Positions 1 through 64,000 of a stretch of 64,000 nucleotides of DNA are shown here, piece after piece. The stretch is from Catenuloplanes atrovinosus (GTDB lineage Bacteria > Actinomycetota > Actinomycetes > Mycobacteriales > Micromonosporaceae). The stretch spans positions 8,643,001-8,707,000 of the forward strand of contig NZ_JAVDYB010000001.1 in the NCBI RefSeq assembly GCF_031458235.1, in the 5' to 3' direction. The translations under genes were made by a program, and so were the position numbers. Each line of letters opens with the position of its first letter. Within the stretch, counting starts at the first letter, position 1. The notes below the pieces were generated by a model that did no database searches, was not told the origin of the DNA, and was given only the letters and a program-made list of their open reading frames with translations.

Positions 1-227
1 TCGACGACCAGCGTGTCCGGCTCCAGCGGCGCCCGGTTCTCGGTGAGCAGCCCGTACGCACCGAACACGCCGAGCACCAGCGCGCCCACCAGCACGCTGC
101 CGACCAGGGCCAGCCCCAGCCGCCGCATCGGCAGGTCGTTGGTCTCCGGCTCGCCGGAGACCATCGCCGACACGATGCGGCGGGTCACGAAGCGGTACGC
201 CTGCACCTGATCACGGCGGGTACGCAT
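1..227 (-). CDS. eccB: Type VII secretion protein EccB, N-terminal part
   Basis: EccB is a membrane-anchored periplasmic subunit of the ESX secretion pore. Only the first 75 residues are in the window; the rest lies beyond base 1. The visible part starts MRTRRDQVQAYRF, the usual EccB opening (basic cytoplasmic leader with RDQ.Q.Y.F), followed by VTRRIVSAMVSGEPE, then one hydrophobic segment at about residues 44-62. The start at 227 is supported by GGGGAGGA 7 bases upstream. It is divergent from eccE across 126 bases, so both genes probably share a promoter region. Assignment rests on the N-terminal motif and the neighbouring ecc genes. Confidence 0.88.
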   Translation of the reverse strand, partial: MRTRRDQVQAYRFVTRRIVSAMVSGEPETNDLPMRRLGLALVGSVLVGALVLGVFGAYGLLTENRAPLEPDTLVV

Positions 228-353
228 GAACGATTTCCTCCCCCGAAGCTGCGCCGCGAGACGTCACGGGTTCCTGCCGTGTCGCGCGCGTCCCTACGAT
301 AAGGGTCCGCCGGTAGGGCCGGGGGACCGCGAGGCGAGGAAGGGCACACGGGG

Positions 354-1544
354 ATGACCATTACCGACACGAGGCGACGGGGCGCGCCCCCGCTCCCGGC
401 CGAACGCCGGCGCGGCAGGCTGGGCGGCCTCTCCGTGGCGCAGCTGGTCTGCGTCGAGGTGGCCGTGGTGGCCGTGCTCGCGTCGCTCGGCGGCCCGGTG
501 TGGGCGCTGCCCGTGGCCGGCGTGCTCGCCGTGGTGCTGCTGGTGCTGGCGTTCGCCCGGCGCAAGAGCCGCTGGTGGTTCGAGCACCGCGTGGTCAGCC
601 GCCGGTTCCGGGAGCGGGCCCGGGCCGCCGCCGCGTCGCCGGACCGGGAGCTGGCCGCACTCGCGCCGCACCTGAGCGTGACGGAGATCCGGGAGCGCGG
701 CACGCCGATCGGCGTGGGGCGCGACGACATGGGCTGGTTCGTGGCGCTGGCCGTGGACGCGGGCGGCGACACCGCCGCCGACGCCGGGCTCGGTGCGGAC
801 CGGATCGGCCGGATTCTCGCCGAGTCCGCGCTGCCGGTCTCCGCGCTGCAGGTGGTCACCCATCTCGTACCGGCGCCGACCTCGTTCCTCGACCACGCGG
901 CGCCGGCCGTCCGGTCGTACCGGGAGCTCCTCGGCGGCCTCACCATCCCCGCGGACTCGCGCGTCTGGGTCGCCGCCCGGCTGCGCCCCGCGGACGCGCT
1001 CGCCGCCAGCGCCAGCCGCGGCGGCGGGCCCGAGGGCGTGCACCGCGCGCTCGCCGCGCTGCTCGGCCGGATCGGCAAGACGCTGGACAGCGCCGGCTTC
1101 GTCTCGCAGCCGCTCACCGCGACCGAGCTGACCGCGGCCGTCGCCACCGTGGCCGGCCTCACCGGCGCGGCCGTCACCGGCGACGCCGTCCCCGCCCCGC
1201 AGGCCCCCCGGGAGAACTGGGCGGGCTGGCAGGGCACCGAGGCGATCCACGTCGGCTTCCTCGCCACCCGGCTCTCCCCGTCCGGCCTGTCCGTCGCCGC
1301 CCGCCGCCTCCCCGAGGTCGGCGCGCTCTCCGCCACCGTCGCCGTGGTGCTCAACCGCCGGCCGGACGGCGACCTGCGCATGCAGGCGATCGTGGACGTC
1401 GCGGCGCGCGCGACCACGGCCGCGGAGACGTTCGCCGCGGTCACCGGCATCTTCGACCAGTGCGGCATGCAGCTTCGCCGCCTCGACGGACAGCACGCCG
1501 CGGCGATCTACGCGACCGCGCCCACCGGAGGAGCGATCGGATGA
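354..1544 (+). CDS. eccE: Type VII secretion protein EccE
   Basis: EccE is a peripheral membrane subunit of the ESX core complex. The 396-residue product has a basic leader, two adjoining hydrophobic segments at about residues 24-62, then the family-typical turn RRKSRWWFEHR followed by a soluble domain. The length fits actinobacterial EccE. It is the first gene of a rightward pair and overlaps the next gene by an ATGA junction, implying translational coupling. EccE is the least conserved core subunit, so context (eccB, eccD, eccC, esx, mycP nearby) carries part of the call. Confidence 0.85.
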   Translation: MTITDTRRRGAPPLPAERRRGRLGGLSVAQLVCVEVAVVAVLASLGGPVWALPVAGVLAVVLLVLAFARRKSRWWFEHRVVSRRFRERARAAAASPDRELAALAPHLSVTEIRERGTPIGVGRDDMGWFVALAVDAGGDTAADAGLGADRIGRILAESALPVSALQVVTHLVPAPTSFLDHAAPAVRSYRELLGGLTIPADSRVWVAARLRPADALAASASRGGGPEGVHRALAALLGRIGKTLDSAGFVSQPLTATELTAAVATVAGLTGAAVTGDAVPAPQAPRENWAGWQGTEAIHVGFLATRLSPSGLSVAARRLPEVGALSATVAVVLNRRPDGDLRMQAIVDVAARATTAAETFAAVTGIFDQCGMQLRRLDGQHAAAIYATAPTGGAIG

Positions 1545-2242
1545 CCCAGTTGCACGCCGTCACCGGACGGTTCACCACGGAGCCGGACGGGCTCGCCGCG
1601 CTCACCACTCCGGTACCCCGCGGTGGCCTGCTGCTCGGCCGCGACCGCAACGGGGTGCCCGTACCGCTGCGGATCTTCCGTCCCGAGGGCACCGACGTCG
1701 CGCTGATCGGCAACTGGTGGGCCGCCCGCCTGATCGTCTTCCGCGCGCTCGCGCTCGGCGCCCGCGTGGTGGTCAGCTCGCACGCACCCGACCAGTGGCA
1801 GAACCTCGGCCAGTGGGCCACCGGCCGCCCCGACCGCCTGATGCTGGTCCACGGCCTGGCCAACCCCGGCTCCATCCCGTCCGGCACCGCCATCCAGCCG
1901 ATCCTGCACGTGGTCGACGTCAACCCCGAGGCCGCCGAGGCCGCGCTCACTCAGCCGCTCCAGCCCTGGCAGGCCCGCCTCACCGTGGTCCAGCAACTGG
2001 TCCCCGCCGCCGGCACCGTCCTCCGCGCCGCCGACTTCGCCATCGTCCAGCGCCTGAACGCCACCGAGGCCTCCGTCGGCGCCGCCCCCCTCCGCCTGAC
2101 CGGCCGCGACGTCAAGCTCTTCCAGCGCCTCAACGTCGACATGGCGGTCCTGCTCGGCGTCGGCCCCGAGGCCCAGTACTTCTGGTTCACCCCGACCACG
2201 ATCGAACAACAGTCCCTGGGGCAGGCCCCTCGACGAGCCTGA
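1541..2242 (+). CDS. Type VII locus protein of unknown function, coupled to eccE
   Basis: The 233-residue protein starts inside the eccE stop (ATGA at 1541-1544). It shows no signal peptide or clear membrane helix. The N-terminal half has the feel of a degenerate nucleotide-binding fold: GGLLLGRDRNGVPVPLRIF, then VALIGNWWAARLIVFRALALG where a P-loop would be, but without the GK[ST] signature. It resembles the nucleotide-free ATPase-like accessory proteins seen beside eccE in actinomycetes, but I do not recognise a named family. Coupling to eccE suggests a role in assembly of the secretion machine. The IS110 element lies 42 bases beyond its stop. Confidence 0.7.
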   Translation: MTQLHAVTGRFTTEPDGLAALTTPVPRGGLLLGRDRNGVPVPLRIFRPEGTDVALIGNWWAARLIVFRALALGARVVVSSHAPDQWQNLGQWATGRPDRLMLVHGLANPGSIPSGTAIQPILHVVDVNPEAAEAALTQPLQPWQARLTVVQQLVPAAGTVLRAADFAIVQRLNATEASVGAAPLRLTGRDVKLFQRLNVDMAVLLGVGPEAQYFWFTPTTIEQQSLGQAPRRA

Positions 2243-2254
2243 AACCCCTTCCTT

Positions 2255-2287
2255 TCCCGCTTCCGGCGGGTCGGCTCCCGCATGCTC
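2255..2287 (+). repeat. Left half of dispersed repeat, interrupted by IS110
   Basis: This segment continues, across the inserted IS110 element, into 3787-3828. Joined at the shared CTC it reconstitutes the uninterrupted inverted copy at 23825-23897 (this half differs by two substitutions and one indel). It contains the hairpin CCCGC-TTCCG-GCGGG. Both copies lie between convergent genes, like a REP or terminator-type element. Confidence 0.8.
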
Positions 2288-2349
2288 ATTGGTCAACATG
2301 GGTGGTGCCCGGGTCTGTATGGGTCGGGTAGCACCGGGTGTTCGTTGGG

Positions 2350-2490
2350 TCATTGCCTCTGCTTGCGAGATTTTTGAGGTCCTGCGGGAGTTCTGCGAGG
2401 CCTGACGGGCGCCCGGGGTGCCACCTTGACCGACGACAGAGCTATGCACCTTGTCGAGTGCCGGTCAATGAGCTTTCGGTGGTGGTGGTC
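2350..2490 (+). ncRNA. Candidate IS110 bridge RNA in the left end
   Basis: IS110 elements of this layout encode a bridge RNA with a target loop followed by a donor loop. Segment 2381-2390 (CCTGCGGGAG) can pair with the top strand of the right target flank CTCCCGCGGG (3787-3796), with nine Watson-Crick pairs and one G-U. It sits in a loop closed by GCCTC (2355-2359) and GAGGC (2397-2401). Segment 2463-2472 (GGTCAATGAG) can pair with the element's own left end CTCATTGGTC (2285-2294) at all ten positions, two of them wobble. Segment 2436-2444 matches 3778-3786 at 8 of 9 positions, as a left-donor guide should. Order and polarity fit the published IS621 RNA. The boundaries are estimates. Confidence 0.6.
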
Positions 2491-2540
2491 CCCGGGAGCC
2501 GCCTGGTGTTTCCCCTGCTGCTGCAACAGCGAGGAATCCT

Positions 2541-3776
2541 GTGGTGAGTGTGGCAAAGACGGTGGTGTCGGGTCGAGTGCGGTGGGCGGGAGTCGACTGG
2601 GCGAAAGATGATCATGTGGTGTGTGTGGTCGACGAGGCCGGGCGGGTGGTGGAGCGGGTCACGGTGACGCACAAGGCGGCGGGGCTGGCCCGGATGGTCG
2701 GGGTGCTGGACCGGCATGAGGTGGACGCGGTCGGGATCGAGCGGGGTGACGGGCCGGTCGTCGATGCGCTGCTCGATGCGGGTCTTCCGGTGTTCGTGAT
2801 TGCTCCGGGGCAGGTGAAGGCGTTGCGGGGCCGGTATGGGTCGGCGGGGAACAAGGATGACCGGTTCGATGCGTTCGTGCTGGCCGATGTGGTGCGCACG
2901 GACCGGGCTCGGCTCACGCCCCTGTGCACCGATCGGGATGACACGGTGGTGTTGCGGCGGTTGTCGAGGGCGCGTAAGGACGTGATCGGGCATAGGGTCG
3001 CGGCGGCGAACCAGCTACGGGCGCATCTGGACACCGCCATGCCCGGGACGGTCGGGTTGTTCGCGGACCTGGACTCGCCGATCAGTCTGGCGTTCCTGGC
3101 CGTGTTCACCAGCCAGGACGCCCTGGACCGGTTGACCGAGGCCCGGCTGGCCCGGTGGCTGGCCCGGCAGCGGTATTCCGGGCGGACGTCAGCGGCGGTG
3201 TTGCTGGCGCGGATCCGGTCCGCGCCCCGCGGGCCGCAGGGCCCGGCCGGGGCCGGGCTGGCAGGGATCACCGTCGCGCTCGTGGCGATCCTGCAGAGCC
3301 TCGTCGCGCAGATCAAAGCCCTCAGCACGCAGATCGGTGAGGCATTCGACGCCCACCCCGACGCGCCGATCTTCGCCGGCCTGCCGAAAGCCGGCACGAT
3401 CCGCGCGGCCCGGCTTCTGGCCGAGATCGGTGACGCCCGCGGCCGGTTCCCCACCCCGAACGCGATGGCCTGCCTGGCCGGCGCCGCTCCCTCGACCCGC
3501 CAGTCCGGCCGATCGAAGGTGGTCACGTTCCGCTGGAGCGCGGACAAACACCTTCGTGACGCGGTCTGCGACTTCGCCGCCGATAGCCGCCACGCCAACC
3601 CATGGGCGGCGAACCTCTACCACCGCGCCCGCGAACGCGGCCACACACACCAGCACGCCGTCCGGATCCTCGCCCGCGCCTGGCTGACAGTGATCTGGAA
3701 ATGCTGGACCACGAACACCCCCTACGAACAGGACAAACACGGCCAACTCCAACTCATACTCGACCAGAGACGTTGA
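2541..3776 (+). CDS. IS110-family transposase (bridge-RNA-guided recombinase)
   Basis: The 411-residue protein catalyses insertion of its element. The N-terminal RuvC-like DEDD domain shows Asp in AGVDWAKDDH, Glu in VGIERGDG and the Asp pair in NKDDRFDAFVLADVV. The C-terminal Tnp domain contains the IFAGLPKAGTIRAARLLAEIGD helix-hairpin-like segment and the GAAPSTRQSGRSK stretch that includes the family's conserved Ser. The start is GTG 2541 with AGGA just upstream; GTG 2544 and 2550 are alternatives. The frame is intact and all catalytic positions are present, so the element may be active. Codon use is slightly less GC-biased at the 5' end than in neighbouring genes. Confidence 0.95.
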   Translation: MVSVAKTVVSGRVRWAGVDWAKDDHVVCVVDEAGRVVERVTVTHKAAGLARMVGVLDRHEVDAVGIERGDGPVVDALLDAGLPVFVIAPGQVKALRGRYGSAGNKDDRFDAFVLADVVRTDRARLTPLCTDRDDTVVLRRLSRARKDVIGHRVAAANQLRAHLDTAMPGTVGLFADLDSPISLAFLAVFTSQDALDRLTEARLARWLARQRYSGRTSAAVLLARIRSAPRGPQGPAGAGLAGITVALVAILQSLVAQIKALSTQIGEAFDAHPDAPIFAGLPKAGTIRAARLLAEIGDARGRFPTPNAMACLAGAAPSTRQSGRSKVVTFRWSADKHLRDAVCDFAADSRHANPWAANLYHRARERGHTHQHAVRILARAWLTVIWKCWTTNTPYEQDKHGQLQLILDQRR

Positions 3777-3786
3777 CACAGAGCAA

Positions 3787-3828
3787 CTCCCGCGGGCACC
3801 GGTCGTCGCTGGCGCTCCTCCCTGCCGG
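3787..3828 (+). repeat. Right half of dispersed repeat, interrupted by IS110
   Basis: These 42 bases are identical, in inverted orientation, to 23825-23866. Together with 2255-2287 they make the repeat that received the IS110 insertion. Similarity stops at 3828. Confidence 0.85.
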
Positions 3829-3970
3829 TCCCGCCTGCCAAGCCCTCGCGGGTTTGGGCGGTCGTCGGGGCTTGTCCGTGCCGGTGGCGTCTGTGGCAAG
3901 CCCCGAGGCATCGGGGTCGCCGGCGCCTCTTCGAGCCGGTGAGGCCTCGCAAGCATGTCGGGCACTCTGT

Positions 3971-4073
3971 GCCCGAAATCTCACGATAAAGCGTCTGGGA
4001 GCGCGCTCGGCGAGGTGAGATGCTGCCGCGCGCCTGTGCCGCCTGTCGATACCCTTTATCGCGATATTCGGGC
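3971..4073. repeat. Imperfect inverted repeat, about 20 bp arms
   Basis: The left arm at 3971-3991 begins GCCCGAAATCT and ends CGATAAAG. The right arm at 4054-4073 is its near reverse complement (CTTTATCGCGA...TTCGGGC). The arms lie about 62 bases apart. Just before the left arm, GGGCA-CTCTG-TGCCC (3960-3974) is a separate small hairpin. The AT-richer arms stand out from the surrounding GC. This could be the ends of a small non-autonomous element, or a paired terminator; no target duplication was identified. Confidence 0.5.
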
Positions 4074-4192
4074 ATGGGTGGCCTGATCAGGCGGTCGGCC
4101 TTGGGCTTCGCTTCTGTGACGTAGCGAGCTGACGCGACCAGACAGCGTCGTTCGGCCACCTGGGCGGTCCGACCCGCCGGAGCTGGCGGCCC

Positions 4193-4262
4193 GACCTGGT
4201 GGGTCCTGTGGACCTGGTGGGTCCTGTGGACCTGGTGGGTCCTGCGGACCGGTGGGTCCGCC
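4193..4262. repeat. 18 bp tandem direct repeat, three units plus a variant
   Basis: The unit GACCTGGTGGGTCCTGTG occurs at 4193-4210 and 4211-4228, then with one change at 4229-4246, then as a degenerate fourth unit. Each unit contains GGTCC/GGACC so neighbouring units can fold on each other. There are no spacers, so it is not a CRISPR array. Confidence 0.8.
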
Positions 4263-4520
4263 GGCCCGGCGGACACAACGGGCCGGACCCGCCGGACCTG
4301 GCGGCGCGCCGAACCGGCAGGAGCCACCGGACCGGCCCGGCGGACCCTATGGACCGGCCAACCTAACGGACCGGACCCGGCGAACCTGGCCCACCGGCGA
4401 ACCCGGCCCGCTGGTCGACCCGTGTCCCGGCGCGGTGGGATGGGGAGATCCGCGGGAGACCGGCTCAGGCGAGCCGGAACCGCGGATTCCGCGAGGAGTG
4501 ATGAAAGTGGAGCAAAGGGG

Positions 4521-5912
4521 CTAGGCGCTGATCGTGGTGATCCAGTTGTAGAGGCCGCAGACCCAGGCCGCGAGCGGGACCACGGCCAGGATCAGGACGA
4601 TCTCCCAGATGTCCAGCAGCCGCCCCCAGATCGGCGCGATCCGCTTGCCCGCCACGGACAGGCCGTAGATCAGCGACACCGCGGCCACGATGATCAGGCC
4701 GCCCAGGACCAGGCCCAGCCGTGCCGCCCAGCCGCCCCAGCCGAAGACGGCGAACGCGGTCAGGATCAGTCCCGCACCGCCCGCGAGCAGTGACGGAAGG
4801 CGCTCGCGGCGGGACGGGTACGGCCGGGCGCGCAGCAGCAGGAGCAGCGCGAGGACCAGGCAGAGCAGCGTGGCGCTGAGCCGGCCGTCGAACGCGAGCG
4901 TGATCTCCGCGCCGAGCGCGATGGCGGAGACGGTCCAGATGAGCGCGGTCAGGTACTCGTCGGCCCGCTCGCTGAGCTGGAGGACGTGGCGCCCGTCGAC
5001 GGACTCGTCGTCGGCCTTGAGGTCCTCCGGGCCGGTCGGGATGGACGGCACCGGTACGCGGGCCAGCCGGTACGACATCATCGGCAGCACCGGGTGGAAC
5101 GCGAACACCACGGCCGCGACGATGGCGGCGGCCGGCGCGGCGGAGAGCCCGAAGACGAGGCAGATGCCGGCGCCGAGCGCGAGCGCCACGCCGGCCGCGG
5201 CGGAGCCGAGGAACAGCGGTGTCGCATAGCCGACCGCGAGCGTGGCGACCACGCCCAGCATGAGCAGCACGGCCGCGCCGATCAGCACGTGCGGCGCGCC
5301 GAGCTGCCCGATCGTGGCGTCGCCGGCCAGCAGCAGCGTGCCGCCGACGGTGCCGTAGACCAGCGCGACGCCGGCCACCATGGCGCCGCTGCGCCCGTCG
5401 CCGGCCGCGCGGGACAGCATGGTCGCGGTGAGCATGAGCAGCGCGGCGGCGGCCAGCGCGGCGACGCCACCGGGCAGCTGCGGCGGGCCGGAGAACAGCA
5501 CGCCGATCGCGCCGGCGAGCAGCGCGGCGGCCGCGAAGCCGACCGAGAAACGCCTGGTCATCGCCGTGTCCCAGCGGCCCTCGCGGGTCTGGGTGGCGGT
5601 GGCGACCGCGTCGACGATGTCGTCGAAGACCACCTCGGGACGGGCCGCGGCGCGGGGCGTGAAGTAGAGCAGCTCGCCGTCGCGGATCTCCAGCTCGACC
5701 GCGGTGCGCGAGCTGTCCAGCGGCTTCCCGCCGAGCCGGGCCAGCGCCCAGCCGCCCTGCGCGGCACCCTGGTCGGCGACCTCCTCGCCGGCGTGCCGGA
5801 GCACGGTCGGCAGCAGGTCAGCCAGCGGTACGTCGGACGGCAGCGCGAGGTCGAGCCTCGTCCTGGGCGCGACGATGGTGACCCTGCTGCTCCCGCTCAC
5901 TGTGGCGGCCAT
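4521..5912 (-). CDS. eccD: Type VII secretion integral membrane protein EccD
   Basis: EccD forms the membrane-spanning ring of the ESX translocon. The 463-residue product has an N-terminal ubiquitin/YukD-like domain (about residues 8-90: SRVTIVAPRTRLDLALP, ending GELLYFTPR) and then about eleven hydrophobic helices from residue 120 to the C-terminus. The length is normal for the family. The start at 5912 is preferred over a longer frame from 5939 because GGGGAGG lies 8 bases before it. It is divergent from eccC across 138 bases, which must contain both promoters. It is convergent with the eccE pair, and the IS110 insertion lies in that convergent gap. Confidence 0.92.
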   Translation of the reverse strand: MAATVSGSSRVTIVAPRTRLDLALPSDVPLADLLPTVLRHAGEEVADQGAAQGGWALARLGGKPLDSSRTAVELEIRDGELLYFTPRAAARPEVVFDDIVDAVATATQTREGRWDTAMTRRFSVGFAAAALLAGAIGVLFSGPPQLPGGVAALAAAALLMLTATMLSRAAGDGRSGAMVAGVALVYGTVGGTLLLAGDATIGQLGAPHVLIGAAVLLMLGVVATLAVGYATPLFLGSAAAGVALALGAGICLVFGLSAAPAAAIVAAVVFAFHPVLPMMSYRLARVPVPSIPTGPEDLKADDESVDGRHVLQLSERADEYLTALIWTVSAIALGAEITLAFDGRLSATLLCLVLALLLLLRARPYPSRRERLPSLLAGGAGLILTAFAVFGWGGWAARLGLVLGGLIIVAAVSLIYGLSVAGKRIAPIWGRLLDIWEIVLILAVVPLAAWVCGLYNWITTISA

Positions 5913-6050
5913 GGTTGCCTCCCCGTGGATCCAAGCCACTCACGATTCGTGAGGAGAGTACCTACGATGGCGAACGCTAGGATGCCCACCCGACGCCGGG
6001 CTCGGTGAGGGCGGCGTCCGACGGGGGAAGATCGGGGAGGCGAGACGCGG

Positions 6051-9000
6051 ATGAGTACGGTGCTGTTCCGGCGGCCACCGCGGCGGCAGGGGCCACAGTT
6101 GCCCCGGGGCGAGGTGCTCCTGGAGTCACCGCCCGAGCTGCCGGAGGAGCTGCCGAAGAGCCTCGGCCAGCTGATGATGATCCTGCCGATGCTCTGCGGC
6201 GTGGGCGCGATGGCGTTCCTGTACGCGGGGCGGCAGGGCGGCACCATGATGTGGATCGCGGGTGGCCTGTTCGGCGTCTCGATGCTGGGCATGGCGGTGG
6301 GCCAGTTCGGCAACAACAACGACAAGGCCGAGCTGAACGCGGACCGCCGCGACTACATGCGCTACCTGGCGCAGGTGCGCAAGCGGACCCGGCGCGCGGC
6401 CGACCAGCAGCGCGCCGCCACCACGTGGAAGCATCCGGAGTCGGACGCGCTGTTCTCGTTCGCGGCGTCCCGGCGGATGTGGGAGCGGCGGGTCACCGAG
6501 GACGACTTCGGCGAGGTGCGGATCGCGCTCGGCCCGCAGCAGCTCGCGGTGCAGATCGTCACGCCGGAGACGAAGCCGGTGGAGGACCTGGAGCCGATGT
6601 CCGCGATCGCGCTGCGCCGGTTCGTCCGGTCGCACTCGGTCGTGCCGGACCTGCCGATCGCGCTGTCCATCCGGTCGTTCAGCCGGATCGTGCTGCGCGG
6701 TGACCGCGAGCCCACGCTCGGCCTGACCCGCGCGATGCTCGGCCAGCTGACCACGTTCCAGGCGCCGGACGACCTGATGATCGCGGTGGTCGCGGCGCCG
6801 GACCGCGCGGCGAGCTGGGAATGGACGAAGTGGCTGCCGCACGCGCAGCATCCGCGCCGCACGGACGCCGCCGGTCCGCGCCGGATGGTGTTCACCACGC
6901 TGCTGGCGGCCGAGCAGATGCTGGCGGACGAGTTGGCCAGCCGGCCCCGGTTCAGCCCGGACGCGAAGCCGCTGACCACCGCGCCGCACGTGCTGGTCGT
7001 GCTGGACGGCGGCGAGGTCTCGGCGAACTGCCAGCTCTACGGCCCGGGCCTGCTCGGCACCACGGTGGTCGACCTGTCCGGCGCGGTGCCGCGGGACGCC
7101 GGCCGCTGGCTGCTCTGCCTGGACGTGACGACCGAGTCGGTCGAGGTGTTCCGCGGCAAGTCCAGCACCCACCTGGGCCGGCCGGACCAGCTCAGCATCG
7201 TCCAGGCGGAGGGCCTGGCGCGGCAGCTCTCGCCGTACCGGCTGTCCCAGCAGAGCGCGGCCTCCTCGGACGAGCCGCTGGCCCGCAGCATGGAGCTGCC
7301 GGACCTGCTCGGCATCGGCGACGCCGCCGGCGTGGACGTGAATCAGACGTGGCGGGCCCGGCCGCACCGCGACCGGCTGCGCATCCCGCTGGGTCTCGGC
7401 CCGGACGGCAACGTGGTGGAGCTGGACTTCAAGGAGTCCGCGCACGAGGGCATGGGCCCGCACGGCCTGATCATCGGTGCCACCGGTTCCGGCAAGTCGG
7501 AGCTGCTGCGCACGATCGTGGGCGCGCTCGCGGTCACGCACTCGTCGGCGGAGCTCAACTTCGTGCTGGTCGACTTCAAGGGTGGCGCGACGTTCGCCTC
7601 GCTGGACGCGCTGCCGCACACCAGCGCCGTGATCACCAACCTGTCGGACGAGCTGCCACTGGTCGACCGCATGAAGGACGCGCTGGCCGGTGAGATGGTG
7701 CGCCGGCAGGAGGCGCTGCGCGCGGCCGGCAACTACGTCTCCCGGTTCGACTACGAGAAGGCGCGGGCGGCCGGCGAGGAGCTGGAGCCGATGCCCAGCC
7801 TCCTGATCATCTGTGACGAGTTCAGCGAGCTGCTGGCCGCGAAGCCGGACTTCATCGACCTGTTCGTCATGATCGGCCGGCTGGGCCGGTCGCTCGGCGT
7901 GCACCTGCTGCTCGCGTCGCAGCGGCTGGAGGAGGGCAAGCTGCGCGGACTGGACACGCACCTGTCGTACCGGATCGGTCTGCGCACGTTCTCCGCGGTG
8001 GAGTCCCGGATCGTGCTGGGCGTGCCGGACGCGTACGAGCTGCCCAACGCGCCCGGTCACGGCTACCTGAAGACGGACACCGCGACCATGCTGCGGTTCC
8101 GGGCCGCGTACGTGTCCGGCCCGTACAAGCCGCCGGGCCGCGCGGTGCGTTCGCAGGCCGTGGTGCAGCGCCAGATCCTGGAGTACGGCACCGAGTTCAT
8201 CCCGGTGCCCGAGGTCTCCGAGCAGGTCGTCATGGTCGAGGAGGAGGAAGAGGGCCTCGGCAAGCAGCAGAGCATGCTGGACGTGCTGATCGAGCAGCTG
8301 CGCGGCCGCGGCCCGGAGGCGCACAAGGTGTGGCTGGAGCCGCTCGGCGTGCCGCCCACCATCGACGCGATGCTGCCGCCGCTCACGCCCGACCCGGTGT
8401 TCGGCCTGTCGCCGGCCGCCTGGCGGAACGCGGCGAAGCTGATGGTCCCGGTCGGCATCGTGGACCGCCCGTACGAGCAGCGCCGCGACCCGCTGGTGGC
8501 CGACCTCTCCGGTGCTGGCGGCAACGTGGTCATCGTCGGCGGCCCGCGGTCCGGCAAGAGCACGATCCTGCGGTCGCTGCTGATGTCGCTGGCGGTCACC
8601 CATTCGCCGCGCGAGGTGCAGTTCATGTGCCTCGACTTCGGCGGCGGCGCGCTGCGTGCGCTGGACGGGCTGCCGCACCTCTCCGGCGTGGCGGGCCGCC
8701 GCGACGGCGAGGCGGTGCGCCGGACCGTGGCCGAGGTGGTGTCGCTGATCGACGAGCGCGAGGCCCGGTTCACCGCGATGGGCATCGACTCGATCAGCAC
8801 GTACCGGCGGCGGCAGGCGCACGGCGAGGTGCCGGACGACCAGTTCGGCGACCTGTTCCTGGTGGTGGACGGCTGGGGCACGCTCCGCGAGGACTACGAG
8901 GAGCTGGAGCAGACGATCACCATGCTCGCCCAGCGCGGTCTCGGCTACGGCGTGCACGTGGTGCTGACCGCGGCCCGCTGGTCCGAGATCAGGATCAAGA

Positions 9001-10001
9001 TGCGCGATCTGCTGGGTACGAAGCTGGAGCTGCGCCTCGGCGACCCGAACGAGTCGGAGATCGACCGCCGGGCCGCGGCGAACGTGCCGGAGCGCTCGCC
9101 GGGCCGCGGTCTCACCCGGGACAAGCTGCACTTCCTGTCCGCGATCTCCCGGCTGGACGGCAAGTCGCTGCTGGACGACCTGGCCGAGGCCACGGTGTCC
9201 GCGGTGGAGCAGATCCGCGCCGCGTGGCCGCACGCGCCGGCGCCGAAGGTGCGCCTGCTGCCGCGCATGCTGTCGGTGACGGAGCTGAACCGGATGGTGG
9301 ACCCGTCGCTGCCCGGCCTGCCGCTCGGCGTCAACGAGGCGAACCTGGCCCCGGTGCTGCTCGACACGGCCGGCGAGCCGCACCTGGTGATCTTCGGCGA
9401 CGCGGAGTGCGGCAAGACCAACCTGCTGCGGCTGATCGGGCGGCAGATCACCGAGAGGTTCACGCCGGCCGAGGCGCGGATCGTGATCGGTGACTACCGG
9501 CGTGGCCTGCTCGGCGCGATCGAGGGTGACCACCTGCTCGACTACTCGCCGTCGAGCGAGGTGTTCGGCACGAACATGAAGCAGATCCGCGGCGCGCTCC
9601 AGGCCCGGCTGCCGGGCCCGGACGTGACGCCGCAGCAGCTGCGGGACCGGTCCTGGTGGCGGGGCCCGGAGCTGTACGTGCTGGTCGACGACTACGACCT
9701 GGTGGCCACGGCGGGCAACAACCCGCTGAGCGCGCTGATCGAGCTGCTGCCGCAGGCGCGCGACATCGGCCTGCACCTGATCCTGGCGCGCCGGATGGGC
9801 GGCGCGGCCCGGGCCGCGTACGAGCAGGTGCTGCAGCGGCTCCGCGAGCTGGACACGCCGACGCTGCTGATGTCCGGCAACCGCGAGGAGGGGCAGATCG
9901 TCGGCAATCTGCGGCCCAGCCCGCAGCCGCCGGGCCGGGGCACGCTGGTGCGCCGGCGCGACGGGCAGAACTTGATCCAAACTGCCTGGACAGAGCCTTA
10001 G
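6051..10001 (+). CDS. eccC: Type VII secretion motor ATPase EccC (fused EccCa-EccCb)
   Basis: EccC is the FtsK/SpoIIIE-type ATPase that recognises WXG100 substrates and powers export. The 1316-residue chain has two transmembrane helices at about 39-60 and 64-85, then three ATPase domains. Walker A motifs are GATGSGKSE near residue 479, GGPRSGKST near 830 and GDAECGKTN near 1116. The first domain also has an intact Walker B ([12 protein letters not shown]). In the second domain VVDG replaces the usual DE Walker B, and the third has LVDDYD. Mycobacterial ESX-1 splits this protein in two; here it is one chain. The start is ATG 6051 after GGGGAGG. It is followed by the two substrate genes. Confidence 0.96.
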
Positions 10002-10081
10002 GAAGACAATTTGCCCCGACGGCGAAGTCCGATAAAAACGTCTGTATTGGACATATCGCCGCCGGGGCCCTGGCCGAGGCT

Positions 10082-10106
10082 GTAACCACTGGACCTGGTG
10101 CGTTAC
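10082..10106 (+). promoter_or_regulatory. Imperfect dyad upstream of the esx pair
   Basis: GTAACCAC...GTGCGTTAC forms an imperfect dyad (one bulged base) in the 200 bp gap between eccC and the WXG100 genes, about 95 bases before the first start. The gap implies a separate promoter for these abundant substrates. A regulator site is inferred from symmetry only. Confidence 0.3.
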
Positions 10107-10201
10107 GGTCAAGGCCGAGTGTCCGTCGGTGGGGTTTCAGACGCCGCCGCGGGGGAGGCGCAGCGACTGGCTGCACTAACGATGACGAAGGGGTGAAGAC
10201 C

Positions 10202-10516
10202 ATGGCGTCCCCGTTCGAGGTCGATCACGCGACACTGCATACCGCTGCGAACGACGTGCGGTCCACGCGGAGTGAGGTCGACGGCGAGCTCAAGAAGCTG
10301 TGGAACGTGGTGGACGACCTTGCCATCGCCTGGCAGGGCTCGGCTTCCACCGGTTTCCAGCAGCTCATGGCCCGTTGGAACGAAGACACGGGCAAGCTTC
10401 AGGAGGCGCTGACCAACATCGCCGACCTGCTGGACAAGTCGGGCACCACGCACCAGGTGAACGACGAGGAGCAGCAGCAGATGCTGGACAAGTTCCACTC
10501 GGCCCTGAACCCGTAA
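10202..10516 (+). CDS. WXG100 protein, EsxB-like
   Basis: The 104-residue secreted substrate belongs to the ESAT-6/CFP-10 family and forms a helical hairpin. The WXG turn is AWQGSAS at about residues 43-49, between two long amphipathic helices. The C-terminal tail (HQVNDEEQQQMLDKFHSAL) extends past the second helix, as in CFP-10-type partners that carry the export signal; a YxxxD/E motif is not seen. AAGGGG precedes ATG 10202. It is co-transcribed with the next gene (25-base gap) and is probably its heterodimer partner. Confidence 0.92.
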   Translation: MASPFEVDHATLHTAANDVRSTRSEVDGELKKLWNVVDDLAIAWQGSASTGFQQLMARWNEDTGKLQEALTNIADLLDKSGTTHQVNDEEQQQMLDKFHSALNP

Positions 10517-10541
10517 GCAGCGAGAAGGCAGGAGTGACGCG

Positions 10542-10823
10542 ATGAGCGTTGTGAAGGTTGATTACGCGGTTCTGGAGAGCTCCACCCAGCAGATCAACAC
10601 GATCTCCAAGACGATCGACGAGAAGCTGGACACGCTGCGTCAGATGCTGCAGAAGCTCCAGTGGGACGGCGAGGACCGCGCGGCGTACGAGGCCCACCAG
10701 GCCTCCTGGGACGCCGCGGTCCGCGACATCAACAAGATCCTGAACGACATCGGCCAGGCCGTCGGTGTCGCCAAGGAGAACTACGTCTCCACCGAGATGT
10801 CGAACTCGCGCATGTGGCACTGA
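10542..10823 (+). CDS. WXG100 protein, EsxA-like
   Basis: This 93-residue WXG100 protein is the likely partner of the preceding gene. The helix-turn-helix hairpin has WDG (QWDGEDRAA) in place of WXG at about residues 42-44. The C-terminus contains YVSTEMSNSRMWH, in which YVSTE fits the YxxxE/D type VII export signal (Y, then E four residues later). GGAGTGAC precedes the ATG. It ends just before a strong terminator, so the pair forms a bicistron. Confidence 0.92.
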   Translation: MSVVKVDYAVLESSTQQINTISKTIDEKLDTLRQMLQKLQWDGEDRAAYEAHQASWDAAVRDINKILNDIGQAVGVAKENYVSTEMSNSRMWH

Positions 10824-10836
10824 TCCACGCGTGAGG

Positions 10837-10864
10837 GCCCGGTTCGGTTTCCACCGGACCGGGC
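10837..10864 (+). terminator. Rho-independent terminator after the esx pair
   Basis: An 11-bp stem (GCCCGGTTCGG with CCGGACCGGGC, one G-T pair) and 6-base loop are followed by TTTCTGTCTT. The hairpin lies 14 bases after the esxA-like stop. Confidence 0.85.
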
Positions 10865-10886
10865 TTTCTGTCTTCTCAGGACGATC

Positions 10887-12116
10887 ATGGTTATTCGACG
10901 ACGGGGAAAGGGACCGATGAAGCTCGCGTCGGCAATGGCCGCGGTGGTGGCCTGCGGAAGCGCCGTTCTGCTCGCGCCCGGTGCGGCCCAGGCGGCGGCG
11001 CCTCAGACCATCGGGGAGTACCAGAGGTGGTACTACGACGACTACCTCAAGATCCCCGAGGTGCAGCGGGCCGCGGGCAGCAGGGGCGAGGGCGTCACGA
11101 TCGCGCTGATCGACAGCGGCGTGGACGTCACCCGGCCGGACCTGAAGGACGCCGACATCCGCGACGGCGGCGGGTACGGCAACTCGGGCGCGGGCGAGAG
11201 CGGGCTGAAGGACCTGGGCTACCACGGCACCGCGATGGCCAGCATCATCGTCGGCCAGGGCACGGACGAGAACCACCTCAAGGGCATCGCGCCGGAGGTC
11301 ACGCTGCTGTCCATCCAGATCGGCGCCGAGAGCCAGGGCGAGACCACCCACTCGGAGGCGATCAGGGCCGCGGTGGACCAGGGCGCCGACATCATCAACA
11401 TGTCGATCTCCCGGATCAACCCGACCGGCGACCTCACGTACATCAACCCGCTCGACCGGGAGGCCGCCGCGTACGCGCTCGGCAAGGGCGTGATCATCAT
11501 CGCCGGCGCGGGGAACGTCGAGCAGACCGGCCCGGTGATCGGTCCGCCGGCCAACATCCCGGGCGTGGTCGCGGTCTCCGGCCTGGACAAGAACGGCGAG
11601 TTCTGGACCGGCGCCGCGGAGGGCCCGGAGGCCGCCATCGCCGCGCCGGCCGTGGAAATCTTCGCGGCCGTGCCGGAGACCCATCAGCTCTCCGGCTACG
11701 GCAACAGCACCGGCACCAGCTCGGCCACCGCGATCGTCTCCGGCATCGCCGCGCTGATCAAGGCGAAGCACCCGGACCTGGACGCGGCGAACCTGATCAA
11801 CCGGCTGACCGCGACCGCGCGGGACCAGGGCCCGGACGGCCGCGACCCGCAGTACGGCTTCGGCGCCATCGACGCGGCGGCCGCGGTCGGCGCGGACGTG
11901 CCGGCCGTCTCGGCGAACCCGGTCGGCGACCCGATGGACGGCGCGGACACCGGCGCGAGCCCGCCCGCCGAGGAGCGGTCGTTCCTCGACGAGTACCTGT
12001 GGGTGCTGGTCGCGGGCGGCCTCGCGATGGTGCTGCTGGTCGCGGTGATCGGCGCGATCGCGGCGCGGCGCACCAAGCCGGCACCGCCCGGCTACCCGCA
12101 GCCCTACCGGCGCTGA
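10887..12116 (+). CDS. mycP: Type VII secretion mycosin serine protease
   Basis: Mycosins are membrane-anchored subtilisin-like proteases needed for stability of the ESX complex. The 409-residue product has a signal peptide (cleavage after AAQA, about residue 37), an S8 domain with Asp76 in LIDSGVDV, His113 in YHGTAMAS, oxyanion Asn in AGAGN and Ser278 in GTSSATA. A disordered Pro/Ala linker and one C-terminal helix (about 372-393) precede a basic tail. AGGA lies before ATG 10887; ATG 10917 is an alternative start. It is convergent with a second mycosin. Confidence 0.93.
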   Translation: MVIRRRGKGPMKLASAMAAVVACGSAVLLAPGAAQAAAPQTIGEYQRWYYDDYLKIPEVQRAAGSRGEGVTIALIDSGVDVTRPDLKDADIRDGGGYGNSGAGESGLKDLGYHGTAMASIIVGQGTDENHLKGIAPEVTLLSIQIGAESQGETTHSEAIRAAVDQGADIINMSISRINPTGDLTYINPLDREAAAYALGKGVIIIAGAGNVEQTGPVIGPPANIPGVVAVSGLDKNGEFWTGAAEGPEAAIAAPAVEIFAAVPETHQLSGYGNSTGTSSATAIVSGIAALIKAKHPDLDAANLINRLTATARDQGPDGRDPQYGFGAIDAAAAVGADVPAVSANPVGDPMDGADTGASPPAEERSFLDEYLWVLVAGGLAMVLLVAVIGAIAARRTKPAPPGYPQPYRR

Positions 12117-12129
12117 GGATCACCACCCT

Positions 12130-12162
12130 TGAGGGGGTACGGCGTACCCGCGTACCCCCTCA
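12130..12162. terminator. Bidirectional terminator between two mycosin genes
   Basis: A perfect 12-bp stem (TGAGGGGGTACG with CGTACCCCCTCA) has a 9-base loop. The stop codon of the leftward mycosin lies inside the right arm. It serves both convergent genes. Confidence 0.8.
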
Positions 12163-13347
12163 GAGGTTGTTGTGGTCCGGTCGCCAGCCGTTGCGGCGGC
12201 CGCGGCGGACCAGCGGCGCACCCGCGAGCATCGCGACCGCCAGCACCAGCACGATCGCGATCGCCCAGATCGCCACGAGCCGCGCGGTCGCGGTCGGGTC
12301 CGCCGGTTCGCCGGCCAGCGTGATGCCGCCGGCCGGGCCCGGCTCCTTGGAGCTGAACACCGCGGTGAGCGACACGTACGGGTTGACCACGCCGAAGCCG
12401 AACGCGTTGTCCCGGCCCTGCGGCGGCGCGTCCGCGGTCTCGGTCAGCCGGGTGCGCACGTCCGCCGCGGACATGTCCGGGTAGTACGACCGGACCAGCG
12501 CCGCCGCGCCGGACACGAACGCGGCGGCGAAGCTGGTGCCGCCCTCCGCCTCGCCCACGAACTTGTCGCCGGTCGGCGCCGGCCCGTAGAGGTTGAACCC
12601 GGGCGCGGTGATGTCGACGAACGGCCCCTGCACGGACGACGACACGTGCTTGCCCGCCTCGTCGACGCCGGCCACGGCCAGCACCGTGTCGTACGCCGCC
12701 GGGTAGATCGTGTTGTTCTCCGGCTTCTGGCCCTCCTGGAGGTTGCCCGCGGCCGCGACCACCACCACGTCCCGCTCCTCCGCGTACGCGATGGCGGAGC
12801 GCATCTCCGCCGTGTCCTCGGTCTGCAGCGAGAGGTTGATGACGTCCGCCTCCTGGTCCACGGCGAACCGGATGGCCTGGGCGATACGGCCCGGGGCGGA
12901 CGGGTCGTCCACGAAACCGACCTCGTCGAGCACGCGCAGCGGCAGGATCGACGCGTCCGGCGCGATGCCGGAGAAGGACTGGTTGACCCGGTCCCGCCCG
13001 GCGATGATGCCGGCCACCACCGTGCCGTGACCGGCCAGGTCGCACTGGCCCTGGAAGTTCTGGAAGCCGAAGTCACGCCCGTCGAGCACGCGCCCGTCCA
13101 GGATCGGGTGGTCGCCGTTGACGCCGGAGTCGATGACCGCGACCGTGACGCCCGCTCCGCGGCTCAGCGGCCAGGCGGTCTCCGGCGCCAGCCGGGTCAG
13201 TGCCCAGCTCCGCTGCGCGGGCGCGTCCTCGCCCTCCGGGCCGCCGCAGGCCACCGCGGCGTGGGCGGTGCCGGGCAGCGCGAGCGGCGCGAGAAGCAGC
13301 GCGGCCAGCGTGAGCCGCGCGAGACGACGGGGAAGGGTGAGACTCAC
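12160..13347 (-). CDS. Second mycosin-type S8 serine protease
   Basis: The 395-residue mycosin paralogue has a signal peptide (cleavage after TAHA, residue 30), Asp73 in VIDSGVNGDHP, His107 in GHGTVVAGI, oxyanion Asn in AAAGN and Ser in GGTSFAAAF. One C-terminal helix (AIWAIAIVLVLAVAMLAG) is followed by a basic tail. C34 and C102 could pair as the mycosin N-terminal extension disulfide. It is only distantly like the rightward mycosin, so it is probably an older duplication. Two mycosins may be specialised for assembly and substrate processing. Confidence 0.9.
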   Translation of the reverse strand: MSLTLPRRLARLTLAALLLAPLALPGTAHAAVACGGPEGEDAPAQRSWALTRLAPETAWPLSRGAGVTVAVIDSGVNGDHPILDGRVLDGRDFGFQNFQGQCDLAGHGTVVAGIIAGRDRVNQSFSGIAPDASILPLRVLDEVGFVDDPSAPGRIAQAIRFAVDQEADVINLSLQTEDTAEMRSAIAYAEERDVVVVAAAGNLQEGQKPENNTIYPAAYDTVLAVAGVDEAGKHVSSSVQGPFVDITAPGFNLYGPAPTGDKFVGEAEGGTSFAAAFVSGAAALVRSYYPDMSAADVRTRLTETADAPPQGRDNAFGFGVVNPYVSLTAVFSSKEPGPAGGITLAGEPADPTATARLVAIWAIAIVLVLAVAMLAGAPLVRRGRRNGWRPDHNNL

Positions 13348-13501
13348 GGCCCGAGACTAGCGGCTGACCGCCAGACCGCACCGGCGTGGATGAACACCGG
13401 CGTGGATGAACACCGTGTTACGCCGTGACGGTAACCACAGCGTAACCGGCATCTGGGACGAGGTGCTCGGGGCCTGGCCGGGGCGGGATCGATGTGGCAG
13501 C

Positions 13502-13609
13502 ATGAGGGGCGTGACTACCGCCGCGCACCGTGCCATGACGCTGGGACTGACGTCCCGCCGTCATGTCGACTACGGTCGCGTGCGCAGCGCCATCTGTCCG
13601 GCCTGCTGA
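13502..13609 (+). CDS. Cys-ending leader peptide upstream of sulfite reductase
   Basis: This short frame ends with the pattern SRRHVDYGRV, then SAICPAC and stop, matching the actinobacterial leader-peptide class that precedes sulfur assimilation genes (RRHVDL.RV.SAIC). The start is uncertain: ATG 13502, GTG 13511 and ATG 13535 are in frame, giving 35, 32 or 24 residues. The two terminal Cys codons would stall ribosomes when Cys-tRNA is scarce. The gap to sir is 133 bases and contains a stable hairpin (13672-13690). Attenuation by cysteine is inferred from the known class. Confidence 0.75.
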   Translation: MRGVTTAAHRAMTLGLTSRRHVDYGRVRSAICPAC

Positions 13610-13671
13610 CCTCGCCCGCACCTTTCTTGCCCGGGCGTGCACTCGCCGGCCCCCTGACGATGACGTCGCTG

Positions 13672-13690
13672 GTCCCGGATTCTCCGGGAC
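13672..13690 (+). promoter_or_regulatory. Hairpin between leader peptide and sir
   Basis: GTCCCGG and CCGGGAC form a 7-bp stem with a 5-base loop (ATTCT). It lies 63 bases after the leader stop and 52 before the sir start, where an attenuator or translation-control hairpin would be expected. There is no T-run. Confidence 0.45.
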
Positions 13691-13742
13691 GGCCGCCGTG
13701 TCTGCGCGTCCTTCACACCGAGCTACACCGGAGGACGCCGCG

Positions 13743-15449
13743 ATGGCGGTTAGCACCACACCCACGACCGGCGGCAACGCCCGCCCCGCCCGTCGCCCGC
13801 GCGGCGAGGGCCAATGGGCGCTGGGCCACCGTGAGCCGCTGAACCCCAACGAGCGGACGAAGAAGGACGACAACCCGCTCAACGTCCGCGCCCGGATCGA
13901 GAACATCTACGCCCACCGCGGCTTCGACTCGATCGACCCGGCCGACCTGCGCGGCCGCTTCCGCTGGTGGGGGCTCTACACGCAGCGCAAGGCCGGCATC
14001 GACGGCGGGCGCACCGCGGTCCTGGAGCCGGAGGAGCTGGAGGACAAGTACTTCATGCTCCGCGTCCGGGTGGACGGCGGGCAGCTCGACCTGGCCCAGC
14101 TCCGGGTCATCGCGGACATCTCCGAGCGGTACGCACGCGGCAGCGCGGACATCACCGACCGGCAGAACATCCAGCTGCACTGGATCCGGGTGGAGGACGT
14201 GCCCGCGATCTGGAAGGCACTGGAGGAGGTCGGCCTCTCCACCACCGAGGCGTGCGGCGACTGCCCGCGCGTGGTGATGGGCAGCCCGGTCGCGGGCGTC
14301 GCCGCGGACGAGGTGATCGACCCGACGCCGGCGCTGGACGAGATCGTGGAGCGCTTCATCGGCGACCCGGCGTACTCGAACCTGCCGCGCAAGTTCAAGT
14401 CGTCGATCTCCTGGCTGGCCGACATGCCGTACGAGGTGAACGACATCTCGTTCCTCGGCGTGATCCACCCGGAGTACGGTCCCGGCTTCGACCTCTGGGT
14501 CGGCGGCGGCCTGTCCACCAACCCGATGCTGGCGCAGCGCCTCGGCGTCTGGGTCCCGCTCGCCGAGCTGGCCGACGTCTGGGAGGGCGTGGTCGGCATC
14601 TTCCGCGACTACGGCTACCGCCGGCTGCGGCACCGCGCCCGGCTGAAGTTCCTGGTCGCCGACTGGGGCGTGGAGAAGTTCCGCGAGGTGCTGGAGAAGG
14701 AGTACCTCGGCCGCAGCCTGATCGACGGGCCCGCGCCGGAGCTGCCGGAGAGGCCGATCGACCACATCGGCGTGCACGAGCAGGCGGACGGCAACCGGTA
14801 CGTCGGCGCCGCGCCGGTCGTCGGGCGGACCTCCGGCGAGCAGCTGCGAAGGCTGGCGGACGTGGCGGAGGCGCACGGCAGCGGCCGGGTGCGGCTGACC
14901 GCGTACCAGAAGCTGCTGGTCCTGGACGTCGCGCCGGAGAAGGTCGACTCGCTGGTCACCGCGCTGCGCGAGATCGGGCTGGAGTCGTTCCCGTCGGTCT
15001 GGCGCCGGTCGACCATGGCGTGCACCGGCATCGAGTTCTGCAAGCTGGCGATCGTCGAGACCAAGGCGCGCGGCCAGCAGTTGGTCGAGCGCCTGGAGCA
15101 GCGGCTGGCGGACGCGGACCTGAAGGACGCGGACATCTCCATCCACATCAACGGCTGCCCGAACGCCTGCGCCCGCACCCAGATCGCGGACATCGGGCTC
15201 AAGGGCCAGCTGGTGATGGGTCCGGACGGCCGCCAGGTGGAGGGCTTCCAGGTCCACCTCGGCGGCGGGCTGGGCATGGCCGAGGGCCACAAGGCCGGCT
15301 TCGGCCGCAAGCTGCGGGGTCTGAAGACCACCGCGGACGAGCTTCCCGAGTACGTGGAGCGCCTCACCCGGCGCTACCTGGCCGGCCGCACGGACGGCGA
15401 GCGCTTCGCCGACTGGGTGGTCAGGGTCGAGGAGGACGAGCTTCGATGA
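13743..15449 (+). CDS. sir: Ferredoxin-dependent sulfite (or nitrite) reductase
   Basis: The siroheme enzyme reduces sulfite to sulfide with ferredoxin. The 568-residue length fits SirA/NirA. Two ferredoxin-like half domains are each followed by a siroheme-binding region. The 4Fe-4S/siroheme ligands are visible as ACTGIEFCKLA and NGCPNACART. The start ATG 13743 (GGAGG about 8 bases before) is preferred over a longer frame from 13563, whose extra residues do not match the family. Operon partners CysH and a sirohydrochlorin chelatase favour sulfite over nitrite. It overlaps the next gene by ATGA. Confidence 0.95.
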   Translation: MAVSTTPTTGGNARPARRPRGEGQWALGHREPLNPNERTKKDDNPLNVRARIENIYAHRGFDSIDPADLRGRFRWWGLYTQRKAGIDGGRTAVLEPEELEDKYFMLRVRVDGGQLDLAQLRVIADISERYARGSADITDRQNIQLHWIRVEDVPAIWKALEEVGLSTTEACGDCPRVVMGSPVAGVAADEVIDPTPALDEIVERFIGDPAYSNLPRKFKSSISWLADMPYEVNDISFLGVIHPEYGPGFDLWVGGGLSTNPMLAQRLGVWVPLAELADVWEGVVGIFRDYGYRRLRHRARLKFLVADWGVEKFREVLEKEYLGRSLIDGPAPELPERPIDHIGVHEQADGNRYVGAAPVVGRTSGEQLRRLADVAEAHGSGRVRLTAYQKLLVLDVAPEKVDSLVTALREIGLESFPSVWRRSTMACTGIEFCKLAIVETKARGQQLVERLEQRLADADLKDADISIHINGCPNACARTQIADIGLKGQLVMGPDGRQVEGFQVHLGGGLGMAEGHKAGFGRKLRGLKTTADELPEYVERLTRRYLAGRTDGERFADWVVRVEEDELR

Positions 15450-15604
15450 GTGAGCGCGCCGCCCCGCTGTACTGCCCGTACTGCGGTGACGAGGACCTTC
15501 GCCCGCACGCGGAGACGCACGGCGCCTGGGAGTGCCGTTCCTGCGTGCGCGTCTTTTCGATCAAGTTCATCGGAATACTCCGAGAGGCGGTGAATCCGAG
15601 ATGA
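15446..15604 (+). CDS. Small zinc-ribbon protein of the sulfur operon
   Basis: The 52-residue protein has two CxxC pairs: YCPYCGDED and ECRSCVRVF, a compact zinc or Fe-S ribbon. It overlaps sir upstream and cysH downstream by ATGA junctions, so the three are translationally coupled. Small proteins of this kind sit between sulfite reductase and CysH in many actinomycetes. The function is unknown; an electron-transfer or metal-insertion accessory is conceivable. Confidence 0.85.
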   Translation: MSERAAPLYCPYCGDEDLRPHAETHGAWECRSCVRVFSIKFIGILREAVNPR

Positions 15605-16410
15605 GCCCGATATCCGCGGTCGGCCTCGGCCTGGTCAAGGCCGACGCCGCTCCGGAACTGTCCACCACCATGTCGGCTCTGGTCGCGCCGGTCGCGGCCG
15701 AGGCCGTCGACGAGCCGAGGCGCACGCCGGACGAGCTGAAGGCCATCGCGGCCGAGGGCAACCGGCTGCTGGAGGGCGCGCCCGCCGAGGAGATCGCGCG
15801 CTGGGCCGCCGAGACCTTCGGTGACCGGTTCTGCGTCACCAGCTCGATGGCGGATGCCGTGCTCGCGCACCTGGTCTCCCGCGTGAAACCCGGGGTCGAT
15901 GTCGTCTTCCTCGACACCGGCCTGCATTTCCCCGAGACGCTCAAGGTCCGCGACATCGTGGCGGCCACGCTGCCGGTCACCGTGCGCTCGATCCGCCCGC
16001 GGCTCACGGTCGGGCAGCAGGACGGCGAGTACGGCCCGCGCCTGTTCAATCGCGCGCCGGACGAGTGCTGCTTCCTGCGCAAGGTGGAGCCGCTCAACCG
16101 CGCGCTCGCCGGGTACGACGCGTGGGCCGCCGGCCTGCGCCGCGACGAGTCGCCGACCCGGGCGAACACGCCGATCGTCGGCTTCGACCCGAAGAAGGGC
16201 AAGGTGAAGGTCAACCCGATCGCCACCTGGACCCAGGCCGACGTGGACGCGTACATCGCGCGGTGGAACGTGCCGGTCAACGAGCTGTTCCGGAAGGGCT
16301 ACACCTCGATCGGCTGCTGGCCGTGCACGCGGCGGACCAAGGCCGGCGAGGACCCGCGCGCCGGCCGCTGGGCGATGTTCGAGAAGACCGAATGCGGGCT
16401 GCACCTCTGA
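15601..16410 (+). CDS. cysH: Adenylyl-sulfate (APS) reductase CysH
   Basis: CysH reduces adenosine 5'-phosphosulfate to sulfite. The 269-residue product shows the PAPS/APS reductase fold (VTSSMADAVLAHLV as PP-loop, VFLDTGLHFPET). The paired Cys motifs ECCFLRKVEPL and GCWPCT ligate the 4Fe-4S cluster of the APS-specific type. C-terminal ECGLHL carries the catalytic Cys. The start at 15601 is fixed by the ATGA overlap; the extra N-terminal 25 residues are poorly conserved. It supplies sulfite for the reductase at 13743. Confidence 0.95.
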   Translation: MSPISAVGLGLVKADAAPELSTTMSALVAPVAAEAVDEPRRTPDELKAIAAEGNRLLEGAPAEEIARWAAETFGDRFCVTSSMADAVLAHLVSRVKPGVDVVFLDTGLHFPETLKVRDIVAATLPVTVRSIRPRLTVGQQDGEYGPRLFNRAPDECCFLRKVEPLNRALAGYDAWAAGLRRDESPTRANTPIVGFDPKKGKVKVNPIATWTQADVDAYIARWNVPVNELFRKGYTSIGCWPCTRRTKAGEDPRAGRWAMFEKTECGLHL

Positions 16411-17201
16411 GCCCCGCGCTGGTCCTGGTCGCGCACGGCAGCCGGGACCCACGCGCGGCCAACGCCACCCGCGCGCTGGTGCGCGCGGTCGCCGCGGTGC
16501 GCCCCGGCGTGGACGTGCGAGCGTCCTATCTGGACCATGCCGGCCCGCGCCCCGGTGACGTGCTGCACGCGCTGGAGTCGGCCGGCCACGCGCGCGCCGT
16601 GCTGGTGCCGCTGCTGCTGACGGCCGCGTACCACGGGCGGATCGACGTGCCGGACGTGCTGCGCACCGCGCGCGCGGAGGGACTGCGGATGCCGGTCGCG
16701 ATCAGCCAGGTGATCGGCCCGTTCGACGGCGTCGTGCCGGACCTGCTCCTGTCCGGCCTGCTGCGCCGCCTGAGCGAGGTGACGGCCCTTCCCGGGTACG
16801 GACCAGGCGCGCCGATCGGCGTGGCGGATGCCGGTTTCGACGCCGTGGTGCTGGCCGCGGCCGGTACGAACGACGTGACCGCGCGCGGGACGGTCGAGCG
16901 GGCCGCGGTGGCGCTGGGGGACGCGCTGGGCGTCCCGAGTGCGGTCGCCTACGCGTCGGCCTCGCCGCCCACCGGGGCGGAGACCGTGGCGGCGCTGCGC
17001 GCAACCGGCGCCCGGCGGATCGCGATCTCGGGATACTTCCTGGCCCCGGGCCTGCTCTACGACACGGTGGTGGAGTCGGCGCGGTCGGCCGGGGGCGTGG
17101 TGGCGGTGGCGCCGCCGCTGACGGACGCGCGGGACATCGCGCGGCTCGTGCTGTCGCGGGCGGACGCGGTCACCTGGGGTGGCGAGGTGCTGGCGGCCTG
17201 A
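16392..17201 (+). CDS. Sirohydrochlorin chelatase, CbiX/SirB type
   Basis: The protein is predicted to insert Fe2+ (or Co2+) into sirohydrochlorin, making siroheme for the sulfite reductase of the same operon. The 269 residues contain two CbiX-like halves. The first begins ALVLVAHGSRDPRA with the metal-binding His. The second has DAVVLAAAGTNDVTARG and FLAPGLLYDTV; in it the expected HGS is replaced by AAGT. The start ATG 16392 overlaps cysH by 19 bases. The position matches che1 in mycobacterial sirA-cysH-che1. Metal specificity is inferred. Confidence 0.88.
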   Translation: MRAAPLSPALVLVAHGSRDPRAANATRALVRAVAAVRPGVDVRASYLDHAGPRPGDVLHALESAGHARAVLVPLLLTAAYHGRIDVPDVLRTARAEGLRMPVAISQVIGPFDGVVPDLLLSGLLRRLSEVTALPGYGPGAPIGVADAGFDAVVLAAAGTNDVTARGTVERAAVALGDALGVPSAVAYASASPPTGAETVAALRATGARRIAISGYFLAPGLLYDTVVESARSAGGVVAVAPPLTDARDIARLVLSRADAVTWGGEVLAA

Positions 17202-17571
17202 CGCCCGGTGCGGTCAGGGCGTGTCCGGCGGATGTCCGCCGGCCTGCGGCGCGGCCCGGCCGCCGCCCGGCCGCACGGCACGAAAACCCGTATCCGGGCG
17301 CCCGCGCCGCACACCCGGACGACACCTGGACCTCGCCTCGGCTCGACGAGATCCACCCGACACGCCATAGTCGTCCCTGCCGGGCCGAGTGCACCCGATA
17401 CGTACCATATTCGCGTTTTGGGTTTTTTGGTATTCCGGGGTTTGAATGGGCCGCGCGGTGGGCATCTGAGCCGCGATGAGTTGCGTGGTGAGTTGCGTGA
17501 CCGCGGGCCCCGGGCAGCAGAACGCCCCGGGAGGGGCGCTCCCGGGGCGTCGAGCCTGTGATGCTGGTGAT
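17202..17571. other. Convergent gap between chelatase gene and whiB1
   Basis: These 370 bases lie between converging genes. No credible gene is seen. An AT-richer patch at about 17398-17440 contains T-runs (GGGTTTTTTGG) and may help end the sulfur operon transcript. The whiB1 terminator hairpin is at 17522-17550. Confidence 0.6.
17522..17550 (-). terminator. whiB1 terminator hairpin
   Basis: A perfect 12-bp stem (ACGCCCCGGGAG with CTCCCGGGGCGT) and 5-base loop lie 22 bases after the whiB1 stop. No T-run follows, as is common in actinomycetes. Confidence 0.8.
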
Positions 17572-17826
17572 TCAGGCGGAGTGAGCGCGAACCCGCAGGC
17601 CGCCGCGACGCTTGACGGCGCGCCGCTCCTCTTCACTCATTCCGCCCCAGACGCCCGCGTCCTGACCCGACTCGAGCGCCCAGGCCAGGCACTCCTCGGT
17701 CACGGGGCAGCGCCGGCAAACCGACTTGGCCTGCTCGACCTGCAGGAGCGCCGGGCCGGACGTCCCGATCGGGAAGAACAGCTCGGGGTCCTCGTCGCGG
17801 CAGACAGAATCGTGGCGCCAGTCCAT
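17572..17826 (-). CDS. whiB1: Transcriptional regulator WhiB1
   Basis: WhiB1 is an essential, NO-sensitive 4Fe-4S protein that binds the primary sigma factor. The 84-residue product has Cys9, Cys37, Cys40 and Cys46, the same positions as in M. tuberculosis WhiB1, plus the GVWGG turn and a basic C-terminal tail (RRAVKRRGG) for DNA contact. The start at 17826 is supported by AAGGAG about 9 bases before. The 1 kb upstream region has a CRP-type palindrome at 18085-18098; mycobacterial whiB1 is also CRP-controlled. Confidence 0.96.
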   Translation of the reverse strand: MDWRHDSVCRDEDPELFFPIGTSGPALLQVEQAKSVCRRCPVTEECLAWALESGQDAGVWGGMSEEERRAVKRRGGLRVRAHSA

Positions 17827-18871
17827 GGCGGCAACACTCCTTGTTCTTCGGATCGGTTTCGGTGAATGCGTATTACTTATTTCTATGCGCGCGCGACGTT
17901 GATCACGACGGTGTGCAGCCATCGGTCAACAGTGCGTGAGCAGGCGTTTGGGGAGTCCGTGGCTGTGGCGGAACGGTCGCACAGCGTGCGCCTACCGGCA
18001 ACATCCGCGTAACTCTTTTCGCTTGTGAATGCTTTCACGAACTCTGGCAAAGTCAAGAGGCACGCTCCGAAAAACTTGGGAGCGGTGAGCTAGCTCACGA
18101 CCTCTTTGTCCGAATTTCGGTCTTGCTCCGACACCCGGCACGCGACAGTCAAAAGTCAATGTAGTACGGTCCCCGCCGCATTGCCGTCATTTCCGGCCCG
18201 GTTTCTTGTGCCGGCCGCCACGACCCTGATCACGCGGACCTAGGTCATCCGGCCTGATATTGGGCGGGTACCCACTCCCTAGCAGATTACACGCGGCGAG
18301 TCGGGCACATCGCGAAACTGTACTTTCTGTCGCATGCCGAGCTACTCACCGTCAGGCGAGCGGGGTGCCGGTCGGCCCCGGCACGGCAGATACGGGCAGG
18401 TCATGCAAGCTCAACGCCCGATCGCCCCCACTGGTGGCGACCTCCGGGAAAATCCGCCACCAAAGTGCGGACGATGGCTGCGACGCGTAACCGACTGATC
18501 GCAGTCCCATCCAATGCGAGATCCAAATGACCCAAGTGGACTCACCGAAACCGTCCGCTCACCGATAAGCGCCACGGGCGCTGTCGCCGGATCATCGGCG
18601 CACCCAATGCGGCCGCCGCCGGGCGCGGCACGGATGCCGCCGATCCCGCAACCGAGTAACGCACCGATCAACAGAGTGTGCGAAGCACCGGAGTGGACGA
18701 TGGGACCGCTCTCTGGCGCTAGGTGATCGACGGAAGGCGCATCCATTCCGATGCGACGCAGTCACGTCGAGTGATGACACCGGGGCAATGCCGGCCGTCG
18801 CCGATGTTGTCACGACCCCGCCGTGCTCCGGCGTCGTACCGGAGGGGCGATGTAGGGCCGGTGCCGATCGA
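17827..18871. other. Long non-coding region upstream of whiB1
   Basis: This is 1045 bases without a convincing gene, and it is noticeably less GC-biased than its surroundings. Short frames here (for example 18260-18490) lack ribosome binding sites and GC-rich third positions. The whiB1 promoter must lie within; the only clear site is the 14-bp palindrome at 18085-18098. A transcribed leader or small RNA cannot be excluded. I see no tRNA or riboswitch core. Confidence 0.55.
18085..18098. promoter_or_regulatory. CRP-type palindrome upstream of whiB1
   Basis: The perfect 14-bp palindrome GTGAGCTAGCTCAC fits the actinobacterial CRP consensus (GTGNNANNNNNNCAC-like). It lies 259 bases upstream of the whiB1 start. 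In M. tuberculosis, CRP (Rv3676) controls whiB1, which supports the call. Confidence 0.65.
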
Positions 18872-19270
18872 TCAGTTCGGCGAGATGGGGATGACGGTGC
18901 CGTTGTCGGAGAAGCTGGCGTAGAGGTCGGGCGCGGCGGTCAGGATGGCCGCGCCCCCGTTGCCGTCGGACGCGACGACCGTCGAGGCGACGTCGAGCCG
19001 GTCGGTGGCGTCGTAGGCGGCCGACAGCCTCTCCCACTCGGTCGGCTCGAGCCCGAGGACCCTGGTGTGCCGGTGGGTGAGGAGCACGTCGAGCAGGTGG
19101 ATGTCGGCGACCGCCGGCCACGCCTCGACGACGCACAGGACCGGCAGGGCGACGACCGCGGCCTCGTCGGAGACCTCGCCGAGAATCTCGCCGACGTCGA
19201 TCGAGCCTTTGCAGTAGGCCGAGACCGCGGTGGCGTCGAGAACGACGCGTATGGGCCTGTCGTCAATCAT
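18872..19270 (-). CDS. PIN-domain protein, VapC-like
   Basis: The 132-residue protein resembles PIN-domain ribonuclease toxins. VVLDATAVSAYCKG at the N-terminus carries the first acidic residue (Asp12), and CVVEAWPAV the central Glu. The C-terminal region has ASTVVASDGNGGAAILTAAPDLY where VapC usually has a second acidic cluster (xTxDxxL); here TAAPDL replaces it, so metal binding may be altered. It overlaps the upstream gene by ATGA, the usual antitoxin-toxin arrangement. No VapB-type DNA-binding domain is obvious in the partner. Confidence 0.65.
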   Translation of the reverse strand: MIDDRPIRVVLDATAVSAYCKGSIDVGEILGEVSDEAAVVALPVLCVVEAWPAVADIHLLDVLLTHRHTRVLGLEPTEWERLSAAYDATDRLDVASTVVASDGNGGAAILTAAPDLYASFSDNGTVIPISPN

Positions 19271-19530
19271 GAGGGCCTCCCGCGGTCGAGCTGGGCGCGC
19301 AGGGCGGCGCGACGCTCGGGGGTGTTGCGTTCGCGGGCCTCGCGGAGGACGCGGCGTGCCCACTCGCGGGCGCGCCGCCGCTCCTCGTCGGTCACGTCGG
19401 GCTTCGCGGCCAGGGTGAGATCCTCGTAGCCTGCCGCGCAGCCGGGCTGGACCTTGCTGGGCCTGAGGCCGGACTCCGGCGCGAGCTGTTCGTCGGGGGG
19501 TGTGCTCTGGTCGTCGTGTGTTCGTGGCAT
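19267..19530 (-). CDS. Small charged protein, probable antitoxin partner of PIN protein
   Basis: The 87-residue protein starts at 19530, with CAGGAG 7 bases before, and ends overlapping the PIN gene start. The N-terminal half is polar and disordered (THDDQSTPPDEQLAPESG). The C-terminal half is a strongly charged helix (TDEERRRAREWARRVLREA). This is the size and layout of an antitoxin that wraps its toxin, but no known antitoxin fold is recognised. The function is inferred from coupling alone. Confidence 0.6.
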   Translation of the reverse strand: MPRTHDDQSTPPDEQLAPESGLRPSKVQPGCAAGYEDLTLAAKPDVTDEERRRAREWARRVLREARERNTPERRAALRAQLDRGRPS

Positions 19531-19624
19531 GTCGACGCTCCTGTCGTCATTGGACCGGGTGGTACGCCGTCGAACATAGTCGATTATGTCGGCGCCCGCC
19601 AGGCCCCGCGGGGAGCCCGGTATC

Positions 19625-20047
19625 GTGAGGGCCGTGACCGCTGAGCACGCCACCCCCGAGGCCTCGCCGCTGACGCTGACGGCGGCGGTGCTGCTGTTGA
19701 AGGCGGAGGCGGTGGTGGTCGGGGCGATCGCGATCTTCCTGGTCTTCAAGGACCTCACGTCGACGCCGTCGGACGTCGGGGTGGCGGTGAGCCTGACCGT
19801 CTTCACGGTCCTGGCGTCCGCGGTCATCTACGCGATCGCGCGGGCGCTGGGGCATCACCGCGGCGGTGCGCGCGCGCCGGGCATCGTCGTGCAGCTGATG
19901 CTGCTGGCGATCGGCTACTACATGATCCAGGGCGGCCTGGCCTGGCTGGGGATCGCGATCATCGTGCTGGGCGTGGCCGTGATCGCGCTGATCGTGGCGC
20001 CGCCGTCCACCCGTGCGCTCGGCTACGGCCCGGCGGACGGCGGCTGA
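19625..20047 (+). CDS. Small integral membrane protein
   Basis: The 140-residue protein has four hydrophobic segments (about residues 16-40, 49-72, 83-105 and 107-126) and short polar ends. GTG 19625 is preferred: GGGGAG lies 9 bases upstream, while the ATG at 19586 has none; GTG 19634 is also possible. Conserved membrane proteins of this type are common in actinomycetes without an assigned role. It is divergent from the antitoxin-like gene and convergent with the kinase-like gene that follows. Confidence 0.75.
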   Translation: MRAVTAEHATPEASPLTLTAAVLLLKAEAVVVGAIAIFLVFKDLTSTPSDVGVAVSLTVFTVLASAVIYAIARALGHHRGGARAPGIVVQLMLLAIGYYMIQGGLAWLGIAIIVLGVAVIALIVAPPSTRALGYGPADGG

Positions 20048-20051
20048 GCGG

Positions 20052-20453
20052 TCAGAAGCCGGTGCGGCGGGTCAGGAGCGTGATGGTGGCCTTGCCGCCG
20101 GACGCACCGGCGGAGGCGGCGGTGGTGAGCGCGGTCAGCACCTTCCACGCGAAGCTGGACTCGGACGGCAGCTTGGCGCCGCGGACCGTGGGCACGCTGA
20201 CCTGAACGGTGAGCGCGTCGTCCGTGACCGAGAAGCGGCACTCCAGGTCGGCGCCGCGCGGTGCGATGGCGAGCAGCATGGCGCAGGCCTCGTCGACCGC
20301 GATGCGCAGGTCCTCGATCTCGTCGAGCGCGAAGTGCAGCCGGGCCGCCAGGCCGGCGGTGGCGGTGCGCAGCACGCTGAGGTATCCGCCGTCCGCGGGC
20401 ACCGTGAGCAGCACGACGTCGTCGGTCGTGGGCTCCATCGTCAGATCCGTCAC
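20052..20453 (-). CDS. Anti-sigma regulatory factor, RsbW/SpoIIAB-like ATPase
   Basis: The protein is predicted to be a GHKL-fold Ser/Thr kinase that holds a stress-response sigma factor. The 133 residues contain VPADGGYLSVLRTATAGL, then DEIEDLRIAVDEACAMLL, which is the N-box region (E..N usually; here DEACAM as in actinobacterial SigF/SigB-type anti-sigma factors). The C-terminal half contains the G-rich lid and beta strands (ATITLLTRR). The start GTG 20453 has GGGGGG upstream. The cognate sigma factor and anti-anti-sigma factor are not in the window. Confidence 0.82.
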   Translation of the reverse strand: MTDLTMEPTTDDVVLLTVPADGGYLSVLRTATAGLAARLHFALDEIEDLRIAVDEACAMLLAIAPRGADLECRFSVTDDALTVQVSVPTVRGAKLPSESSFAWKVLTALTTAASAGASGGKATITLLTRRTGF

Positions 20454-20604
20454 CGTGCCATCCCCCCGATCGGCGACTCTACCGTCTCCGTCGCCCGCGG
20501 CGCGTGCCCGAGGCACAACTTCCCGGCGTGGTCTTTCCGGCATGTCGTGAGTGCAAACCGGCCGGCGCACCGGAAAGCGGTGCACCGGCCGGCGAGCGGG
20601 CCGT

Positions 20605-21009
20605 TCAGGCCTGCTTGGTCTCCCAGAAGATCTTGGAGATCTCCTCGATCTTCGCGAGCAGCTCCTCGGCCTTGGCCGGGTCGGCCGAGCCCTTGGCGCC
20701 GGCGGCGCCGGCCAGCTTGGTGGCCTCGTTGAAGAGGCTGTGCAGCTGCGGGTACTTCTCGAAGTGCGGCGGCTTGAAGTAGTCGGTCCAGAGCACCCAC
20801 AGGTGGTGCTTGACCAGCTCGGAGCGCTGCTCCTTGATGATCAGAGCCCGGGTGCGGAACTCCGGGTCCTGGTTGGCCTGGTACTTCTCGCAGATCGCCT
20901 TGACCGACTCGGCCTCGATGCGGGCCTGTGCCGGGTCGTAGATGCCGCACGGCAGGTCGCAGTGGGCGCTGGCAACGGTGCGAGGAGTAAACATGCGCGG
21001 GAGTCGCAT
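20605..21009 (-). CDS. sodN: Nickel superoxide dismutase
   Basis: The enzyme dismutates superoxide with Ni. The 134-residue precursor has a 15-residue propeptide, then the Ni-hook HCDLPCGIYDP: His16, Cys17 and Cys21 are the ligands after cleavage. The rest is a four-helix bundle (QARIEAESVKAICEKYQ onward) of normal length. GGAGGA lies 5 bases before the ATG. The processing protease SodX is encoded divergently 87 bases away; the shared gap probably holds a Nur-type nickel-responsive site, though none was identified by eye. Confidence 0.97.
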   Translation of the reverse strand: MRLPRMFTPRTVASAHCDLPCGIYDPAQARIEAESVKAICEKYQANQDPEFRTRALIIKEQRSELVKHHLWVLWTDYFKPPHFEKYPQLHSLFNEATKLAGAAGAKGSADPAKAEELLAKIEEISKIFWETKQA

Positions 21010-21096
21010 CAGGATTCCTCCGATGAGCAGTTGCGATGATCCTCGGGGGGAACACTACTCCTGGCATTCGTGCCCCGACCGACAGAGGTGAAACGC

Positions 21097-21393
21097 ATGG
21101 TGCTCCCGGTCCTGGTGCACGGGCCGTCGATGGTGCCGACACTGCGGCACGGCGATGCGGTGCTGGTCTGGGAGCGCGCCCGGATCCGGCCCGGCGACGT
21201 GGTGGTCGGCGAGTTCCGGTCCCGGCCGGGGCTGCTGGTGATCAAGCGGGCCGTGCGCGCGCAGGACGGCGGGTGGTGGCTGGAGGGCGACAATCCACTG
21301 GTCACGGACGACTCCCGGGCGTACGGCGTGGCCGACGTGCGCGGCCGTGTGACATTTCGATACTGGCCGAAGCCCGCGTTTCTGCGCCGATAG
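21097..21393 (+). CDS. sodX: Nickel superoxide dismutase maturation peptidase SodX
   Basis: This S24/S26-type signal-peptidase-like enzyme removes the SodN propeptide so His1 can bind Ni. The 98-residue product has the Ser11 nucleophile in HGPSMVPTL and general base Lys50 in VIKRAV, with the final GRVTFRYWP strand. ATG 21097 is chosen because GAGGTGAA lies 6 bases before it; a GTG at 21070 would add nine residues. It is divergent from sodN. Confidence 0.92.
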   Translation: MVLPVLVHGPSMVPTLRHGDAVLVWERARIRPGDVVVGEFRSRPGLLVIKRAVRAQDGGWWLEGDNPLVTDDSRAYGVADVRGRVTFRYWPKPAFLRR

Positions 21394-21586
21394 CCGTTAC
21401 TGTCGAGTTCGACCCCGCTCACCCGTGGGGTCCGGGCCGGGCACTATGCTCGGCCGCTACACCGGGTGACCCCCGTGCACTCCGCCGGTCAGCGCTGACC
21501 ACGGCCTGCTTCCGGCTGAGCATGTCTTCTTCCTGCTCGGCCGCGTGCGCGCGCCGGGCGAGTCTCGTCACGGAGTGGAGTCCCCA

Positions 21587-22732
21587 ATGGCATCCGCCGA
21601 TCCCGTCTTCGAGCTGCACCGCGGCGGCAAGATGGCCGTCGCGTCGACCGTGCCGCTGACCAGCCGCGAGGATCTCTCGCTCGCCTACACGCCCGGGGTG
21701 GCCCGGGTCTGCGAGGCCATCGCGGAACGCCCCGAGCTGTCCGTCGACTACACCTGGACCGGGAACGCGGTCGCGGTGGTCACCGACGGTTCCGCCGTGC
21801 TCGGGCTCGGCAACATCGGGCCGCGCGCCGCCATGCCGGTCATGGAGGGCAAGGCGATCCTGTTCAAGCAGTTCGGCGGCGTGGACGCGGTGCCGATCTG
21901 CCTGGACACCCAGGACGTCGACGAGATCGTCCGCGTGGTCACCGCGCTGGCGCCCTCGTTCGGCGGCATCAACCTGGAGGACATCAGCGCGCCGCGCTGC
22001 TTCGAGGTGGAGCGGCGGCTGGACGAGGCGCTGCCGATCCCGGTCTTCCACGACGACCAGCACGGCACCGCGATCGTCACGCTGGCCGCGCTGCGCAACG
22101 CCGCCACGCTGCTCGGCCGCGAGCTCGGCGACCTGCGGGTGGTGATCAGCGGCGCCGGTGCGGCCGGCGTGGCGGTGACCAGGATGCTGATCGCGGGCGG
22201 CGTGCGCGCGGAGCGCGTGGTGGTCTGCGACTCCAAGGGCATCCTGCACCGCGGCCGGGCCGGGCTCGGCGGCGCCAAGTCCGAGCTGGCGTCGATGACC
22301 AACCGCACGCTGCTGGCCGGCGGCATCGAGAACGCGCTGGCCGGCGCGGACGTGCTGATCGGCGTCTCCGGCGGCACGATCGACGAGACCGCGGTGGCCC
22401 GGATGGCACCCGGCGGCATCGTCTTCGCGCTCGCCAACCCCACGCCCGAGGTGCACCCGGACGTGGCGGCGCGCTACGCGGCCGTGGTGGCCACCGGCCG
22501 CTCCGACTATCCGAACCAGATCAACAACGTGCTGGCGTTCCCGGGCGTCTTCCGCGGCGCGCTGGCGGCCCGGGCGCGCACGATCACGGACGCGATGAAG
22601 GTGGCGGCCGCGGACGCGATCGCGGGCGTGGTGGCGTCCTCGCTGACCCCGGACGCGATCGTGCCGTCGCCGCTGGACCCGCGGGTGGCTCCGGCCGTGG
22701 CCGAGGCCGTGGCGGCGGCCGCGAAGAACTAG
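21587..22732 (+). CDS. NAD(P)-dependent malic enzyme
   Basis: The enzyme decarboxylates malate to pyruvate. The 381-residue short-form enzyme has the malic domain (LSLAYTPGVARVCEAI; YTWTGNAVAVVTDGSAVLG; metal-site FHDDQHGTAIVTLAA) and the Rossmann domain (VVISGAGAAGVAVTRML; later FALANPTPE). The Asp-Asp pair of DDQHGT and Glu in NLEDISAPRCF are metal ligands. The start ATG 21587 has GGAG nearby. The final 32 bases, including the stop, are duplicated in tandem directly after the gene. Confidence 0.95.
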   Translation: MASADPVFELHRGGKMAVASTVPLTSREDLSLAYTPGVARVCEAIAERPELSVDYTWTGNAVAVVTDGSAVLGLGNIGPRAAMPVMEGKAILFKQFGGVDAVPICLDTQDVDEIVRVVTALAPSFGGINLEDISAPRCFEVERRLDEALPIPVFHDDQHGTAIVTLAALRNAATLLGRELGDLRVVISGAGAAGVAVTRMLIAGGVRAERVVVCDSKGILHRGRAGLGGAKSELASMTNRTLLAGGIENALAGADVLIGVSGGTIDETAVARMAPGGIVFALANPTPEVHPDVAARYAAVVATGRSDYPNQINNVLAFPGVFRGALAARARTITDAMKVAAADAIAGVVASSLTPDAIVPSPLDPRVAPAVAEAVAAAAKN

Positions 22733-22764
22733 CCGAGGCCGTGGCGGCGGCCGCGAAGAACTAG
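22701..22764 (+). repeat. Perfect 32 bp tandem duplication at the malic enzyme stop
   Basis: The last 32 bases of the malic enzyme gene (22701-22732, CCGAGGCCGTGG...AACTAG) are repeated exactly at 22733-22764. The protein end is unchanged because the stop is in the first copy. Perfect identity implies a recent slippage or unequal-exchange event. Confidence 0.95.
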
Positions 22765-22819
22765 ATGTGCGCCGCGCCGGTACGGGCGTGCGGCCCGTAC
22801 CGGCTGCTAGCGTGCGGGG

Positions 22820-23773
22820 ATGCGTGCCGCGTTCGCGTCCAGGATCGACGACGCCGACCCGCTCTCCGCCCTCACGGTCGGTGAGCGGCCGGAGCCGGAG
22901 CCCGCCGGCGACGACTGGGTGACCGTGGAGGTGCGGGCCAGTTCGCTCAACCACCACGACCTGTGGTCGCTGCGCGGCGTCGGCCTGACCGAGAAGCAAC
23001 TGCCGATGATCCTCGGCTGCGACGCGGCCGGGGTCGCGCCGGACGGCCGCGAGGTGGTCGTCTACCCGGTCGTCCCGACGCCGTCCGACCCGCGCGGGGT
23101 CACCATCCTGTCCGAGCACCACCAGGGCACGCTGGCGGAGCGGGTGGCGGTGCCGGCGGCGAACCTGATCGCGAAGCCGGCCGCGCTGAGCTTCGCGGAC
23201 GTGGCCTGCCTGCCGACGGCGTGGCTCACCGCGTACCGGATGCTGACCTCCCGCGGGCGCGTCGCGGAGACGGACGCGGTGCTGGTGCAGGGCGCCGGCG
23301 GCGGCGTGGCGACCGCCGCCGTGGTGCTCGCGGTGGCGATGGGCAAGCGGGTGTACGCGACCAGCCGCGACCCGGGCAAGCGCGAGCGCATCGCCGCGCT
23401 CGGCGCGACCGCGCTGGAGCCCGGCGCCCGGCTGCCCGAGCGCGTCGGCGTGGTGATCGAGACGGTCGGCGCGGCCACGTTCGACCACTCGCTGAAGTGC
23501 GCGGGCTTCGGCGCCCGGATCGTGGTCTCCGGCGCCACCGCCGGCCATCTCCCGCAGGTCAACCTCCGCCGCGTCTTCGCGATGAGCCTGGAGATCCTCG
23601 GTACGTCGATGGGCACCCCGGACGAGCTGTCCGCACTGCTGGAGTTCCTCGCCTCCACGGGCGTCCGCCCGGTGGTCGACTCCGTCTTCGGCTTCAGCGA
23701 GGTGGACGCCGCCTTCGCCAAGCTCGCCTCCGGCACCGTCTTCGGCAAGATCATCCTCGACCACACCCGCTGA
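22820..23773 (+). CDS. Zinc-type MDR alcohol dehydrogenase / quinone oxidoreductase
   Basis: The 317-residue medium-chain dehydrogenase/reductase has a GroES-like N-terminal domain (VEVRASSLNHHDLWSLRG, ILGCDAAGV) and a Rossmann domain with VLVQGAGGGVATAAVVLA and KRVYATSRDPGKRERIAALG. The structural-zinc Cys cluster is absent, as in quinone oxidoreductase-like members. NADPH is the likely cofactor. The substrate is unknown. It is convergent with the hydrolase gene, and the dispersed repeat at 23825-23897 lies between. Confidence 0.9.
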   Translation: MRAAFASRIDDADPLSALTVGERPEPEPAGDDWVTVEVRASSLNHHDLWSLRGVGLTEKQLPMILGCDAAGVAPDGREVVVYPVVPTPSDPRGVTILSEHHQGTLAERVAVPAANLIAKPAALSFADVACLPTAWLTAYRMLTSRGRVAETDAVLVQGAGGGVATAAVVLAVAMGKRVYATSRDPGKRERIAALGATALEPGARLPERVGVVIETVGAATFDHSLKCAGFGARIVVSGATAGHLPQVNLRRVFAMSLEILGTSMGTPDELSALLEFLASTGVRPVVDSVFGFSEVDAAFAKLASGTVFGKIILDHTR

Positions 23774-23824
23774 GCCCGGCCCGGGGGCGGGAGTCGCGGC
23801 GGGATCTGCGGGAGTGGTGCGGCG

Positions 23825-23897
23825 CCGGCAGGGAGGAGCGCCAGCGACGACCGGTGCCCGCGGGAGCATGCGGGAGGTGACCCCGCCGGAAGCGGGA
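23825..23897 (-). repeat. Uninterrupted copy of the dispersed repeat (IS110 empty site)
   Basis: This 73-base copy is inverted relative to the copy at 2255-2287 / 3787-3828. The 42 bases of the right half are identical, and the left half differs by two substitutions and one indel. It lies between convergent genes and can fold into GC hairpins (CCCGC/GCGGG). It shows the target before IS110 insertion: ATG-CTC-CCGCGGG. Confidence 0.88.
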
Positions 23898-23913
23898 AGA
23901 TGAATGTCCGCTT

Positions 23914-24831
23914 CTAGAACTGGTCGTCGAGTTCCGCGATGTCGCCCTCGGCGGCCGCCTCCGGGAGGCGTTCCAGGGCGCCCTCGTCGCCGTAGAGGGA
24001 CCAGCGGAGGAACTCGGTGGTGGTGCCGGCCAGCACGTCGAAGGAGCTGCCGGCGGAGAGCGCGCCGACGTGGTCGCCCTGGGGGAGGGTGAGCATGGCC
24101 TTGGGCCACGGGACGGCGTCGAAGGCGGACTTTCCGGACGAGTACGGCACGACCTGGTCGAGTTCGCCGTGGACGAAGAGCATCGGCGTCTCCTTGCCGG
24201 AGAAGCCGGTGCCGACGCCGAGCGTGCTGCCGGCCAGCACGATGCCGGCGTCCAGGCGGGCGTCGCGGCCGCGGGTGAACTCGCCGATCGTGGTGATGCC
24301 GCCGGCGGAGTGACCGGCCGCGGCGACCCGGTCGGTGAGCAGGCGCCCGGCGAAGCGGTCGCCGTCGTCGTCGTTGAGCGCGAGCACCGCGGTCAGCACC
24401 GCGGACGCGTCGGCCGGCTGGTTGAGCACGTCGAGCGCGTTCTGCGCGCTGCCGGCCGTGGTGTTCGGATAGGCGGGCGCGACGACCACGAAACCGGCGG
24501 ACGCCCACCGGGTGAGCAGGTCCGTGTAGTCGGCCGGCCGCCCGCCCAGGCCGTGGCTGAAGACCACGACGGGGAACTCGCCGGTCTCCGCGTTCGGGTA
24601 CCAGATCGTGGTCGGCAGCTTGCGGTCACCGCGGGCCAGGTCCAGCGTGCGCCGCCCGACCGCGAAGGACTCGGCGGGCGCGACACCGGGCGGCGGCGGC
24701 CCGGCGTCCGCCGGCGTGGGGTCGGCGGCGGCCGGCCGGGACAGGCCGGGCCGGTCGTCGATGCCCAGAGCACAACCCGAGGGCAGGAGCATCAGCGGTA
24801 CGGCGAGCGCGAGCAGTCGGCGGCGGTACAC
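23914..24831 (-). CDS. Secreted alpha/beta hydrolase lipoprotein (PAF-acetylhydrolase/cutinase-like)
   Basis: The 305-residue exported hydrolase has a short basic leader and lipobox (LLPSGC), so it is probably lipid-anchored. Catalytic features are oxyanion FSHGLGGRP, nucleophile Ser in AGHSAGGITT, Asp in FVHGELDQVVP and His in GDHVGAL. The substrate could be an ester lipid or polyester; the PAF-acetylhydrolase/PETase-like superfamily is the best fit. The GTG start at 24831 is chosen because translation there yields the signal sequence; no good ribosome site is seen. It is the second of two paralogous genes 41 bases apart. Confidence 0.82.
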   Translation of the reverse strand: MYRRRLLALAVPLMLLPSGCALGIDDRPGLSRPAAADPTPADAGPPPPGVAPAESFAVGRRTLDLARGDRKLPTTIWYPNAETGEFPVVVFSHGLGGRPADYTDLLTRWASAGFVVVAPAYPNTTAGSAQNALDVLNQPADASAVLTAVLALNDDDGDRFAGRLLTDRVAAAGHSAGGITTIGEFTRGRDARLDAGIVLAGSTLGVGTGFSGKETPMLFVHGELDQVVPYSSGKSAFDAVPWPKAMLTLPQGDHVGALSAGSSFDVLAGTTTEFLRWSLYGDEGALERLPEAAAEGDIAELDDQF

Positions 24832-24872
24832 CCGCCCGATTGTGCCCGCGGGATCTCCTGTTCGACCAACTC

Positions 24873-25799
24873 CTATATCTTCCCGGTGATCGTGGAGACG
24901 CCGGCGAGCGTGGCGTCGATCGGGAGCCGGGCGCGGGCGCTCGCGTCGCCGTAGAGCGTCCAGCGCAGGAAGTCGGTGATCGTGTTGTTCGCCTCCGGGA
25001 AGCCGCGCTGCCCGGGCGTCAGATACTCGCCGTGGCCCTGCCCGGCCAGCGTGACGAACGCCTTCGGCCACGGCACGCGGTCGTAGGCGGCCTTCGCCAC
25101 GTAGGGTGCGACGACCGGGTCCGCGCCGCCGTGCACGAACAGCAGCGACGCCTCCGGGCCGGCGAACGTGCCGGGCAGCCCCCCGCCCGCGATCACCACG
25201 CCGGCCCGCAGCCGCGGGTCGTGGCCCTCGATGAACAGGCCGGCCGTGGTGAAGCCGCCGGCGGAGTGACCGGCCGCGGCGACGTGGCCGACGTCGAGCC
25301 GGCCCTTGAACGGGTCACCGCGCAGCGTGTCGCGCCGGATCACGTCCTGGATCACGAACTCGGCATCGCCGGGCTGGTTGCGCACGTCCCAGCGCTGGAA
25401 GTCGGCGGCGCGCGCGTGCGTGAACGGGTAGGCGGGCGCGGCGATCACGAATCCGGCCGCGGCCCAGCGGGTGAGCAGCGGCGTGAAGTGCTGCGGCGAA
25501 CTGGCCAGCCCGTGGCTGAACAGCACGATCGGGAAGCGGCCGGCGGCCGGGCGCGCGTCCCGGCGGATGCGCTGCTCGCCGGGGCGGCCGTCGGCCGGGT
25601 ACCAGACCGTGGTGGGCAGCGGACGGTTCGGGCCGCGTGTCAGGTCCAGCGTGCGGACGCCGACCGGGTACGGTGTGACCGGTGCCACGCCGACGGCCCG
25701 GCTGAGCGCCTCGGGCGCCACGGCCTCGGCGGCCTGGCACGCGGATAGCGCGATCAGCAGGGTGGCGGCGAGCAGCGCACGCGCGCCCCGCATCGTCAT
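24873..25799 (-). CDS. Secreted alpha/beta hydrolase lipoprotein, paralogue
   Basis: The 308-residue paralogue of the downstream gene has the same architecture: leader with lipobox LIALSAC, the domain start VGVRTLDLTRG, oxyanion FSHGLASSP, Ser in AGHSAGGFTT, Asp in FVHGGADPVVAP and His in GQGHGEYL. Both end with a conserved FLRWTLYGD / FLRWSLYGD block, showing a local duplication. ATG 25799 gives a clean signal peptide; longer frames start at 25829 and 25859. An operon with the following gene is likely. Confidence 0.82.
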   Translation of the reverse strand: MTMRGARALLAATLLIALSACQAAEAVAPEALSRAVGVAPVTPYPVGVRTLDLTRGPNRPLPTTVWYPADGRPGEQRIRRDARPAAGRFPIVLFSHGLASSPQHFTPLLTRWAAAGFVIAAPAYPFTHARAADFQRWDVRNQPGDAEFVIQDVIRRDTLRGDPFKGRLDVGHVAAAGHSAGGFTTAGLFIEGHDPRLRAGVVIAGGGLPGTFAGPEASLLFVHGGADPVVAPYVAKAAYDRVPWPKAFVTLAGQGHGEYLTPGQRGFPEANNTITDFLRWTLYGDASARARLPIDATLAGVSTITGKI

Positions 25800-26022
25800 G
25801 TCTGGAACGGTAAGGGCGCCGCGGGCCATCGACCCTGGCCGAACGGATGGTTCCGGCAAGGCCGCACAGATACATTACTTTAAGTGTGCACTCCGTAACC
25901 GTGCGTGTTTTTGTATGACGGGTATCTATGTAAACATGCCCCATGGAGTGCTTTTTCGGGCCACGTGTCGGCTAGGCGCACGGCTGTGCGTGAATGTCGT
26001 AGCGCTTCGCTATCGTCGGGGC

Positions 26023-26202
26023 ATGGCAGATGAGTACGAGGACCCGAGCGGCAGCACGATGGCGTTCCGGGCCTACATGAACCGTCAGGAGCAGGAGCAG
26101 CAGGCCGAGGCCGCTCCCGCCAAGTCCAACCTTCCGCTGATCATCGGCGGGGTTGTGGCGGCGGTCGCGGTCGTGGCCGTCGTGCTGTGGATTGTCCTGT
26201 AG
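26023..26202 (+). CDS. Small single-pass membrane protein
   Basis: The 59-residue protein has an acidic-polar N-terminus (DEYEDPSGSTMAFRAYMN, then Q/E-rich) and a C-terminal helix (LPLIIGGVVAAVAVVAVVLW) with almost nothing after it, i.e. tail-anchored topology. GGGG precedes the ATG closely. The upstream gap contains AT-rich promoter-like sequence (TTTTTGTATGACGGG). The function is unknown. Confidence 0.7.
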   Translation: MADEYEDPSGSTMAFRAYMNRQEQEQQAEAAPAKSNLPLIIGGVVAAVAVVAVVLWIVL

Positions 26203-26213
26203 TTCCTGGTTGA

Positions 26214-27311
26214 TCAGCCGCCGAGCACGGCGCGGGCCTGCGTGGCGATCTCGAGTTCCTCGTCGGTCGGCACCACGCACACCCTGACCCGTGACGCCGA
26301 GGTGGAGACGATCCGTTCGCCGCGCTCCGGCGCGGCGTTCCGGTCCCCGTCCACCTCGATGCCGAGCGCGGCGAGCCCGGCCAGCGCGGACGCGCGCACG
26401 GTCGCCGAGTTCTCGCCCACGCCCGCGGTGAACGTGACGGCGTCGACCCGGCCGAGCACCGCGTAGTACGCGCCCACCAACTCCTTGATCCGTCGCGTGT
26501 AGACGTCGAACGCGAGCGTGGCCGCACCGTCGCCGTCCGCCCGGCGGCGCTCGATCTCCCGCATGTCGCTGACGCCGGCCAACCCTCGCATGCCGCTGCG
26601 CTTGTTCAACAGCTCGTCGATCTCGTCCAGCGACATGCCACCCACCCGGTGCAGGTGGAAGATGATCGCGGGGTCCAGGCTGCCGCTGCGCGTGCCCATC
26701 ACCAGACCCTCCAACGGGGACAGTCCCATCGAGGTGGCGACGCTGCGACCGCGCTCCACCGCGCAGACGCTGGCGCCGTTGCCGAGGTGCAGCGTGATCA
26801 CGTTGGTGTCCTCGGGGGCCCGCCCGATCAGCGCGGCGGTGCGGCGGGAGACGTACGCGTGCGAGGTGCCGTGAAAGCCGTACCGGCGGACGCGGTGGGC
26901 CTTCGCGGTGTCCGCGTCGATCGCGTAGGTCGCGGCCTCCGGCGGCAGCGTGCTGTGGAACGCGGTGTCGAAGACCGCGACCTGCGGCACGTCCGGCAGC
27001 AGCTTGCGCGCGGTCTCGATGCCGGCCAGGTTCGCCGGGTTGTGCAACGGCGCCAGCGGGATCAGCCGCTCGATCGTGCGCACCACGTCGTCGTCGATCA
27101 GCGTGGGCTCGGTGAAGTCCGGGCCGCCGTGCACGACGCGGTGGCCGACCGCGTCGAGGTTCTCGAGCTCTTCGCTCCGGAACACCTCCTGCAACGCCGT
27201 CTGATGATCGTCCACCTCCTCGACCAGCCCCTTGGCGACAGTGGTGTCGCCGTCGAAGAGGCGGTACTTCAGCGAGGAGGACCCGGTGTTGAGCACCAGT
27301 ACGCGCGTCAC
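26214..27311 (-). CDS. ackA: Acetate kinase
   Basis: AckA makes ATP from acetyl phosphate (or the reverse). The 365-residue protein has the ASKHA fold: LVLNTGSSSLKYRLF, GHRVVHGG, FDTAFHSTLP, RRYGFHGTSHAYV, HLGNGASVCAV, MGLSPLEGLVMGTRSG and GVGENSA. It is slightly short compared with the usual ~400 residues but has all motifs. The GTG start at 27311 overlaps the pta stop (GTGA), so it is co-translated with pta. Confidence 0.97.
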   Translation of the reverse strand: MTRVLVLNTGSSSLKYRLFDGDTTVAKGLVEEVDDHQTALQEVFRSEELENLDAVGHRVVHGGPDFTEPTLIDDDVVRTIERLIPLAPLHNPANLAGIETARKLLPDVPQVAVFDTAFHSTLPPEAATYAIDADTAKAHRVRRYGFHGTSHAYVSRRTAALIGRAPEDTNVITLHLGNGASVCAVERGRSVATSMGLSPLEGLVMGTRSGSLDPAIIFHLHRVGGMSLDEIDELLNKRSGMRGLAGVSDMREIERRRADGDGAATLAFDVYTRRIKELVGAYYAVLGRVDAVTFTAGVGENSATVRASALAGLAALGIEVDGDRNAAPERGERIVSTSASRVRVCVVPTDEELEIATQARAVLGG

Positions 27312-29386
27312 TTCGACTCTCCGGCGGCCTGGATCGCGGTGATCGCGACCGTGTTGACGATGTCCTTGACGGTGGCGCCCCGGGAGAGGTCGTTCACCGG
27401 GCGGCGCAGCGCCTGCATGACCGGGCCGACCGCGACCGCGTTCGCCGAGCGCTGCACCGCCTTGTACGTGTTGTTGCCGGTGTTCAGGTCCGGGAAGACG
27501 AACACCGTGGCCTTGCCCGCCACCGCGCTGTCCGGCAGCTTCGTCGCGGCCACGCCCGGGTCGATCGCGGCGTCGTACTGGATCGGGCCCTCCACCGGCA
27601 GGTCCGGCCGTCGCTCGCGGACCAGGCGGGTGGCGGCCGCGACCTTCTCCACGTCCGCGCCCGAGCCGGACGTGCCGGTCGAGTAGGAGAGCATGGCCAC
27701 GCGCGGCTCCACGCCGAACCGGGCCGCGGTCTCCGCGGACGAGATCGCGATGTCGGCGAGCTGCTCCGCGTTCGGATCGGGGTTGACCGCGCAGTCGCCG
27801 TAGACCAGCACGCGGTCGGCCAGCAGCATGAAGAAGACGCTGGACGCCACGGAGACGCCGGGCACGGTCTTGATGATCTCGAAGGCGGGGCGGATCGTGG
27901 CCGCGGTGGTGTGCGTGGCGCCGGAGACCATGCCGTCCGCGCGCCCGGTGTACACCATCATGGTGCCGAAGTAGCTGACGTCGCGCACCACGTCGCGGGC
28001 CAGCTCCAGCGTCATCGCGCGGTGCTTGCGGATCTCCGCGTACGTCTCGGCGAACTCCTCGGCCCACTCGCTGGTCGCCGGGTTGTGCAACTCGGCACCG
28101 GCGATGTCCAGGCCCAGCTCGCGGGCCTTGCGGTGGATCTCGTCCGGGTCGCCGAGCAACGTCAGGTCGGCGACGCCGCGGCGCAGCAGGATCTCGGTGG
28201 CGCGCAGGATGCGCTCCTCCGCCCCCTCCGGCAGCACCAGCCGGCGGCGGTCCGCGCGGGCGCGGTCGATCAGGTCGTACTCGAACATCATCGGCGTGAC
28301 GCGGGCGCTGCGCGTGACGTCCAGCCTGCGGACCAGCTCCTCCGTGTCCACCGTGGACTCGAACGCGCCGATCGCGGCCTGCACCTTGCGCGGGTTGCGG
28401 GCGTTCAGCCCGGACTCGATCCGGCTGGCGGCCGCGATGGTGTGGTAGCTGTCGGTCTTCACGGAGAGCACGGCCAGGCCGCTGTGCAGGCTCTCGATCA
28501 GCCGCGCGACCCGGGCGTCCGGCCGCTCGCCGAGGGTCAGCACCAGGCCGGCCACGGACACCTCGCCGGCCGCGTGCGCCGCCGCGGCGGCCACCAGCAG
28601 ATCGGCCCGATCCCCTGGAGTGATCATCAGGCAGCCGTCGGTCAAATGATCAAGCAGCACCGGTACGTGGGCCGCGCCCACCACCAGGTCCAGCACGTCC
28701 CGGTCGAGCGCCCGCGCGTCGCCGCTGAGGATCTCCGCGCCCAGCGCCTGGGCCATCTCCGCCACGGTCGGCGCCGAGATGGTCGGCACCTCCGGGATGA
28801 CGTAGGTGGGGACCGTCTGGTCCTGCGGCGTGGGCGTGCCGGCCGGCACCCGGTTCGCGATCACCGCGAGCACCGTGGCGCCAAGATCCTGCACGCTGTG
28901 GTACGCGCCGCGCGCCGCCGACGCCACCTCGGCCGCGTCCGCGTCCCGCCCGTCCACGACCGGGATCACCACGCTGCCGAACTCGGTGGCGAGCCGCACG
29001 TTGAACGCGAACTCGCGGGGCAGGCCGGGACCCGGCTCGCCGTTGTCGTCGAAGTCGCTGCCGATCACCACGACCGCGTCGAAGTGCCGCTCCAGCGCGC
29101 GGTAGCGGTCCACCACGCGGGAGATCAGCTCCTCCCGGTTGCCGGCCGCCACCATGGTCGCGGCCTCCGCGAACGTGGTGCCGAACAGCTCCTCGTACGG
29201 CCGGTCTATCCGGTACCGCTCACGCAGCAGCGCCAGCATCGGATCGGCCTCGCCGCGGGCGGCCACCAGCGGCCGGAACACGCCCACCCGCGGCGTCTGC
29301 CGGGAGAGCAGCTCGGCCAGGCCGAGCGCGATCGTTGACTTTCCGCCGCCGGGTCCGAGCCCGGCAATGTAGACGCTTCGCCCCAC
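27308..29386 (-). CDS. pta: Phosphate acetyltransferase, long form
   Basis: Pta converts acetyl-CoA and phosphate to acetyl phosphate. The 692-residue long form has an N-terminal P-loop domain (SVYIAGLGPGGGKSTIALGL), a DRTGG-type middle domain and the C-terminal PTA_PTB catalytic domain from about residue 365 (DRRRLVLPEGAEERILRA, VYGDCAVNPDPN, LSYSTGTSGSG). GTG 29386 (VGRSVYIAG) fits the family start better than GTG 29413. It forms a coupled operon with ackA. Confidence 0.96.
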   Translation of the reverse strand: MGRSVYIAGLGPGGGKSTIALGLAELLSRQTPRVGVFRPLVAARGEADPMLALLRERYRIDRPYEELFGTTFAEAATMVAAGNREELISRVVDRYRALERHFDAVVVIGSDFDDNGEPGPGLPREFAFNVRLATEFGSVVIPVVDGRDADAAEVASAARGAYHSVQDLGATVLAVIANRVPAGTPTPQDQTVPTYVIPEVPTISAPTVAEMAQALGAEILSGDARALDRDVLDLVVGAAHVPVLLDHLTDGCLMITPGDRADLLVAAAAAHAAGEVSVAGLVLTLGERPDARVARLIESLHSGLAVLSVKTDSYHTIAAASRIESGLNARNPRKVQAAIGAFESTVDTEELVRRLDVTRSARVTPMMFEYDLIDRARADRRRLVLPEGAEERILRATEILLRRGVADLTLLGDPDEIHRKARELGLDIAGAELHNPATSEWAEEFAETYAEIRKHRAMTLELARDVVRDVSYFGTMMVYTGRADGMVSGATHTTAATIRPAFEIIKTVPGVSVASSVFFMLLADRVLVYGDCAVNPDPNAEQLADIAISSAETAARFGVEPRVAMLSYSTGTSGSGADVEKVAAATRLVRERRPDLPVEGPIQYDAAIDPGVAATKLPDSAVAGKATVFVFPDLNTGNNTYKAVQRSANAVAVGPVMQALRRPVNDLSRGATVKDIVNTVAITAIQAAGESK

Positions 29387-29493
29387 GTGGCTCAACCTAC
29401 CCGCGGCGACCACCGGAACACCCAGGTCTTACGACCTTGATCAACGTCACGCGGGACCTTGCTCACGCGCGGCCCCCGGTTTCGTGTCGGCGG

Positions 29494-29679
29494 GGGTCGC
29501 CGGCGTTTGTCGTGCGGGTCGCCGGCGTTGGTCGTGCGGGTCGCCGGCGTTGGTCGTGCGGGTCGCGTGGGCTGCCGGGTACTCGTCGTCGGGGTTGCTG
29601 GCGTTCGTCGCGTGGGCTGCCGGTTACTCGTCGTCGAGTCGCTGGCGTTGGTCGTGCGGGTCGCCGGTTACTCGTCGTC
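29494..29679. repeat. Degenerate tandem array of 22 bp units spreading from a gene 3' end
   Basis: Eight units alternate between type A (GGGTCGCCGGCGTTGGTCGTGC at 29516-29537 and 29538-29559, with close variants at 29494 and 29636) and type B (GCCGGTTACTCGTCGTC core at about 29575, 29619 and 29663). The last type B unit is the coding end of the neighbouring small gene (Asp-Asp-Glu-stop on the minus strand). The array therefore looks like repeated copying of that gene's 3' end into the pta upstream region. Confidence 0.8.
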
Positions 29680-29847
29680 CGGGTCGTCGAGGCGGGCGAG
29701 CCAGGTGGCGAGGCGCTCGATCGGCGTCTCGAACTCGGGGTTGAGGTCGACGAAGTCGCGCAGCCGCTCGGCGACCCACTCCAGCGTGACCTGCTCCTCG
29801 CCGCGGCGCTCGGTCAGCTCCTCGATGCCGCGATCCGTGAAGTACAT
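29668..29847 (-). CDS. DUF6104-type small conserved protein downstream of kgd
   Basis: The 59-residue acidic helical protein starts MYFTDRGIEELTERRGEE and contains VDLNPEFETPIERLATWLARLDD. I recognise the actinobacterial DUF6104 type, found beside kgd/sucA in many genomes. GAGGAGC lies 8 bases before ATG 29847. It is separated from kgd by a strong hairpin at 29871-29905, so it may be expressed by readthrough or from its own promoter. The function is unknown. Confidence 0.85.
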   Translation of the reverse strand: MYFTDRGIEELTERRGEEQVTLEWVAERLRDFVDLNPEFETPIERLATWLARLDDPDDE

Positions 29848-29870
29848 GGTGTTTTGCTCCTCAGACGGGT

Positions 29871-29905
29871 GCTCCCCGCCACCGGCTGTTCCGGTGGCGG
29901 GGAGC
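29871..29905 (-). terminator. kgd terminator hairpin
   Basis: A perfect 15-bp stem (GCTCCCCGCCACCGG with its complement) and 5-base loop lie 26 bases after the kgd stop and before the DUF6104-type gene. Confidence 0.85.
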
Positions 29906-29931
29906 GGTGCTCGTGCGGGTCGCCGCGGTCC

Positions 29932-32900
29932 TTACGGGCGCGGCAGCGAGGCCTCGATGAGCGCGGACTGCTCCGCCTCGTGCAGCTTCGCCGAGCCGAC
30001 CGCCGGCGCGGCCGCGGCCGGGCGGGAGATGCGGCGCAGGCGCAGGCCGTCGAGGTGCTCCAGCAGGTTCAGCGCGATGAAGCTCCACGCGCCTTGGTTG
30101 GCCGGCTCCTCCTGGACCCAGGCGAAGTCCTCCGCGTTCGGGTACTTCGCCAGCTCGGCCTTCAGCTCCTCGACGGGCAGCGGGTAGAGCTGCTCCATCC
30201 GGACGATGGCCGTGTCGGTGATCTCCCGCTCCGCGCGCGCCTGCACCAGGTCGTAGTAGACCTTGCCGCTGCACAGCAGCACGCGCTTCACGGCCGCCGC
30301 GTCGGTGATGCCGGCGTCGCCGATCACGGTCTGGAACGTGCCGTTCGTGAAGTCCGCGACGGACGACACGCAGAGCTTGTGGCGCAGCAGCGACTTCGGC
30401 GTGAAGACGATCAGTGGCTTCCGCTTCGGCGACAGTGCCTGGCGGCGCAGCAGGTGGAAGTGGTTCGCCGGGGTGGTCGGGTTCGCCACCCGGATGTTGT
30501 CCTCCGCGGCCAGTTGCAGCCAGCGCTCCGGGCGGCCGGAGGTGTGGTCCGGGCCCTGGCCCTCGTGGCCGTGCGGCAGCAGCAGCGTCACCGCGGACTG
30601 CTGGCCCCACTTGACCTCGCCGGAGGAGATGAACTCGTCCGCGATCGACTGGGCGCCGTTCGCGAAGTCACCGAACTGCGCCTCCCAGAGGACCAGCGCC
30701 TCGGTGTTCTCCACCGAGTAGCCGTACTCGAAGCCCATCGCCGCGTACTCGCTCAGCAGCGAGTCGTGCGCGAAGAACCGCGCCTGGCCGGCCGCGAGCT
30801 GGCTGATCGGCAGGAAGTCCGCGCCGGTGCGCCCGTCCACCACGGCCGCGTGCCGCTGCACGAACGTGCCGCGCCGCGAGTCCTGGCCGGAGAGGCGGAC
30901 CGTGACGCCCTGCGCCAGCAGCGAGCCGAACGCGATGATCTCGCCGAAGCCCCAGTCGATGTTGCCCTCGCGGGCCATCTTGGCGCGGCGGTCGAGCAGC
31001 TGCTGGACCCGCTTGTGCGGCGTGAAGCCCTCGGGCAGCTCGATGTGCGCCTGACCGATGCGGGCCACGGTCTCCGCGTCGATCGCGGTCTCGACCTCCG
31101 GCTCCGGCTCGTGCACGTCCGGGCGGGCCCGGCGGCCGGAGGACGACGTGTTCGCGTCGCGGGTGGCCTTGAAGACCTGCTCCAGCTGACCCTGGTAGTC
31201 GCGCAGCTGCTCCTCCGCGTCGGCCACGGTGATGTCGCCGCGACCGATCAGCTCCTCCGTGTACGCCTTCCGCACGCTGCGCTTGTTGTCGATGATCGCG
31301 TACATCAGCGGGTTGGTCATCGACGGGTCGTCGCCCTCGTTGTGACCGCGGCGGCGGTAGCAGACCAGGTCGATCACCACGTCCTTGTTGAACGTCTGGC
31401 GGTACTCGAACGCCAGCCGCGCGACCCGCACCACGGCCTCGGGGTCGTCGCCGTTCACGTGGAAGATCGGGGCCTGGATCATGCGGGCCACGTCCGTGCT
31501 GTACAGCGAGGAACGGCTGTACTCCGGCGCGGTGGTGAAGCCGACCTGGTTGTTGACCACCACGTGCACGGTGCCGCCGGTGCGGTAGCCGCGCAGCTGG
31601 GAGAGGTTCAGCGTCTCCGCGACCACGCCCTGACCGGCGAACGCGGCGTCGCCGTGCACCATCAGCGGCAGGACCGTGTAGCCCTCCAGGCCGAGGTTGA
31701 GCCGGTCCTGCTTGGCGCGGACGATGCCCTCCAGGACCGGGTCGACGGCCTCCAGGTGCGACGGGTTCGCCGTGACGCTGACCGTGGTGCCGTACTCGCC
31801 GTCCGGCGTGTTGAACTTGCCGGTCATGCCCAGGTGGTACTTGACGTCGCCGGAGCCGTGCGCCGACCGCGGGTCCAGGTGGCCCTCGAACTCGGAGAAG
31901 ATCTTCTCGTACGGCTTGCCGACGATGTTGGCCAGCACGTTCAGCCGGCCGCGGTGGGCCATGCCGATGACGACCTCGTCCAGCTGGTTCTCCGCGGAGG
32001 CCTGGAGGATCTCGTCCAGCAGCGGGATCAGCGACTCGCCGCCCTCCAGCGAGAAGCGCTTCTGGCCGACGTACTTCGTCTGCAGGAACGTCTCGAACGC
32101 CTCGGCCGCGTTCAGCCGGTTGAGGATGTGCTTCTGCTCCTCAGGCGACGGCTTCGTGTACTTGATCTCGATGCGGTCCTGGATCCAGCGGCGCTCCTCC
32201 GGATCCATGATGTGCATGTACTCGATACCGACCCGGCGGCAGTAGGTGTCGCGCAGCACGCCGAGCACGTCGCGCAGCTTCATCTTCTGCTTGCCCGCGA
32301 AGCCGCCGACCGGGAACGTCCGGTCCAGGTCCCACAGCGTGAGACCGTGCTCCAGCACGTCGAGGTCCGGGTGCCGGCGGATCTCGAACTCCAGCGGGTC
32401 GGTGTCCGCCATCAGGTGACCGCGCACCCGGTACGCGTGGATCAGCTCGACGACGCGGGCCGCCTTGTCGATCTGGCCCTCGGAGGTGCGGGCCACGTCG
32501 CGCACCCAGCGGACCGGCTCGTACGGCACGCGCAGCGCCGTGAAGATCTCGTCGTAGAAGCCGTGCTCGCCGAGCAGCAGCTCGTGCATGACCTTCAGGA
32601 ACTCGCCGGACTGCGCGCCCTGGATGATCCGGTGGTCGTAGGTGCTGGTCAGCGTGATGACCTTGCTGACGCCCAGCTCGGTGAGGGTCTCGTCGGACAT
32701 GCCCGCGTACGGCGCCGGGTACTCCATCGCGCCGACACCGATGATCGCGCCCTGGCCGACCGTGAGCCGCGGCATGGAGTGCACGGTGCCGATGCCGCCC
32801 GGGTTGGTCAGCGAGACGGTGGCGCCGGAGTGGTCCTCCATCGTCAGCTCGTTGCGGCGGGCGCGGCGCACGATCTCCTCGTAGGCCTGCCAGAAGCCGC

Positions 32901-33618
32901 GGAAGTCGAGGTTCTCGCAGCCCTTGACGCTCGGCACCACCAGCGAGCGGGAACCGTCCGGCTTGGCCAGGTCGATCGCGATGCCGAGGTTCACGTGCTC
33001 CGGCGTGACCAGCGTGGGCTTGCCGTTGGTCTCGACGTAGTTGTTGTTCATCTCCGGGTGCAGCGCCAGCGCCTTGACCAGCGCGTAGCCGATCAGGTGC
33101 GTGAAGCTGACCTTGCCGCCCCGCCCGCGGGCGAGGTGGTTGTTGATCACGATGCGGTTGTCCACCAGCAGCTTCGCCGGGACCGCGCGGACGCTCGTGG
33201 CGGTCGGGACCGCCAGCGACGCCTCCATGTTCTGCACGATCTTGGCGGCGATGCCGCGCAGCGGCGCGGTGCCGGGGCTGACCTTGGCCGGCTCCTTCTT
33301 GGGCTGGGCTTTGGCCTCCGGCTTCGCGGCCGGCTTGGGCGCGGGCTTCGGCTGTGCCTTGGGCTTCTCCTTGTCGGCCGCGGGGGCATCGGTGCCCACG
33401 CGCGCGGCCGAGGTGGCGCCGGCGGCCGCGGTGGCCTCCGTCGGCGTCGCGATCGAACCAGCATCCGCCGTCGGCTTGTAATCAGCGAAGAAGTCGTGCC
33501 AGGCGGGGTCCACGCTCGTCGGGTCGGCGAGGTACCGCTGGTACATCTCTTCGACGATCCACTCGTTGGGGCCGAAGCCCGCCAGGGGATTGTCCTGCGA
33601 AGTTTGCTGGGTCGACAC
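29932..33618 (-). CDS. kgd: Multifunctional 2-oxoglutarate metabolism enzyme Kgd
   Basis: Kgd combines 2-oxoglutarate decarboxylase/dehydrogenase E1, succinyltransferase E2-like and 2-hydroxy-3-oxoadipate synthase activities. The 1228 residues comprise: an N-terminal helix block ([16 protein letters not shown]), an Ala/Pro/Lys-rich linker (about 60-110), an E2 acyltransferase domain without lipoyl domain (about 115-340; [14 protein letters not shown] with the catalytic His), and a ThDP-dependent E1 domain (about 370-1228; [20 protein letters not shown]). The length matches mycobacterial Kgd. The GTG start at 33618 has AGAGGCGA upstream. In actinobacteria GarA-type FHA proteins regulate this enzyme; none is adjacent. 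Confidence 0.97.
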
Positions 33619-34029
33619 GGCCGGTATCGCCTCTTTCAGAGCGGTTTGTCTGTGTCGCGGTAGGTGACAGGCATTCGTTGACTGCCGCGAGCTGACGTGG
33701 GGTCAGACTTCGGTTTCCCAGGCTACGCCGTGTGATTCGGGGTCATGTCGGCGACATCCGTCCGTGTCGAGATTCACAGCATTGGGGTCTTTTCGCCCTA
33801 GGTGCACGTTCGATTGCGTACGTGTGGTTCCTATGCTTGTCGTGCCTGCTCAGCATGGTTTCTCCGATCGACGGGCGGTATGTCCGCCGGTCTTCCGGTG
33901 CGGCCGTTGAGTCGTGACACAGAGTCATACGCAGGGGTGATCTCGCTTGCGTGCATCGTTCATGTGCTTGACATCGAGATCGGGGGTTACCGACACGCCG
34001 CTGAGGGATCACCCGCTTACACAGTGAAC
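33619..34029. other. Divergent gap between kgd and acyltransferase gene
   Basis: These 411 bases must hold the kgd promoter and probably that of the rightward gene. A perfect small dyad ATGTCG-G-CGACAT (33745-33757) and a GGCGG/CCGCC hairpin near 33875 are the only structures noted. No gene was recognised; frames running through here toward the acyltransferase lack ribosome sites. Confidence 0.5.
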
Positions 34030-34995
34030 ATGGACACCGTTGACCCGTCGGGCGTCCTCCCCGGACCGGCCATCGTGCCGCCCTGGCGCCCGCCGCTGCC
34101 CGCCCCGCTCGCTCAGCCACGGTCCAACTGCGACAGCGGCTGCCTGCCCGTCCCGGGCTTCCATCGGCACGTCTCCGGCCTGCGTCAGGTCGGTCGTGCG
34201 GTGGCGCTGATCGGCGCCCTGACCGGTGGTCTCGCACTCCTGCCGTTCCTTCCCTTCCTGACCTCGACCGGCCGGCACGTCGCCGGCCGCTGGTGGGCCC
34301 GTGCGGTGCTCGGCGCCGCCGGAGTCCGGCTGGTCGTGCGCGGCGCCGGTGCCGTGCCGCGTCGCCGGGCGCTGCTCGTGGCCAACCACAACTCCTGGTT
34401 GGACACGGTCGCGCTGATGGCCGTGTCGCCGGCCCGGATGACCGCCAAGCACGACATCCGCCACTGGCCGGTGATCGGCGTGCTGGCCTCGCTGGTCGGC
34501 ACGATCTTCATCGACCGCCGGCGGCCCCGGATGCTGCCGGGCACCGTCGCCCGGATCGCGGATGCGCTGCGCGACGGTGGCGTGGTCGCGGTCTTCCCGG
34601 CCGGCACCACCGGCTGTGGATACGCCAACGGCCCGGGCCACCGCGCCGACAACTCGCTCACCGGGCGGTGGCGGCCCGCGGTGTTCCAGGCCGCGGTCGA
34701 CGCAGGTGCGGTCGTGGTGCCGATCCGGCTCAGCTACCGCGAGGGCGTGGAGGGTGCGGACAGCACCGTGGCCACGTTCCTCTCCGCCGAGAGCCTTTTC
34801 GCCTGCGCGTTCCGCGTGATCGCGGTCCGCGGCCTCACCGCCGTGGTCACGGTCGAGCCGGCCCTGCACCCCGGCAACGACGCGGACCGTAAGGTGCTGG
34901 CCAGCGCCGCGGAGGGCGTGGTCCGCCCGTACCGCCGTCAGTCCTCGACGCCCGTCGCCGAGGCTCCCCAGACCCACCTGGATCTCGCCGCCTGA
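34030..34995 (+). CDS. PlsC-type 1-acylglycerol-3-phosphate acyltransferase
   Basis: The enzyme is predicted to acylate lysophosphatidate or a related lipid at the membrane. The 321-residue product has a Pro-rich N-terminus, a hydrophobic segment at about 56-78, then PlsC motifs: NHNSWLDTVAL (H..xxD box), GTIFIDRRRPRML, and FPAGTTGCG where FPEGTRS is usual (Glu replaced by Ala). ATG 34030 lacks a good ribosome site, so the true start could be a little upstream (GTG 34024). The monocistronic gene ends near a terminator shared with the convergent gene. Confidence 0.85.
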   Translation: MDTVDPSGVLPGPAIVPPWRPPLPAPLAQPRSNCDSGCLPVPGFHRHVSGLRQVGRAVALIGALTGGLALLPFLPFLTSTGRHVAGRWWARAVLGAAGVRLVVRGAGAVPRRRALLVANHNSWLDTVALMAVSPARMTAKHDIRHWPVIGVLASLVGTIFIDRRRPRMLPGTVARIADALRDGGVVAVFPAGTTGCGYANGPGHRADNSLTGRWRPAVFQAAVDAGAVVVPIRLSYREGVEGADSTVATFLSAESLFACAFRVIAVRGLTAVVTVEPALHPGNDADRKVLASAAEGVVRPYRRQSSTPVAEAPQTHLDLAA

Positions 34996-35077
34996 CCATC
35001 CCGTCCACCGGCGCCCCGCGCCCATGCAGCTCACCTCGCCCCTCATGACCCTCATGACCGTCCTCGCCCGCACCGCC

Positions 35078-35113
35078 AAGCCTCCGGCGCCGCCCGACGC
35101 GGCCCGGAGGCTT
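35078..35113. terminator. Bidirectional terminator
   Basis: A perfect 10-bp stem (AAGCCTCCGG with CCGGAGGCTT) and 16-base GC-rich loop lie between the convergent acyltransferase and DinB-like genes. Confidence 0.7.
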
Positions 35114-35128
35114 CACGTTTCCGTGCGC

Positions 35129-35788
35129 TCACGGGCGCCACGCCGGGTTGCGCCCCAGGTAGCGCAGGACGGACGAGGCGTCGTCGTCGGGAAGGTCGCC
35201 GGTGTATGCGCTGCCGAGCGCCCGAGCCTCCTCGATGGGATCGAACGGCGGGGCGAAGGCCCCGTACGGCCGGAGCGGCTCGACGAGGTCGGTGGCCACC
35301 AGGAGCAGTGAGAAGGCCACCTCCGGGGTGAGCGGGGACGGCTGACCGGTGGCGACCGCGACGTCCCAGGCGTGGATCGCGGCGTCGAGCGCGCACGCGC
35401 CGGCGGCCAGCCGCGGCGGCATCGGACCGGACGGCAGCGGCGTCGGCACGGCGGGCACCGCGTCGGGCACGGTGGTGAACGCGGCCCGGACCAGCGCGAT
35501 CGCCTCCGAGGTGCCGCGCATCGGATCGGGCCAGGGGGCGGCGGACGGCGCATAAGGATCGCCGGGAGGCCAGAGGCCGCCGGTGATGGTGGCGGCGAAG
35601 CGGGCCTGATTGCTCACCGCGTGCCGCACCACCTGCGTGACCGTCCACTCCGCGCACGGCGTCGGCAGGTCCCAGCCGCCGACCGGCACGCCCTTCACCG
35701 CCAGCCGTAGCGCGGTGTGGGAGTCGGCCAGCAGATCGCGCCACGGCAGCGGTGCGTGCTGGCCGGTCTGCGCGACGAGCTCGTCCAT
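35129..35788 (-). CDS. TIGR03086-type DinB/mycothiol-dependent-isomerase-like protein
   Basis: The 219-residue protein resembles the DinB-like four-helix bundles that use mycothiol (MDMPI N-terminal domain). WDLPTPCAEWTVTQVVRHAVSNQ carries the conserved W.V....H metal-binding pattern, and AIHAWDVAVATGQ the second His. The family makes thiol transferases and isomerases for detoxification. The divergent TetR gene 114 bases away and two matching operators suggest ligand-induced expression. The substrate is unknown. Confidence 0.85.
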   Translation of the reverse strand: MDELVAQTGQHAPLPWRDLLADSHTALRLAVKGVPVGGWDLPTPCAEWTVTQVVRHAVSNQARFAATITGGLWPPGDPYAPSAAPWPDPMRGTSEAIALVRAAFTTVPDAVPAVPTPLPSGPMPPRLAAGACALDAAIHAWDVAVATGQPSPLTPEVAFSLLLVATDLVEPLRPYGAFAPPFDPIEEARALGSAYTGDLPDDDASSVLRYLGRNPAWRP

Positions 35789-35836
35789 GAGCGTCCCTCT
35801 CGTTTGTGCTGGCTCGTTTCCTTCACCGTCTCAGAA

Positions 35837-35885
35837 CGGAATGCTTCGTTCCGCTGAAGCGTATCGGATCGGAATGATCCGTTCC
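35837..35885. promoter_or_regulatory. Two TetR operator sites in the divergent promoter
   Basis: CGGAATGCTTCGTTCC (35837-35852) and CGGAATGATCCGTTCC (35870-35885) share 14 of 16 bases and the dyad GGAA-N7-TTCC. They lie 33 bases apart (about three helical turns) between the TetR gene and the DinB-like gene. This placement strongly suggests autorepression and control of both genes. Confidence 0.75.
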
Positions 35886-35902
35886 AGTGGTAGAGTGAGA
35901 TC

Positions 35903-36541
35903 GTGACGGATGAATCCGGCCGGGGCCTCTCCGGGCGCCGCGGCCACGCGAAGCGCAACGACGAGGTGATCCTCGCGGCGGCGCGAGACGTGTTCGTGCA
36001 TGATCCGGGCGCGCCGATCGCCGCGGTCGCCGGGCGCGCGGGCGTGGGCATCAGCGCGCTCTACCGCCGATACACCGGCAAGGACGATCTCCTGCGCCAG
36101 CTGTGCCTGAGCGGTCTCCGGCGGTTCATCCGGGAGGCGGAGGCCGCCGAGGCGGAGCCGGACGGCTGGGCGGCGCTGACCGGTTTCCTGGAGCGGGTGG
36201 TCGACGCGGACGTCCACTCGCTGACCGCGCGGCTGGCCGGCACGTTCACGCCGACGCCCGAGCTGCTCGAGGCCGTCGCGCGGGCCGACGAGCTGGCCGA
36301 GCGCCTGGTGCGGCGCGCCCGGGAGGGCGGTGGCCTGCGGGCCGACGTGGTGGCGGACGATCTCGCGCTGATCCTGGAGGGCTGCGCCGCGATCCGGGCG
36401 GCCGACGCCCACCGCACCATCCAGCTCCGCCGCCGTCACCTCGCGCTGCTGATCCGCGGCCTGTCCGACCGCGAGGGCGCTCCGCTGCCCGGCCCGGCGC
36501 CGCGCCCGGGTGAACTCAGTCGTTGGCCGGCTCAGCCGTAG
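35903..36541 (+). CDS. TetR/AcrR-family transcriptional repressor
   Basis: The 212-residue regulator has an N-terminal HTH (ILAAARDVF...IAAVAGRAGVGISALYRRY) at about residues 22-60 and an all-helical ligand domain. The GTG start at 35903 has GAGTGAG upstream. It is divergently transcribed from the DinB/mycothiol-type gene, with two 16-bp operator copies between them. The ligand is unknown; the partner gene suggests an electrophile or toxic compound. Confidence 0.92.
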   Translation: MTDESGRGLSGRRGHAKRNDEVILAAARDVFVHDPGAPIAAVAGRAGVGISALYRRYTGKDDLLRQLCLSGLRRFIREAEAAEAEPDGWAALTGFLERVVDADVHSLTARLAGTFTPTPELLEAVARADELAERLVRRAREGGGLRADVVADDLALILEGCAAIRAADAHRTIQLRRRHLALLIRGLSDREGAPLPGPAPRPGELSRWPAQP

Positions 36542-36545
36542 CTAT

Positions 36546-36563
36546 ATCGCGATGTATCGCGTA
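36546..36563 (+). promoter_or_regulatory. Palindromic candidate PadR operator
   Basis: ATCGCGAT (36546-36553) followed by TATCGCGTA lies in AT-richer sequence 40 bases before the DUF4097-PadR operon. PadR operators in actinomycetes are often TATCGCGATA-like, so autoregulation is plausible. Confidence 0.5.
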
Positions 36564-36592
36564 GAGTGGCGGCAGGGACGAGGGGGTGCGGC

Positions 36593-37471
36593 ATGGCGAC
36601 GTGGACGGTGGAGGAGCCGACGAAGATCAGCTGTCCGGAGGACGTGCGGCGGCTGGAGGTCGGTCTGCTGGTCGGCCGCCTCACGGTGATCGGCACCGAC
36701 GGCCCCGCGCGGGTCGAGGTGTCGCGGGTGGGCAGCCGGGCGGTGCGGGTCGACCTGGAGGACGGCGTGCTCCGCGTCCGTCAGGAGGGAGTCGGCGCCT
36801 GGCTCGGGATACTGTCGTGGATCATGCACCTGACTGAGCGGCTCGCGGTCGACGTGTCGATCGCCGTGCCGCCCACGACTCCGGCCACGCTCGGTCTGGT
36901 CTCCGGCAAGGTGATCGCGTCCGGCCTGTGCGAGCGCACCGACGTGGACGTGACGTCCGGCGGCATCACGCTGATGGGCGTCGGTGGCCACACCCGGGCC
37001 AATCTCGTCTCCGGCCCGGTCGAGGCGGTCGGCGTGGCCGGTGAGTTGATCATGGATACGGTCTCGGGTGAGCTGATCCTGGCGGACAGCCCCGCCTCTC
37101 GGGTGCGAGCCACCGCGCTCTCCGGCAGCATCACCTGCGACCTCGACGGCGCGGCGGACAGCGACATCCGGCTGGACACCACGTCCGGCAGCATCACCGC
37201 GCGGGTACGGGAGGACAGCGATCTCGCCGTTGACCTCCACGCCACGGCCGGGCGGGTGAGCAGCTCGTTCCCGGAGCTGCGCGTGCGACGGTCGACCATC
37301 GGCGGCAGCGTGGTGTCCGGGCAACTCGGCGAGGGCGCGGGCCGGCTGAGGGCCGCCGCGGTCTCCGGCAGCATCGCGCTCCTGTCCCGTCCGGCCGTGC
37401 ACGTGGACGAGGACGAGGACGGCGAGCCCGCGACCGCCGGTCGGCGCGACTCGGCCGAGGGGCCGGCATGA
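36593..37471 (+). CDS. DUF4097-type beta-strand repeat protein
   Basis: The 292-residue protein is made of short repeating beta strands (DVTSGGITLMGVGG, LVSGPVEAVGVAG, DTVSGELILADSP, ALSGSITCDLDGA, DTTSGSITARVRE), the DUF4097/adhesin-like beta-solenoid type. No signal peptide or helix is seen, so it is probably cytoplasmic. AGGGGG precedes ATG 36593. It overlaps the PadR gene by ATGA. The pairing with PadR is recurrent in actinomycetes, but the function is unknown. Confidence 0.85.
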   Translation: MATWTVEEPTKISCPEDVRRLEVGLLVGRLTVIGTDGPARVEVSRVGSRAVRVDLEDGVLRVRQEGVGAWLGILSWIMHLTERLAVDVSIAVPPTTPATLGLVSGKVIASGLCERTDVDVTSGGITLMGVGGHTRANLVSGPVEAVGVAGELIMDTVSGELILADSPASRVRATALSGSITCDLDGAADSDIRLDTTSGSITARVREDSDLAVDLHATAGRVSSSFPELRVRRSTIGGSVVSGQLGEGAGRLRAAAVSGSIALLSRPAVHVDEDEDGEPATAGRRDSAEGPA

Positions 37472-38406
37472 CGGCCGTCTTCAGCCACGGCCGGCTCCGG
37501 CTGTACCTGCTCAAACTGCTGGATGACGGGCCCAAGCACGGGTACGAGTTCATCCGCCTGCTGGAGAACCGCTTTCTCGGGCTGTACGCGCCGAGTGCCG
37601 GCACGATCTACCCGCGGCTGGCCCGGCTCGAGGCCGAAGGGCTGGTGACGCACACGGCGGCCGGCGCGCGGAAGACCTATGAGATCACCGAGGCGGGCCG
37701 GGCGGAGCTGCTCGAGCGCGCGGACGAACTGCAGGCGCTGGAGGCGGAGATCTCCGCGTCGATCAGCGACCTGAGCAGCCTGGCCGGCCAGATCCAGTCA
37801 CAGGTGCAGGGCTCGGTCCGCGACCTCAAGCGCGAGCTGCGCGACGCGACCCGCCAGTCCCGCCGGGCCCGCTCCGAGACCTCCCGCTGGGGCCCGCCCT
37901 CAGCCGCGGCCTGGCCCGGCTGGGACCGCCCGGCCCCGGGCGATCCGGCGCCCGATAGTGCGGCGCCTGGTGGCGCCGCCCCTGGTGGTGCGGTGCCTGG
38001 TGGTGCGGCGCCCGGCCGATCAGGGCCCGGTGGTCCGGGGATCGCCGCGCCCGGCGTTCCACCGCTGTCACCGCCCGGCACCGGGAACGGGGGCGTGGGC
38101 ACGCCACCGCTCAGCACCCCCAGCGGCATCCGCATCATCTTCGACAACGGCTACACCGGGCGCGCCGAGCCGGCCGGGCCGGAGACGGTTCCCGGCGCAC
38201 GGTCGGGTCCCGGCGGGCAGGCGGCGCCGGGCCACGCCGGCGCGCAGCAGGAGGGGGAGGGCGAACTCGGCCGGGCCCTCGGCGTCTTCGTCGACGAGGC
38301 GCAGGCGATGATCCGTGGCGTCCGGGCGACGGAGGCACAGGTCCGGGAGGTCGGCGAGGTGCTGGACGCGACACTCACCCGGATCCGTCGCCTGCTGCGC
38401 GACTGA
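37468..38406 (+). CDS. PadR-family regulator with long Gly/Pro/Ala linker
   Basis: The N-terminal 95 residues are a PadR winged helix (LRLYLLKLLDDGPKHGYEFIRLL, AGTIYPRLARLEAEGLV). A helical stretch (QIQSQVQGSVRDLKREL) follows, then an unusual low-complexity linker of repeated APGG(A/V) units (about 160-195) and a C-terminal helix pair (VDEAQAMIRGVRATEAQVREV). At 312 residues it is much longer than PadR proteins of about 110-180. It is translationally coupled to the DUF4097-type gene and is probably a sensor-repressor of this operon. Confidence 0.88.
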   Translation: MTAVFSHGRLRLYLLKLLDDGPKHGYEFIRLLENRFLGLYAPSAGTIYPRLARLEAEGLVTHTAAGARKTYEITEAGRAELLERADELQALEAEISASISDLSSLAGQIQSQVQGSVRDLKRELRDATRQSRRARSETSRWGPPSAAAWPGWDRPAPGDPAPDSAAPGGAAPGGAVPGGAAPGRSGPGGPGIAAPGVPPLSPPGTGNGGVGTPPLSTPSGIRIIFDNGYTGRAEPAGPETVPGARSGPGGQAAPGHAGAQQEGEGELGRALGVFVDEAQAMIRGVRATEAQVREVGEVLDATLTRIRRLLRD

Positions 38407-38510
38407 CGCGGGCATCGCGCATGATCCGGGCAGCGTGGCCGTGACAGCCATGGGCCGGGTCCGGCGGGGCGCGACTTCGGTCGTACCATCGAAGGTTCTG
38501 GGCTCGGGGT

Positions 38511-38550
38511 TTCACAGACTGTTCTCAGGAGGTCTCCAGAAAGCCTCCAG
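38511..38550 (+). promoter_or_regulatory. Response-regulator box: four CAG half-sites at 11 bp spacing
   Basis: TTCACAG, TCTCAGG, TCTCCAG and CCTCCAG place CAG at 38515, 38526, 38537 and 38548, exactly 11 bp apart. The same spacing recurs before the HtrA gene (40926, 40937, 40948). Direct repeats with one-turn spacing are typical of OmpR/PhoB-family regulators, so this is probably the autoregulatory site of the regulator at 38573. Confidence 0.7.
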
Positions 38551-38572
38551 ACCACCGGGTAATGATGGCGGC

Positions 38573-39274
38573 ATGGCCGCAACACAGACTGAGGCACGAC
38601 TGCTGGTCGTCGAGGACGATCCGAACATCCTGGAGCTGCTGTCGGCCAGCCTGCGTTTCGCGGGCTTCGACGTCGCGACCGCGGTCAGCGGGAGCGCGGC
38701 GGTGGCGGCGGCCCGGGACCGGCGTCCCGATCTCGTCGTGCTCGACGTCATGCTGCCGGACCTGGACGGGTTCGAGGTCATCAAGCTGATGCGGGAGGGC
38801 GGCGCGCGCACGCCGGTCGTCTTCCTGACCGCGCGCGACGCGACGGACGACAAGATCCGCGGGCTCACGCTGGGTGGCGACGACTACGTCACCAAGCCGT
38901 TCAGCCTGGAGGAGCTGACCGCGCGCATCCGCGCCGTGCTGCGCCGCACCAGCGCCACGGCCGAGGAGAGCTCCCGGCTCACCTTCGCCGACCTGGAGCT
39001 GGACGAGGAGACGCACGAGGTCTACCGCGCCGGCAACCGGGTGCAGCTGTCGCCGACCGAGTTCAAGCTGCTCCGCTACCTGATGCTGAACGCGAACCGG
39101 GTGCTCTCCAAGGCGCAGATCCTCGACCACGTGTGGAACTACGACTTCCGCGGTGACGACAACATCGTCGAGTCGTACATCTCCTACCTGCGGCGCAAGG
39201 TGGACACCACGCAGCCCCGGCTGATCCATACGCTGCGCGGCGTGGGCTACGTGCTTCGCAAGCCCGCCCAGTAG
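38573..39274 (+). CDS. OmpR-family response regulator, MprA-like
   Basis: The 233-residue two-component regulator has a receiver domain with Asp58 (VVLDVMLPDLDG), acidic pocket VVEDDP, Thr/Lys in FLTARD and YVTKPFSLEEL. The OmpR winged helix follows (LSPTEFKLLRYLMLNANRVLSK, GVGYVLR). The gene order regulator-kinase-HtrA protease is that of MprA-MprB-PepD of M. tuberculosis, an envelope-stress system. Assignment to MprA is by context, not by sequence search. ATG 38573 follows TAATG-rich sequence; no strong ribosome site. Confidence 0.92.
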   Translation: MAATQTEARLLVVEDDPNILELLSASLRFAGFDVATAVSGSAAVAAARDRRPDLVVLDVMLPDLDGFEVIKLMREGGARTPVVFLTARDATDDKIRGLTLGGDDYVTKPFSLEELTARIRAVLRRTSATAEESSRLTFADLELDEETHEVYRAGNRVQLSPTEFKLLRYLMLNANRVLSKAQILDHVWNYDFRGDDNIVESYISYLRRKVDTTQPRLIHTLRGVGYVLRKPAQ

Positions 39275-39280
39275 GCGGCG

Positions 39281-40903
39281 ATGAAAGCCCGCCTGCGCAG
39301 CACTCCGCTGCGGCTCAAGCTGGTCGCGGCCGTGCTGGTGCTGGTCAGCGCCGCACTGGTCGTGATCAGCGTGAGCAGTGCCTACTTCCTCCGGTCGTAC
39401 CTGGTCCAGCTGGTCGACGACCAGTTGGACTCGATCGCCGGGGACGCCAACACCGCGGCCACGTTCGCGGACGGCGGTGCGGTGCGGGTGCCGACCGACT
39501 ACTACGGCCGGGTGACCGCGCCGAACGGCGTCGGCAAGGACCCGGTGTACGACAGCCACCTCGGTCGGGACGACCTTCCGCCGCAGGTCAGCGGCCGGGA
39601 CGAGATAGCCGCGGTGGCGGGCGAGCCGTACACGGTGAAGTCGCCGAACGGCCGGGTCCGCTGGCGCATGCTGGTCACGGTGCTGCCGAACGGCGAGGTG
39701 CTGCACATCGGGGAGAACCTGGAGGCGGTCGACCTCGCGGTCAAGCGGCTGGTCTGGATCGACGGGCTGGTCGGCGGCGCGGTGCTGATCATGCTGGCCT
39801 CGATCGGCGCCGGCATGGTGCGCACCAGCCTGCGTCCGCTGGACCAGATCGAGCAGACCGCGGGCGCGATCGCGGCCGGTGACCTGAGCCGTCGCGTTCC
39901 CGACCCGGAGCCGGGCATCGAGGAGCCGCAGAGCGAGCTGGGCCGGCTGTCCCGCGCGCTGAACGCGATGCTCACCCAGATCGAGGCCGGCTTCGCGGCG
40001 CGGGCCGCGTCCGAGGCGGCCGCGCGGTCGGCGGAGACCGTCGCGCGCGACGCGGCGCTGCGCGCGCAGGCGTCCGAGGCACGGGCCCGCAGCTCGGAGG
40101 CGCGTATGCGGCAGTTCGTGGCGGACGCGTCGCACGAACTGCGCACGCCGCTGACCACCATCCGCGGCTTCGCGGAGCTGTACCGGCAGGGGGCGGCCTC
40201 GGACACGGCGAAGCTGGTCCGCCGGATCGAGGACGAGGCCGCGCGGATGGGCCTGCTGGTCGAGGACCTGCTGCTGCTGGCCCGCCTGGACCGGGAGCGG
40301 CCGTTGGACCTGAGCCCGGTCGAGCTGCCGGTGCTGGCCGCGGACGCGGTGCAGGCCGCGCGCGCGGTGGCGCCGGAGCGGCAGATCACGCTGGAGATCG
40401 CGCCCGGCTCCGGGCCGTTGGTGGTGACCGGCGACGAGTCCCGGCTGCGGCAGGTCTTCGGCAATCTGATGACGAACGCGCTCACCCATACGCCGCCGGA
40501 CGCGTCCGTCGCGCTGCGGCTGCGCGCGGAGACGGACCCGGACGGGCGGCGGGTGACCGGCGTGGTCGAGGTGGCCGACACCGGCGGCGGGTTGTCCCAG
40601 GAGCAGATCGACCGCGTGTTCGAGCGGTTCTATCGGGCGGACGCGGCGCGCACCCGGACCATGGCCGGGACGATCAGCACCGGGCTGGGGCTGGCGATCG
40701 TGGCCGCGATCGTGTCCGCGCACGAGGGCGTGGTCGAGGTGGAGAGCGCGCCGGGTAGCGGTGCCACGTTCCGGGTAAGGCTTCCGCTGGTGCCGACGGA
40801 ACTCGACGCGGACTCGGACGAGGCTGAGGACGACCTGGACGACTTCGCTCAGGTGGTGGGCTCCGACCCGGCGGAGGCGGACATCCGCCCTGATAAACAC
40901 TGA
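39281..40903 (+). CDS. Sensor histidine kinase, MprB-like
   Basis: The 540-residue membrane kinase has TM1 at about 14-36, an extracytoplasmic sensor region of about 120 residues, TM2 at about 162-184, then HAMP (RPLDQIEQTAGAIAAGDL), a long Ala/Arg/Glu helix, HisKA with His285 (ADASHELRTPLTTI) and HATPase (GNLMTNALTHTP, VADTGGGLS, TGLGLAIV). The gene starts 6 bases after the regulator stop. The C-terminus is acidic and extended. It is predicted to phosphorylate the adjacent regulator in response to envelope stress. Confidence 0.93.
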   Translation: MKARLRSTPLRLKLVAAVLVLVSAALVVISVSSAYFLRSYLVQLVDDQLDSIAGDANTAATFADGGAVRVPTDYYGRVTAPNGVGKDPVYDSHLGRDDLPPQVSGRDEIAAVAGEPYTVKSPNGRVRWRMLVTVLPNGEVLHIGENLEAVDLAVKRLVWIDGLVGGAVLIMLASIGAGMVRTSLRPLDQIEQTAGAIAAGDLSRRVPDPEPGIEEPQSELGRLSRALNAMLTQIEAGFAARAASEAAARSAETVARDAALRAQASEARARSSEARMRQFVADASHELRTPLTTIRGFAELYRQGAASDTAKLVRRIEDEAARMGLLVEDLLLLARLDRERPLDLSPVELPVLAADAVQAARAVAPERQITLEIAPGSGPLVVTGDESRLRQVFGNLMTNALTHTPPDASVALRLRAETDPDGRRVTGVVEVADTGGGLSQEQIDRVFERFYRADAARTRTMAGTISTGLGLAIVAAIVSAHEGVVEVESAPGSGATFRVRLPLVPTELDADSDEAEDDLDDFAQVVGSDPAEADIRPDKH

Positions 40904-40921
40904 TACGTCTCCCGTTTGGGA

Positions 40922-40951
40922 TTCACAGATAACCTTCAGGGCGATTTCAGG
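40922..40951 (+). promoter_or_regulatory. Response-regulator box before the HtrA protease gene
   Basis: ATTCACAG, CTTCAGGG and TTTCAGGG place CAG at 40926, 40937 and 40948, the same 11-bp spacing as before the response regulator gene. It lies 34 bases before the protease start, so the protease has its own regulated promoter. Confidence 0.7.
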
Positions 40952-40984
40952 GCCGTCGCAGATGTCGGCGGGAAGGTGGGAGAC

Positions 40985-42580
40985 ATGAACGAGCACGAGA
41001 CCACCCCCGAGGGGCAGCGGGCCCCCGCCGGAGAGGCGCAGGGGACCCCCGCCGAGGGCTACCGGCACCCGGCCGACGGGCAGCGGGGGCCGTCCGGCTC
41101 GAGTGACGAGACGACCCGGCCGAGCCTGTCCGAGCCCGTCACCCAGCCGGTGCCGACCAGCGTCGTCCCGCCCACGGTGACCGGCGGCGCGGACCGTCCC
41201 GGCTACGGGCAGTACCCACCGAATCCATGGGCCGCGCCGGCCCCCGGTCAGACCGCGCACCTGCCGGCCGCGACGCCCGCCGCCGCGCCGGCCGGCGCGC
41301 AGCCGACGTCGCAGTGGGCGCAGCCGGCGGCGGGCGCCTATCAGCCCGCCGGCTACCCGGCGTCGGCGTACCCGGGCCAGAGCCACCCCGGCCTGCCGGG
41401 CCAGCCAGGGCAGCCGGGCCAGCCGGGCCAGCCAGGGCAGCCGGGGCAGCCGCTGCCGGGACAGCCGTGGGTCGCGCCCGCCGGGCCGGTGCCGCAGCCG
41501 CAGGGCGACCGCCGGTTCGGCCGGTTCGCGGCCACCGCCGCCGCGGCCGTGGTGCTGGCGCTCGCCGCCGGTACGGTCGGCGCGGTCACCGCGAACGCGC
41601 TGGACGACGACGTCCCCGGCCTCAACACCACGAGCACCAGCGGAAACGGCGAGCCCGCCCCGGTCATCGACCGGTCCTCGCTGGCCTCCATCGCGGCCGC
41701 GGTGCAGGACAGCGTGGTCTCGATCACCACGGACACCGGTGAGGGCTCCGGCGTCGTGCTCACCGCCGACGGCTACATCCTGTCGAACAACCACGTGGTC
41801 GGCGGCGCCCAGGGCGGCAAGGTCACGGTCAACTTCGCGGACGGCACCCGGGCCGAGGCCACGGTCGTCGGCCTCGACTCGCGTACCGACCTCGGAGTGA
41901 TCAAGGCGGAGGGCGTGTCCAACCTCACCGCCGCGAAGTTCGGGGACAGCGCGGCCGTCAAGGTGGGCGACACCGTGCTCGCGCTGGGCAGCCCGCTGGG
42001 CCTGCAGGGCTCGGTCACGGCCGGCATCATCTCCGCCAAGGACCGCACCATCCAGGTCGGCGGCGAGCAGCAGCAGGACCCGTTCGGCGGGCAGTCCTCC
42101 GCACCGCAGTCCATCGCCGGCCTGCTCCAGACCGACGCGCCGATCAACCCGGGCAACTCCGGCGGCGCGCTGGTCAACACGAACGGCGAGGTGATCGGCA
42201 TCAACACCGCGATCGCCACCTCCGGGCAGGGCAGCGGGTCGATCGGCCTGGGCTTCGCGATCCCGAGCAACAAGGCCAAGGAGGTCTCCGAGGCGCTGAA
42301 GACCGGGCAGAAGGTCAGCCACCCGTTCCTCGGCGTCAGCCTCACCGAGGCCGAGGGCGGCGGCGCGCTGGTCAGCAACGTCAGCGACGACAGCCCGGCG
42401 CAGAAGGCCGGCATCCAGCGCGGCGACGTGATCACCCAGATCGACGGCAAGGCCGTGAACAGCTCCGACGACGTGATCACCGCGGTGCAGGCCGGCAAGG
42501 TCGGCCAGCAGATGACCGTCACCTACACGCGCAACGGCAGCGAGAAGACCGCGACCGCGACGCTCGCCGAGGCGTCCTGA
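40985..42580 (+). CDS. HtrA/DegP-type serine protease with PDZ domain, PepD-like
   Basis: The 531-residue S1C protease starts at 40985 (GGTGGGAG upstream). The N-terminal 180 residues are disordered, Pro/Gly/Gln-rich, with a tandem GQP repeat (about residues 141-160). One transmembrane helix follows (FAATAAAAVVLALAAGTVGA). The trypsin-like domain has His270 (NNHVVGG), Asp302 (SRTDLGV) and Ser392 (NPGNSGGAL). The C-terminal PDZ domain (HPFLGVSLTE onward) binds misfolded peptides. It is expected to degrade misfolded envelope proteins outside the membrane. Confidence 0.94.
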   Translation: MNEHETTPEGQRAPAGEAQGTPAEGYRHPADGQRGPSGSSDETTRPSLSEPVTQPVPTSVVPPTVTGGADRPGYGQYPPNPWAAPAPGQTAHLPAATPAAAPAGAQPTSQWAQPAAGAYQPAGYPASAYPGQSHPGLPGQPGQPGQPGQPGQPGQPLPGQPWVAPAGPVPQPQGDRRFGRFAATAAAAVVLALAAGTVGAVTANALDDDVPGLNTTSTSGNGEPAPVIDRSSLASIAAAVQDSVVSITTDTGEGSGVVLTADGYILSNNHVVGGAQGGKVTVNFADGTRAEATVVGLDSRTDLGVIKAEGVSNLTAAKFGDSAAVKVGDTVLALGSPLGLQGSVTAGIISAKDRTIQVGGEQQQDPFGGQSSAPQSIAGLLQTDAPINPGNSGGALVNTNGEVIGINTAIATSGQGSGSIGLGFAIPSNKAKEVSEALKTGQKVSHPFLGVSLTEAEGGGALVSNVSDDSPAQKAGIQRGDVITQIDGKAVNSSDDVITAVQAGKVGQQMTVTYTRNGSEKTATATLAEAS

Positions 42581-42639
42581 CCCACGAGCCGCACCAGGGT
42601 GGGGGCTTCGCTGCCGCGGAGTTCCCACCTCCTCCCCAC

Positions 42640-42684
42640 GTGGCGGGCGACATGACCTAGGGGGTTGGTCATGTCGCCCGCCAC
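42640..42684 (+). terminator. Perfect 18-bp inverted repeat after the HtrA gene
   Basis: Two 18-bp arms (GTGGCGGGCGACATGACC and its exact complement) flank a 9-base loop. It lies 59 bases after the protease stop. No T-run follows, so it may also act as a processing or protein-binding site; terminator is the simplest reading. Confidence 0.65.
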
Positions 42685-42802
42685 ACCTGTTTCCGCTGGT
42701 CAACTTTCGGACTATCGGTCATGGCGCCCGGTCGATACTCTTCGTCCGGGGCGGCGGGCCCCAGGTGGCGGGGGACCACCAGGCGAAAACGGAGTGCGAG
42801 CA

Positions 42803-45800
42803 GTGTCCATCGTTGAATCACGGCTGAGCGTCTGGGAGGCACTCGCCGGAGCCGCGCCCGGTCAGCCGATCGGCCCCGCCGACACCGACGTGTGGTCCGC
42901 GGTGATCGACCGGATCAACCCGGCGCGGGCCCGGCCGGAGTTGCGGGCCGGGATCGAGACCGCGGAGCTGACCAGCGTCCGCGGTGTGCCGTACGTGATG
43001 CTCCGCTCGCCCGACGAGGCCGGCCCCTCGCGCTACCTGCGGCTGAGCCCCGAGGAGTGGCAGCTCGCGCACCTGATGGACGGGTCGCGTACCGTCGCCA
43101 GGCTGGTCGCGGAGTTCGCCCACATCTCCGGCCGGCTCGCGCCCGACCAGGTGCGCCGCCTGGTCGCCGACCTCGCCGCCAACCGCATGCTCAGCGAGCT
43201 GCCGGTGGACGCGTTCGGCCCGCTGGAGCAGGTGCGCCGCCGTCCGCTGGCGGTCCGGGTCGGCACCGGGCTGCTGGCCGCCGCGCGCGGTCGCCGGATG
43301 GTCGTGGCGAACGTCGACCCGATCGTCGACGTGCTCTACCGGTTCGGCGGCCGGCTGTTCTTCACGCCGGTCGCGGCCGTGCTGTTCGGCATCGTCGCGC
43401 TCGCCGGCTTCGGCCTCTTCGCCTGGACCTGGTGGCGCGGCGACCAGTCCGTCTTCCTCACCAACGGCTCGTTCCTGCTCGGCGCGATCGTGCTGCTGGC
43501 GCTCAACTTCGTGGCGCTCGCCGCGCACGAGCTCGGCCACGCCCTGGCCACCAAGCACATGGGCCGGCGCGTCCCCGCCGCGGGGTTCCTGGTCTATTTC
43601 GGCATCCCGTCCGTGTTCGTCGACACCAGTGACGTGTGGATGGCCGGGCGCCGCGCGCGGCTGCGCACCACGATCGCCGGTCCGGCCGCGGGACTGGTGC
43701 TGGCCGGCTCGGCGCAGCTGATCGGGCTGATCTTCCCGGCCGTCGCGCCGCTGGCGTTCAAGCTGGCCTTCGCGTGGTACCTGAACGCGCTGTTCAACCT
43801 GAATCCGCTGCTCGCGCTGGACGGCTACTACCTGCTGATGGACTGGCTGGAGATCCCCAACCTGCGCGCCCGCGGGCTCGCGTTCGTGGGTGGCCGGCTG
43901 CGCCGCCGCCCGCCGCGCTGGAGCGAGCTGGACGGGGAGGGCCGGCTCGTCGGGCTGTACGGCGTGCTGGCCGTGCTGTGGCTGGCGATCGCGGCGAACG
44001 TGTTCTACCGGGTCTGGGCCGACCGGGTGCAGGGGCTGGTCTCCGGCCTCTGGCACGGCGGGTTCGGGCCGCGGCTGCTGCTGCTCCTGATCGTCGGCGG
44101 ACTCTGCGCGCCGTTGGCGTACCTGCTGGTGAGTTGGCTCCTGCGCCGCGTGCGGCGCCTCGCCGAGCTGCGCCAGGAGCGGAAGCGGGCCGAGGACCTG
44201 CCACGGCGGCTGCACGCGCTCAACCGTTCCATGCTGGGCAAGCTCCCGGCGGAGGTGCTGACCCGGCTCGCCCGGCAGGCGCACTGGGAGCGCCCCGGTG
44301 ACGGCCGTCAGCTGATCTCCGCGGGCGGCGCACAGCCCACGGTGTACGTGGTGATCGAAGGCGCGCTGCAGGGCCGGCGCCCCGGCGACCCGGGCGGCAT
44401 CCTGCGCCAGCAAGCCGGCCCCGGCACCACGGTCGGACTGGACGCCGCGCTGGCCGGCGCCCCGGCCGCGCTGGACTGGTACGTGGCCGGCGAGACCGTG
44501 CTGCTCGCCATCCCGTCCACCGCGGTGGCGAACGCGATCGGTCCGCTGCCCGGGCCGCCGCCCACCGACCGGGCGTACGCGGAGGCGCTGTTCGACGACA
44601 CGCCCGCGCTGACCGGGCTCTCGCCGGAGGGCCGGATGGGCATGCTCGCGGCCGCGCGCTCCTCCGCCGTGAACCCGGGCGAGGCGATCCGGCTCGACGG
44701 GCCGACCGACGCGGTGATCATCGAGTCCGGTGCGATCGAGCTGCCGGACGGTGGCGAACTGCGGCGCGGCACCATGATCGGCCCGGTCGGCGAGGGCTAC
44801 CCGGGCCCCGTCGCGGTCGCGCGCACGCCGGTCCGGCTCTGGACCATCCCGGCCATGGCCGGCGCCGCGGCCACGTTCGCCGGCAGCGCGTCCTTCGAGG
44901 GCGCGGACCGGCCGCCGCTGCGGCCCGCGGCCGGCGTGCACTCCGGCGGCGACTACCCGCCGCTGGCCGCGCCGCCCGGCATGCCGCCCGGCGGCGTCGA
45001 CTACGGGCTGGACGGCCGGTTCGAGCGACGGCTGTGGTGGCTGGTGCTGCTGCTCCTGCTGCTCGCGTTCGCGCTCACCGCCGCGCAGCTGCGGCCCGCG
45101 CCGGCCTGGGCCGAGATGGCCTCCGACCGGGTGCTGCTGACCGCCGAGACGGGCTCGGTCGAGGTCGGCGTGGCCGGCCGGAGGGTCACCCTCGACGAGG
45201 GCGGCCGCTACCAGCTGCCGGTCGGCGCGGAGGTCCGGGTCGGCGACCAGGCGCGGGCGTCGCTGACGTTCCGCGGCGGCGCGTTCTCGGTGCTCTGCGC
45301 GGGCAGCACGCTCGCGGTCCGCGAGCTGCGCACCGAGGGGGAGCGGACCCGCTCGCCGTACGGCAGCCTGGAACTCACCGACGGGCGGATTCTGTCCGAC
45401 ACGTCGTCCACCAGCGGCGCGTTCCGGCCGCTGGAGCTGGAGATCTCCAGCGCGCGCATCTCGATCACCAGCGCCGGCGCGGCGTGGTACGCGGTGGAGA
45501 ACGGCCAGACCGTGGTGTCGCGCGGCGAGGTGCAGGCGGACGGCGTCACGCAGCCGGAGACGCGTGGCGACCTCGACTGCGGTGACGGTCTGCCGGACCC
45601 GATCCCGGCGCCGACGCAGCCGTCGTCCGCACCGTCGCCGTCCCCCTCCGCACCGTCGCCGACGCCGTCGCAGTCGCCGTCCCCGTCGCCCTCACCGTCC
45701 ACGTCGCCGTCGCTGCCGGTGAACGTGGTGCCGGACGATGACGACGAGGACGACGGCGGCGGGGTCGTGGTGCCGCCACCGGTGACGCGGTCGCCCACGC

Positions 45801-46024
45801 CGGGGCGGACGACGGCGCCCGCGCCCACCACGGGCGCTCCGCGTCCGCCGACGACTGCGCCGACGACGAGCCCGCCCCCGGACCCGGATCCCGACCCGAC
45901 GGTTACGGAGCCTCCTGACGAGCCGCCGATCTCCAGCGGTACGTTCACGCCGACCGTGCCCGCGGAGCAGTCCTCGGTGCCGGCCGTGCCGCCGTCGGTC
46001 GCCGAGACCGTGATCCTTTTCTGA
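42803..46024 (+). CDS. M50 intramembrane metalloprotease with PqqD-, cNMP- and FecR-like parts
   Basis: The 1073-residue polytopic protease begins at GTG 42803 (GGAG 8 bases before). In order: a PqqD-like winged-helix region (about 80-130; LSPEEWQLAHLMDGSRTVARL), M50 transmembrane domain with HELGH at 242-246 and third ligand Asp340 in NPLLALDGYYLL, further helices to about 455, a cyclic-nucleotide-binding-like domain (about 476-530; LPAEVLTRLARQAHWERPGDG, degenerate phosphate cassette), a single helix at about 743-765, a FecR-like region (about 775-870; VRVGDQARASLTFRGGAF) and a Ser/Pro/Thr-rich tail. M50 proteins with PqqD-like parts usually process or export peptides. The next two genes follow closely. 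Confidence 0.85.
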   Translation: MSIVESRLSVWEALAGAAPGQPIGPADTDVWSAVIDRINPARARPELRAGIETAELTSVRGVPYVMLRSPDEAGPSRYLRLSPEEWQLAHLMDGSRTVARLVAEFAHISGRLAPDQVRRLVADLAANRMLSELPVDAFGPLEQVRRRPLAVRVGTGLLAAARGRRMVVANVDPIVDVLYRFGGRLFFTPVAAVLFGIVALAGFGLFAWTWWRGDQSVFLTNGSFLLGAIVLLALNFVALAAHELGHALATKHMGRRVPAAGFLVYFGIPSVFVDTSDVWMAGRRARLRTTIAGPAAGLVLAGSAQLIGLIFPAVAPLAFKLAFAWYLNALFNLNPLLALDGYYLLMDWLEIPNLRARGLAFVGGRLRRRPPRWSELDGEGRLVGLYGVLAVLWLAIAANVFYRVWADRVQGLVSGLWHGGFGPRLLLLLIVGGLCAPLAYLLVSWLLRRVRRLAELRQERKRAEDLPRRLHALNRSMLGKLPAEVLTRLARQAHWERPGDGRQLISAGGAQPTVYVVIEGALQGRRPGDPGGILRQQAGPGTTVGLDAALAGAPAALDWYVAGETVLLAIPSTAVANAIGPLPGPPPTDRAYAEALFDDTPALTGLSPEGRMGMLAAARSSAVNPGEAIRLDGPTDAVIIESGAIELPDGGELRRGTMIGPVGEGYPGPVAVARTPVRLWTIPAMAGAAATFAGSASFEGADRPPLRPAAGVHSGGDYPPLAAPPGMPPGGVDYGLDGRFERRLWWLVLLLLLLAFALTAAQLRPAPAWAEMASDRVLLTAETGSVEVGVAGRRVTLDEGGRYQLPVGAEVRVGDQARASLTFRGGAFSVLCAGSTLAVRELRTEGERTRSPYGSLELTDGRILSDTSSTSGAFRPLELEISSARISITSAGAAWYAVENGQTVVSRGEVQADGVTQPETRGDLDCGDGLPDPIPAPTQPSSAPSPSPSAPSPTPSQSPSPSPSPSTSPSLPVNVVPDDDDEDDGGGVVVPPPVTRSPTPGRTTAPAPTTGAPRPPTTAPTTSPPPDPDPDPTVTEPPDEPPISSGTFTPTVPAEQSSVPAVPPSVAETVILF

Positions 46025-46059
46025 TGACGTACGCCGTTCCGGTGCCCTGAGGAGGCCAT

Positions 46060-46275
46060 GTGCTCTGCTGGTTCTGCGCCAAGGCCGCGCGCGGCTCGTG
46101 CCGGTTCTGCGGCCGCGGCGTGTGCGAGGATCACGCGCGCTTCGGGCCGTACCTGCTGGAGGTGCACCGCTCCGACTCGCGCCGCCGCGCGGAGGGCCTG
46201 GTCGTGGACGACGCGCTGCAGTGCGGGGCCTGTCATCCGCGCCCGCAGCCCGTACCCATGCCGGAGCTGGACTGA
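46060..46275 (+). CDS. Small Cys-rich zinc-finger protein
   Basis: The 71-residue protein starts at GTG 46060 with GAGGAGG 7 bases before. Cys pairs are CWFC, CRFCGRGVCEDH and CGACH, resembling a B-box or FYVE-type zinc finger. It lies 35 bases after the M50 protease and its stop overlaps the next start (TGATG), so the three are probably one operon. It could hold the following precursor-like protein or the protease, but the role is unknown. Confidence 0.8.
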   Translation: MLCWFCAKAARGSCRFCGRGVCEDHARFGPYLLEVHRSDSRRRAEGLVVDDALQCGACHPRPQPVPMPELD

Positions 46276-47000
46276 TGCCGGGCTTCGACGACGCACTGGA
46301 ACGGTTGATCACGGACCCGGCGTTCGCTGCCGCGCTGGCCGCCGACCCGGACCGGGCGCTCGCCGGCTACACGCTGTCACCGGACGAGACGGCGCTGCTG
46401 CGCAGCCAGATCTCCACGGGTACGGGGGACGGCGGCCACCGGGCGGTGGAGGCGCGCACCAGCCAGTCGAGCGTGTTCGGCCTGTTCGGCGAGGCCTTCT
46501 CCGCCGCCGCGGACCTGGGCCCCGGCGGCACCGCGAGCTTCGGTGACGCGTCGTCCCACGGCTTCGGCGCCGCACCCGCCCACGCGGCCGGCCTCGGCTC
46601 CGCGCCGCGGGGCAGCGAGGGCTTCGGCCCGGCCGCGGACACCGGCCTGGGCCCCGCCTCGTCCGCGTCGCTGCACGGCACCGGCCCGGGCGCCACCCCC
46701 GCCGCCGGCTTCGGCGCCGCGCCAACCCCGGTCGCGGACGGCTACCGGACCCGCGTGGACGCGGACGGCGACGGCACCTGGGACCCGCACTCCGTCCGCT
46801 CCCGCCCCGGCGGCGGCGTCGAGATCCTGGTCGACCGCGACGGCGACGGCCGCACCGACTTCACCGGCCACGACACCGACACCGACGGCCTCATCGACCA
46901 CGCCGACTACGACACCGACCACGACGGCACCCCCGACCACCACCTCACCGACACCAACAACGACGGCTGGCTGGACACCCGCACCCCACCGCGCCCCTGA
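46275..47000 (+). CDS. RiPP-precursor-like leader fused to Asp-rich calcium-type repeats
   Basis: In this 241-residue protein the first 40 residues (FDDALERLITDPAFAAALAADP then LAGYTLSPDETALL) match the Nif11/Franean1_4349-type leader seen in RiPP precursors. A middle Gly/Ala/Phe-rich segment has repeated GFG and GLG (about 70-150). The C-terminal 75 residues carry DxDGDG-type repeats (DADGDGTWD, DRDGDGRTD, DTDTDGLID, DTDHDGTPD, DTNNDGWLD) typical of calcium-binding thrombospondin type-3-like repeats. No classical signal peptide is visible. Co-location with the M50 protease suggests processing or export by it. Confidence 0.75.
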   Translation: MPGFDDALERLITDPAFAAALAADPDRALAGYTLSPDETALLRSQISTGTGDGGHRAVEARTSQSSVFGLFGEAFSAAADLGPGGTASFGDASSHGFGAAPAHAAGLGSAPRGSEGFGPAADTGLGPASSASLHGTGPGATPAAGFGAAPTPVADGYRTRVDADGDGTWDPHSVRSRPGGGVEILVDRDGDGRTDFTGHDTDTDGLIDHADYDTDHDGTPDHHLTDTNNDGWLDTRTPPRP

Positions 47001-47083
47001 CGCGCTCCCGGCTGCCGGCCGGATCCACTACGTTGGAGTCCGTCGATGCATTCCTCATCGAGGTGATCCGTTCGGGAGGTCCG

Positions 47084-47641
47084 GTGCGGCGCTTCCGAAG
47101 CAGGCGCGACTCGGCGAGCATGGTGTTGCTGTCCGCCGTGGTGTTGCTGTTCGCCGTGGTCGGCCCAATCGGTTTCATGGCCGTCTTCGCCGGGATGCCG
47201 GAACCGGCGGTCGACAGGATGAGCAAGATTGGCCAGGCGTACGGCGGGATCTCCGTTCTCCTGTCCGGTGGCGCAACCATCGGCGTGGTCATCGCGCTCG
47301 TGATGCAGGCGCGTCAGCTCCAGCTGTCCCAGGCGCAGGGCGCCCGAATGATGCACCGGCGCTGGTGGGTCATGGCCCGCGACACCGTGGAACTGGCCGC
47401 GGAGAGCGAGCGGCGGCAGCGGTTCTTCCACATCGCGGACTCGGCATTCGACGCCGCCGTTCCGGTGCCGGTGGTCGTCAGGCCGCCGGTGCCGTCGGCA
47501 TGGTGTCGGAGGATGCCGATGATGGTGGCAGCGGGTGGCGCGACTGCCCTGGTACTGGCCGCCTCCTTCGCGGCGGGCCGTCGCGGTGTCAAGATCCGTG
47601 CGCTGATCGGAGCTGATCGGACGGGCGGCGCGCCGAGGTGA
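47084..47641 (+). CDS. DUF6082-like membrane protein
   Basis: The 185-residue product has two hydrophobic segments (VLLSAVVLLFAVVGPIGFMA; GISVLLSGGATIGVVIALVM) separated by KIGQAYG, then QARQLQLSQAQG. This order is that of DUF6082 proteins. The expected conserved C-terminal helices look altered (SAFDAAVPVPVVVRPPVPS), so the 3' half could be frameshifted. The start GTG 47084 has GGGAGG close by; TTG 47033 and GTG 47063 are alternatives. It is not obviously part of the preceding operon. Confidence 0.6.
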   Translation: MRRFRSRRDSASMVLLSAVVLLFAVVGPIGFMAVFAGMPEPAVDRMSKIGQAYGGISVLLSGGATIGVVIALVMQARQLQLSQAQGARMMHRRWWVMARDTVELAAESERRQRFFHIADSAFDAAVPVPVVVRPPVPSAWCRRMPMMVAAGGATALVLAASFAAGRRGVKIRALIGADRTGGAPR

Positions 47642-47732
47642 CCTCGGCGTGAACGCGCCGCTCGGCGCGGGGAGAGTGCCGTCTGTCGATGTGGTGTGGC
47701 GGAGGGGGTGGGGGGCGTCTGACGATGGCGGC

Positions 47733-49034
47733 ATGACGGCCGTGGCGCTCGACCACCTGAGTAAGGTGTTCGACGACGGGACCGTGGCTGTCAATGATCT
47801 TTCGCTCGCGGTGGCGGACGGCGAGCTGCTCGTCCTGCTCGGGCCCACCGGCTGTGGGAAGTCGACCGTGCTCCGGCTGGTGGCGGGGCTGGAGAGCCCG
47901 ACCGCCGGGCACGTGCGGTTCGGCGGGCGGATCGTCGATCATCTGCACACCCGGGATCGGAACGTGGCGATGGTCTTCCAGCACTACGCGCTGTACCCGC
48001 ATCTCACGGTCGCGCAGAACATCGGGTTTCCGCTGCGGTCCGCGCCGGGTGTGGGGGAGCTGGTGGCGCGCGCGGCGGAGCGGCTGGGGCTGAGCGGCGT
48101 GCTGGACCGGCGGCCGGCGCAGCTCTCCGGGGGTGAGCGGCAGCGGGTGGCGATGGCCCGCGCGCTGGTCCGGCAGCCGCGGGTGTTCCTGCTCGACGAG
48201 CCGCTGGCGCACCTGGACGCGGGCCTCCGCCACGAGCTGCGCACCGAGGTGGCCGCGACCGCCCGGCGGGTCGGCGTGACCACGCTGTACGTCACGCACG
48301 ACCAGGGTGAGGCGCTGGCCGTCGCGGACCGGGTGGCGGTGCTGCACGGCGGTGCCCTGCACCAGGTCGGCACGCCCACCGAGGTGTACGACGACCCCGC
48401 GACCGTCTTCGTCGCGGCGTTTCTGGGCACGCCGCGGGCCAACCTGTTCGAGGGCGCGGTCTATCCCGCGGACGGCGGGGTGACCGTGGACCTGGGCAGC
48501 CAGGTGCTGACGCTACCGCCGGACGACGCGCGCGCCCACGCCCTGCTCCGGCACGAGCGGGTCACGATCGGCCTGCGGCCCGACGCGCTGCACGCGGCCA
48601 TGCCCGCCCCGGACGGCGGCGCCAGCCTGCGCGGCCGGGTGCGGCACGTGGAGCACCACGGCCACGAGGGCATCGTCTACCTGGACGCCGGCGGCCTGCC
48701 CACACCCCCGGCGCACACCATGATCCGGACTTCGGACCCGGCGCACCTGGCCGGCCTGCTCGCGGACCCGCCCGCCCCGGAGCCGCGGCGCAGCGTGATC
48801 GGCCGCCTGCTGCCGCGCCTCACGGCCGAGGCGCCCGCGACCGCCCGTACCCGCTACGGGTTCTACCCCGCCTACGAGCCGGCCACCACCCTGCCGGACT
48901 CCACCGCCGACGGCGACCTCGTGCTCCGCGTACCGGCCGCTTCCGGCCTGCCCAGCCCCGGTGACCACCTGACCGTCTCCGTGGATCTGGATCGCCTGCT
49001 GCTGTTCGACACCGCCGGCACCCGCATCCGCTGA
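47733..49034 (+). CDS. ABC transporter ATP-binding protein, MalK/UgpC-like
   Basis: The 433-residue ATPase has Walker A LLGPTGCGKSTVLRL, Q-loop VFQHYALYPHLTV, signature AQLSGGERQRVAMARAL, Walker B VFLLDEPLAHLD and switch His (VTHDQGEA). The C-terminal TOBE/OB-type extension (about 240-433) fits CUT1 carbohydrate importers. No permease or binding protein lies next to it, so it may serve as a shared ATPase for several importers, as MsiK does. ATG 47733 lacks a clear ribosome site. Confidence 0.9.
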   Translation: MTAVALDHLSKVFDDGTVAVNDLSLAVADGELLVLLGPTGCGKSTVLRLVAGLESPTAGHVRFGGRIVDHLHTRDRNVAMVFQHYALYPHLTVAQNIGFPLRSAPGVGELVARAAERLGLSGVLDRRPAQLSGGERQRVAMARALVRQPRVFLLDEPLAHLDAGLRHELRTEVAATARRVGVTTLYVTHDQGEALAVADRVAVLHGGALHQVGTPTEVYDDPATVFVAAFLGTPRANLFEGAVYPADGGVTVDLGSQVLTLPPDDARAHALLRHERVTIGLRPDALHAAMPAPDGGASLRGRVRHVEHHGHEGIVYLDAGGLPTPPAHTMIRTSDPAHLAGLLADPPAPEPRRSVIGRLLPRLTAEAPATARTRYGFYPAYEPATTLPDSTADGDLVLRVPAASGLPSPGDHLTVSVDLDRLLLFDTAGTRIR

Positions 49035-49059
49035 GCAGGACGCCGGCGCGGGAACGCCG

Positions 49060-49095
49060 AAAGGGCTCCCCGGCGCAACCAACGGGGAGCCCTTT
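49060..49095 (+). terminator. Terminator after the ABC ATPase gene
   Basis: A perfect 13-bp stem (AAAGGGCTCCCCG with its complement) and 10-base loop lie 25 bases after the stop, ending in CCCTTT. Confidence 0.88.
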
Positions 49096-49453
49096 CAGCG
49101 TGGCGGCAGGGTCTACCGGACGTATATGGCGGGCCGATGAAGAAGCTCGGGTGCGGTGGCTGGTGGTACGCGGTGTTCTGCCAGGCGGTGGCGATGCGGT
49201 TATAGGGGCGTCGTGCATCGGCGCGTGGGCGTCGGTGCCGCGTGGAGAGTTGCGGTGGTCGGCGGAGGCGGAGCCGATGACCGTGCCGGTGATCCTCCGA
49301 CCAGGGGCCGGAGGATCACGCCGAGTGATGCGGGATGGCGCCGCGAAGGAAGTGGGCGAAGACGTGGAGCCGCGTGCGCCAGGCAGAACGGTAGTCGCCA
49401 ACATCAACACCGGGGCCGACTTAATAGTTACTTAAGGTAACGATCACGTCGGT
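49096..49453. other. Convergent gap between ABC ATPase and Ser/Thr kinase genes
   Basis: I see no credible gene; a 111-codon frame on the plus strand lacks a ribosome site and family features. It contains a perfect 11-bp inverted repeat (GTGATCCTCCG at 49289-49299, complement at 49309-49319, 9-base loop). The kinase is transcribed leftward into this region, so the hairpin may end that transcript. Confidence 0.55.
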
Positions 49454-50800
49454 CTAAACCGCGGTCGCGAGCCGGTCCAGCGCGGCGCCCAGTTCGGTCG
49501 CGCACTCCGCGGTGATCTCGCCCTCGCGCAGCCGGTCGCCCACCTTCACGTGCAGGTTGTGCACCTGTGACGCCAGGTCGTGCACGCCGCCCGCGGCCAG
49601 GTTGTTCTCCAGGTTCCGTACCAGGTTGCGCAGGTCCTGGCCGGCGTCCGGGCTGATCTCGCCGCTCGCCACGCCGTCGTCCAGGATGTGGCCGAGCGCG
49701 GCCATCGCCTCCCGGACCGTGGGCACCGGCGCGCTGGCGGCGACGGTCCGCCGCGGCGCCGTCGACGGGGACACATAGGACGGGCTGCCGAACGGGGCCG
49801 GGACCGAGGTGGGCGACGCCGGGGTGGGCTCCGGCGCGGCCGACTCGGCCGGCGGCCGCAGCATCGTGCCGGCGACCAGCGCGGCCGACGCCGCGACCAG
49901 CACCGCGCACGCCGCCAGCAGGGCGGCGCGACCACGTGCGGGCGCGGGCGCGGCGACCGGCACGGGCGGAAGGGCCGGCGGGGGCAGCAGCGCGCGCAGC
50001 ACCTCGGCCGCCTGGTATGCGGTCGGCCGGCGCAGCGGGTCCCGGTCCAGGCAGCGCAGGCAGATCGCGGCGACGTCGTCCGGCATCCCGTCGGTGGGCG
50101 GTGCCGCCGAGACCGCCAGCGCCTCGGTCAGGTCGTCCCAGGTGTCCGCCGGGTACGGCACCCGCCCGGTCACGGTCTCGTAGAGCAGCACGCCGAGCGC
50201 GTACACGTCCGTGGCGGGCTGGGCCGGCGTCCCGTCCAGCCGCTCCGGCGCCACGTAGGCCGGCGTGCCGAACGTGTCGCCGTCCTCGTCCTCGTCCGGC
50301 GCGCCGATGTGCGTGGCGATGCCGAAGTCGAGCACCTTCGCGCCGAGCGCGGTCAGCATGATGTTCGCCGGGGTCACGTCGCGGTGCACGATGCCGAGCC
50401 GGTGCGCGGCGGCCAGCGCCTCCGCCACTTCCGCGCAGACGCGTACCGCGTGGTCCCAGCGCAGCGGGCCCTGGGTCAGCCGCGCCTCCAGCACCTCGCC
50501 GCTGAGCAGCTCCATCACCACGAACGCGGTGACCGTGCCGTCCGGGTCGACCTCCTCGCCGTAGTCGTGCACGGCGGTGACGTGCGGGTGGACCAGCGCG
50601 GCCGCGGCCCGGGCCTCCTGCCGGACGAGCGAGCGGAAGCGGGCGTCCGCGGCGAGCGAGTCGGCCAGCACCTTGAGCGCCACGGTCCGGTCGAGAACCT
50701 CGTCGTGCGCGCGCCAGATCACGGACATGCCGCCGGCGCCGATCCGATCGATGAGGCGGTACCTGCGGGCCAGCAGCCCGCCGGGGTGCAGCGAGGGCAT
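49454..50800 (-). CDS. Transmembrane Ser/Thr protein kinase, Pkn type
   Basis: The 448-residue eukaryotic-type kinase has a Gly loop RIGAGGMSVIWRA, Lys43 (VALKVLA), catalytic loop HRDVTPANIM, DFG (VLDFGIATHIG) and TDVYALGVLLYETVTG. The catalytic domain ends near residue 275. One transmembrane helix (about 291-312) leads to an external Pro/Thr-rich linker and a C-terminal helical domain (REAMAALGHILDDGVASGEI, LRNLVRNLENNLAAGG) of about 90 residues that resembles the helical tails of several actinobacterial kinases. The ligand is unknown. Confidence 0.93.
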   Translation of the reverse strand: MPSLHPGGLLARRYRLIDRIGAGGMSVIWRAHDEVLDRTVALKVLADSLAADARFRSLVRQEARAAAALVHPHVTAVHDYGEEVDPDGTVTAFVVMELLSGEVLEARLTQGPLRWDHAVRVCAEVAEALAAAHRLGIVHRDVTPANIMLTALGAKVLDFGIATHIGAPDEDEDGDTFGTPAYVAPERLDGTPAQPATDVYALGVLLYETVTGRVPYPADTWDDLTEALAVSAAPPTDGMPDDVAAICLRCLDRDPLRRPTAYQAAEVLRALLPPPALPPVPVAAPAPARGRAALLAACAVLVAASAALVAGTMLRPPAESAAPEPTPASPTSVPAPFGSPSYVSPSTAPRRTVAASAPVPTVREAMAALGHILDDGVASGEISPDAGQDLRNLVRNLENNLAAGGVHDLASQVHNLHVKVGDRLREGEITAECATELGAALDRLATAV

Positions 50801-50949
50801 CTCTCACACCTGATCACCTGGTCGGGACAACCGGATACATCAGGCTGCGCGAATCCGAACCGGTTGTCAACGGGACGTTACGCGGCCCGGCGTACCGTGC
50901 GAATCGGGCGATCCGTGCCGGTGAGCGGCGACATGTAAGGATGTTTCCC

Positions 50950-51786
50950 ATGGTCAACGGCCCGGTCGCGTTCGTGCTAGGCGGTGGCGGCGTGCTCGGC
51001 GCCGTCGAGGTGGGCATGCTGCGTGCCCTGTTCCGCGCCGGGTTCACGCCGGACCTCGTGGTCGGCACCTCGATCGGCGCGGTCAACGGCGCGCTCGTGG
51101 CGGCCGACCCGGTCGAGGCGGTCACCGACCGGCTGGTGCGGCTCTGGGCGTCCCCGGAGGCCGGCGAGGTCTACGGCGACTCGCTGGCCCGGCAGTTGCG
51201 CCGGTTCGCGGCCCGCACCCACCTGCACTCGCCCACGCCGCTGCGCCGGCTGCTGGAGCGCGAACTCGGCGAGCAGACCACGTTCGAGGAGCTGCGCGTG
51301 CCGTTCCGGTGCTGCGCGGCCAGCATCGAACGGGCCGCGGAGCACTGGTTCACCAAGGGGCCGCTGGTCCGCGCCGTGCTGGCGTCCGCGTCCGTGCCCG
51401 GCCTGCTGCCGCCGTCCGAGATCGACGGTGAACACTACGTGGACGGCGGCATCGTCAACTCCATCCCGGTCGACGAGGCGGTGCGCTGCGGCGCCAAGCT
51501 CATCTTCGTGCTCCAGGTGGGCCGGATCGAGCGGCCGCTCAGCCCGCCGCGCCGCCCGTGGGAGGTGGCGCAGGTGGCGTTCGAGATCGCCCGGCGGCAC
51601 CGGTTCGCCCGGGAGATGGCGTCGCTGCCCGATGATGTGAGCGTGCACGTGCTGCCGACCGGAGGCGGGGAGCCCCGCGACGACTCGCCGTGGGCGTACC
51701 GCGACATGGCCGCGGCGGGCCGGCGGATCAGTCGCGCCTACACCGCCTCCCGGCGCTACCTCGACGCCCAGGTGAGGACGGAGTAG
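50950..51786 (+). CDS. Patatin-like phospholipase
   Basis: The 278-residue lipid acyl hydrolase has oxyanion loop VLGGGGVLGAVEVGML, nucleophile Ser in GTSIGAVNGAL and catalytic Asp in YVDGGIVNSIP. No signal peptide is visible, so it is cytoplasmic or membrane-associated. ATG 50950 has TAAGG 9 bases before; ATG 50941 is also possible. It is followed after 7 bases by an acyltransferase gene, suggesting lipid deacylation and reacylation in one operon. Confidence 0.93.
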   Translation: MVNGPVAFVLGGGGVLGAVEVGMLRALFRAGFTPDLVVGTSIGAVNGALVAADPVEAVTDRLVRLWASPEAGEVYGDSLARQLRRFAARTHLHSPTPLRRLLERELGEQTTFEELRVPFRCCAASIERAAEHWFTKGPLVRAVLASASVPGLLPPSEIDGEHYVDGGIVNSIPVDEAVRCGAKLIFVLQVGRIERPLSPPRRPWEVAQVAFEIARRHRFAREMASLPDDVSVHVLPTGGGEPRDDSPWAYRDMAAAGRRISRAYTASRRYLDAQVRTE

Positions 51787-51793
51787 ACCGACG

Positions 51794-52840
51794 ATGCCGC
51801 TACCCCCGCGGTGGTTCCGCAGGATCGTGCTCGGCCCGCTGATGATCGTGCTCGCGGCCGTACTGCTGATGTGTCTGCCGTTCCTGCTCCTGGTGCCGCT
51901 GCTGGCAGCACCGGTCCTGCCCGGCCGCCTCCGGCTGCTGCGCGTCGTCTGGGTCGGCATCGTCTACACGGTCTGGGACGCGATGGCGCTGATCGCGCTG
52001 TTCGGCCTCTGGCTGGCCTCCGGCTTCGGCTGGAAGAAGCGGTCCCCGGCGTTCCAGCGCGCCCACTACGTCCTCACCGGCTGGTTCCTCAAGACGCTGT
52101 ACCGGCTGCTGCGCGGCGCGCTCAATGTGGACATCGAGATCGTCGGTACGGACCCGGACGTGGCGCTGCCCGGCCGCCCGGAGATCGTGGTCTGCCGGCA
52201 CGCCGGCCCCGGCGACTCTTTCATCCTGATCCACTCGCTGGTCAACCGGTTCGACCGCGAGCCGCGGATCGTGCTCAAGGACACGCTGCAGTGGGACCCG
52301 GCGATCGACGTGCTGCTCAACCGGCTGCCGACCCGGTTCATCGCGCCCGGCCACGTGCCCGGCGCGGACATCGAGCAGCAGATCTTCGACGTCACCATCG
52401 GCCTCGACCCGAACGACGCGCTGGTCATCTTCCCGGAGGGCGGCAACTTCACGCCGAGGCGCCGGGTCAAGGCCATCGACCGGCTCCGCGCGCTCGGCCT
52501 GGAGCGGATGGCCCGGCGCGCCGAGAACATGCGGCACGTGCTGGCGCCCAAGCCGGGCGGCCTGAACGCGGCCATCGACGCGGCACCGGACGCCGGGGTG
52601 ATCTTCGTGGCGCACACCGGGCTGGACAAGATGCTCACGGTCGGCGACGTGTGGCGCGAGCTGCCGACGGACAAGACCATCATGATGAGCTTCTGGTCCG
52701 TACCGCCGGAGGAGATCCCCCGCGGCGAGCAGGAGCGCATCGAGTGGCTGTTCGACTGGTGGAAGCGGATCGACGACTGGATCGAGGCACATCAGCCACA
52801 GCCCGCGCGGCCGATACGCGCCAGGCGCCGCGGGCGGTAG
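51794..52840 (+). CDS. PlsC-like acyltransferase with N-terminal membrane segments
   Basis: The 348-residue protein has two or three N-terminal hydrophobic segments (about 12-44 and 50-78) and then an acyltransferase core: RHAGPGDSFILIH (H...D motif), the FPEGGNFTPRRR motif and FVAHTGLDKML. The spacing is that of 1-acylglycerol-3-phosphate acyltransferases. Its substrate could be the lysophospholipid made by the patatin encoded just before. It is co-transcribed with patatin. Confidence 0.88.
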   Translation: MPLPPRWFRRIVLGPLMIVLAAVLLMCLPFLLLVPLLAAPVLPGRLRLLRVVWVGIVYTVWDAMALIALFGLWLASGFGWKKRSPAFQRAHYVLTGWFLKTLYRLLRGALNVDIEIVGTDPDVALPGRPEIVVCRHAGPGDSFILIHSLVNRFDREPRIVLKDTLQWDPAIDVLLNRLPTRFIAPGHVPGADIEQQIFDVTIGLDPNDALVIFPEGGNFTPRRRVKAIDRLRALGLERMARRAENMRHVLAPKPGGLNAAIDAAPDAGVIFVAHTGLDKMLTVGDVWRELPTDKTIMMSFWSVPPEEIPRGEQERIEWLFDWWKRIDDWIEAHQPQPARPIRARRRGR

Positions 52841-52850
52841 CCTGCCCGGC

Positions 52851-53171
52851 GTGGAGCAGACACACCTGGTGACCACCACCGTGGACGCCCGCCCGGTCGC
52901 CGACTCGCTCGCCACCGCCGCGGTCCAGGCCCGCCTGGCCGCCTGCGCGCAGGTCGGCGGCCCGATCACCAGCACGTACTGGTGGGACGGCGCGGTGCGG
53001 ACGGCCGCCGAGTGGGTGGTGCAGCTGAAGACCACCACGGACCGGCTGGACGAGCTGATCGAGCAGTTGCGCGCGCTGCACCCGTACGACGTACCCGAGA
53101 TCGTGGCCGTGCCGGTCAGCGCGGGCAACCCCGACTACCTCTCCTGGGTGCACGCCTCGACGCACGACTGA
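52851..53171 (+). CDS. cutA: Divalent-cation tolerance protein CutA
   Basis: The 106-residue small trimeric protein includes LVTTTVDARPVADSLATAAV, ARLAACAQV, TSTYWWDG and HPYDVPEIVAVPVSAGNPDYLSW, all CutA signatures. The GTG start at 52851 is 11 bases after the acyltransferase stop. The role in metal tolerance is known only from other bacteria; its placement in this lipid operon may be incidental. Confidence 0.93.
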   Translation: MEQTHLVTTTVDARPVADSLATAAVQARLAACAQVGGPITSTYWWDGAVRTAAEWVVQLKTTTDRLDELIEQLRALHPYDVPEIVAVPVSAGNPDYLSWVHASTHD

Positions 53172-53219
53172 GTACGCGAACTCTGTCCGCCCGGCTCGCG
53201 GACGCGACAGGATGCCGAC

Positions 53220-56200
53220 GTGCAGTCAGAAGTGGACCTCCTCGCGCCCGAGTACCCGTGCCCCTGGTGCGGCACGACCGCCACGCTGGCCGGCGGCTGC
53301 CCCGGCTGCGGCCGCGCGCCCAACCCGGTCGCGGCCGAGGTCATCGGGCTGGACGGGCGGATCGCCGCGCTCGCGCCGCTGGTCGAGACCGCGCGCGCCG
53401 AGCTGGAGTCGGCGCGCCGCGTCTACGATGAGCGGTCCCGGAGCCTGCGCGGCCTCCAGGACCGGCGCAACGGGCTGCTGGCGCGCATCCACGCGGAGCG
53501 GGTGACGGTACCGGCCGGTCCGGAGACTCCGGCGGCTCCGACGCCGCCGGAGCGGCCGTCGCGTCCCGAGACGTCCACCCGGACCGTGCAGAACGTGCTG
53601 TTCATCCTGGGTGGGCTGCTGCTCGGCACCGCCGCGATCGTCTTCACCACGATCGCGTGGGCCACGTTCGGGCTGGCCGGCCGCGCCGCGATCCTCGCCA
53701 CCGTCACCGCGCTCACGCTGGCCGCGCCGCTGGTGGCGCTGCGCCGGAAGCTGACCGCGACCGCGGAGACGTTCGCCGCGCTGGGTCTGCTGCTGATCCT
53801 GCTCGACGGGTACGCGGCCTGGTACGTGAACCTGCTCGGCGTCGCCGCGCTCGACCCGGAGCGGTACGCGGGCGTGGTCGCGCTGGTCGCCGCGCTGGTC
53901 GCCGCCGGCTACGGCTGGGCGACCGGGCTCACCGGCCCGCGCCTGGCCGCGATGCTGCTGGCCCAGCCGGTGCTGCCGCTGGTCCTGCCCCGCACCGGCG
54001 CCTACGGCACCGCGCTCGTGCTGGCCGGCGTGGCCGCGATCGACCTGGCCGCGGCGCGCTTCCCGGTGCCGGTCCGGCCCGCGGCGCGCACGGACGACCC
54101 GGCGGTACGCGGGGGACTGCGCACGCTCGCCTGGGTGCTGTTCGGCGGCTGGCTCGTCGCCGCGTCCGCCGCCGCGCTGTTCGCGCTGGTCCCCGAGGAC
54201 GGTGTGCCCGCGATCGTCGCGCCGACCGCGCTGCTCGCCGTGGGCCTGCTGCTGGTCGTGGCCTCGCTGGTGGCCGGCGTGGCCCGCCTCCAGGCCGTGG
54301 CGTCCGGCGTCCTGGTGGTGCTGGTCGCGATCGCGGCCACCCGGCCCGCGGTCGAGTACGGCGACCGGTTCTGGCTGGTCACCGGCACCGCCGTGCTGAC
54401 CGTGCTCGGGCTGGCGGTGTGGCTGGTGCTGCCGCGCCTGCCGGAGCCGATCCGGCCCGGCCCGCGCACCGGCGCGCTGATCGTGCTCTGCGGCACGTAC
54501 CTGGCGCTGGCGACGGTGACCGCGGTCGCGGTGCTGGTCACGATCGCGCAGGCGGGAGAGACCGGCCGGATCGACGCGATGATGGACTGGCAGGTGCCGC
54601 TCGCGCTGGTCACGCTGCCGCTGGTGATCGCGCCGCTGCTGGGCTGGTACACGCCCCGCGTCTTCGTCCCGGCCAACGCCGAGGCGCCCCCGGCACCGGC
54701 CACCGGCAAGCCCTGGCGCTGGGGCGGCGGCTGGCGCGGCTGGCACGACCCGGTGATCGTCGCCGCGGCGATGGGCGTGGTGTCGCTGCCGGTCGGGTTC
54801 ACGATGCCGATGGCGGCCGCCGCCGCGCTGGACCTGGCGGCCGGCGCGGTCCTGCTGCTCACGGCCGCGCGCGAGCGGTTCGCCCGGTCCGTGGTGGTCC
54901 GGTCGGTGGCGGGCGCGTCGCTGGTCCTGGTCGCGCTGGCGATGTCGGCGGGCCGGCCGCGGATCTTCGCGGTGCTGCTGCCGGCCGCGGTGCTGCTCGG
55001 CGTGGCGGTCGCGCTGACGGCGTACCGGCGGAATCCCCGCCTCGGACGTCTGACGCTGGGGGTGGCGTTGACCGCCGTGCCGTTCGCCGCGGTGGCGGTG
55101 CTGGCCGGCACGTCGAACCGCGTCGGCGACCCGCTGTGGGGCGACGCCGCGGCCTCGGCCGCGTCCCGGCTGGCGTTCGCGGCCGGCGCGGTGGTGCTGG
55201 TCGCGACGGCCGCGGTGCGGCGCTGGTGGCCGGCCTATCTCGGCGCGGCGACGGTCGCGTCCGGGCTCGTCGTGATTTACGTCGGCCTGCCGCCGGACGC
55301 CGGGCGCGACCCGCGTGAGCTGTACGCGGCCGGCGCACTGCTGCTGACCGCCGTGGCGGCCTACGCCTTCACCGCCGAATGGGGCCGGGCGCTGCTCGCC
55401 CTCACCGGCCTGCCGCTGGCCGGCGCCGTGCTGCTGCACGCCGGGGACGCGATCCTCACGGTCGTGGTCGCGCCCTACACCTGGCTCGGCCGCGGCTGGT
55501 CCGAGCGGCCCACCGGCACCGGCCTCTCGCCCGACGCGCTGACGCTGCCCACCTGGAGCCAGGCGGTCGCGGTCGCGCTGCTGGTTCCGGTGGTGTTCCT
55601 GGCCGTGCTGACCGCCGGCCGCACCCGCCGCTGGGCGCTGCTCGGCGCCGCCGCGACCGCCGCGCTCACCCTGCTGACCGGCCTGGCCGCGGCCGGCGCA
55701 CCGTGGCCCGCCATCCCGGCCGTCGCGCTCACGGCCGGACTCGCGGCGCTGCTCGCCGCCGCCTGGGTGCCGAGGAGCGCGGCGCTGCTCGTACCCGTGG
55801 GAATCGTCTTGAAGGGCGCCGGACTCGCCGGCGCGTCACCGCGGCCGGCCACCACGCTGGCCGCGCTCGGCCTGTCCCTGATCGTGGGCGTGGTGATCGG
55901 CGTGACCGGCCGCGGCCTGCGGTCCCGGCTGAGCGGCTGGCTCGGCGCGGTGCTGGCCGCGGTCGCGCTCGCCGGCACCACCGGCGCCGCCGCCGACCTG
56001 CCGCTGCGCGTCACCGCGCTGGCCGTCCTGGGCGTCGCCGTGGCCGCGCTGGCGCTCGGCGCGCTGCTGCGCCGCCCACGCCCGGCCGAGGCCACCGCGG
56101 TCGAGGTGGCCGCGCACGCCACCGCCGTGGTCGCGTTCCTGCTGGTCCTCGGCGTCGACCTGCGGTACGCCGCCGTCGTCGCGCTGCTGTGGAGCATCGC

Positions 56201-56735
56201 GCTCGGCGTCCGCGCGATCCCCGGCCCGTGGCGGTGGGCGCTCGGCCTGATCGCCGCCGGCTGGCTGCTGACCGCCTGGTGGCTGCTGCTCGGCTCGACC
56301 GGCATCGGCGTCTGGGAGGCTTACACGCTGCCCACCGCGCTGGTCGCCGCCGTGGTCGGCCTGCTCGCCGCGCGCGCCCGCCCCGCGCTGAGCAGCTGGC
56401 GCGCGTACACCGTGTGCCTGGTCGCCGCCCTGCTCCCCAGCCTCGCCGCCGTCCTGCTCGGCGACGCCTCCTGGCAACGCCGCCTGCTCCTCGGCCTCGG
56501 CGCGATCGCCCTGGTCCTCGGCGGCTCCATCCGCCGCCGCCAGTCCCCGGTCATCCTCGGCGGCGGCACCCTGCTCGTCCTCTCCGTCACCGAGGTCGCC
56601 CGCGTCTGGGACCTGCTGCCCCGCTGGCTCCCGTTCGCGATCGGCGGCCTCGTCCTGCTCACGCTCGCCATCACCTACGAACGGCGCCTCCGCGACCTCA
56701 CCCGCCTGCGCGCCGCGGTCGACCGGATGACCTGA
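53220..56735 (+). CDS. Giant polytopic membrane protein with N-terminal zinc ribbon (SCO7613-like)
   Basis: The 1171-residue protein has an N-terminal zinc ribbon (CPWCGTTATLAGGCPGCG, two CxxC pairs), a coiled coil (ELESARRVYDERSRSLRGL) and about thirty hydrophobic helices from residue 120 to the end. A short basic loop follows. This layout matches actinobacterial SCO7613-type membrane proteins of unknown role. The GTG start at 53220 has ACAGGA upstream. There is no catalytic motif. Composition is extremely Ala/Leu/Val-rich. Confidence 0.85.
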   Translation: MQSEVDLLAPEYPCPWCGTTATLAGGCPGCGRAPNPVAAEVIGLDGRIAALAPLVETARAELESARRVYDERSRSLRGLQDRRNGLLARIHAERVTVPAGPETPAAPTPPERPSRPETSTRTVQNVLFILGGLLLGTAAIVFTTIAWATFGLAGRAAILATVTALTLAAPLVALRRKLTATAETFAALGLLLILLDGYAAWYVNLLGVAALDPERYAGVVALVAALVAAGYGWATGLTGPRLAAMLLAQPVLPLVLPRTGAYGTALVLAGVAAIDLAAARFPVPVRPAARTDDPAVRGGLRTLAWVLFGGWLVAASAAALFALVPEDGVPAIVAPTALLAVGLLLVVASLVAGVARLQAVASGVLVVLVAIAATRPAVEYGDRFWLVTGTAVLTVLGLAVWLVLPRLPEPIRPGPRTGALIVLCGTYLALATVTAVAVLVTIAQAGETGRIDAMMDWQVPLALVTLPLVIAPLLGWYTPRVFVPANAEAPPAPATGKPWRWGGGWRGWHDPVIVAAAMGVVSLPVGFTMPMAAAAALDLAAGAVLLLTAARERFARSVVVRSVAGASLVLVALAMSAGRPRIFAVLLPAAVLLGVAVALTAYRRNPRLGRLTLGVALTAVPFAAVAVLAGTSNRVGDPLWGDAAASAASRLAFAAGAVVLVATAAVRRWWPAYLGAATVASGLVVIYVGLPPDAGRDPRELYAAGALLLTAVAAYAFTAEWGRALLALTGLPLAGAVLLHAGDAILTVVVAPYTWLGRGWSERPTGTGLSPDALTLPTWSQAVAVALLVPVVFLAVLTAGRTRRWALLGAAATAALTLLTGLAAAGAPWPAIPAVALTAGLAALLAAAWVPRSAALLVPVGIVLKGAGLAGASPRPATTLAALGLSLIVGVVIGVTGRGLRSRLSGWLGAVLAAVALAGTTGAAADLPLRVTALAVLGVAVAALALGALLRRPRPAEATAVEVAAHATAVVAFLLVLGVDLRYAAVVALLWSIALGVRAIPGPWRWALGLIAAGWLLTAWWLLLGSTGIGVWEAYTLPTALVAAVVGLLAARARPALSSWRAYTVCLVAALLPSLAAVLLGDASWQRRLLLGLGAIALVLGGSIRRRQSPVILGGGTLLVLSVTEVARVWDLLPRWLPFAIGGLVLLTLAITYERRLRDLTRLRAAVDRMT

Positions 56736-56921
56736 CCACCCTTACGTCACCCGCTCCCGGGGGCGCACCCCGCGCTTTCGGCGGCCGGCAGGGACCCTGC
56801 CGCGGCTTCGCCCGCGCGGCGCACCCCGCTGGAACGACGCGGCCTAGCGGTAGTGGGGATTGCGGCTCGCTGCACGAGCCGCAATCGCCCAGGTGGCGGT
56901 CCGCCGTAGTGGTACCAGCTG

Positions 56922-57329
56922 TTACGGGTAGCTCGGGTACGGGTATGACTGCCAGTTGTTGCAGTACCAGCTATACGGGTCCCAGCGGGCTCCGTAGGCG
57001 GCGTAGTAGTCGCTGCCGTGCTGATCGCGGCACGCCCGGTCCACGTCGATGCCGTGGTTCGGCCCGTTGATGAACTCGTGGTAGTTCGCTGCGCATCGCC
57101 AGCCGTAGACGTCGGCGCCGCCGGCGATCCAGGCGATCTGGCCCCCGCCGTGCTGCGTCTGACAGGCGCGATGCATGTCGATTCCGGGGAAATCGGCGAA
57201 GGCTGGGGCGGCACCGGTGCCGGCGAGGGCGGTGCCGGCGATCAGTGCGACGCCCATCATGGCGAGGCGCCGCCGAAGCCCGTGTGACCGCCGTGCGGGT
57301 GTGCGAGTGGCGAACGTCGAGGTCCGCAT
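56922..57329 (-). CDS. Small secreted protein with two Cys/His-containing repeats
   Basis: The 135-residue exported protein has a signal peptide (cleavage after APAFA, about residue 45) and a mature part with two copies of the pattern GID(M/V)xRACxxQHG, then Y/D.W.C, about 40 residues apart (first at DFPGIDMHRACQTQHGGG, second at NHGIDVDRACRDQHGSD). Each repeat has one Cys pair that could form a disulfide. The start at 57329 has GGGAG 8 bases before. Such repeats recur in secreted actinobacterial proteins of unknown role. Confidence 0.75.
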   Translation of the reverse strand: MRTSTFATRTPARRSHGLRRRLAMMGVALIAGTALAGTGAAPAFADFPGIDMHRACQTQHGGGQIAWIAGGADVYGWRCAANYHEFINGPNHGIDVDRACRDQHGSDYYAAYGARWDPYSWYCNNWQSYPYPSYP

Positions 57330-57521
57330 GAACCAACTCCCTTCCCGGCCAGTGTTCATCGCCCACTGGCCCCGACTGGGTTCCTTGGTGGACAGGACGA
57401 CTGGCGGATGGCCGTGGTTCACATCGATGCGATGCGAAATCACGCGTGCGGGATCTGGTCGCCGCCGCGCAGCTCAAGCGCGGCGCGGCCCGCGCGGTGG
57501 AATCTCGGACGCAGCCCCGCG

Positions 57522-58670
57522 TCAGGAGCGGGGCACCACCCGGAGGCTCATCGTCGGCGCGTCGGTGAGGACCGAGACCGGGTCCGAGACGCCGCCCGAG
57601 CTCCAGTTGCGAGCCCGCCCCACGTGGACGCCCGGGTACAGCTCGACCAGGTCCGTCGGGTCGAGGGCGCGGGTCTTGCGCTTGATGATGAGCCGGTCGT
57701 CCTCGTCCATGCTGCCGCCGGGACGGATGCCGGTGCCGTTGGTGCTGACGTCGGTGACCGACAGCTCCCCGCCCCGCAGGTCGAAGCGCACGTGCGCGCG
57801 GCTGATCCACTTGCGGGCCTCGTCGGAGAGCCACTGGCCGAGCATGATGCCGTTGTCGGGGGCGCGGCCGACCTCGAGCGGCTCGTTCTCGACCACCACG
57901 AAGCGCTGGCGGACCACGCCGCCGACGCGGATGGCGAGGGCCTCGGCGGCCGGGCGCGGGCCGGCGTCGGAGAGGCGGGCGCCGTGCCGGGGGCAGGTCG
58001 GGGCGCCGTTGCGGAGCGTGGGCGGCGGCTGGGCGCCGGGGCGCGACTCCTGCTCGGGCTGGCGGAGGTCGGCGAAGAAGCTGTCGCCGCCGTCCGCGCC
58101 GCCGAAGCTGGCGCACGGGCTCTCCGGGCAGCGCCACATGCGGCTCATCAGCCGTACGCCGGCCTGGGACGGAGCTCCGGGCGAGGCCTGGCCGCCGCCG
58201 ACGCGCGCGACGAGCGCGGCGCCGCCGTGGCCGACGACCGGCGCGACCACCCGGCCGGGGTCACCGATCCACGGGTACGACCCGCGGAAGCCCTCGAACC
58301 GGTCGCGGCTGAGCACCGGCAGGCCGAGGATGTCCGCGACCTCGAGGACCCGGTCGTTCATCTGCGGCACCACCTCGACGACCCCGTCGTCGGCCCAGCG
58401 CCGCGCGACCATCCGCTCGTTGGAGGTGAGGTCGGCGTCGGAGAGCAGCGCGCGGGGGAGCACCACGTAGACGGGTACGTCCTCCTCGGCGAGCTGGCGG
58501 CCGAGCGCGTCGACGACCATGCCGAGGCGCAGCATGCTCGCCGGTCTGCCCTGGTCGAGGTCCTGGTAGCGGACGACCTCGGACAGGTCGAGCACGGCAC
58601 GCGCCATCGCCGGATCGACGCACAACCGCCGCTCGATCGCGTCGAGCACCTTGCTGGTCTCGAATCTCAC
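57522..58670 (-). CDS. PIN/NYN-like domain protein with C-terminal FHA domain
   Basis: In this 382-residue protein the N-terminal 150 residues (VLDLSEVVRYQDLD, VVDALGRQLAEEDVPVYVVLP, LLSDADLTSNERMVARRWADDG, VLSRDRFEGFRGSYPWI) resemble a PIN/NYN-type nuclease fold with several Asp residues. The middle is poorly conserved with scattered Cys (CPESPC, CPRHGARL; possibly a zinc site). The C-terminal FHA domain at about 255-350 (VGRAPDNGIML, ISRAHVRF, STNGTGI) binds phosphothreonine. GTG 58670 has GGGAGG 8 bases before. The kinase it reads is unknown; the Pkn at 49454 is one candidate. Confidence 0.78.
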   Translation of the reverse strand: MRFETSKVLDAIERRLCVDPAMARAVLDLSEVVRYQDLDQGRPASMLRLGMVVDALGRQLAEEDVPVYVVLPRALLSDADLTSNERMVARRWADDGVVEVVPQMNDRVLEVADILGLPVLSRDRFEGFRGSYPWIGDPGRVVAPVVGHGGAALVARVGGGQASPGAPSQAGVRLMSRMWRCPESPCASFGGADGGDSFFADLRQPEQESRPGAQPPPTLRNGAPTCPRHGARLSDAGPRPAAEALAIRVGGVVRQRFVVVENEPLEVGRAPDNGIMLGQWLSDEARKWISRAHVRFDLRGGELSVTDVSTNGTGIRPGGSMDEDDRLIIKRKTRALDPTDLVELYPGVHVGRARNWSSGGVSDPVSVLTDAPTMSLRVVPRS

Positions 58671-58729
58671 GCTGCAACCTCCCGCCCAGGGTGCCCATAT
58701 CATGCACCGAGCACCCGGCGGGGTGAAAG

Positions 58730-59032
58730 CTAGCCCTGGTCCAGCACCCGGGCGACGATCTCGTCGATGTGACCGGCCAGCGTGATGTCACGCTCGGTGA
58801 CGCCGCCGTCGGAATGCGTGGTGAGGCGGAACGTGACCGTACGCCAGCGGATGTCGATGTCCGGGTGGTGGTCCAGCTCCTCGGCGATCTTGGCGACGTC
58901 GACCACCGCGACCACGCCGGCCGGGAAGCTCGGGAACTCCACGGTCCGCACGATCACCTCCTGATCGCCGATCCAGCCCGTGAGCTGCGCGAGTGCCTTG
59001 CCTACCGCTGCGTCGTCCAGCAACTGCGCCAT
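58730..59032 (-). CDS. Pterin-4a-carbinolamine dehydratase
   Basis: This 100-residue protein removes water from 4a-hydroxy-tetrahydrobiopterin, or serves as a related pterin protein. The signature His55-His56-Pro-Asp (ELDHHPDIDIRW) and His73 (LTTHSDGGVTERD) are present, and the length is normal. It lies upstream of the PIN/FHA gene on the same strand, 59 bases apart. Confidence 0.93.
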   Translation of the reverse strand: MAQLLDDAAVGKALAQLTGWIGDQEVIVRTVEFPSFPAGVVAVVDVAKIAEELDHHPDIDIRWRTVTFRLTTHSDGGVTERDITLAGHIDEIVARVLDQG

Positions 59033-59151
59033 GGCTCGACCCTAACCGGCCTGCGCGTCGTTTGCTGGGAGACGAGCGCGGGGAAAGACAGTGTGGACGC
59101 GCCGTGGCGTCCCTTTCGGGGACGCGGGCCGGAGACAGGAGGACAGACCTG

Positions 59152-59949
59152 ATGGACCGCCGGATTCTGTGGGTTCCGGGCGTGGCCGTCGCGGGCGCGC
59201 TCGCGCTGGGCGGCTGTGCGGAGAACGGGGAGCCCACGCTCACCCTGCCGTCGGTCGCGGTGACGCCCACCGCCGTGACCACGACCGTGCCGCCGAGCGC
59301 GGCGGACACCGCGCTGGCCGCGTCGACGCAGGCGCTCGGCACGACCAGCTACAAGACGACGATGACGATCGGTGACGCGGTCTCGGTGACCGGGCAGATA
59401 GACCCGGCGAAGGAGACCGGCGACACCACCACGCGGCTGACCGGCGCCAACGGCGGGGACATCACGATCCAGACCCGGCTGATCGGTACGGACGCGTGGG
59501 CCAAGGTCACCGGCCTGGGCGAGGCGCTGCCGGCCGGCTGGATGCACCTGGACACGCAGAAGGCGTCCGGCACCGACAACTTCACCATCTCGCCCGGCCA
59601 GACCGACCCGGCCAAGGCGGCGAAGTTCATCGCGGCCAGCGCGGACGTGCAGCAGACCGGCCCGAACGGCTTCAGCGGCACGGTCGACCTGACCAAGGTC
59701 GCCGGCGTGACCGGGCTGGGCAGCGTGACGCTCGGTAACGGCACGTCGCAGAAGGTGCCGTTCACGGCCACCACGGACGCGCAGGGCCGGCTGTCGAACC
59801 TGACCGTGGACCTGCAGAAGGTGTCGCCGGAGGCGGCGGGCCCGCTGAAGATCGACTACACCGACTACGGTACGCCGGTGACCGTGCAGCCGCCCGCTCC
59901 GGCCGAGGTGACGGAGGCGCCGGAGGAGCTGTACAACCCGTTCGGCTGA
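59152..59949 (+). CDS. LppX/LprG-like secreted lipoprotein
   Basis: The 265-residue protein has a lipobox (ALALGGC) after a short basic leader and a Thr-rich linker, then a beta-sheet domain with the feel of LppX/LprG/LolA-type lipid carriers (TALAASTQALGTTSYKTTMTI). AGGAGG lies 9 bases before the ATG. It is divergent from the carbinolamine dehydratase and convergent with rocD. Lipid-carrier function is inferred from fold resemblance. Confidence 0.8.
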   Translation: MDRRILWVPGVAVAGALALGGCAENGEPTLTLPSVAVTPTAVTTTVPPSAADTALAASTQALGTTSYKTTMTIGDAVSVTGQIDPAKETGDTTTRLTGANGGDITIQTRLIGTDAWAKVTGLGEALPAGWMHLDTQKASGTDNFTISPGQTDPAKAAKFIAASADVQQTGPNGFSGTVDLTKVAGVTGLGSVTLGNGTSQKVPFTATTDAQGRLSNLTVDLQKVSPEAAGPLKIDYTDYGTPVTVQPPAPAEVTEAPEELYNPFG

Positions 59950-59960
59950 GCAAGGCGTGA

Positions 59961-59990
59961 CAAAGGGGCCGCTGTTCGGCGGCCCCTTTG
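59961..59990. terminator. Terminator after the lipoprotein gene
   Basis: A 12-bp stem (CAAAGGGGCCGC with its complement) and 6-base loop, 11 bases after the stop and ending CCCTTTG, can serve the convergent rocD side too. Confidence 0.85.
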
Positions 59991-60004
59991 CCGTGGGCGC
60001 GATC

Positions 60005-61225
60005 TCAGGGGGAGCTGAGGATCGCGCCCAGCCGGCCGAGCGCGAAGTCGATGTCGTCCTCGGTGACCGTGAGCGGCGGCGCCAGCCGGATCGTGGAGCC
60101 GTGCGTGTCCTTGACCAGCACGCCCTGCTCCATCAGCAGCTCGCAGGCGCGACGGCCGGTCATCAGCGCGGGGTCGATGTCCACGCCGGCCCAGAGGCCG
60201 CGTCCGCGTACCGCGACGACGCCCTTGCCGATCAGCGCGGTGAGCCCGGCGTGCAGGCGCTCGCCGAGCGCGGCGGACCGGCGCTGGAACTCGCCGGTGG
60301 CCAGCAGGTTCACCACCTCGGTGGCGACCGCACAGGCCAGCGGGTTGCCGCCGAACGTGGAGCCGTGCTCGCCCGGGCGCAGCACGCCGAGCACGTCGCG
60401 ACGGCCGGCGACCGCGGAGACCGGCACGATGCCGCCGCCGAGCGCCTTGCCGAGCAGGTACAGGTCGGGGCGGACGCCCTCGTGGTCGCAGGCGAACGTG
60501 CTGCCGGTACGCCCCAGCCCGGACTGGATCTCGTCCGCCACGAACAGCACGTTCCGGTCCGTGCAGAGCGCGCGCACGCCGGTGAGGTAGCCGGGCGGCG
60601 GCACCAGCACGCCGGCCTCGCCCTGGATCGGCTCGATCAGCACCGCGACCGTGTCCTCGGTGATCGCCTCGGCCATCGCGGCCAGGTCCCCGTACGGCAC
60701 GACCGTGAATCCCGGCGTGTACGGCCCGAAGTCGTTCCGCGCGTCGGGATCGGTGGAGAAGCTGACGATCGTGGTGGTGCGCCCGTGGAAGTTCCCGTCC
60801 GCGACCACGATGGTGGCCCGCCCGGCCGGCACGCCCTTGACCCGGTAACCCCACGCGCGGGACACCTTGATCGCGGTCTCCACCGCCTCGGCGCCGGTGT
60901 TCATCGGCAGCACCAGGTCCTGGTGGCACAGCTCGGCCAGGCCCTGGCAGAACGCGGCGAACCGGTCGTGCACGAACGCGCGGCTGGTCAGCGTGAGCCG
61001 GTCCAGCTGCGCGTGCGCGGCCGCGATCAGCGCGGGGTGCCGGTGCCCGAAGTTCAGCGCGGAGTACCCGGCCAGGCAGTCCAGGTAGCGGCGCCCGTCG
61101 ACGTCCGTCACCCAGGCGCCCTCGGCCGCCGCGATGACCACCGGCAGCGGGTGGTAGTTGTGCGAGGTCCACCGCTCCGCGTCCGCGAGCGCCTTCGGCG
61201 TCAGCGTGAGGTCGTCGATGATCAT
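60005..61225 (-). CDS. rocD: Ornithine aminotransferase
   Basis: RocD transfers the delta-amino group of ornithine to 2-oxoglutarate. The 406-residue PLP-dependent class III enzyme contains MNTGAEAVETAIKVSR, NFHGRTTTIVS, EPIQGEAGVLVPP, ADEIQSGLGRTG and the cofactor Lys in LLGKALGGG. The start at 61225 is one base after the ddaH stop, so the two are coupled. It is the second step after ddaH and arginine/ornithine metabolism. Confidence 0.96.
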   Translation of the reverse strand: MIIDDLTLTPKALADAERWTSHNYHPLPVVIAAAEGAWVTDVDGRRYLDCLAGYSALNFGHRHPALIAAAHAQLDRLTLTSRAFVHDRFAAFCQGLAELCHQDLVLPMNTGAEAVETAIKVSRAWGYRVKGVPAGRATIVVADGNFHGRTTTIVSFSTDPDARNDFGPYTPGFTVVPYGDLAAMAEAITEDTVAVLIEPIQGEAGVLVPPPGYLTGVRALCTDRNVLFVADEIQSGLGRTGSTFACDHEGVRPDLYLLGKALGGGIVPVSAVAGRRDVLGVLRPGEHGSTFGGNPLACAVATEVVNLLATGEFQRRSAALGERLHAGLTALIGKGVVAVRGRGLWAGVDIDPALMTGRRACELLMEQGVLVKDTHGSTIRLAPPLTVTEDDIDFALGRLGAILSSP

Positions 61226-61226
61226 C

Positions 61227-62030
61227 TCAGGCTCCCGCGCGGATCTCGAGGGTGCAGCACTTCGGGCCGCCGCCGGCCTTGCGCAGCTCGGACAGGTCCA
61301 CCCCGATCGGCGTGAAACCGCGGTCCGCCAGCTGCTGGGCGAGGTTCCCGGCCTGCGTCGGGAGCACCACGTTGCGGCCGTCGCTGACCGCGTTCAGGCC
61401 GAGCACCGCGGCGTCGTCCGCGCCGGCCAGGATCGCGTCCGGGAAGAGGCGGCGCAGCACCTCGCGGCTGCCGGGCGTGAACGCCTCCGGCAGGTACGCG
61501 ACCGTGCGCTCGTCCAGCACGCAGAGCGCGGTGTCCAGGTGGTAGAAGTTCGGGTCGACGAGCTGGAGCGAGATCACCGGCCGGCGCAGCACCTCCTGCG
61601 CCTGCAGGTGCGACTCGTGCGCGGTGCGGAAGCCGGTGCCGGCCAGCAGCACGTCGCCGGCGAGCAGGATGTCGCCCTCGCCCTCGTTGACCGCCTTCGC
61701 CTCGACCACGTCGAAGCCGGCGCGGCGGAACCAGTTCGCGTACGCCGGGCCCTCGTCGGCCCGCTCCGGGTCCCGGAACTGCACGGCCAGCACGGTGCCG
61801 TCGACCACGGTGGCGCCGTTCGCGGCGAACACCATGTCGGGCAGGCCGGGCAGCGGGTCGATCTCCTCGACCGTGTGCCCGAGATCGGTGTAGACCTGCC
61901 GCAGCGCGGTCCACTGCCGGACGGCCAGCTCCGTGTCGTACGGCGCGGTCGGGTCCATCCACGGGTTGATCGTGTACTCGACGGCGAAGTACGTCGGGCG
62001 GCACATGAGGTAGCGCCGATGCGAGAACAT
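61227..62030 (-). CDS. ddaH: Dimethylargininase (DDAH) / arginine deiminase-related enzyme
   Basis: The enzyme hydrolyses dimethylarginine (or arginine) to citrulline and an amine. The 267-residue guanidino-modifying enzyme has PDMVFAANGATVVDG, EGEGDILLAGD, the YHLDTALCVLDE catalytic His and GGGPKCCTLE with the catalytic Cys. It is directly followed by rocD. The two together convert arginine-type substrates toward glutamate semialdehyde. The upstream 8-bp inverted repeat may bind an AsnC/ArgR-type regulator. Confidence 0.93.
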   Translation of the reverse strand: MFSHRRYLMCRPTYFAVEYTINPWMDPTAPYDTELAVRQWTALRQVYTDLGHTVEEIDPLPGLPDMVFAANGATVVDGTVLAVQFRDPERADEGPAYANWFRRAGFDVVEAKAVNEGEGDILLAGDVLLAGTGFRTAHESHLQAQEVLRRPVISLQLVDPNFYHLDTALCVLDERTVAYLPEAFTPGSREVLRRLFPDAILAGADDAAVLGLNAVSDGRNVVLPTQAGNLAQQLADRGFTPIGVDLSELRKAGGGPKCCTLEIRAGA

Positions 62031-62105
62031 GGGCTGCGGCTCCTGGTCGAGGGGGAGGGTCTCTCACCTCGAACGGTATTGCCGCTGCCGTTTTCCGATC
62101 CACCG

Positions 62106-62181
62106 ATAACGCTTGCGTCCGACGTTGATTCGTTGCGTTGATCCGCCCCTGGGCGGTGAAACGTTGCGCAGACAGCGTTAT
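62106..62181. promoter_or_regulatory. Inverted repeat upstream of ddaH-rocD
   Basis: ATAACGCT (62106-62113) and its exact complement AGCGTTAT (62174-62181) lie 60 bases apart in the ddaH upstream gap, with ACGTT and CGTTGCG blocks between them. The distance suggests two half-sites bound by a looping regulator such as AsnC/Lrp. Confidence 0.4.
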
Positions 62182-62284
62182 GGGGGCGGTGAACCACCGC
62201 CCCCAAGCCATGGCGCCGGGCGAACCGCCCTTGTGCCCCGGTGCCCGAGCGAACCGCTCCGGGCGCCTGCCTTACATATGCCCG

Positions 62285-62824
62285 TCAGAACCAGTTCGGA
62301 AACTGTGCGTCGAGCCACTCCCGGGCCGGCCGCACCGTGTCGGTGTCCAGGCTCAGCCAGGGCAGCTCGCCGGTCACCGCGAGGATGCCGACGATCAGCG
62401 CGGCGCCGCTGACCAGCATGCCGATCAGCGCGTCGAGCTTGCCGGCCACGTGCCGGCGGCGGGTGGCGACGAAGCCGCCCAGCGAGGCGAGCAGCGCGAT
62501 CGCGGCGACCGCGATGCCGTACCCGGCGAGCGGGCCGGACAGCACCAGCGCCGCGGCGGCGATGCTCAGCGCCAGGCCGACCGTGGCCAGCAGGCTGGTC
62601 CGCGCGCGCGGGGCGCGCTCCACGGGAACCACCGGCGGCGCCGGCGGCGTGGCCGGGCGCTCGATGACCTCCGTGGTCGTCTCGGTCCTGTCGGTGGAAC
62701 TCTTCGGGTACGGGGTCCGGTCGTCGACCTTCGCGCGCGGCGCGACGGCGGGACGAGTGGCCGTGGTCTCGTCCTCAGTGGTCGTCGTCGTGCCCGCCGA
62801 CCGGGTGAACGTGGGGAGCCGCAC
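62285..62824 (-). CDS. Membrane protein with Thr/Pro-rich cytoplasmic N-terminus
   Basis: The 179-residue protein starts at GTG 62824 with AGGAGGTG close before. The first 75 residues are polar (GTTTTTEDETT, APPVVPVERAPRA). Four hydrophobic segments follow (about residues 78-98, 100-120, 135-153), then a short acidic tail ending FPNWF. No family was recognised. It is probably monocistronic, downstream of the divergent phytase-like gene. Confidence 0.7.
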   Translation of the reverse strand: MRLPTFTRSAGTTTTTEDETTATRPAVAPRAKVDDRTPYPKSSTDRTETTTEVIERPATPPAPPVVPVERAPRARTSLLATVGLALSIAAAALVLSGPLAGYGIAVAAIALLASLGGFVATRRRHVAGKLDALIGMLVSGAALIVGILAVTGELPWLSLDTDTVRPAREWLDAQFPNWF

Positions 62825-62951
62825 GATGCACCTCCTGAAGGGATATGGGGGGTCGCACCTGCTGTACCCGCCGGCGCCCGTCGCCACACATCGCGCGGTG
62901 TTCACCCGCGCGACGGCTGATGCTCGCCCGCTCGTGCAAGCGTCGTTCCTC

Positions 62952-64000
62952 ATGGCTCACCGCACGATTCCGGCCGTGCTCATGACACTGGCCGTCACCT
63001 CCGCGAGCCTGCTCGCCGGCAGCGCCGCCGACGCGCACGCGCGCAAGGTCTACTTCGATCGCACCGCGACCTACCCGGTCTTCCAGAACCGGCCCGCCGG
63101 TGAGGACCCCGCGACACCGACCGCCGCCGAGATCTCCTCGGTCAGCGAGGACGGCCGGACGCTGGTCTACACGGACGCGCCGGCCGGCCGGATCGGTTTC
63201 GTCGACATCTCGAACCCGGCCCGCCCCCGGGGCCTCGGCACGCTGGACATGGGCGGCGAGCCCACGTCCGTCGTCGTGCGCGGCGGATACGTGCTGGCCG
63301 TGGTGGACACCAGCGAGAGCTTCACCAGCCCGTCCGGCGTGCTCCGGGTGGTGCGGCTGCGGGACCGCGCGGTCGTGCGCGAGATCGGCATGGGCGGCCA
63401 GCCCGACTCGATCGCGCTGAGCAAGGACTCCCGGTACGCCGCGATCGCCATCGAGAACCAGCGCGACGAGGACGTCGCCGACGGCGACCTGCCGCAGGCG
63501 CCGGGCGGCTTCATCCAGATCGTCGACTTCCCGTCGGACGACCCGGCTCGCTGGTCCGCGCGCGCGGTGCCGCTGCCCGAGGCCACGCTGGCCGCGGCCG
63601 GCATCGCCGCGCCCAGCGACCCGGAACCGGAGTACGTCTCGATCAACTCGCGGAACCAGCTGGTCGTCACGCTCCAGGAGAACAACGGCGTCGTCCTGAT
63701 CGACCTGCGCGGCGGCCGGGTGGAGAAGGCGTTCAGCGCCGGCCGGACCACCGTCACCGGCATCGACACCGAGGACGACGGCACCATCGACCTGAGCGGG
63801 TCGATCACGGACACGCCGCGCGAGCCGGACGCGATCTCCTGGATCGACGACCGCTACGTGGCCACCGCGAACGAGGGCGACTGGCGGGGCGGCACCCGCG
63901 GCTGGACCGTCTTCGACACCCGCACCGGCCGCGTCGCCTGGGACGCCAGCAACACGTTCGAGCGGCTCGCGGTCACCTACGGGCTGCACAACGAGGGCCG
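62952..64000 (+). CDS. Secreted phytase-esterase-like beta-propeller protein, partial
   Basis: The gene is cut by the window end after 349 residues. A signal peptide (cleavage after ADAHA, about residue 30) leads into a beta-propeller with EPEYVSINSRNQLVVTLQEN, REPDAISWIDDRYVATANEGD and GGTRGWTVFDT, the pattern of esterase-like phytase-family and choice-of-anchor proteins. The start ATG 62952 lacks a clear ribosome site; ATG 62982 is an alternative. It is expected to be a calcium-dependent phosphoesterase or adhesin outside the cell. Confidence 0.75.
   Translation, partial: MAHRTIPAVLMTLAVTSASLLAGSAADAHARKVYFDRTATYPVFQNRPAGEDPATPTAAEISSVSEDGRTLVYTDAPAGRIGFVDISNPARPRGLGTLDMGGEPTSVVVRGGYVLAVVDTSESFTSPSGVLRVVRLRDRAVVREIGMGGQPDSIALSKDSRYAAIAIENQRDEDVADGDLPQAPGGFIQIVDFPSDDPARWSARAVPLPEATLAAAGIAAPSDPEPEYVSINSRNQLVVTLQENNGVVLIDLRGGRVEKAFSAGRTTVTGIDTEDDGTIDLSGSITDTPREPDAISWIDDRYVATANEGDWRGGTRGWTVFDTRTGRVAWDASNTFERLAVTYGLHNEG

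Follow-up and report, generated by a model that had tools for sequence, protein, structure and literature searches.

The left end of an IS110-group insertion sequence in Catenuloplanes atrovinosus very probably encodes a bridge RNA that would direct exchange at a CT core, with a specificity set mostly by seven nucleotides of its right target guide (RTG). The element lies in a window of 64,000 nucleotides (contig NZ_JAVDYB010000001.1), whose positions are used throughout, and its features are collected in Table 1. The RNA structure, the complementarity of the guides to target and to donor, the covariation of the RTG with its sites and the insertion sites themselves were read from DNA sequences. 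Structure, guide matches and guide-site covariation all argue for the bridge-RNA interpretation that a previous sequence-only reading of the window had put forward.

In the proposed mechanism, the excised circular element would join its right end to its left end, probably creating a promoter, and the RNA would be transcribed from the left end. In its first loop, the left target guide (LTG) and the RTG would pair with the bottom and top strands of the target, respectively, and in the second loop the left donor guide (LDG) would pair with the right end of the element and the right donor guide (RDG) with its left end. Strand exchange at the CT core would be carried out by the DEDD recombinase, in a ribonucleoprotein with this RNA. 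For this clade, specificity would come mostly from a 7-nt RTG, which in the window makes a 10-nt match, and the LTG would be tolerant. Transcription, ribonucleoprotein, circle, promoter and strand exchange are proposed here by homology to IS621.

Table 1. Features of the element, its predicted RNA and the empty target site (window positions).
Feature	Position	Strand	Basis
IS110-group insertion sequence	2285..3788	+	Left CT core 2285-2286 to right CT core 3787-3788; five copies, empty site
Predicted bridge RNA, target- and donor-binding stem-loops	2330..2505	+	Covariance model R1; ends provisional
Target-loop stem, 5' arm	2342..2356	+	Pairs with 2395-2408; placed by R1
Left target guide (LTG), corrected register	2358..2367	+	8/10 with CCCGCATGCT; aligned to relatives
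Hairpin between LTG and RTG	2369..2381	+	Helix 2; last base is first base of the 10-nt RTG
Right target guide (RTG)	2381..2390	+	10/10 with CTCCCGCGGG, one G-U; in the family, signal in last 7 nt
Target-loop handshake guide (UU)	2391..2392	+	Complementary to donor AA left of core
Target-loop stem, 3' arm	2395..2408	+	R1, helix covariation
Donor-loop stem, 5' arms	2415..2432 (2415-2418, 2422-2425, 2430-2432)	+	R1, helix covariation
Left donor guide (LDG)	2436..2444	+	8/9 with element right end ACAGAGCAA; same GAG variant
Donor-loop terminal hairpin	2446..2461	+	GCAC/GUGC; most relatives GCGC/GCGC; helix 5
Right donor guide (RDG)	2463..2472	+	10/10 with element left end CTCATTGGTC, two wobbles
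Donor-loop stem, 3' arms	2477..2493	+	R1, helix covariation
DEDD recombinase, 411 aa	2541..3776	+	Pfam PF01548 1.1e-33, PF02371 4.7e-16; IS621 transposase 8wt6
Right end: TTGACA box and left donor sequence	3773..3786	+	Box 3773-3778 over stop codon; sequence
Empty target site GCATGCTCCCGCGGGCACC	23853..23871	-	Inside unoccupied repeat copy

The element and its target repeat

The genome, a single 8.9-Mb contig, carries five copies of the element, all identical and all inserted at the same position of a repeat and in the same orientation, indicating site-specific insertion in a fixed orientation. On re-reading, both the left-end sequence (2285-2540) and the unoccupied site near 23825-23897 agreed with their earlier description. 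The junction is exact to within CTC only, the third base being common to both sides and ambiguous in position. The element has a long left end (256 nt) and a short right end (10 nt from stop codon to right core). IS621 of E. coli likewise belongs to the IS110 group and has its RNA in a long left end (PMC11208160, PMC11208158). The long RNA-bearing right end and the subterminal inverted repeats of 7-17 bp that define the IS1111 group were not found, with those 10 nt at the right and the RNA at the left. Of 232 inverted repeats, the 25 longest include none that links the two termini; a 6-bp match near the element ends (GTCAAC/GTTGAC), found by eye, is the longest end-to-end match seen.

The recombinase, whose start codon is the one listed mechanically, matches both the DEDD_Tnp_IS110 and the Transposase_20 families of Pfam above cut-off, as expected of a DEDD/serine recombinase. 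Its sole match among solved structures, with E values up to 10 allowed, was the IS621 transposase (8wt6), to which it is only distantly similar (whole-sequence E 1.2e-7). Taken singly, the two stretches of that match score poorly (i-E 0.029 and 0.055); judged by eye, the alignment brings together the DEDD residues as well as the serine, whose roles are taken from PMC11208158. No close relatives of the element were found in 354 genomes of the family, where the nearest recombinase is 67% identical. Convergent genes of type VII secretion flank the element, with EccE (354-1544, forward strand) upstream and EccD (4521-5939, reverse strand) downstream, and an 18-bp unit is repeated in tandem (3.8 copies, 4193-4259) in the intergenic DNA to the right of the element.

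The target is part of a GC-rich dispersed repeat of about 80 bp, of which an unoccupied copy lies at 23825-23897 on the reverse strand. We found 209 further sites in the genome with at most 2 mismatches to the 19-base target, and none for the reversed control. In each of five genomes of the genus, this one included, 176 to 268 such sites were counted, compared with 0 or 1 for the reversed control. Over the family, the target with at most 1 mismatch is present in 11 of 354 genomes, namely 5 of the same genus, 5 of the 6 of a second genus and one of a third, the last with 4 copies. Of 40 repeat copies listed, 20 were inspected; by a rough heuristic, 16 of them have no long open frame across them, and many of the 20 lie just 3' of a gene end.

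Guides and predicted structure of the left-end RNA

Three of the guides proposed by the sequence-only reading, the RTG against the right target (RT), the RDG against the element's own left end and the LDG against its right end, kept both their positions and their numbers of pairs on recounting (Table 1). The left target guide, which had been sought in a TGCT near 2361, turned out to be misplaced. In relatives the LTG stops one nucleotide short of the small hairpin, so that homology assigns it to 2358-2367 in the window; the former register, ending at 2363, is four bases off that of the relatives and was dropped. The corrected LTG includes two wobbles in its pairing with the left target (LT), and its mismatches fall at target -3 and at the core T. 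These two mismatches, one of them in the core, count against the proposed explanation; in IS621, core pairing is strongly preferred (PMC11208160).

We compared the guide matches with those in 5000 dinucleotide shuffles of 2295-2540, accepting a match anywhere and in any order. Matches as good as that of the window were obtained with RT in 250 shuffles and with the right donor (RD) in 281. An 8-of-9 match to the left donor (LD) was found in 4679 with wobble and in 20 without, and an 8-of-10 match to LT in 4926; the LT match alone carries no weight in the window. RT, RD and LD matches occurred together in 7 of the 5000. As single matches are not rare in shuffles, only the combination of guides is significant within the window. 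The earlier proviso that shuffled left ends should rarely match as well held for the three guides together; the RTG and the RDG taken singly are weak. The evidence from the window alone is modest and would not settle the bridge-RNA reading. The site might be picked by protein-DNA recognition of the conserved repeat, the guide matches being due to chance in GC-rich DNA, and the recurrence of single RTG and RDG matches in 5-6% of shuffles fits that idea. It is made extremely improbable by the covariation of guides with flanks and of helices across relatives, and by a guide base and a target base that change together between near-identical elements (see below).

The bridge-RNA reading was examined further with a covariance model, R1, built on 44 of 52 non-redundant relatives with the window excluded, eight long ones (186-213 nt) having been removed by hand. 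R1 found 2330-2505 at 86.7 bits (E 1.1e-13), and its next match inside the window scored 12.6 bits (E 0.81). Over the whole genome, where 150 of the 22459 candidates from a first look were scored, it reported the five copies alone. The layout is that of a stem, LTG, hairpin and RTG, followed by a second stem, LDG, hairpin and RDG. The same order of target loop and donor loop, with a left and a right guide flanking a small hairpin in either loop, is described for IS621 (PMC11208158).

Over all helices, 95.7% of cells are paired and 149 two-sided changes were counted; shuffles gave 38.3, and none of 500 reached the observed count. The counts were made on the alignment that yielded the structure, in which one helix was set by hand. 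The target-loop stem (helix 1) is paired in 97.4% of cells, with two-sided changes at 11 of its 14 pairs, and the donor-loop terminal hairpin in 97.7%. Helix 2 is paired in 90.9% of cells in the relatives; in the window its pairs, by eye, are G-C, A-U, U-G, U-G and U-A. Sliding the helix partners by one base reduced pairing to about 40%, a control that favours the structure derived from that same alignment. A conserved two-loop structure, on which the earlier reading had staked its case, is present with compensatory changes in the 44 relatives, and the window was found by a model lacking it. Folding of the single sequence was better than that of shuffles by a moderate margin only (z -2.43 and -2.36) and did not clearly give the donor loop, and the comparative structure was therefore adopted. 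Rfam 15 gave no match in the window at gathering score. The best sub-threshold hit of a permissive Rfam search, to a microRNA family (E 1.2), was set aside as chance.

It could be argued that the matches represent DNA homology used in recombination rather than guides in an RNA, given that the RNA is predicted here from sequence. However, the segments occupy the loops of two stem-loops that covary, with one segment in each strand sense. This matches the RNA of IS621, which has been shown experimentally (PMC11208160, PMC11208158), and compensatory helix changes would not be kept by DNA homology alone. We consider such homology highly improbable as the source of the matches.

Covariation of guides and insertion sites in relatives

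The bridge-RNA reading predicts guides that change with their sites, and we looked at 79 left ends, the window included, of which 18 had no recognised end and 61 were kept. Permutations were done on the 56 distinct RTG-RT pairs of those 61, none dropped for poor fit. For an enlarged set, relatives L122-L147 and L030 were added, giving 81 after omissions, of which 73 are distinct sites with full flanks. Left out of this set were L030, at the locus already represented by L048; L033, a repeat of the L031 element; L127 and L140, which have no right end; L130 and L131, in which the search pattern misplaced the core; and L091. In L061, L079 and L091 the right end is unusually far from the gene (spans of 1663-1689, median 1517); L091, a misfit (4/10), is the only one of the three left out, and counts were repeated with it. 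L151 was also left out, and the flanks of L148 are those of L145. To locate the ends of relatives we searched for CTCA(C/T)TG at the left and, at the right, for a TTGACA-like pattern with CTC, CTG or CTT after it. Because these patterns fix them, the core, the first donor bases, TTGACA and most of the LD motif owe part of their conservation to the search itself.

RTG-RT pairing gave a z of 11.1 with wobble and 13.2 for Watson-Crick pairs, and LTG-LT pairing 5.1 and 5.4, none of 10000 permutations being as high in either case (n = 56). In a scan of 5792 cells of left end by target over the 73 sites, the four highest cells were consecutive RTG-RT pairs, 2386/+4 (72/73, 28.5 expected), 2387/+3, 2385/+5 and 2384/+6. 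The z values are not probabilities, as many lower-ranked cells look like clade structure, and permutations leave shared ancestry in place. By position, the RTG pairs at 67-73 of the 73 sites from +0 to +6, of which +0 and +1 are fixed by how the ends were located, and falls to expectation from +7 (15 versus 12.0). The 7-nt prediction from the RTG equals the flank at 61 of 73 sites, with 16 distinct guides, compared with 13.9 on permutation (0 of 10000 as high). It does so at 61 of 74 with L091 restored and at 59 of 71 without L061 and L079. The other 12 of the 73 sites differ from the prediction by 1-3 bases. Over +3 to +6, which are free of search-pattern bias, the last 4 nt are equal in 62 of 73.

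A change of a single guide base is seen between two near-identical elements, L124 (genome G192) and L137 (G211). Over 1501 bp they differ at 25 positions, 2 of them in the first 250 nt and one of these within the RTG. As their guides predict, the G192 element adjoins CTCATGC at all four distinct sites (five copies, two with the same flanks) and the G211 element CTCACGC at all three. On this sequence comparison, the pair is a natural reprogramming by one guide base and one target base. In another observation, L040, whose flanks are those of L126, and L109, from different Actinoplanes-like records, have a common target on both sides (CTGACCGTCGCT and CTCCCGCCGAG), which suggests a second conserved target site or repeat.

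The left target half is read far more loosely. The excess of LTG pairing is restricted to about -1 to -5. Counted from a conserved GCC, the LTG gave a z of 5.7, which fell to 0.0 one base off and rose to a second peak (4.9) at two bases, this register being one base off for the window and L040-like elements. The second peak fits a Nocardioides-like class, for most of which (L088, L089, L093, L096-L099, L104 and L105) the LTG window of the alignment register is two bases off, lowering the LTG score of the permutation test. In that class, which also includes L092 and of which many are Nocardioides, the LTG appears to be displaced by two bases with respect to the core, and the right end has one base fewer ahead of the core.

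The RNA might read the right target half alone, the left half being recognised by the protein or not at all and the LTG being vestigial. The looseness of LT pairing, the quite different left flanks of near-identical elements and the core mismatch in the window agree with this. So does the frequency of CTCCCGCGGG, the 10-nt RT, which occurs 330 times in the genome, including five right ends, against 209 repeat sites, so that a 10-nt RTG alone would nearly suffice. On the other side, the 7-nt RT preceded by G occurs 1492 times, yet all five insertions are in the repeat, and more than a 7-nt RTG must therefore be needed. Both the LTG-LT covariation, in the alignment register and in the GCC register, and long LTG matches (10/10 in L058 and L072, 8-9 nt by eye in L139, L141, L146 and L147) speak for a functioning left guide. 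We regard a vestigial LTG as unlikely, and keep a bridge RNA with a tolerant LTG as our explanation.

At the donor side, the LDG and the right-end motif (7 bases) are equal in 69 of 73 sites, with a C/T class common to both, and the window's own GAG variant is present in both. The RDG follows the left end, TCAATGAG going with CTCATTG in 15 of 16 and AGTGAG with CTCACTG in 56 of 57, through few ancestral changes. The RDG-RD permutation test is weak, 278 of 10000 being as high for 10 nt of Watson-Crick pairs and 7395 of 10000 for 8 nt with wobble. The target-loop handshake is paired at donor -1 in 72 of 73 and at donor -2 in 44 of 73 (0 of 5000 permutations as high for each). The donor-loop handshake makes 1 of 2 pairs in the window and does not clearly covary in relatives (60 of 73 paired, 337 of 5000 as high; base -2, 4047 of 5000). 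At 71 of 73 sites the final 14 nt of the element's right end contain TTGACA, largely by construction of the search pattern; the box fits the promoter that forms at the right-left junction of the IS621 circle (PMC11208160). The covariation that had been proposed as a check is therefore very strong for the RTG and moderate for the LTG; the LDG and RDG share variants with their own ends, and the donor varies little.

Relation to described bridge RNAs

Besides its layout, the window element resembles IS621 in its CT core, the handshake bases after the RTG and the promoter-like box of its right end, and its use of a dispersed repeat recalls IS621 and REP elements (PMC11208160, PMC11208158). The guides differ in extent: IS621 has 9 LTG and 4 RTG positions, and in this clade the LTG is tolerant and the RTG effectively spans 7 nt, or 10 in the window. 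RDG pairing is an ungapped 10 nt in the window and interrupted in IS621. The IS621 authors noted longer RTGs in some relatives (PMC11208160), and the window clade is therefore a quantitative variant and not a new kind. The seekRNAs of ISEc21 and ISMch6 (PMC11187229) are similar left non-coding RNAs matching both target strands, and natural reprogramming has been reported between relatives. They belong to another host group and have another target, and their analysis, as described there, concerns target matches, whereas donor guides and handshake bases are included here. ISKrh6 of Kocuria (PMC12500396), likewise an IS110-family element of an actinobacterium, occupies three positions and has a region assumed to encode a seekRNA; it was compared by its description, in which no guide analysis was seen.

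Titles and beginnings of abstracts of the literature on IS110 bridge RNAs and seekRNAs hold no treatment of the window element. Within that literature and Rfam 15, the statement that this RNA appears undescribed stands; ISfinder, published RNA lists and the supplements of the 2024 papers were outside this scope, and the element may be catalogued in ISfinder or in published lists of predicted RNAs.

With this analysis, bridge-RNA logic reaches an actinobacterial clade in which many insertion sites can be read, and nature provides two almost identical elements whose guide and target have each changed by one base, in concert. The IS621 authors engineered longer RTG pairing to obtain higher efficiency (PMC11208160); in the window clade it appears to be natural. 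The repeat shows that host repeats are usable as insertion sites by such an element. Taking these points as one joint reading, we lean slightly towards a clade that is naturally dominated by the right guide, with near-complete fidelity over the core and 5 further nt of the RTG and a tolerant LTG, the reverse of IS621. In the same reading, the 10-nt RT match of the window element would be tuned to a genus-wide repeat that supplies some 200 landing pads in each genome, most of them judged intergenic by a rough heuristic, over which the element may spread with little harm.
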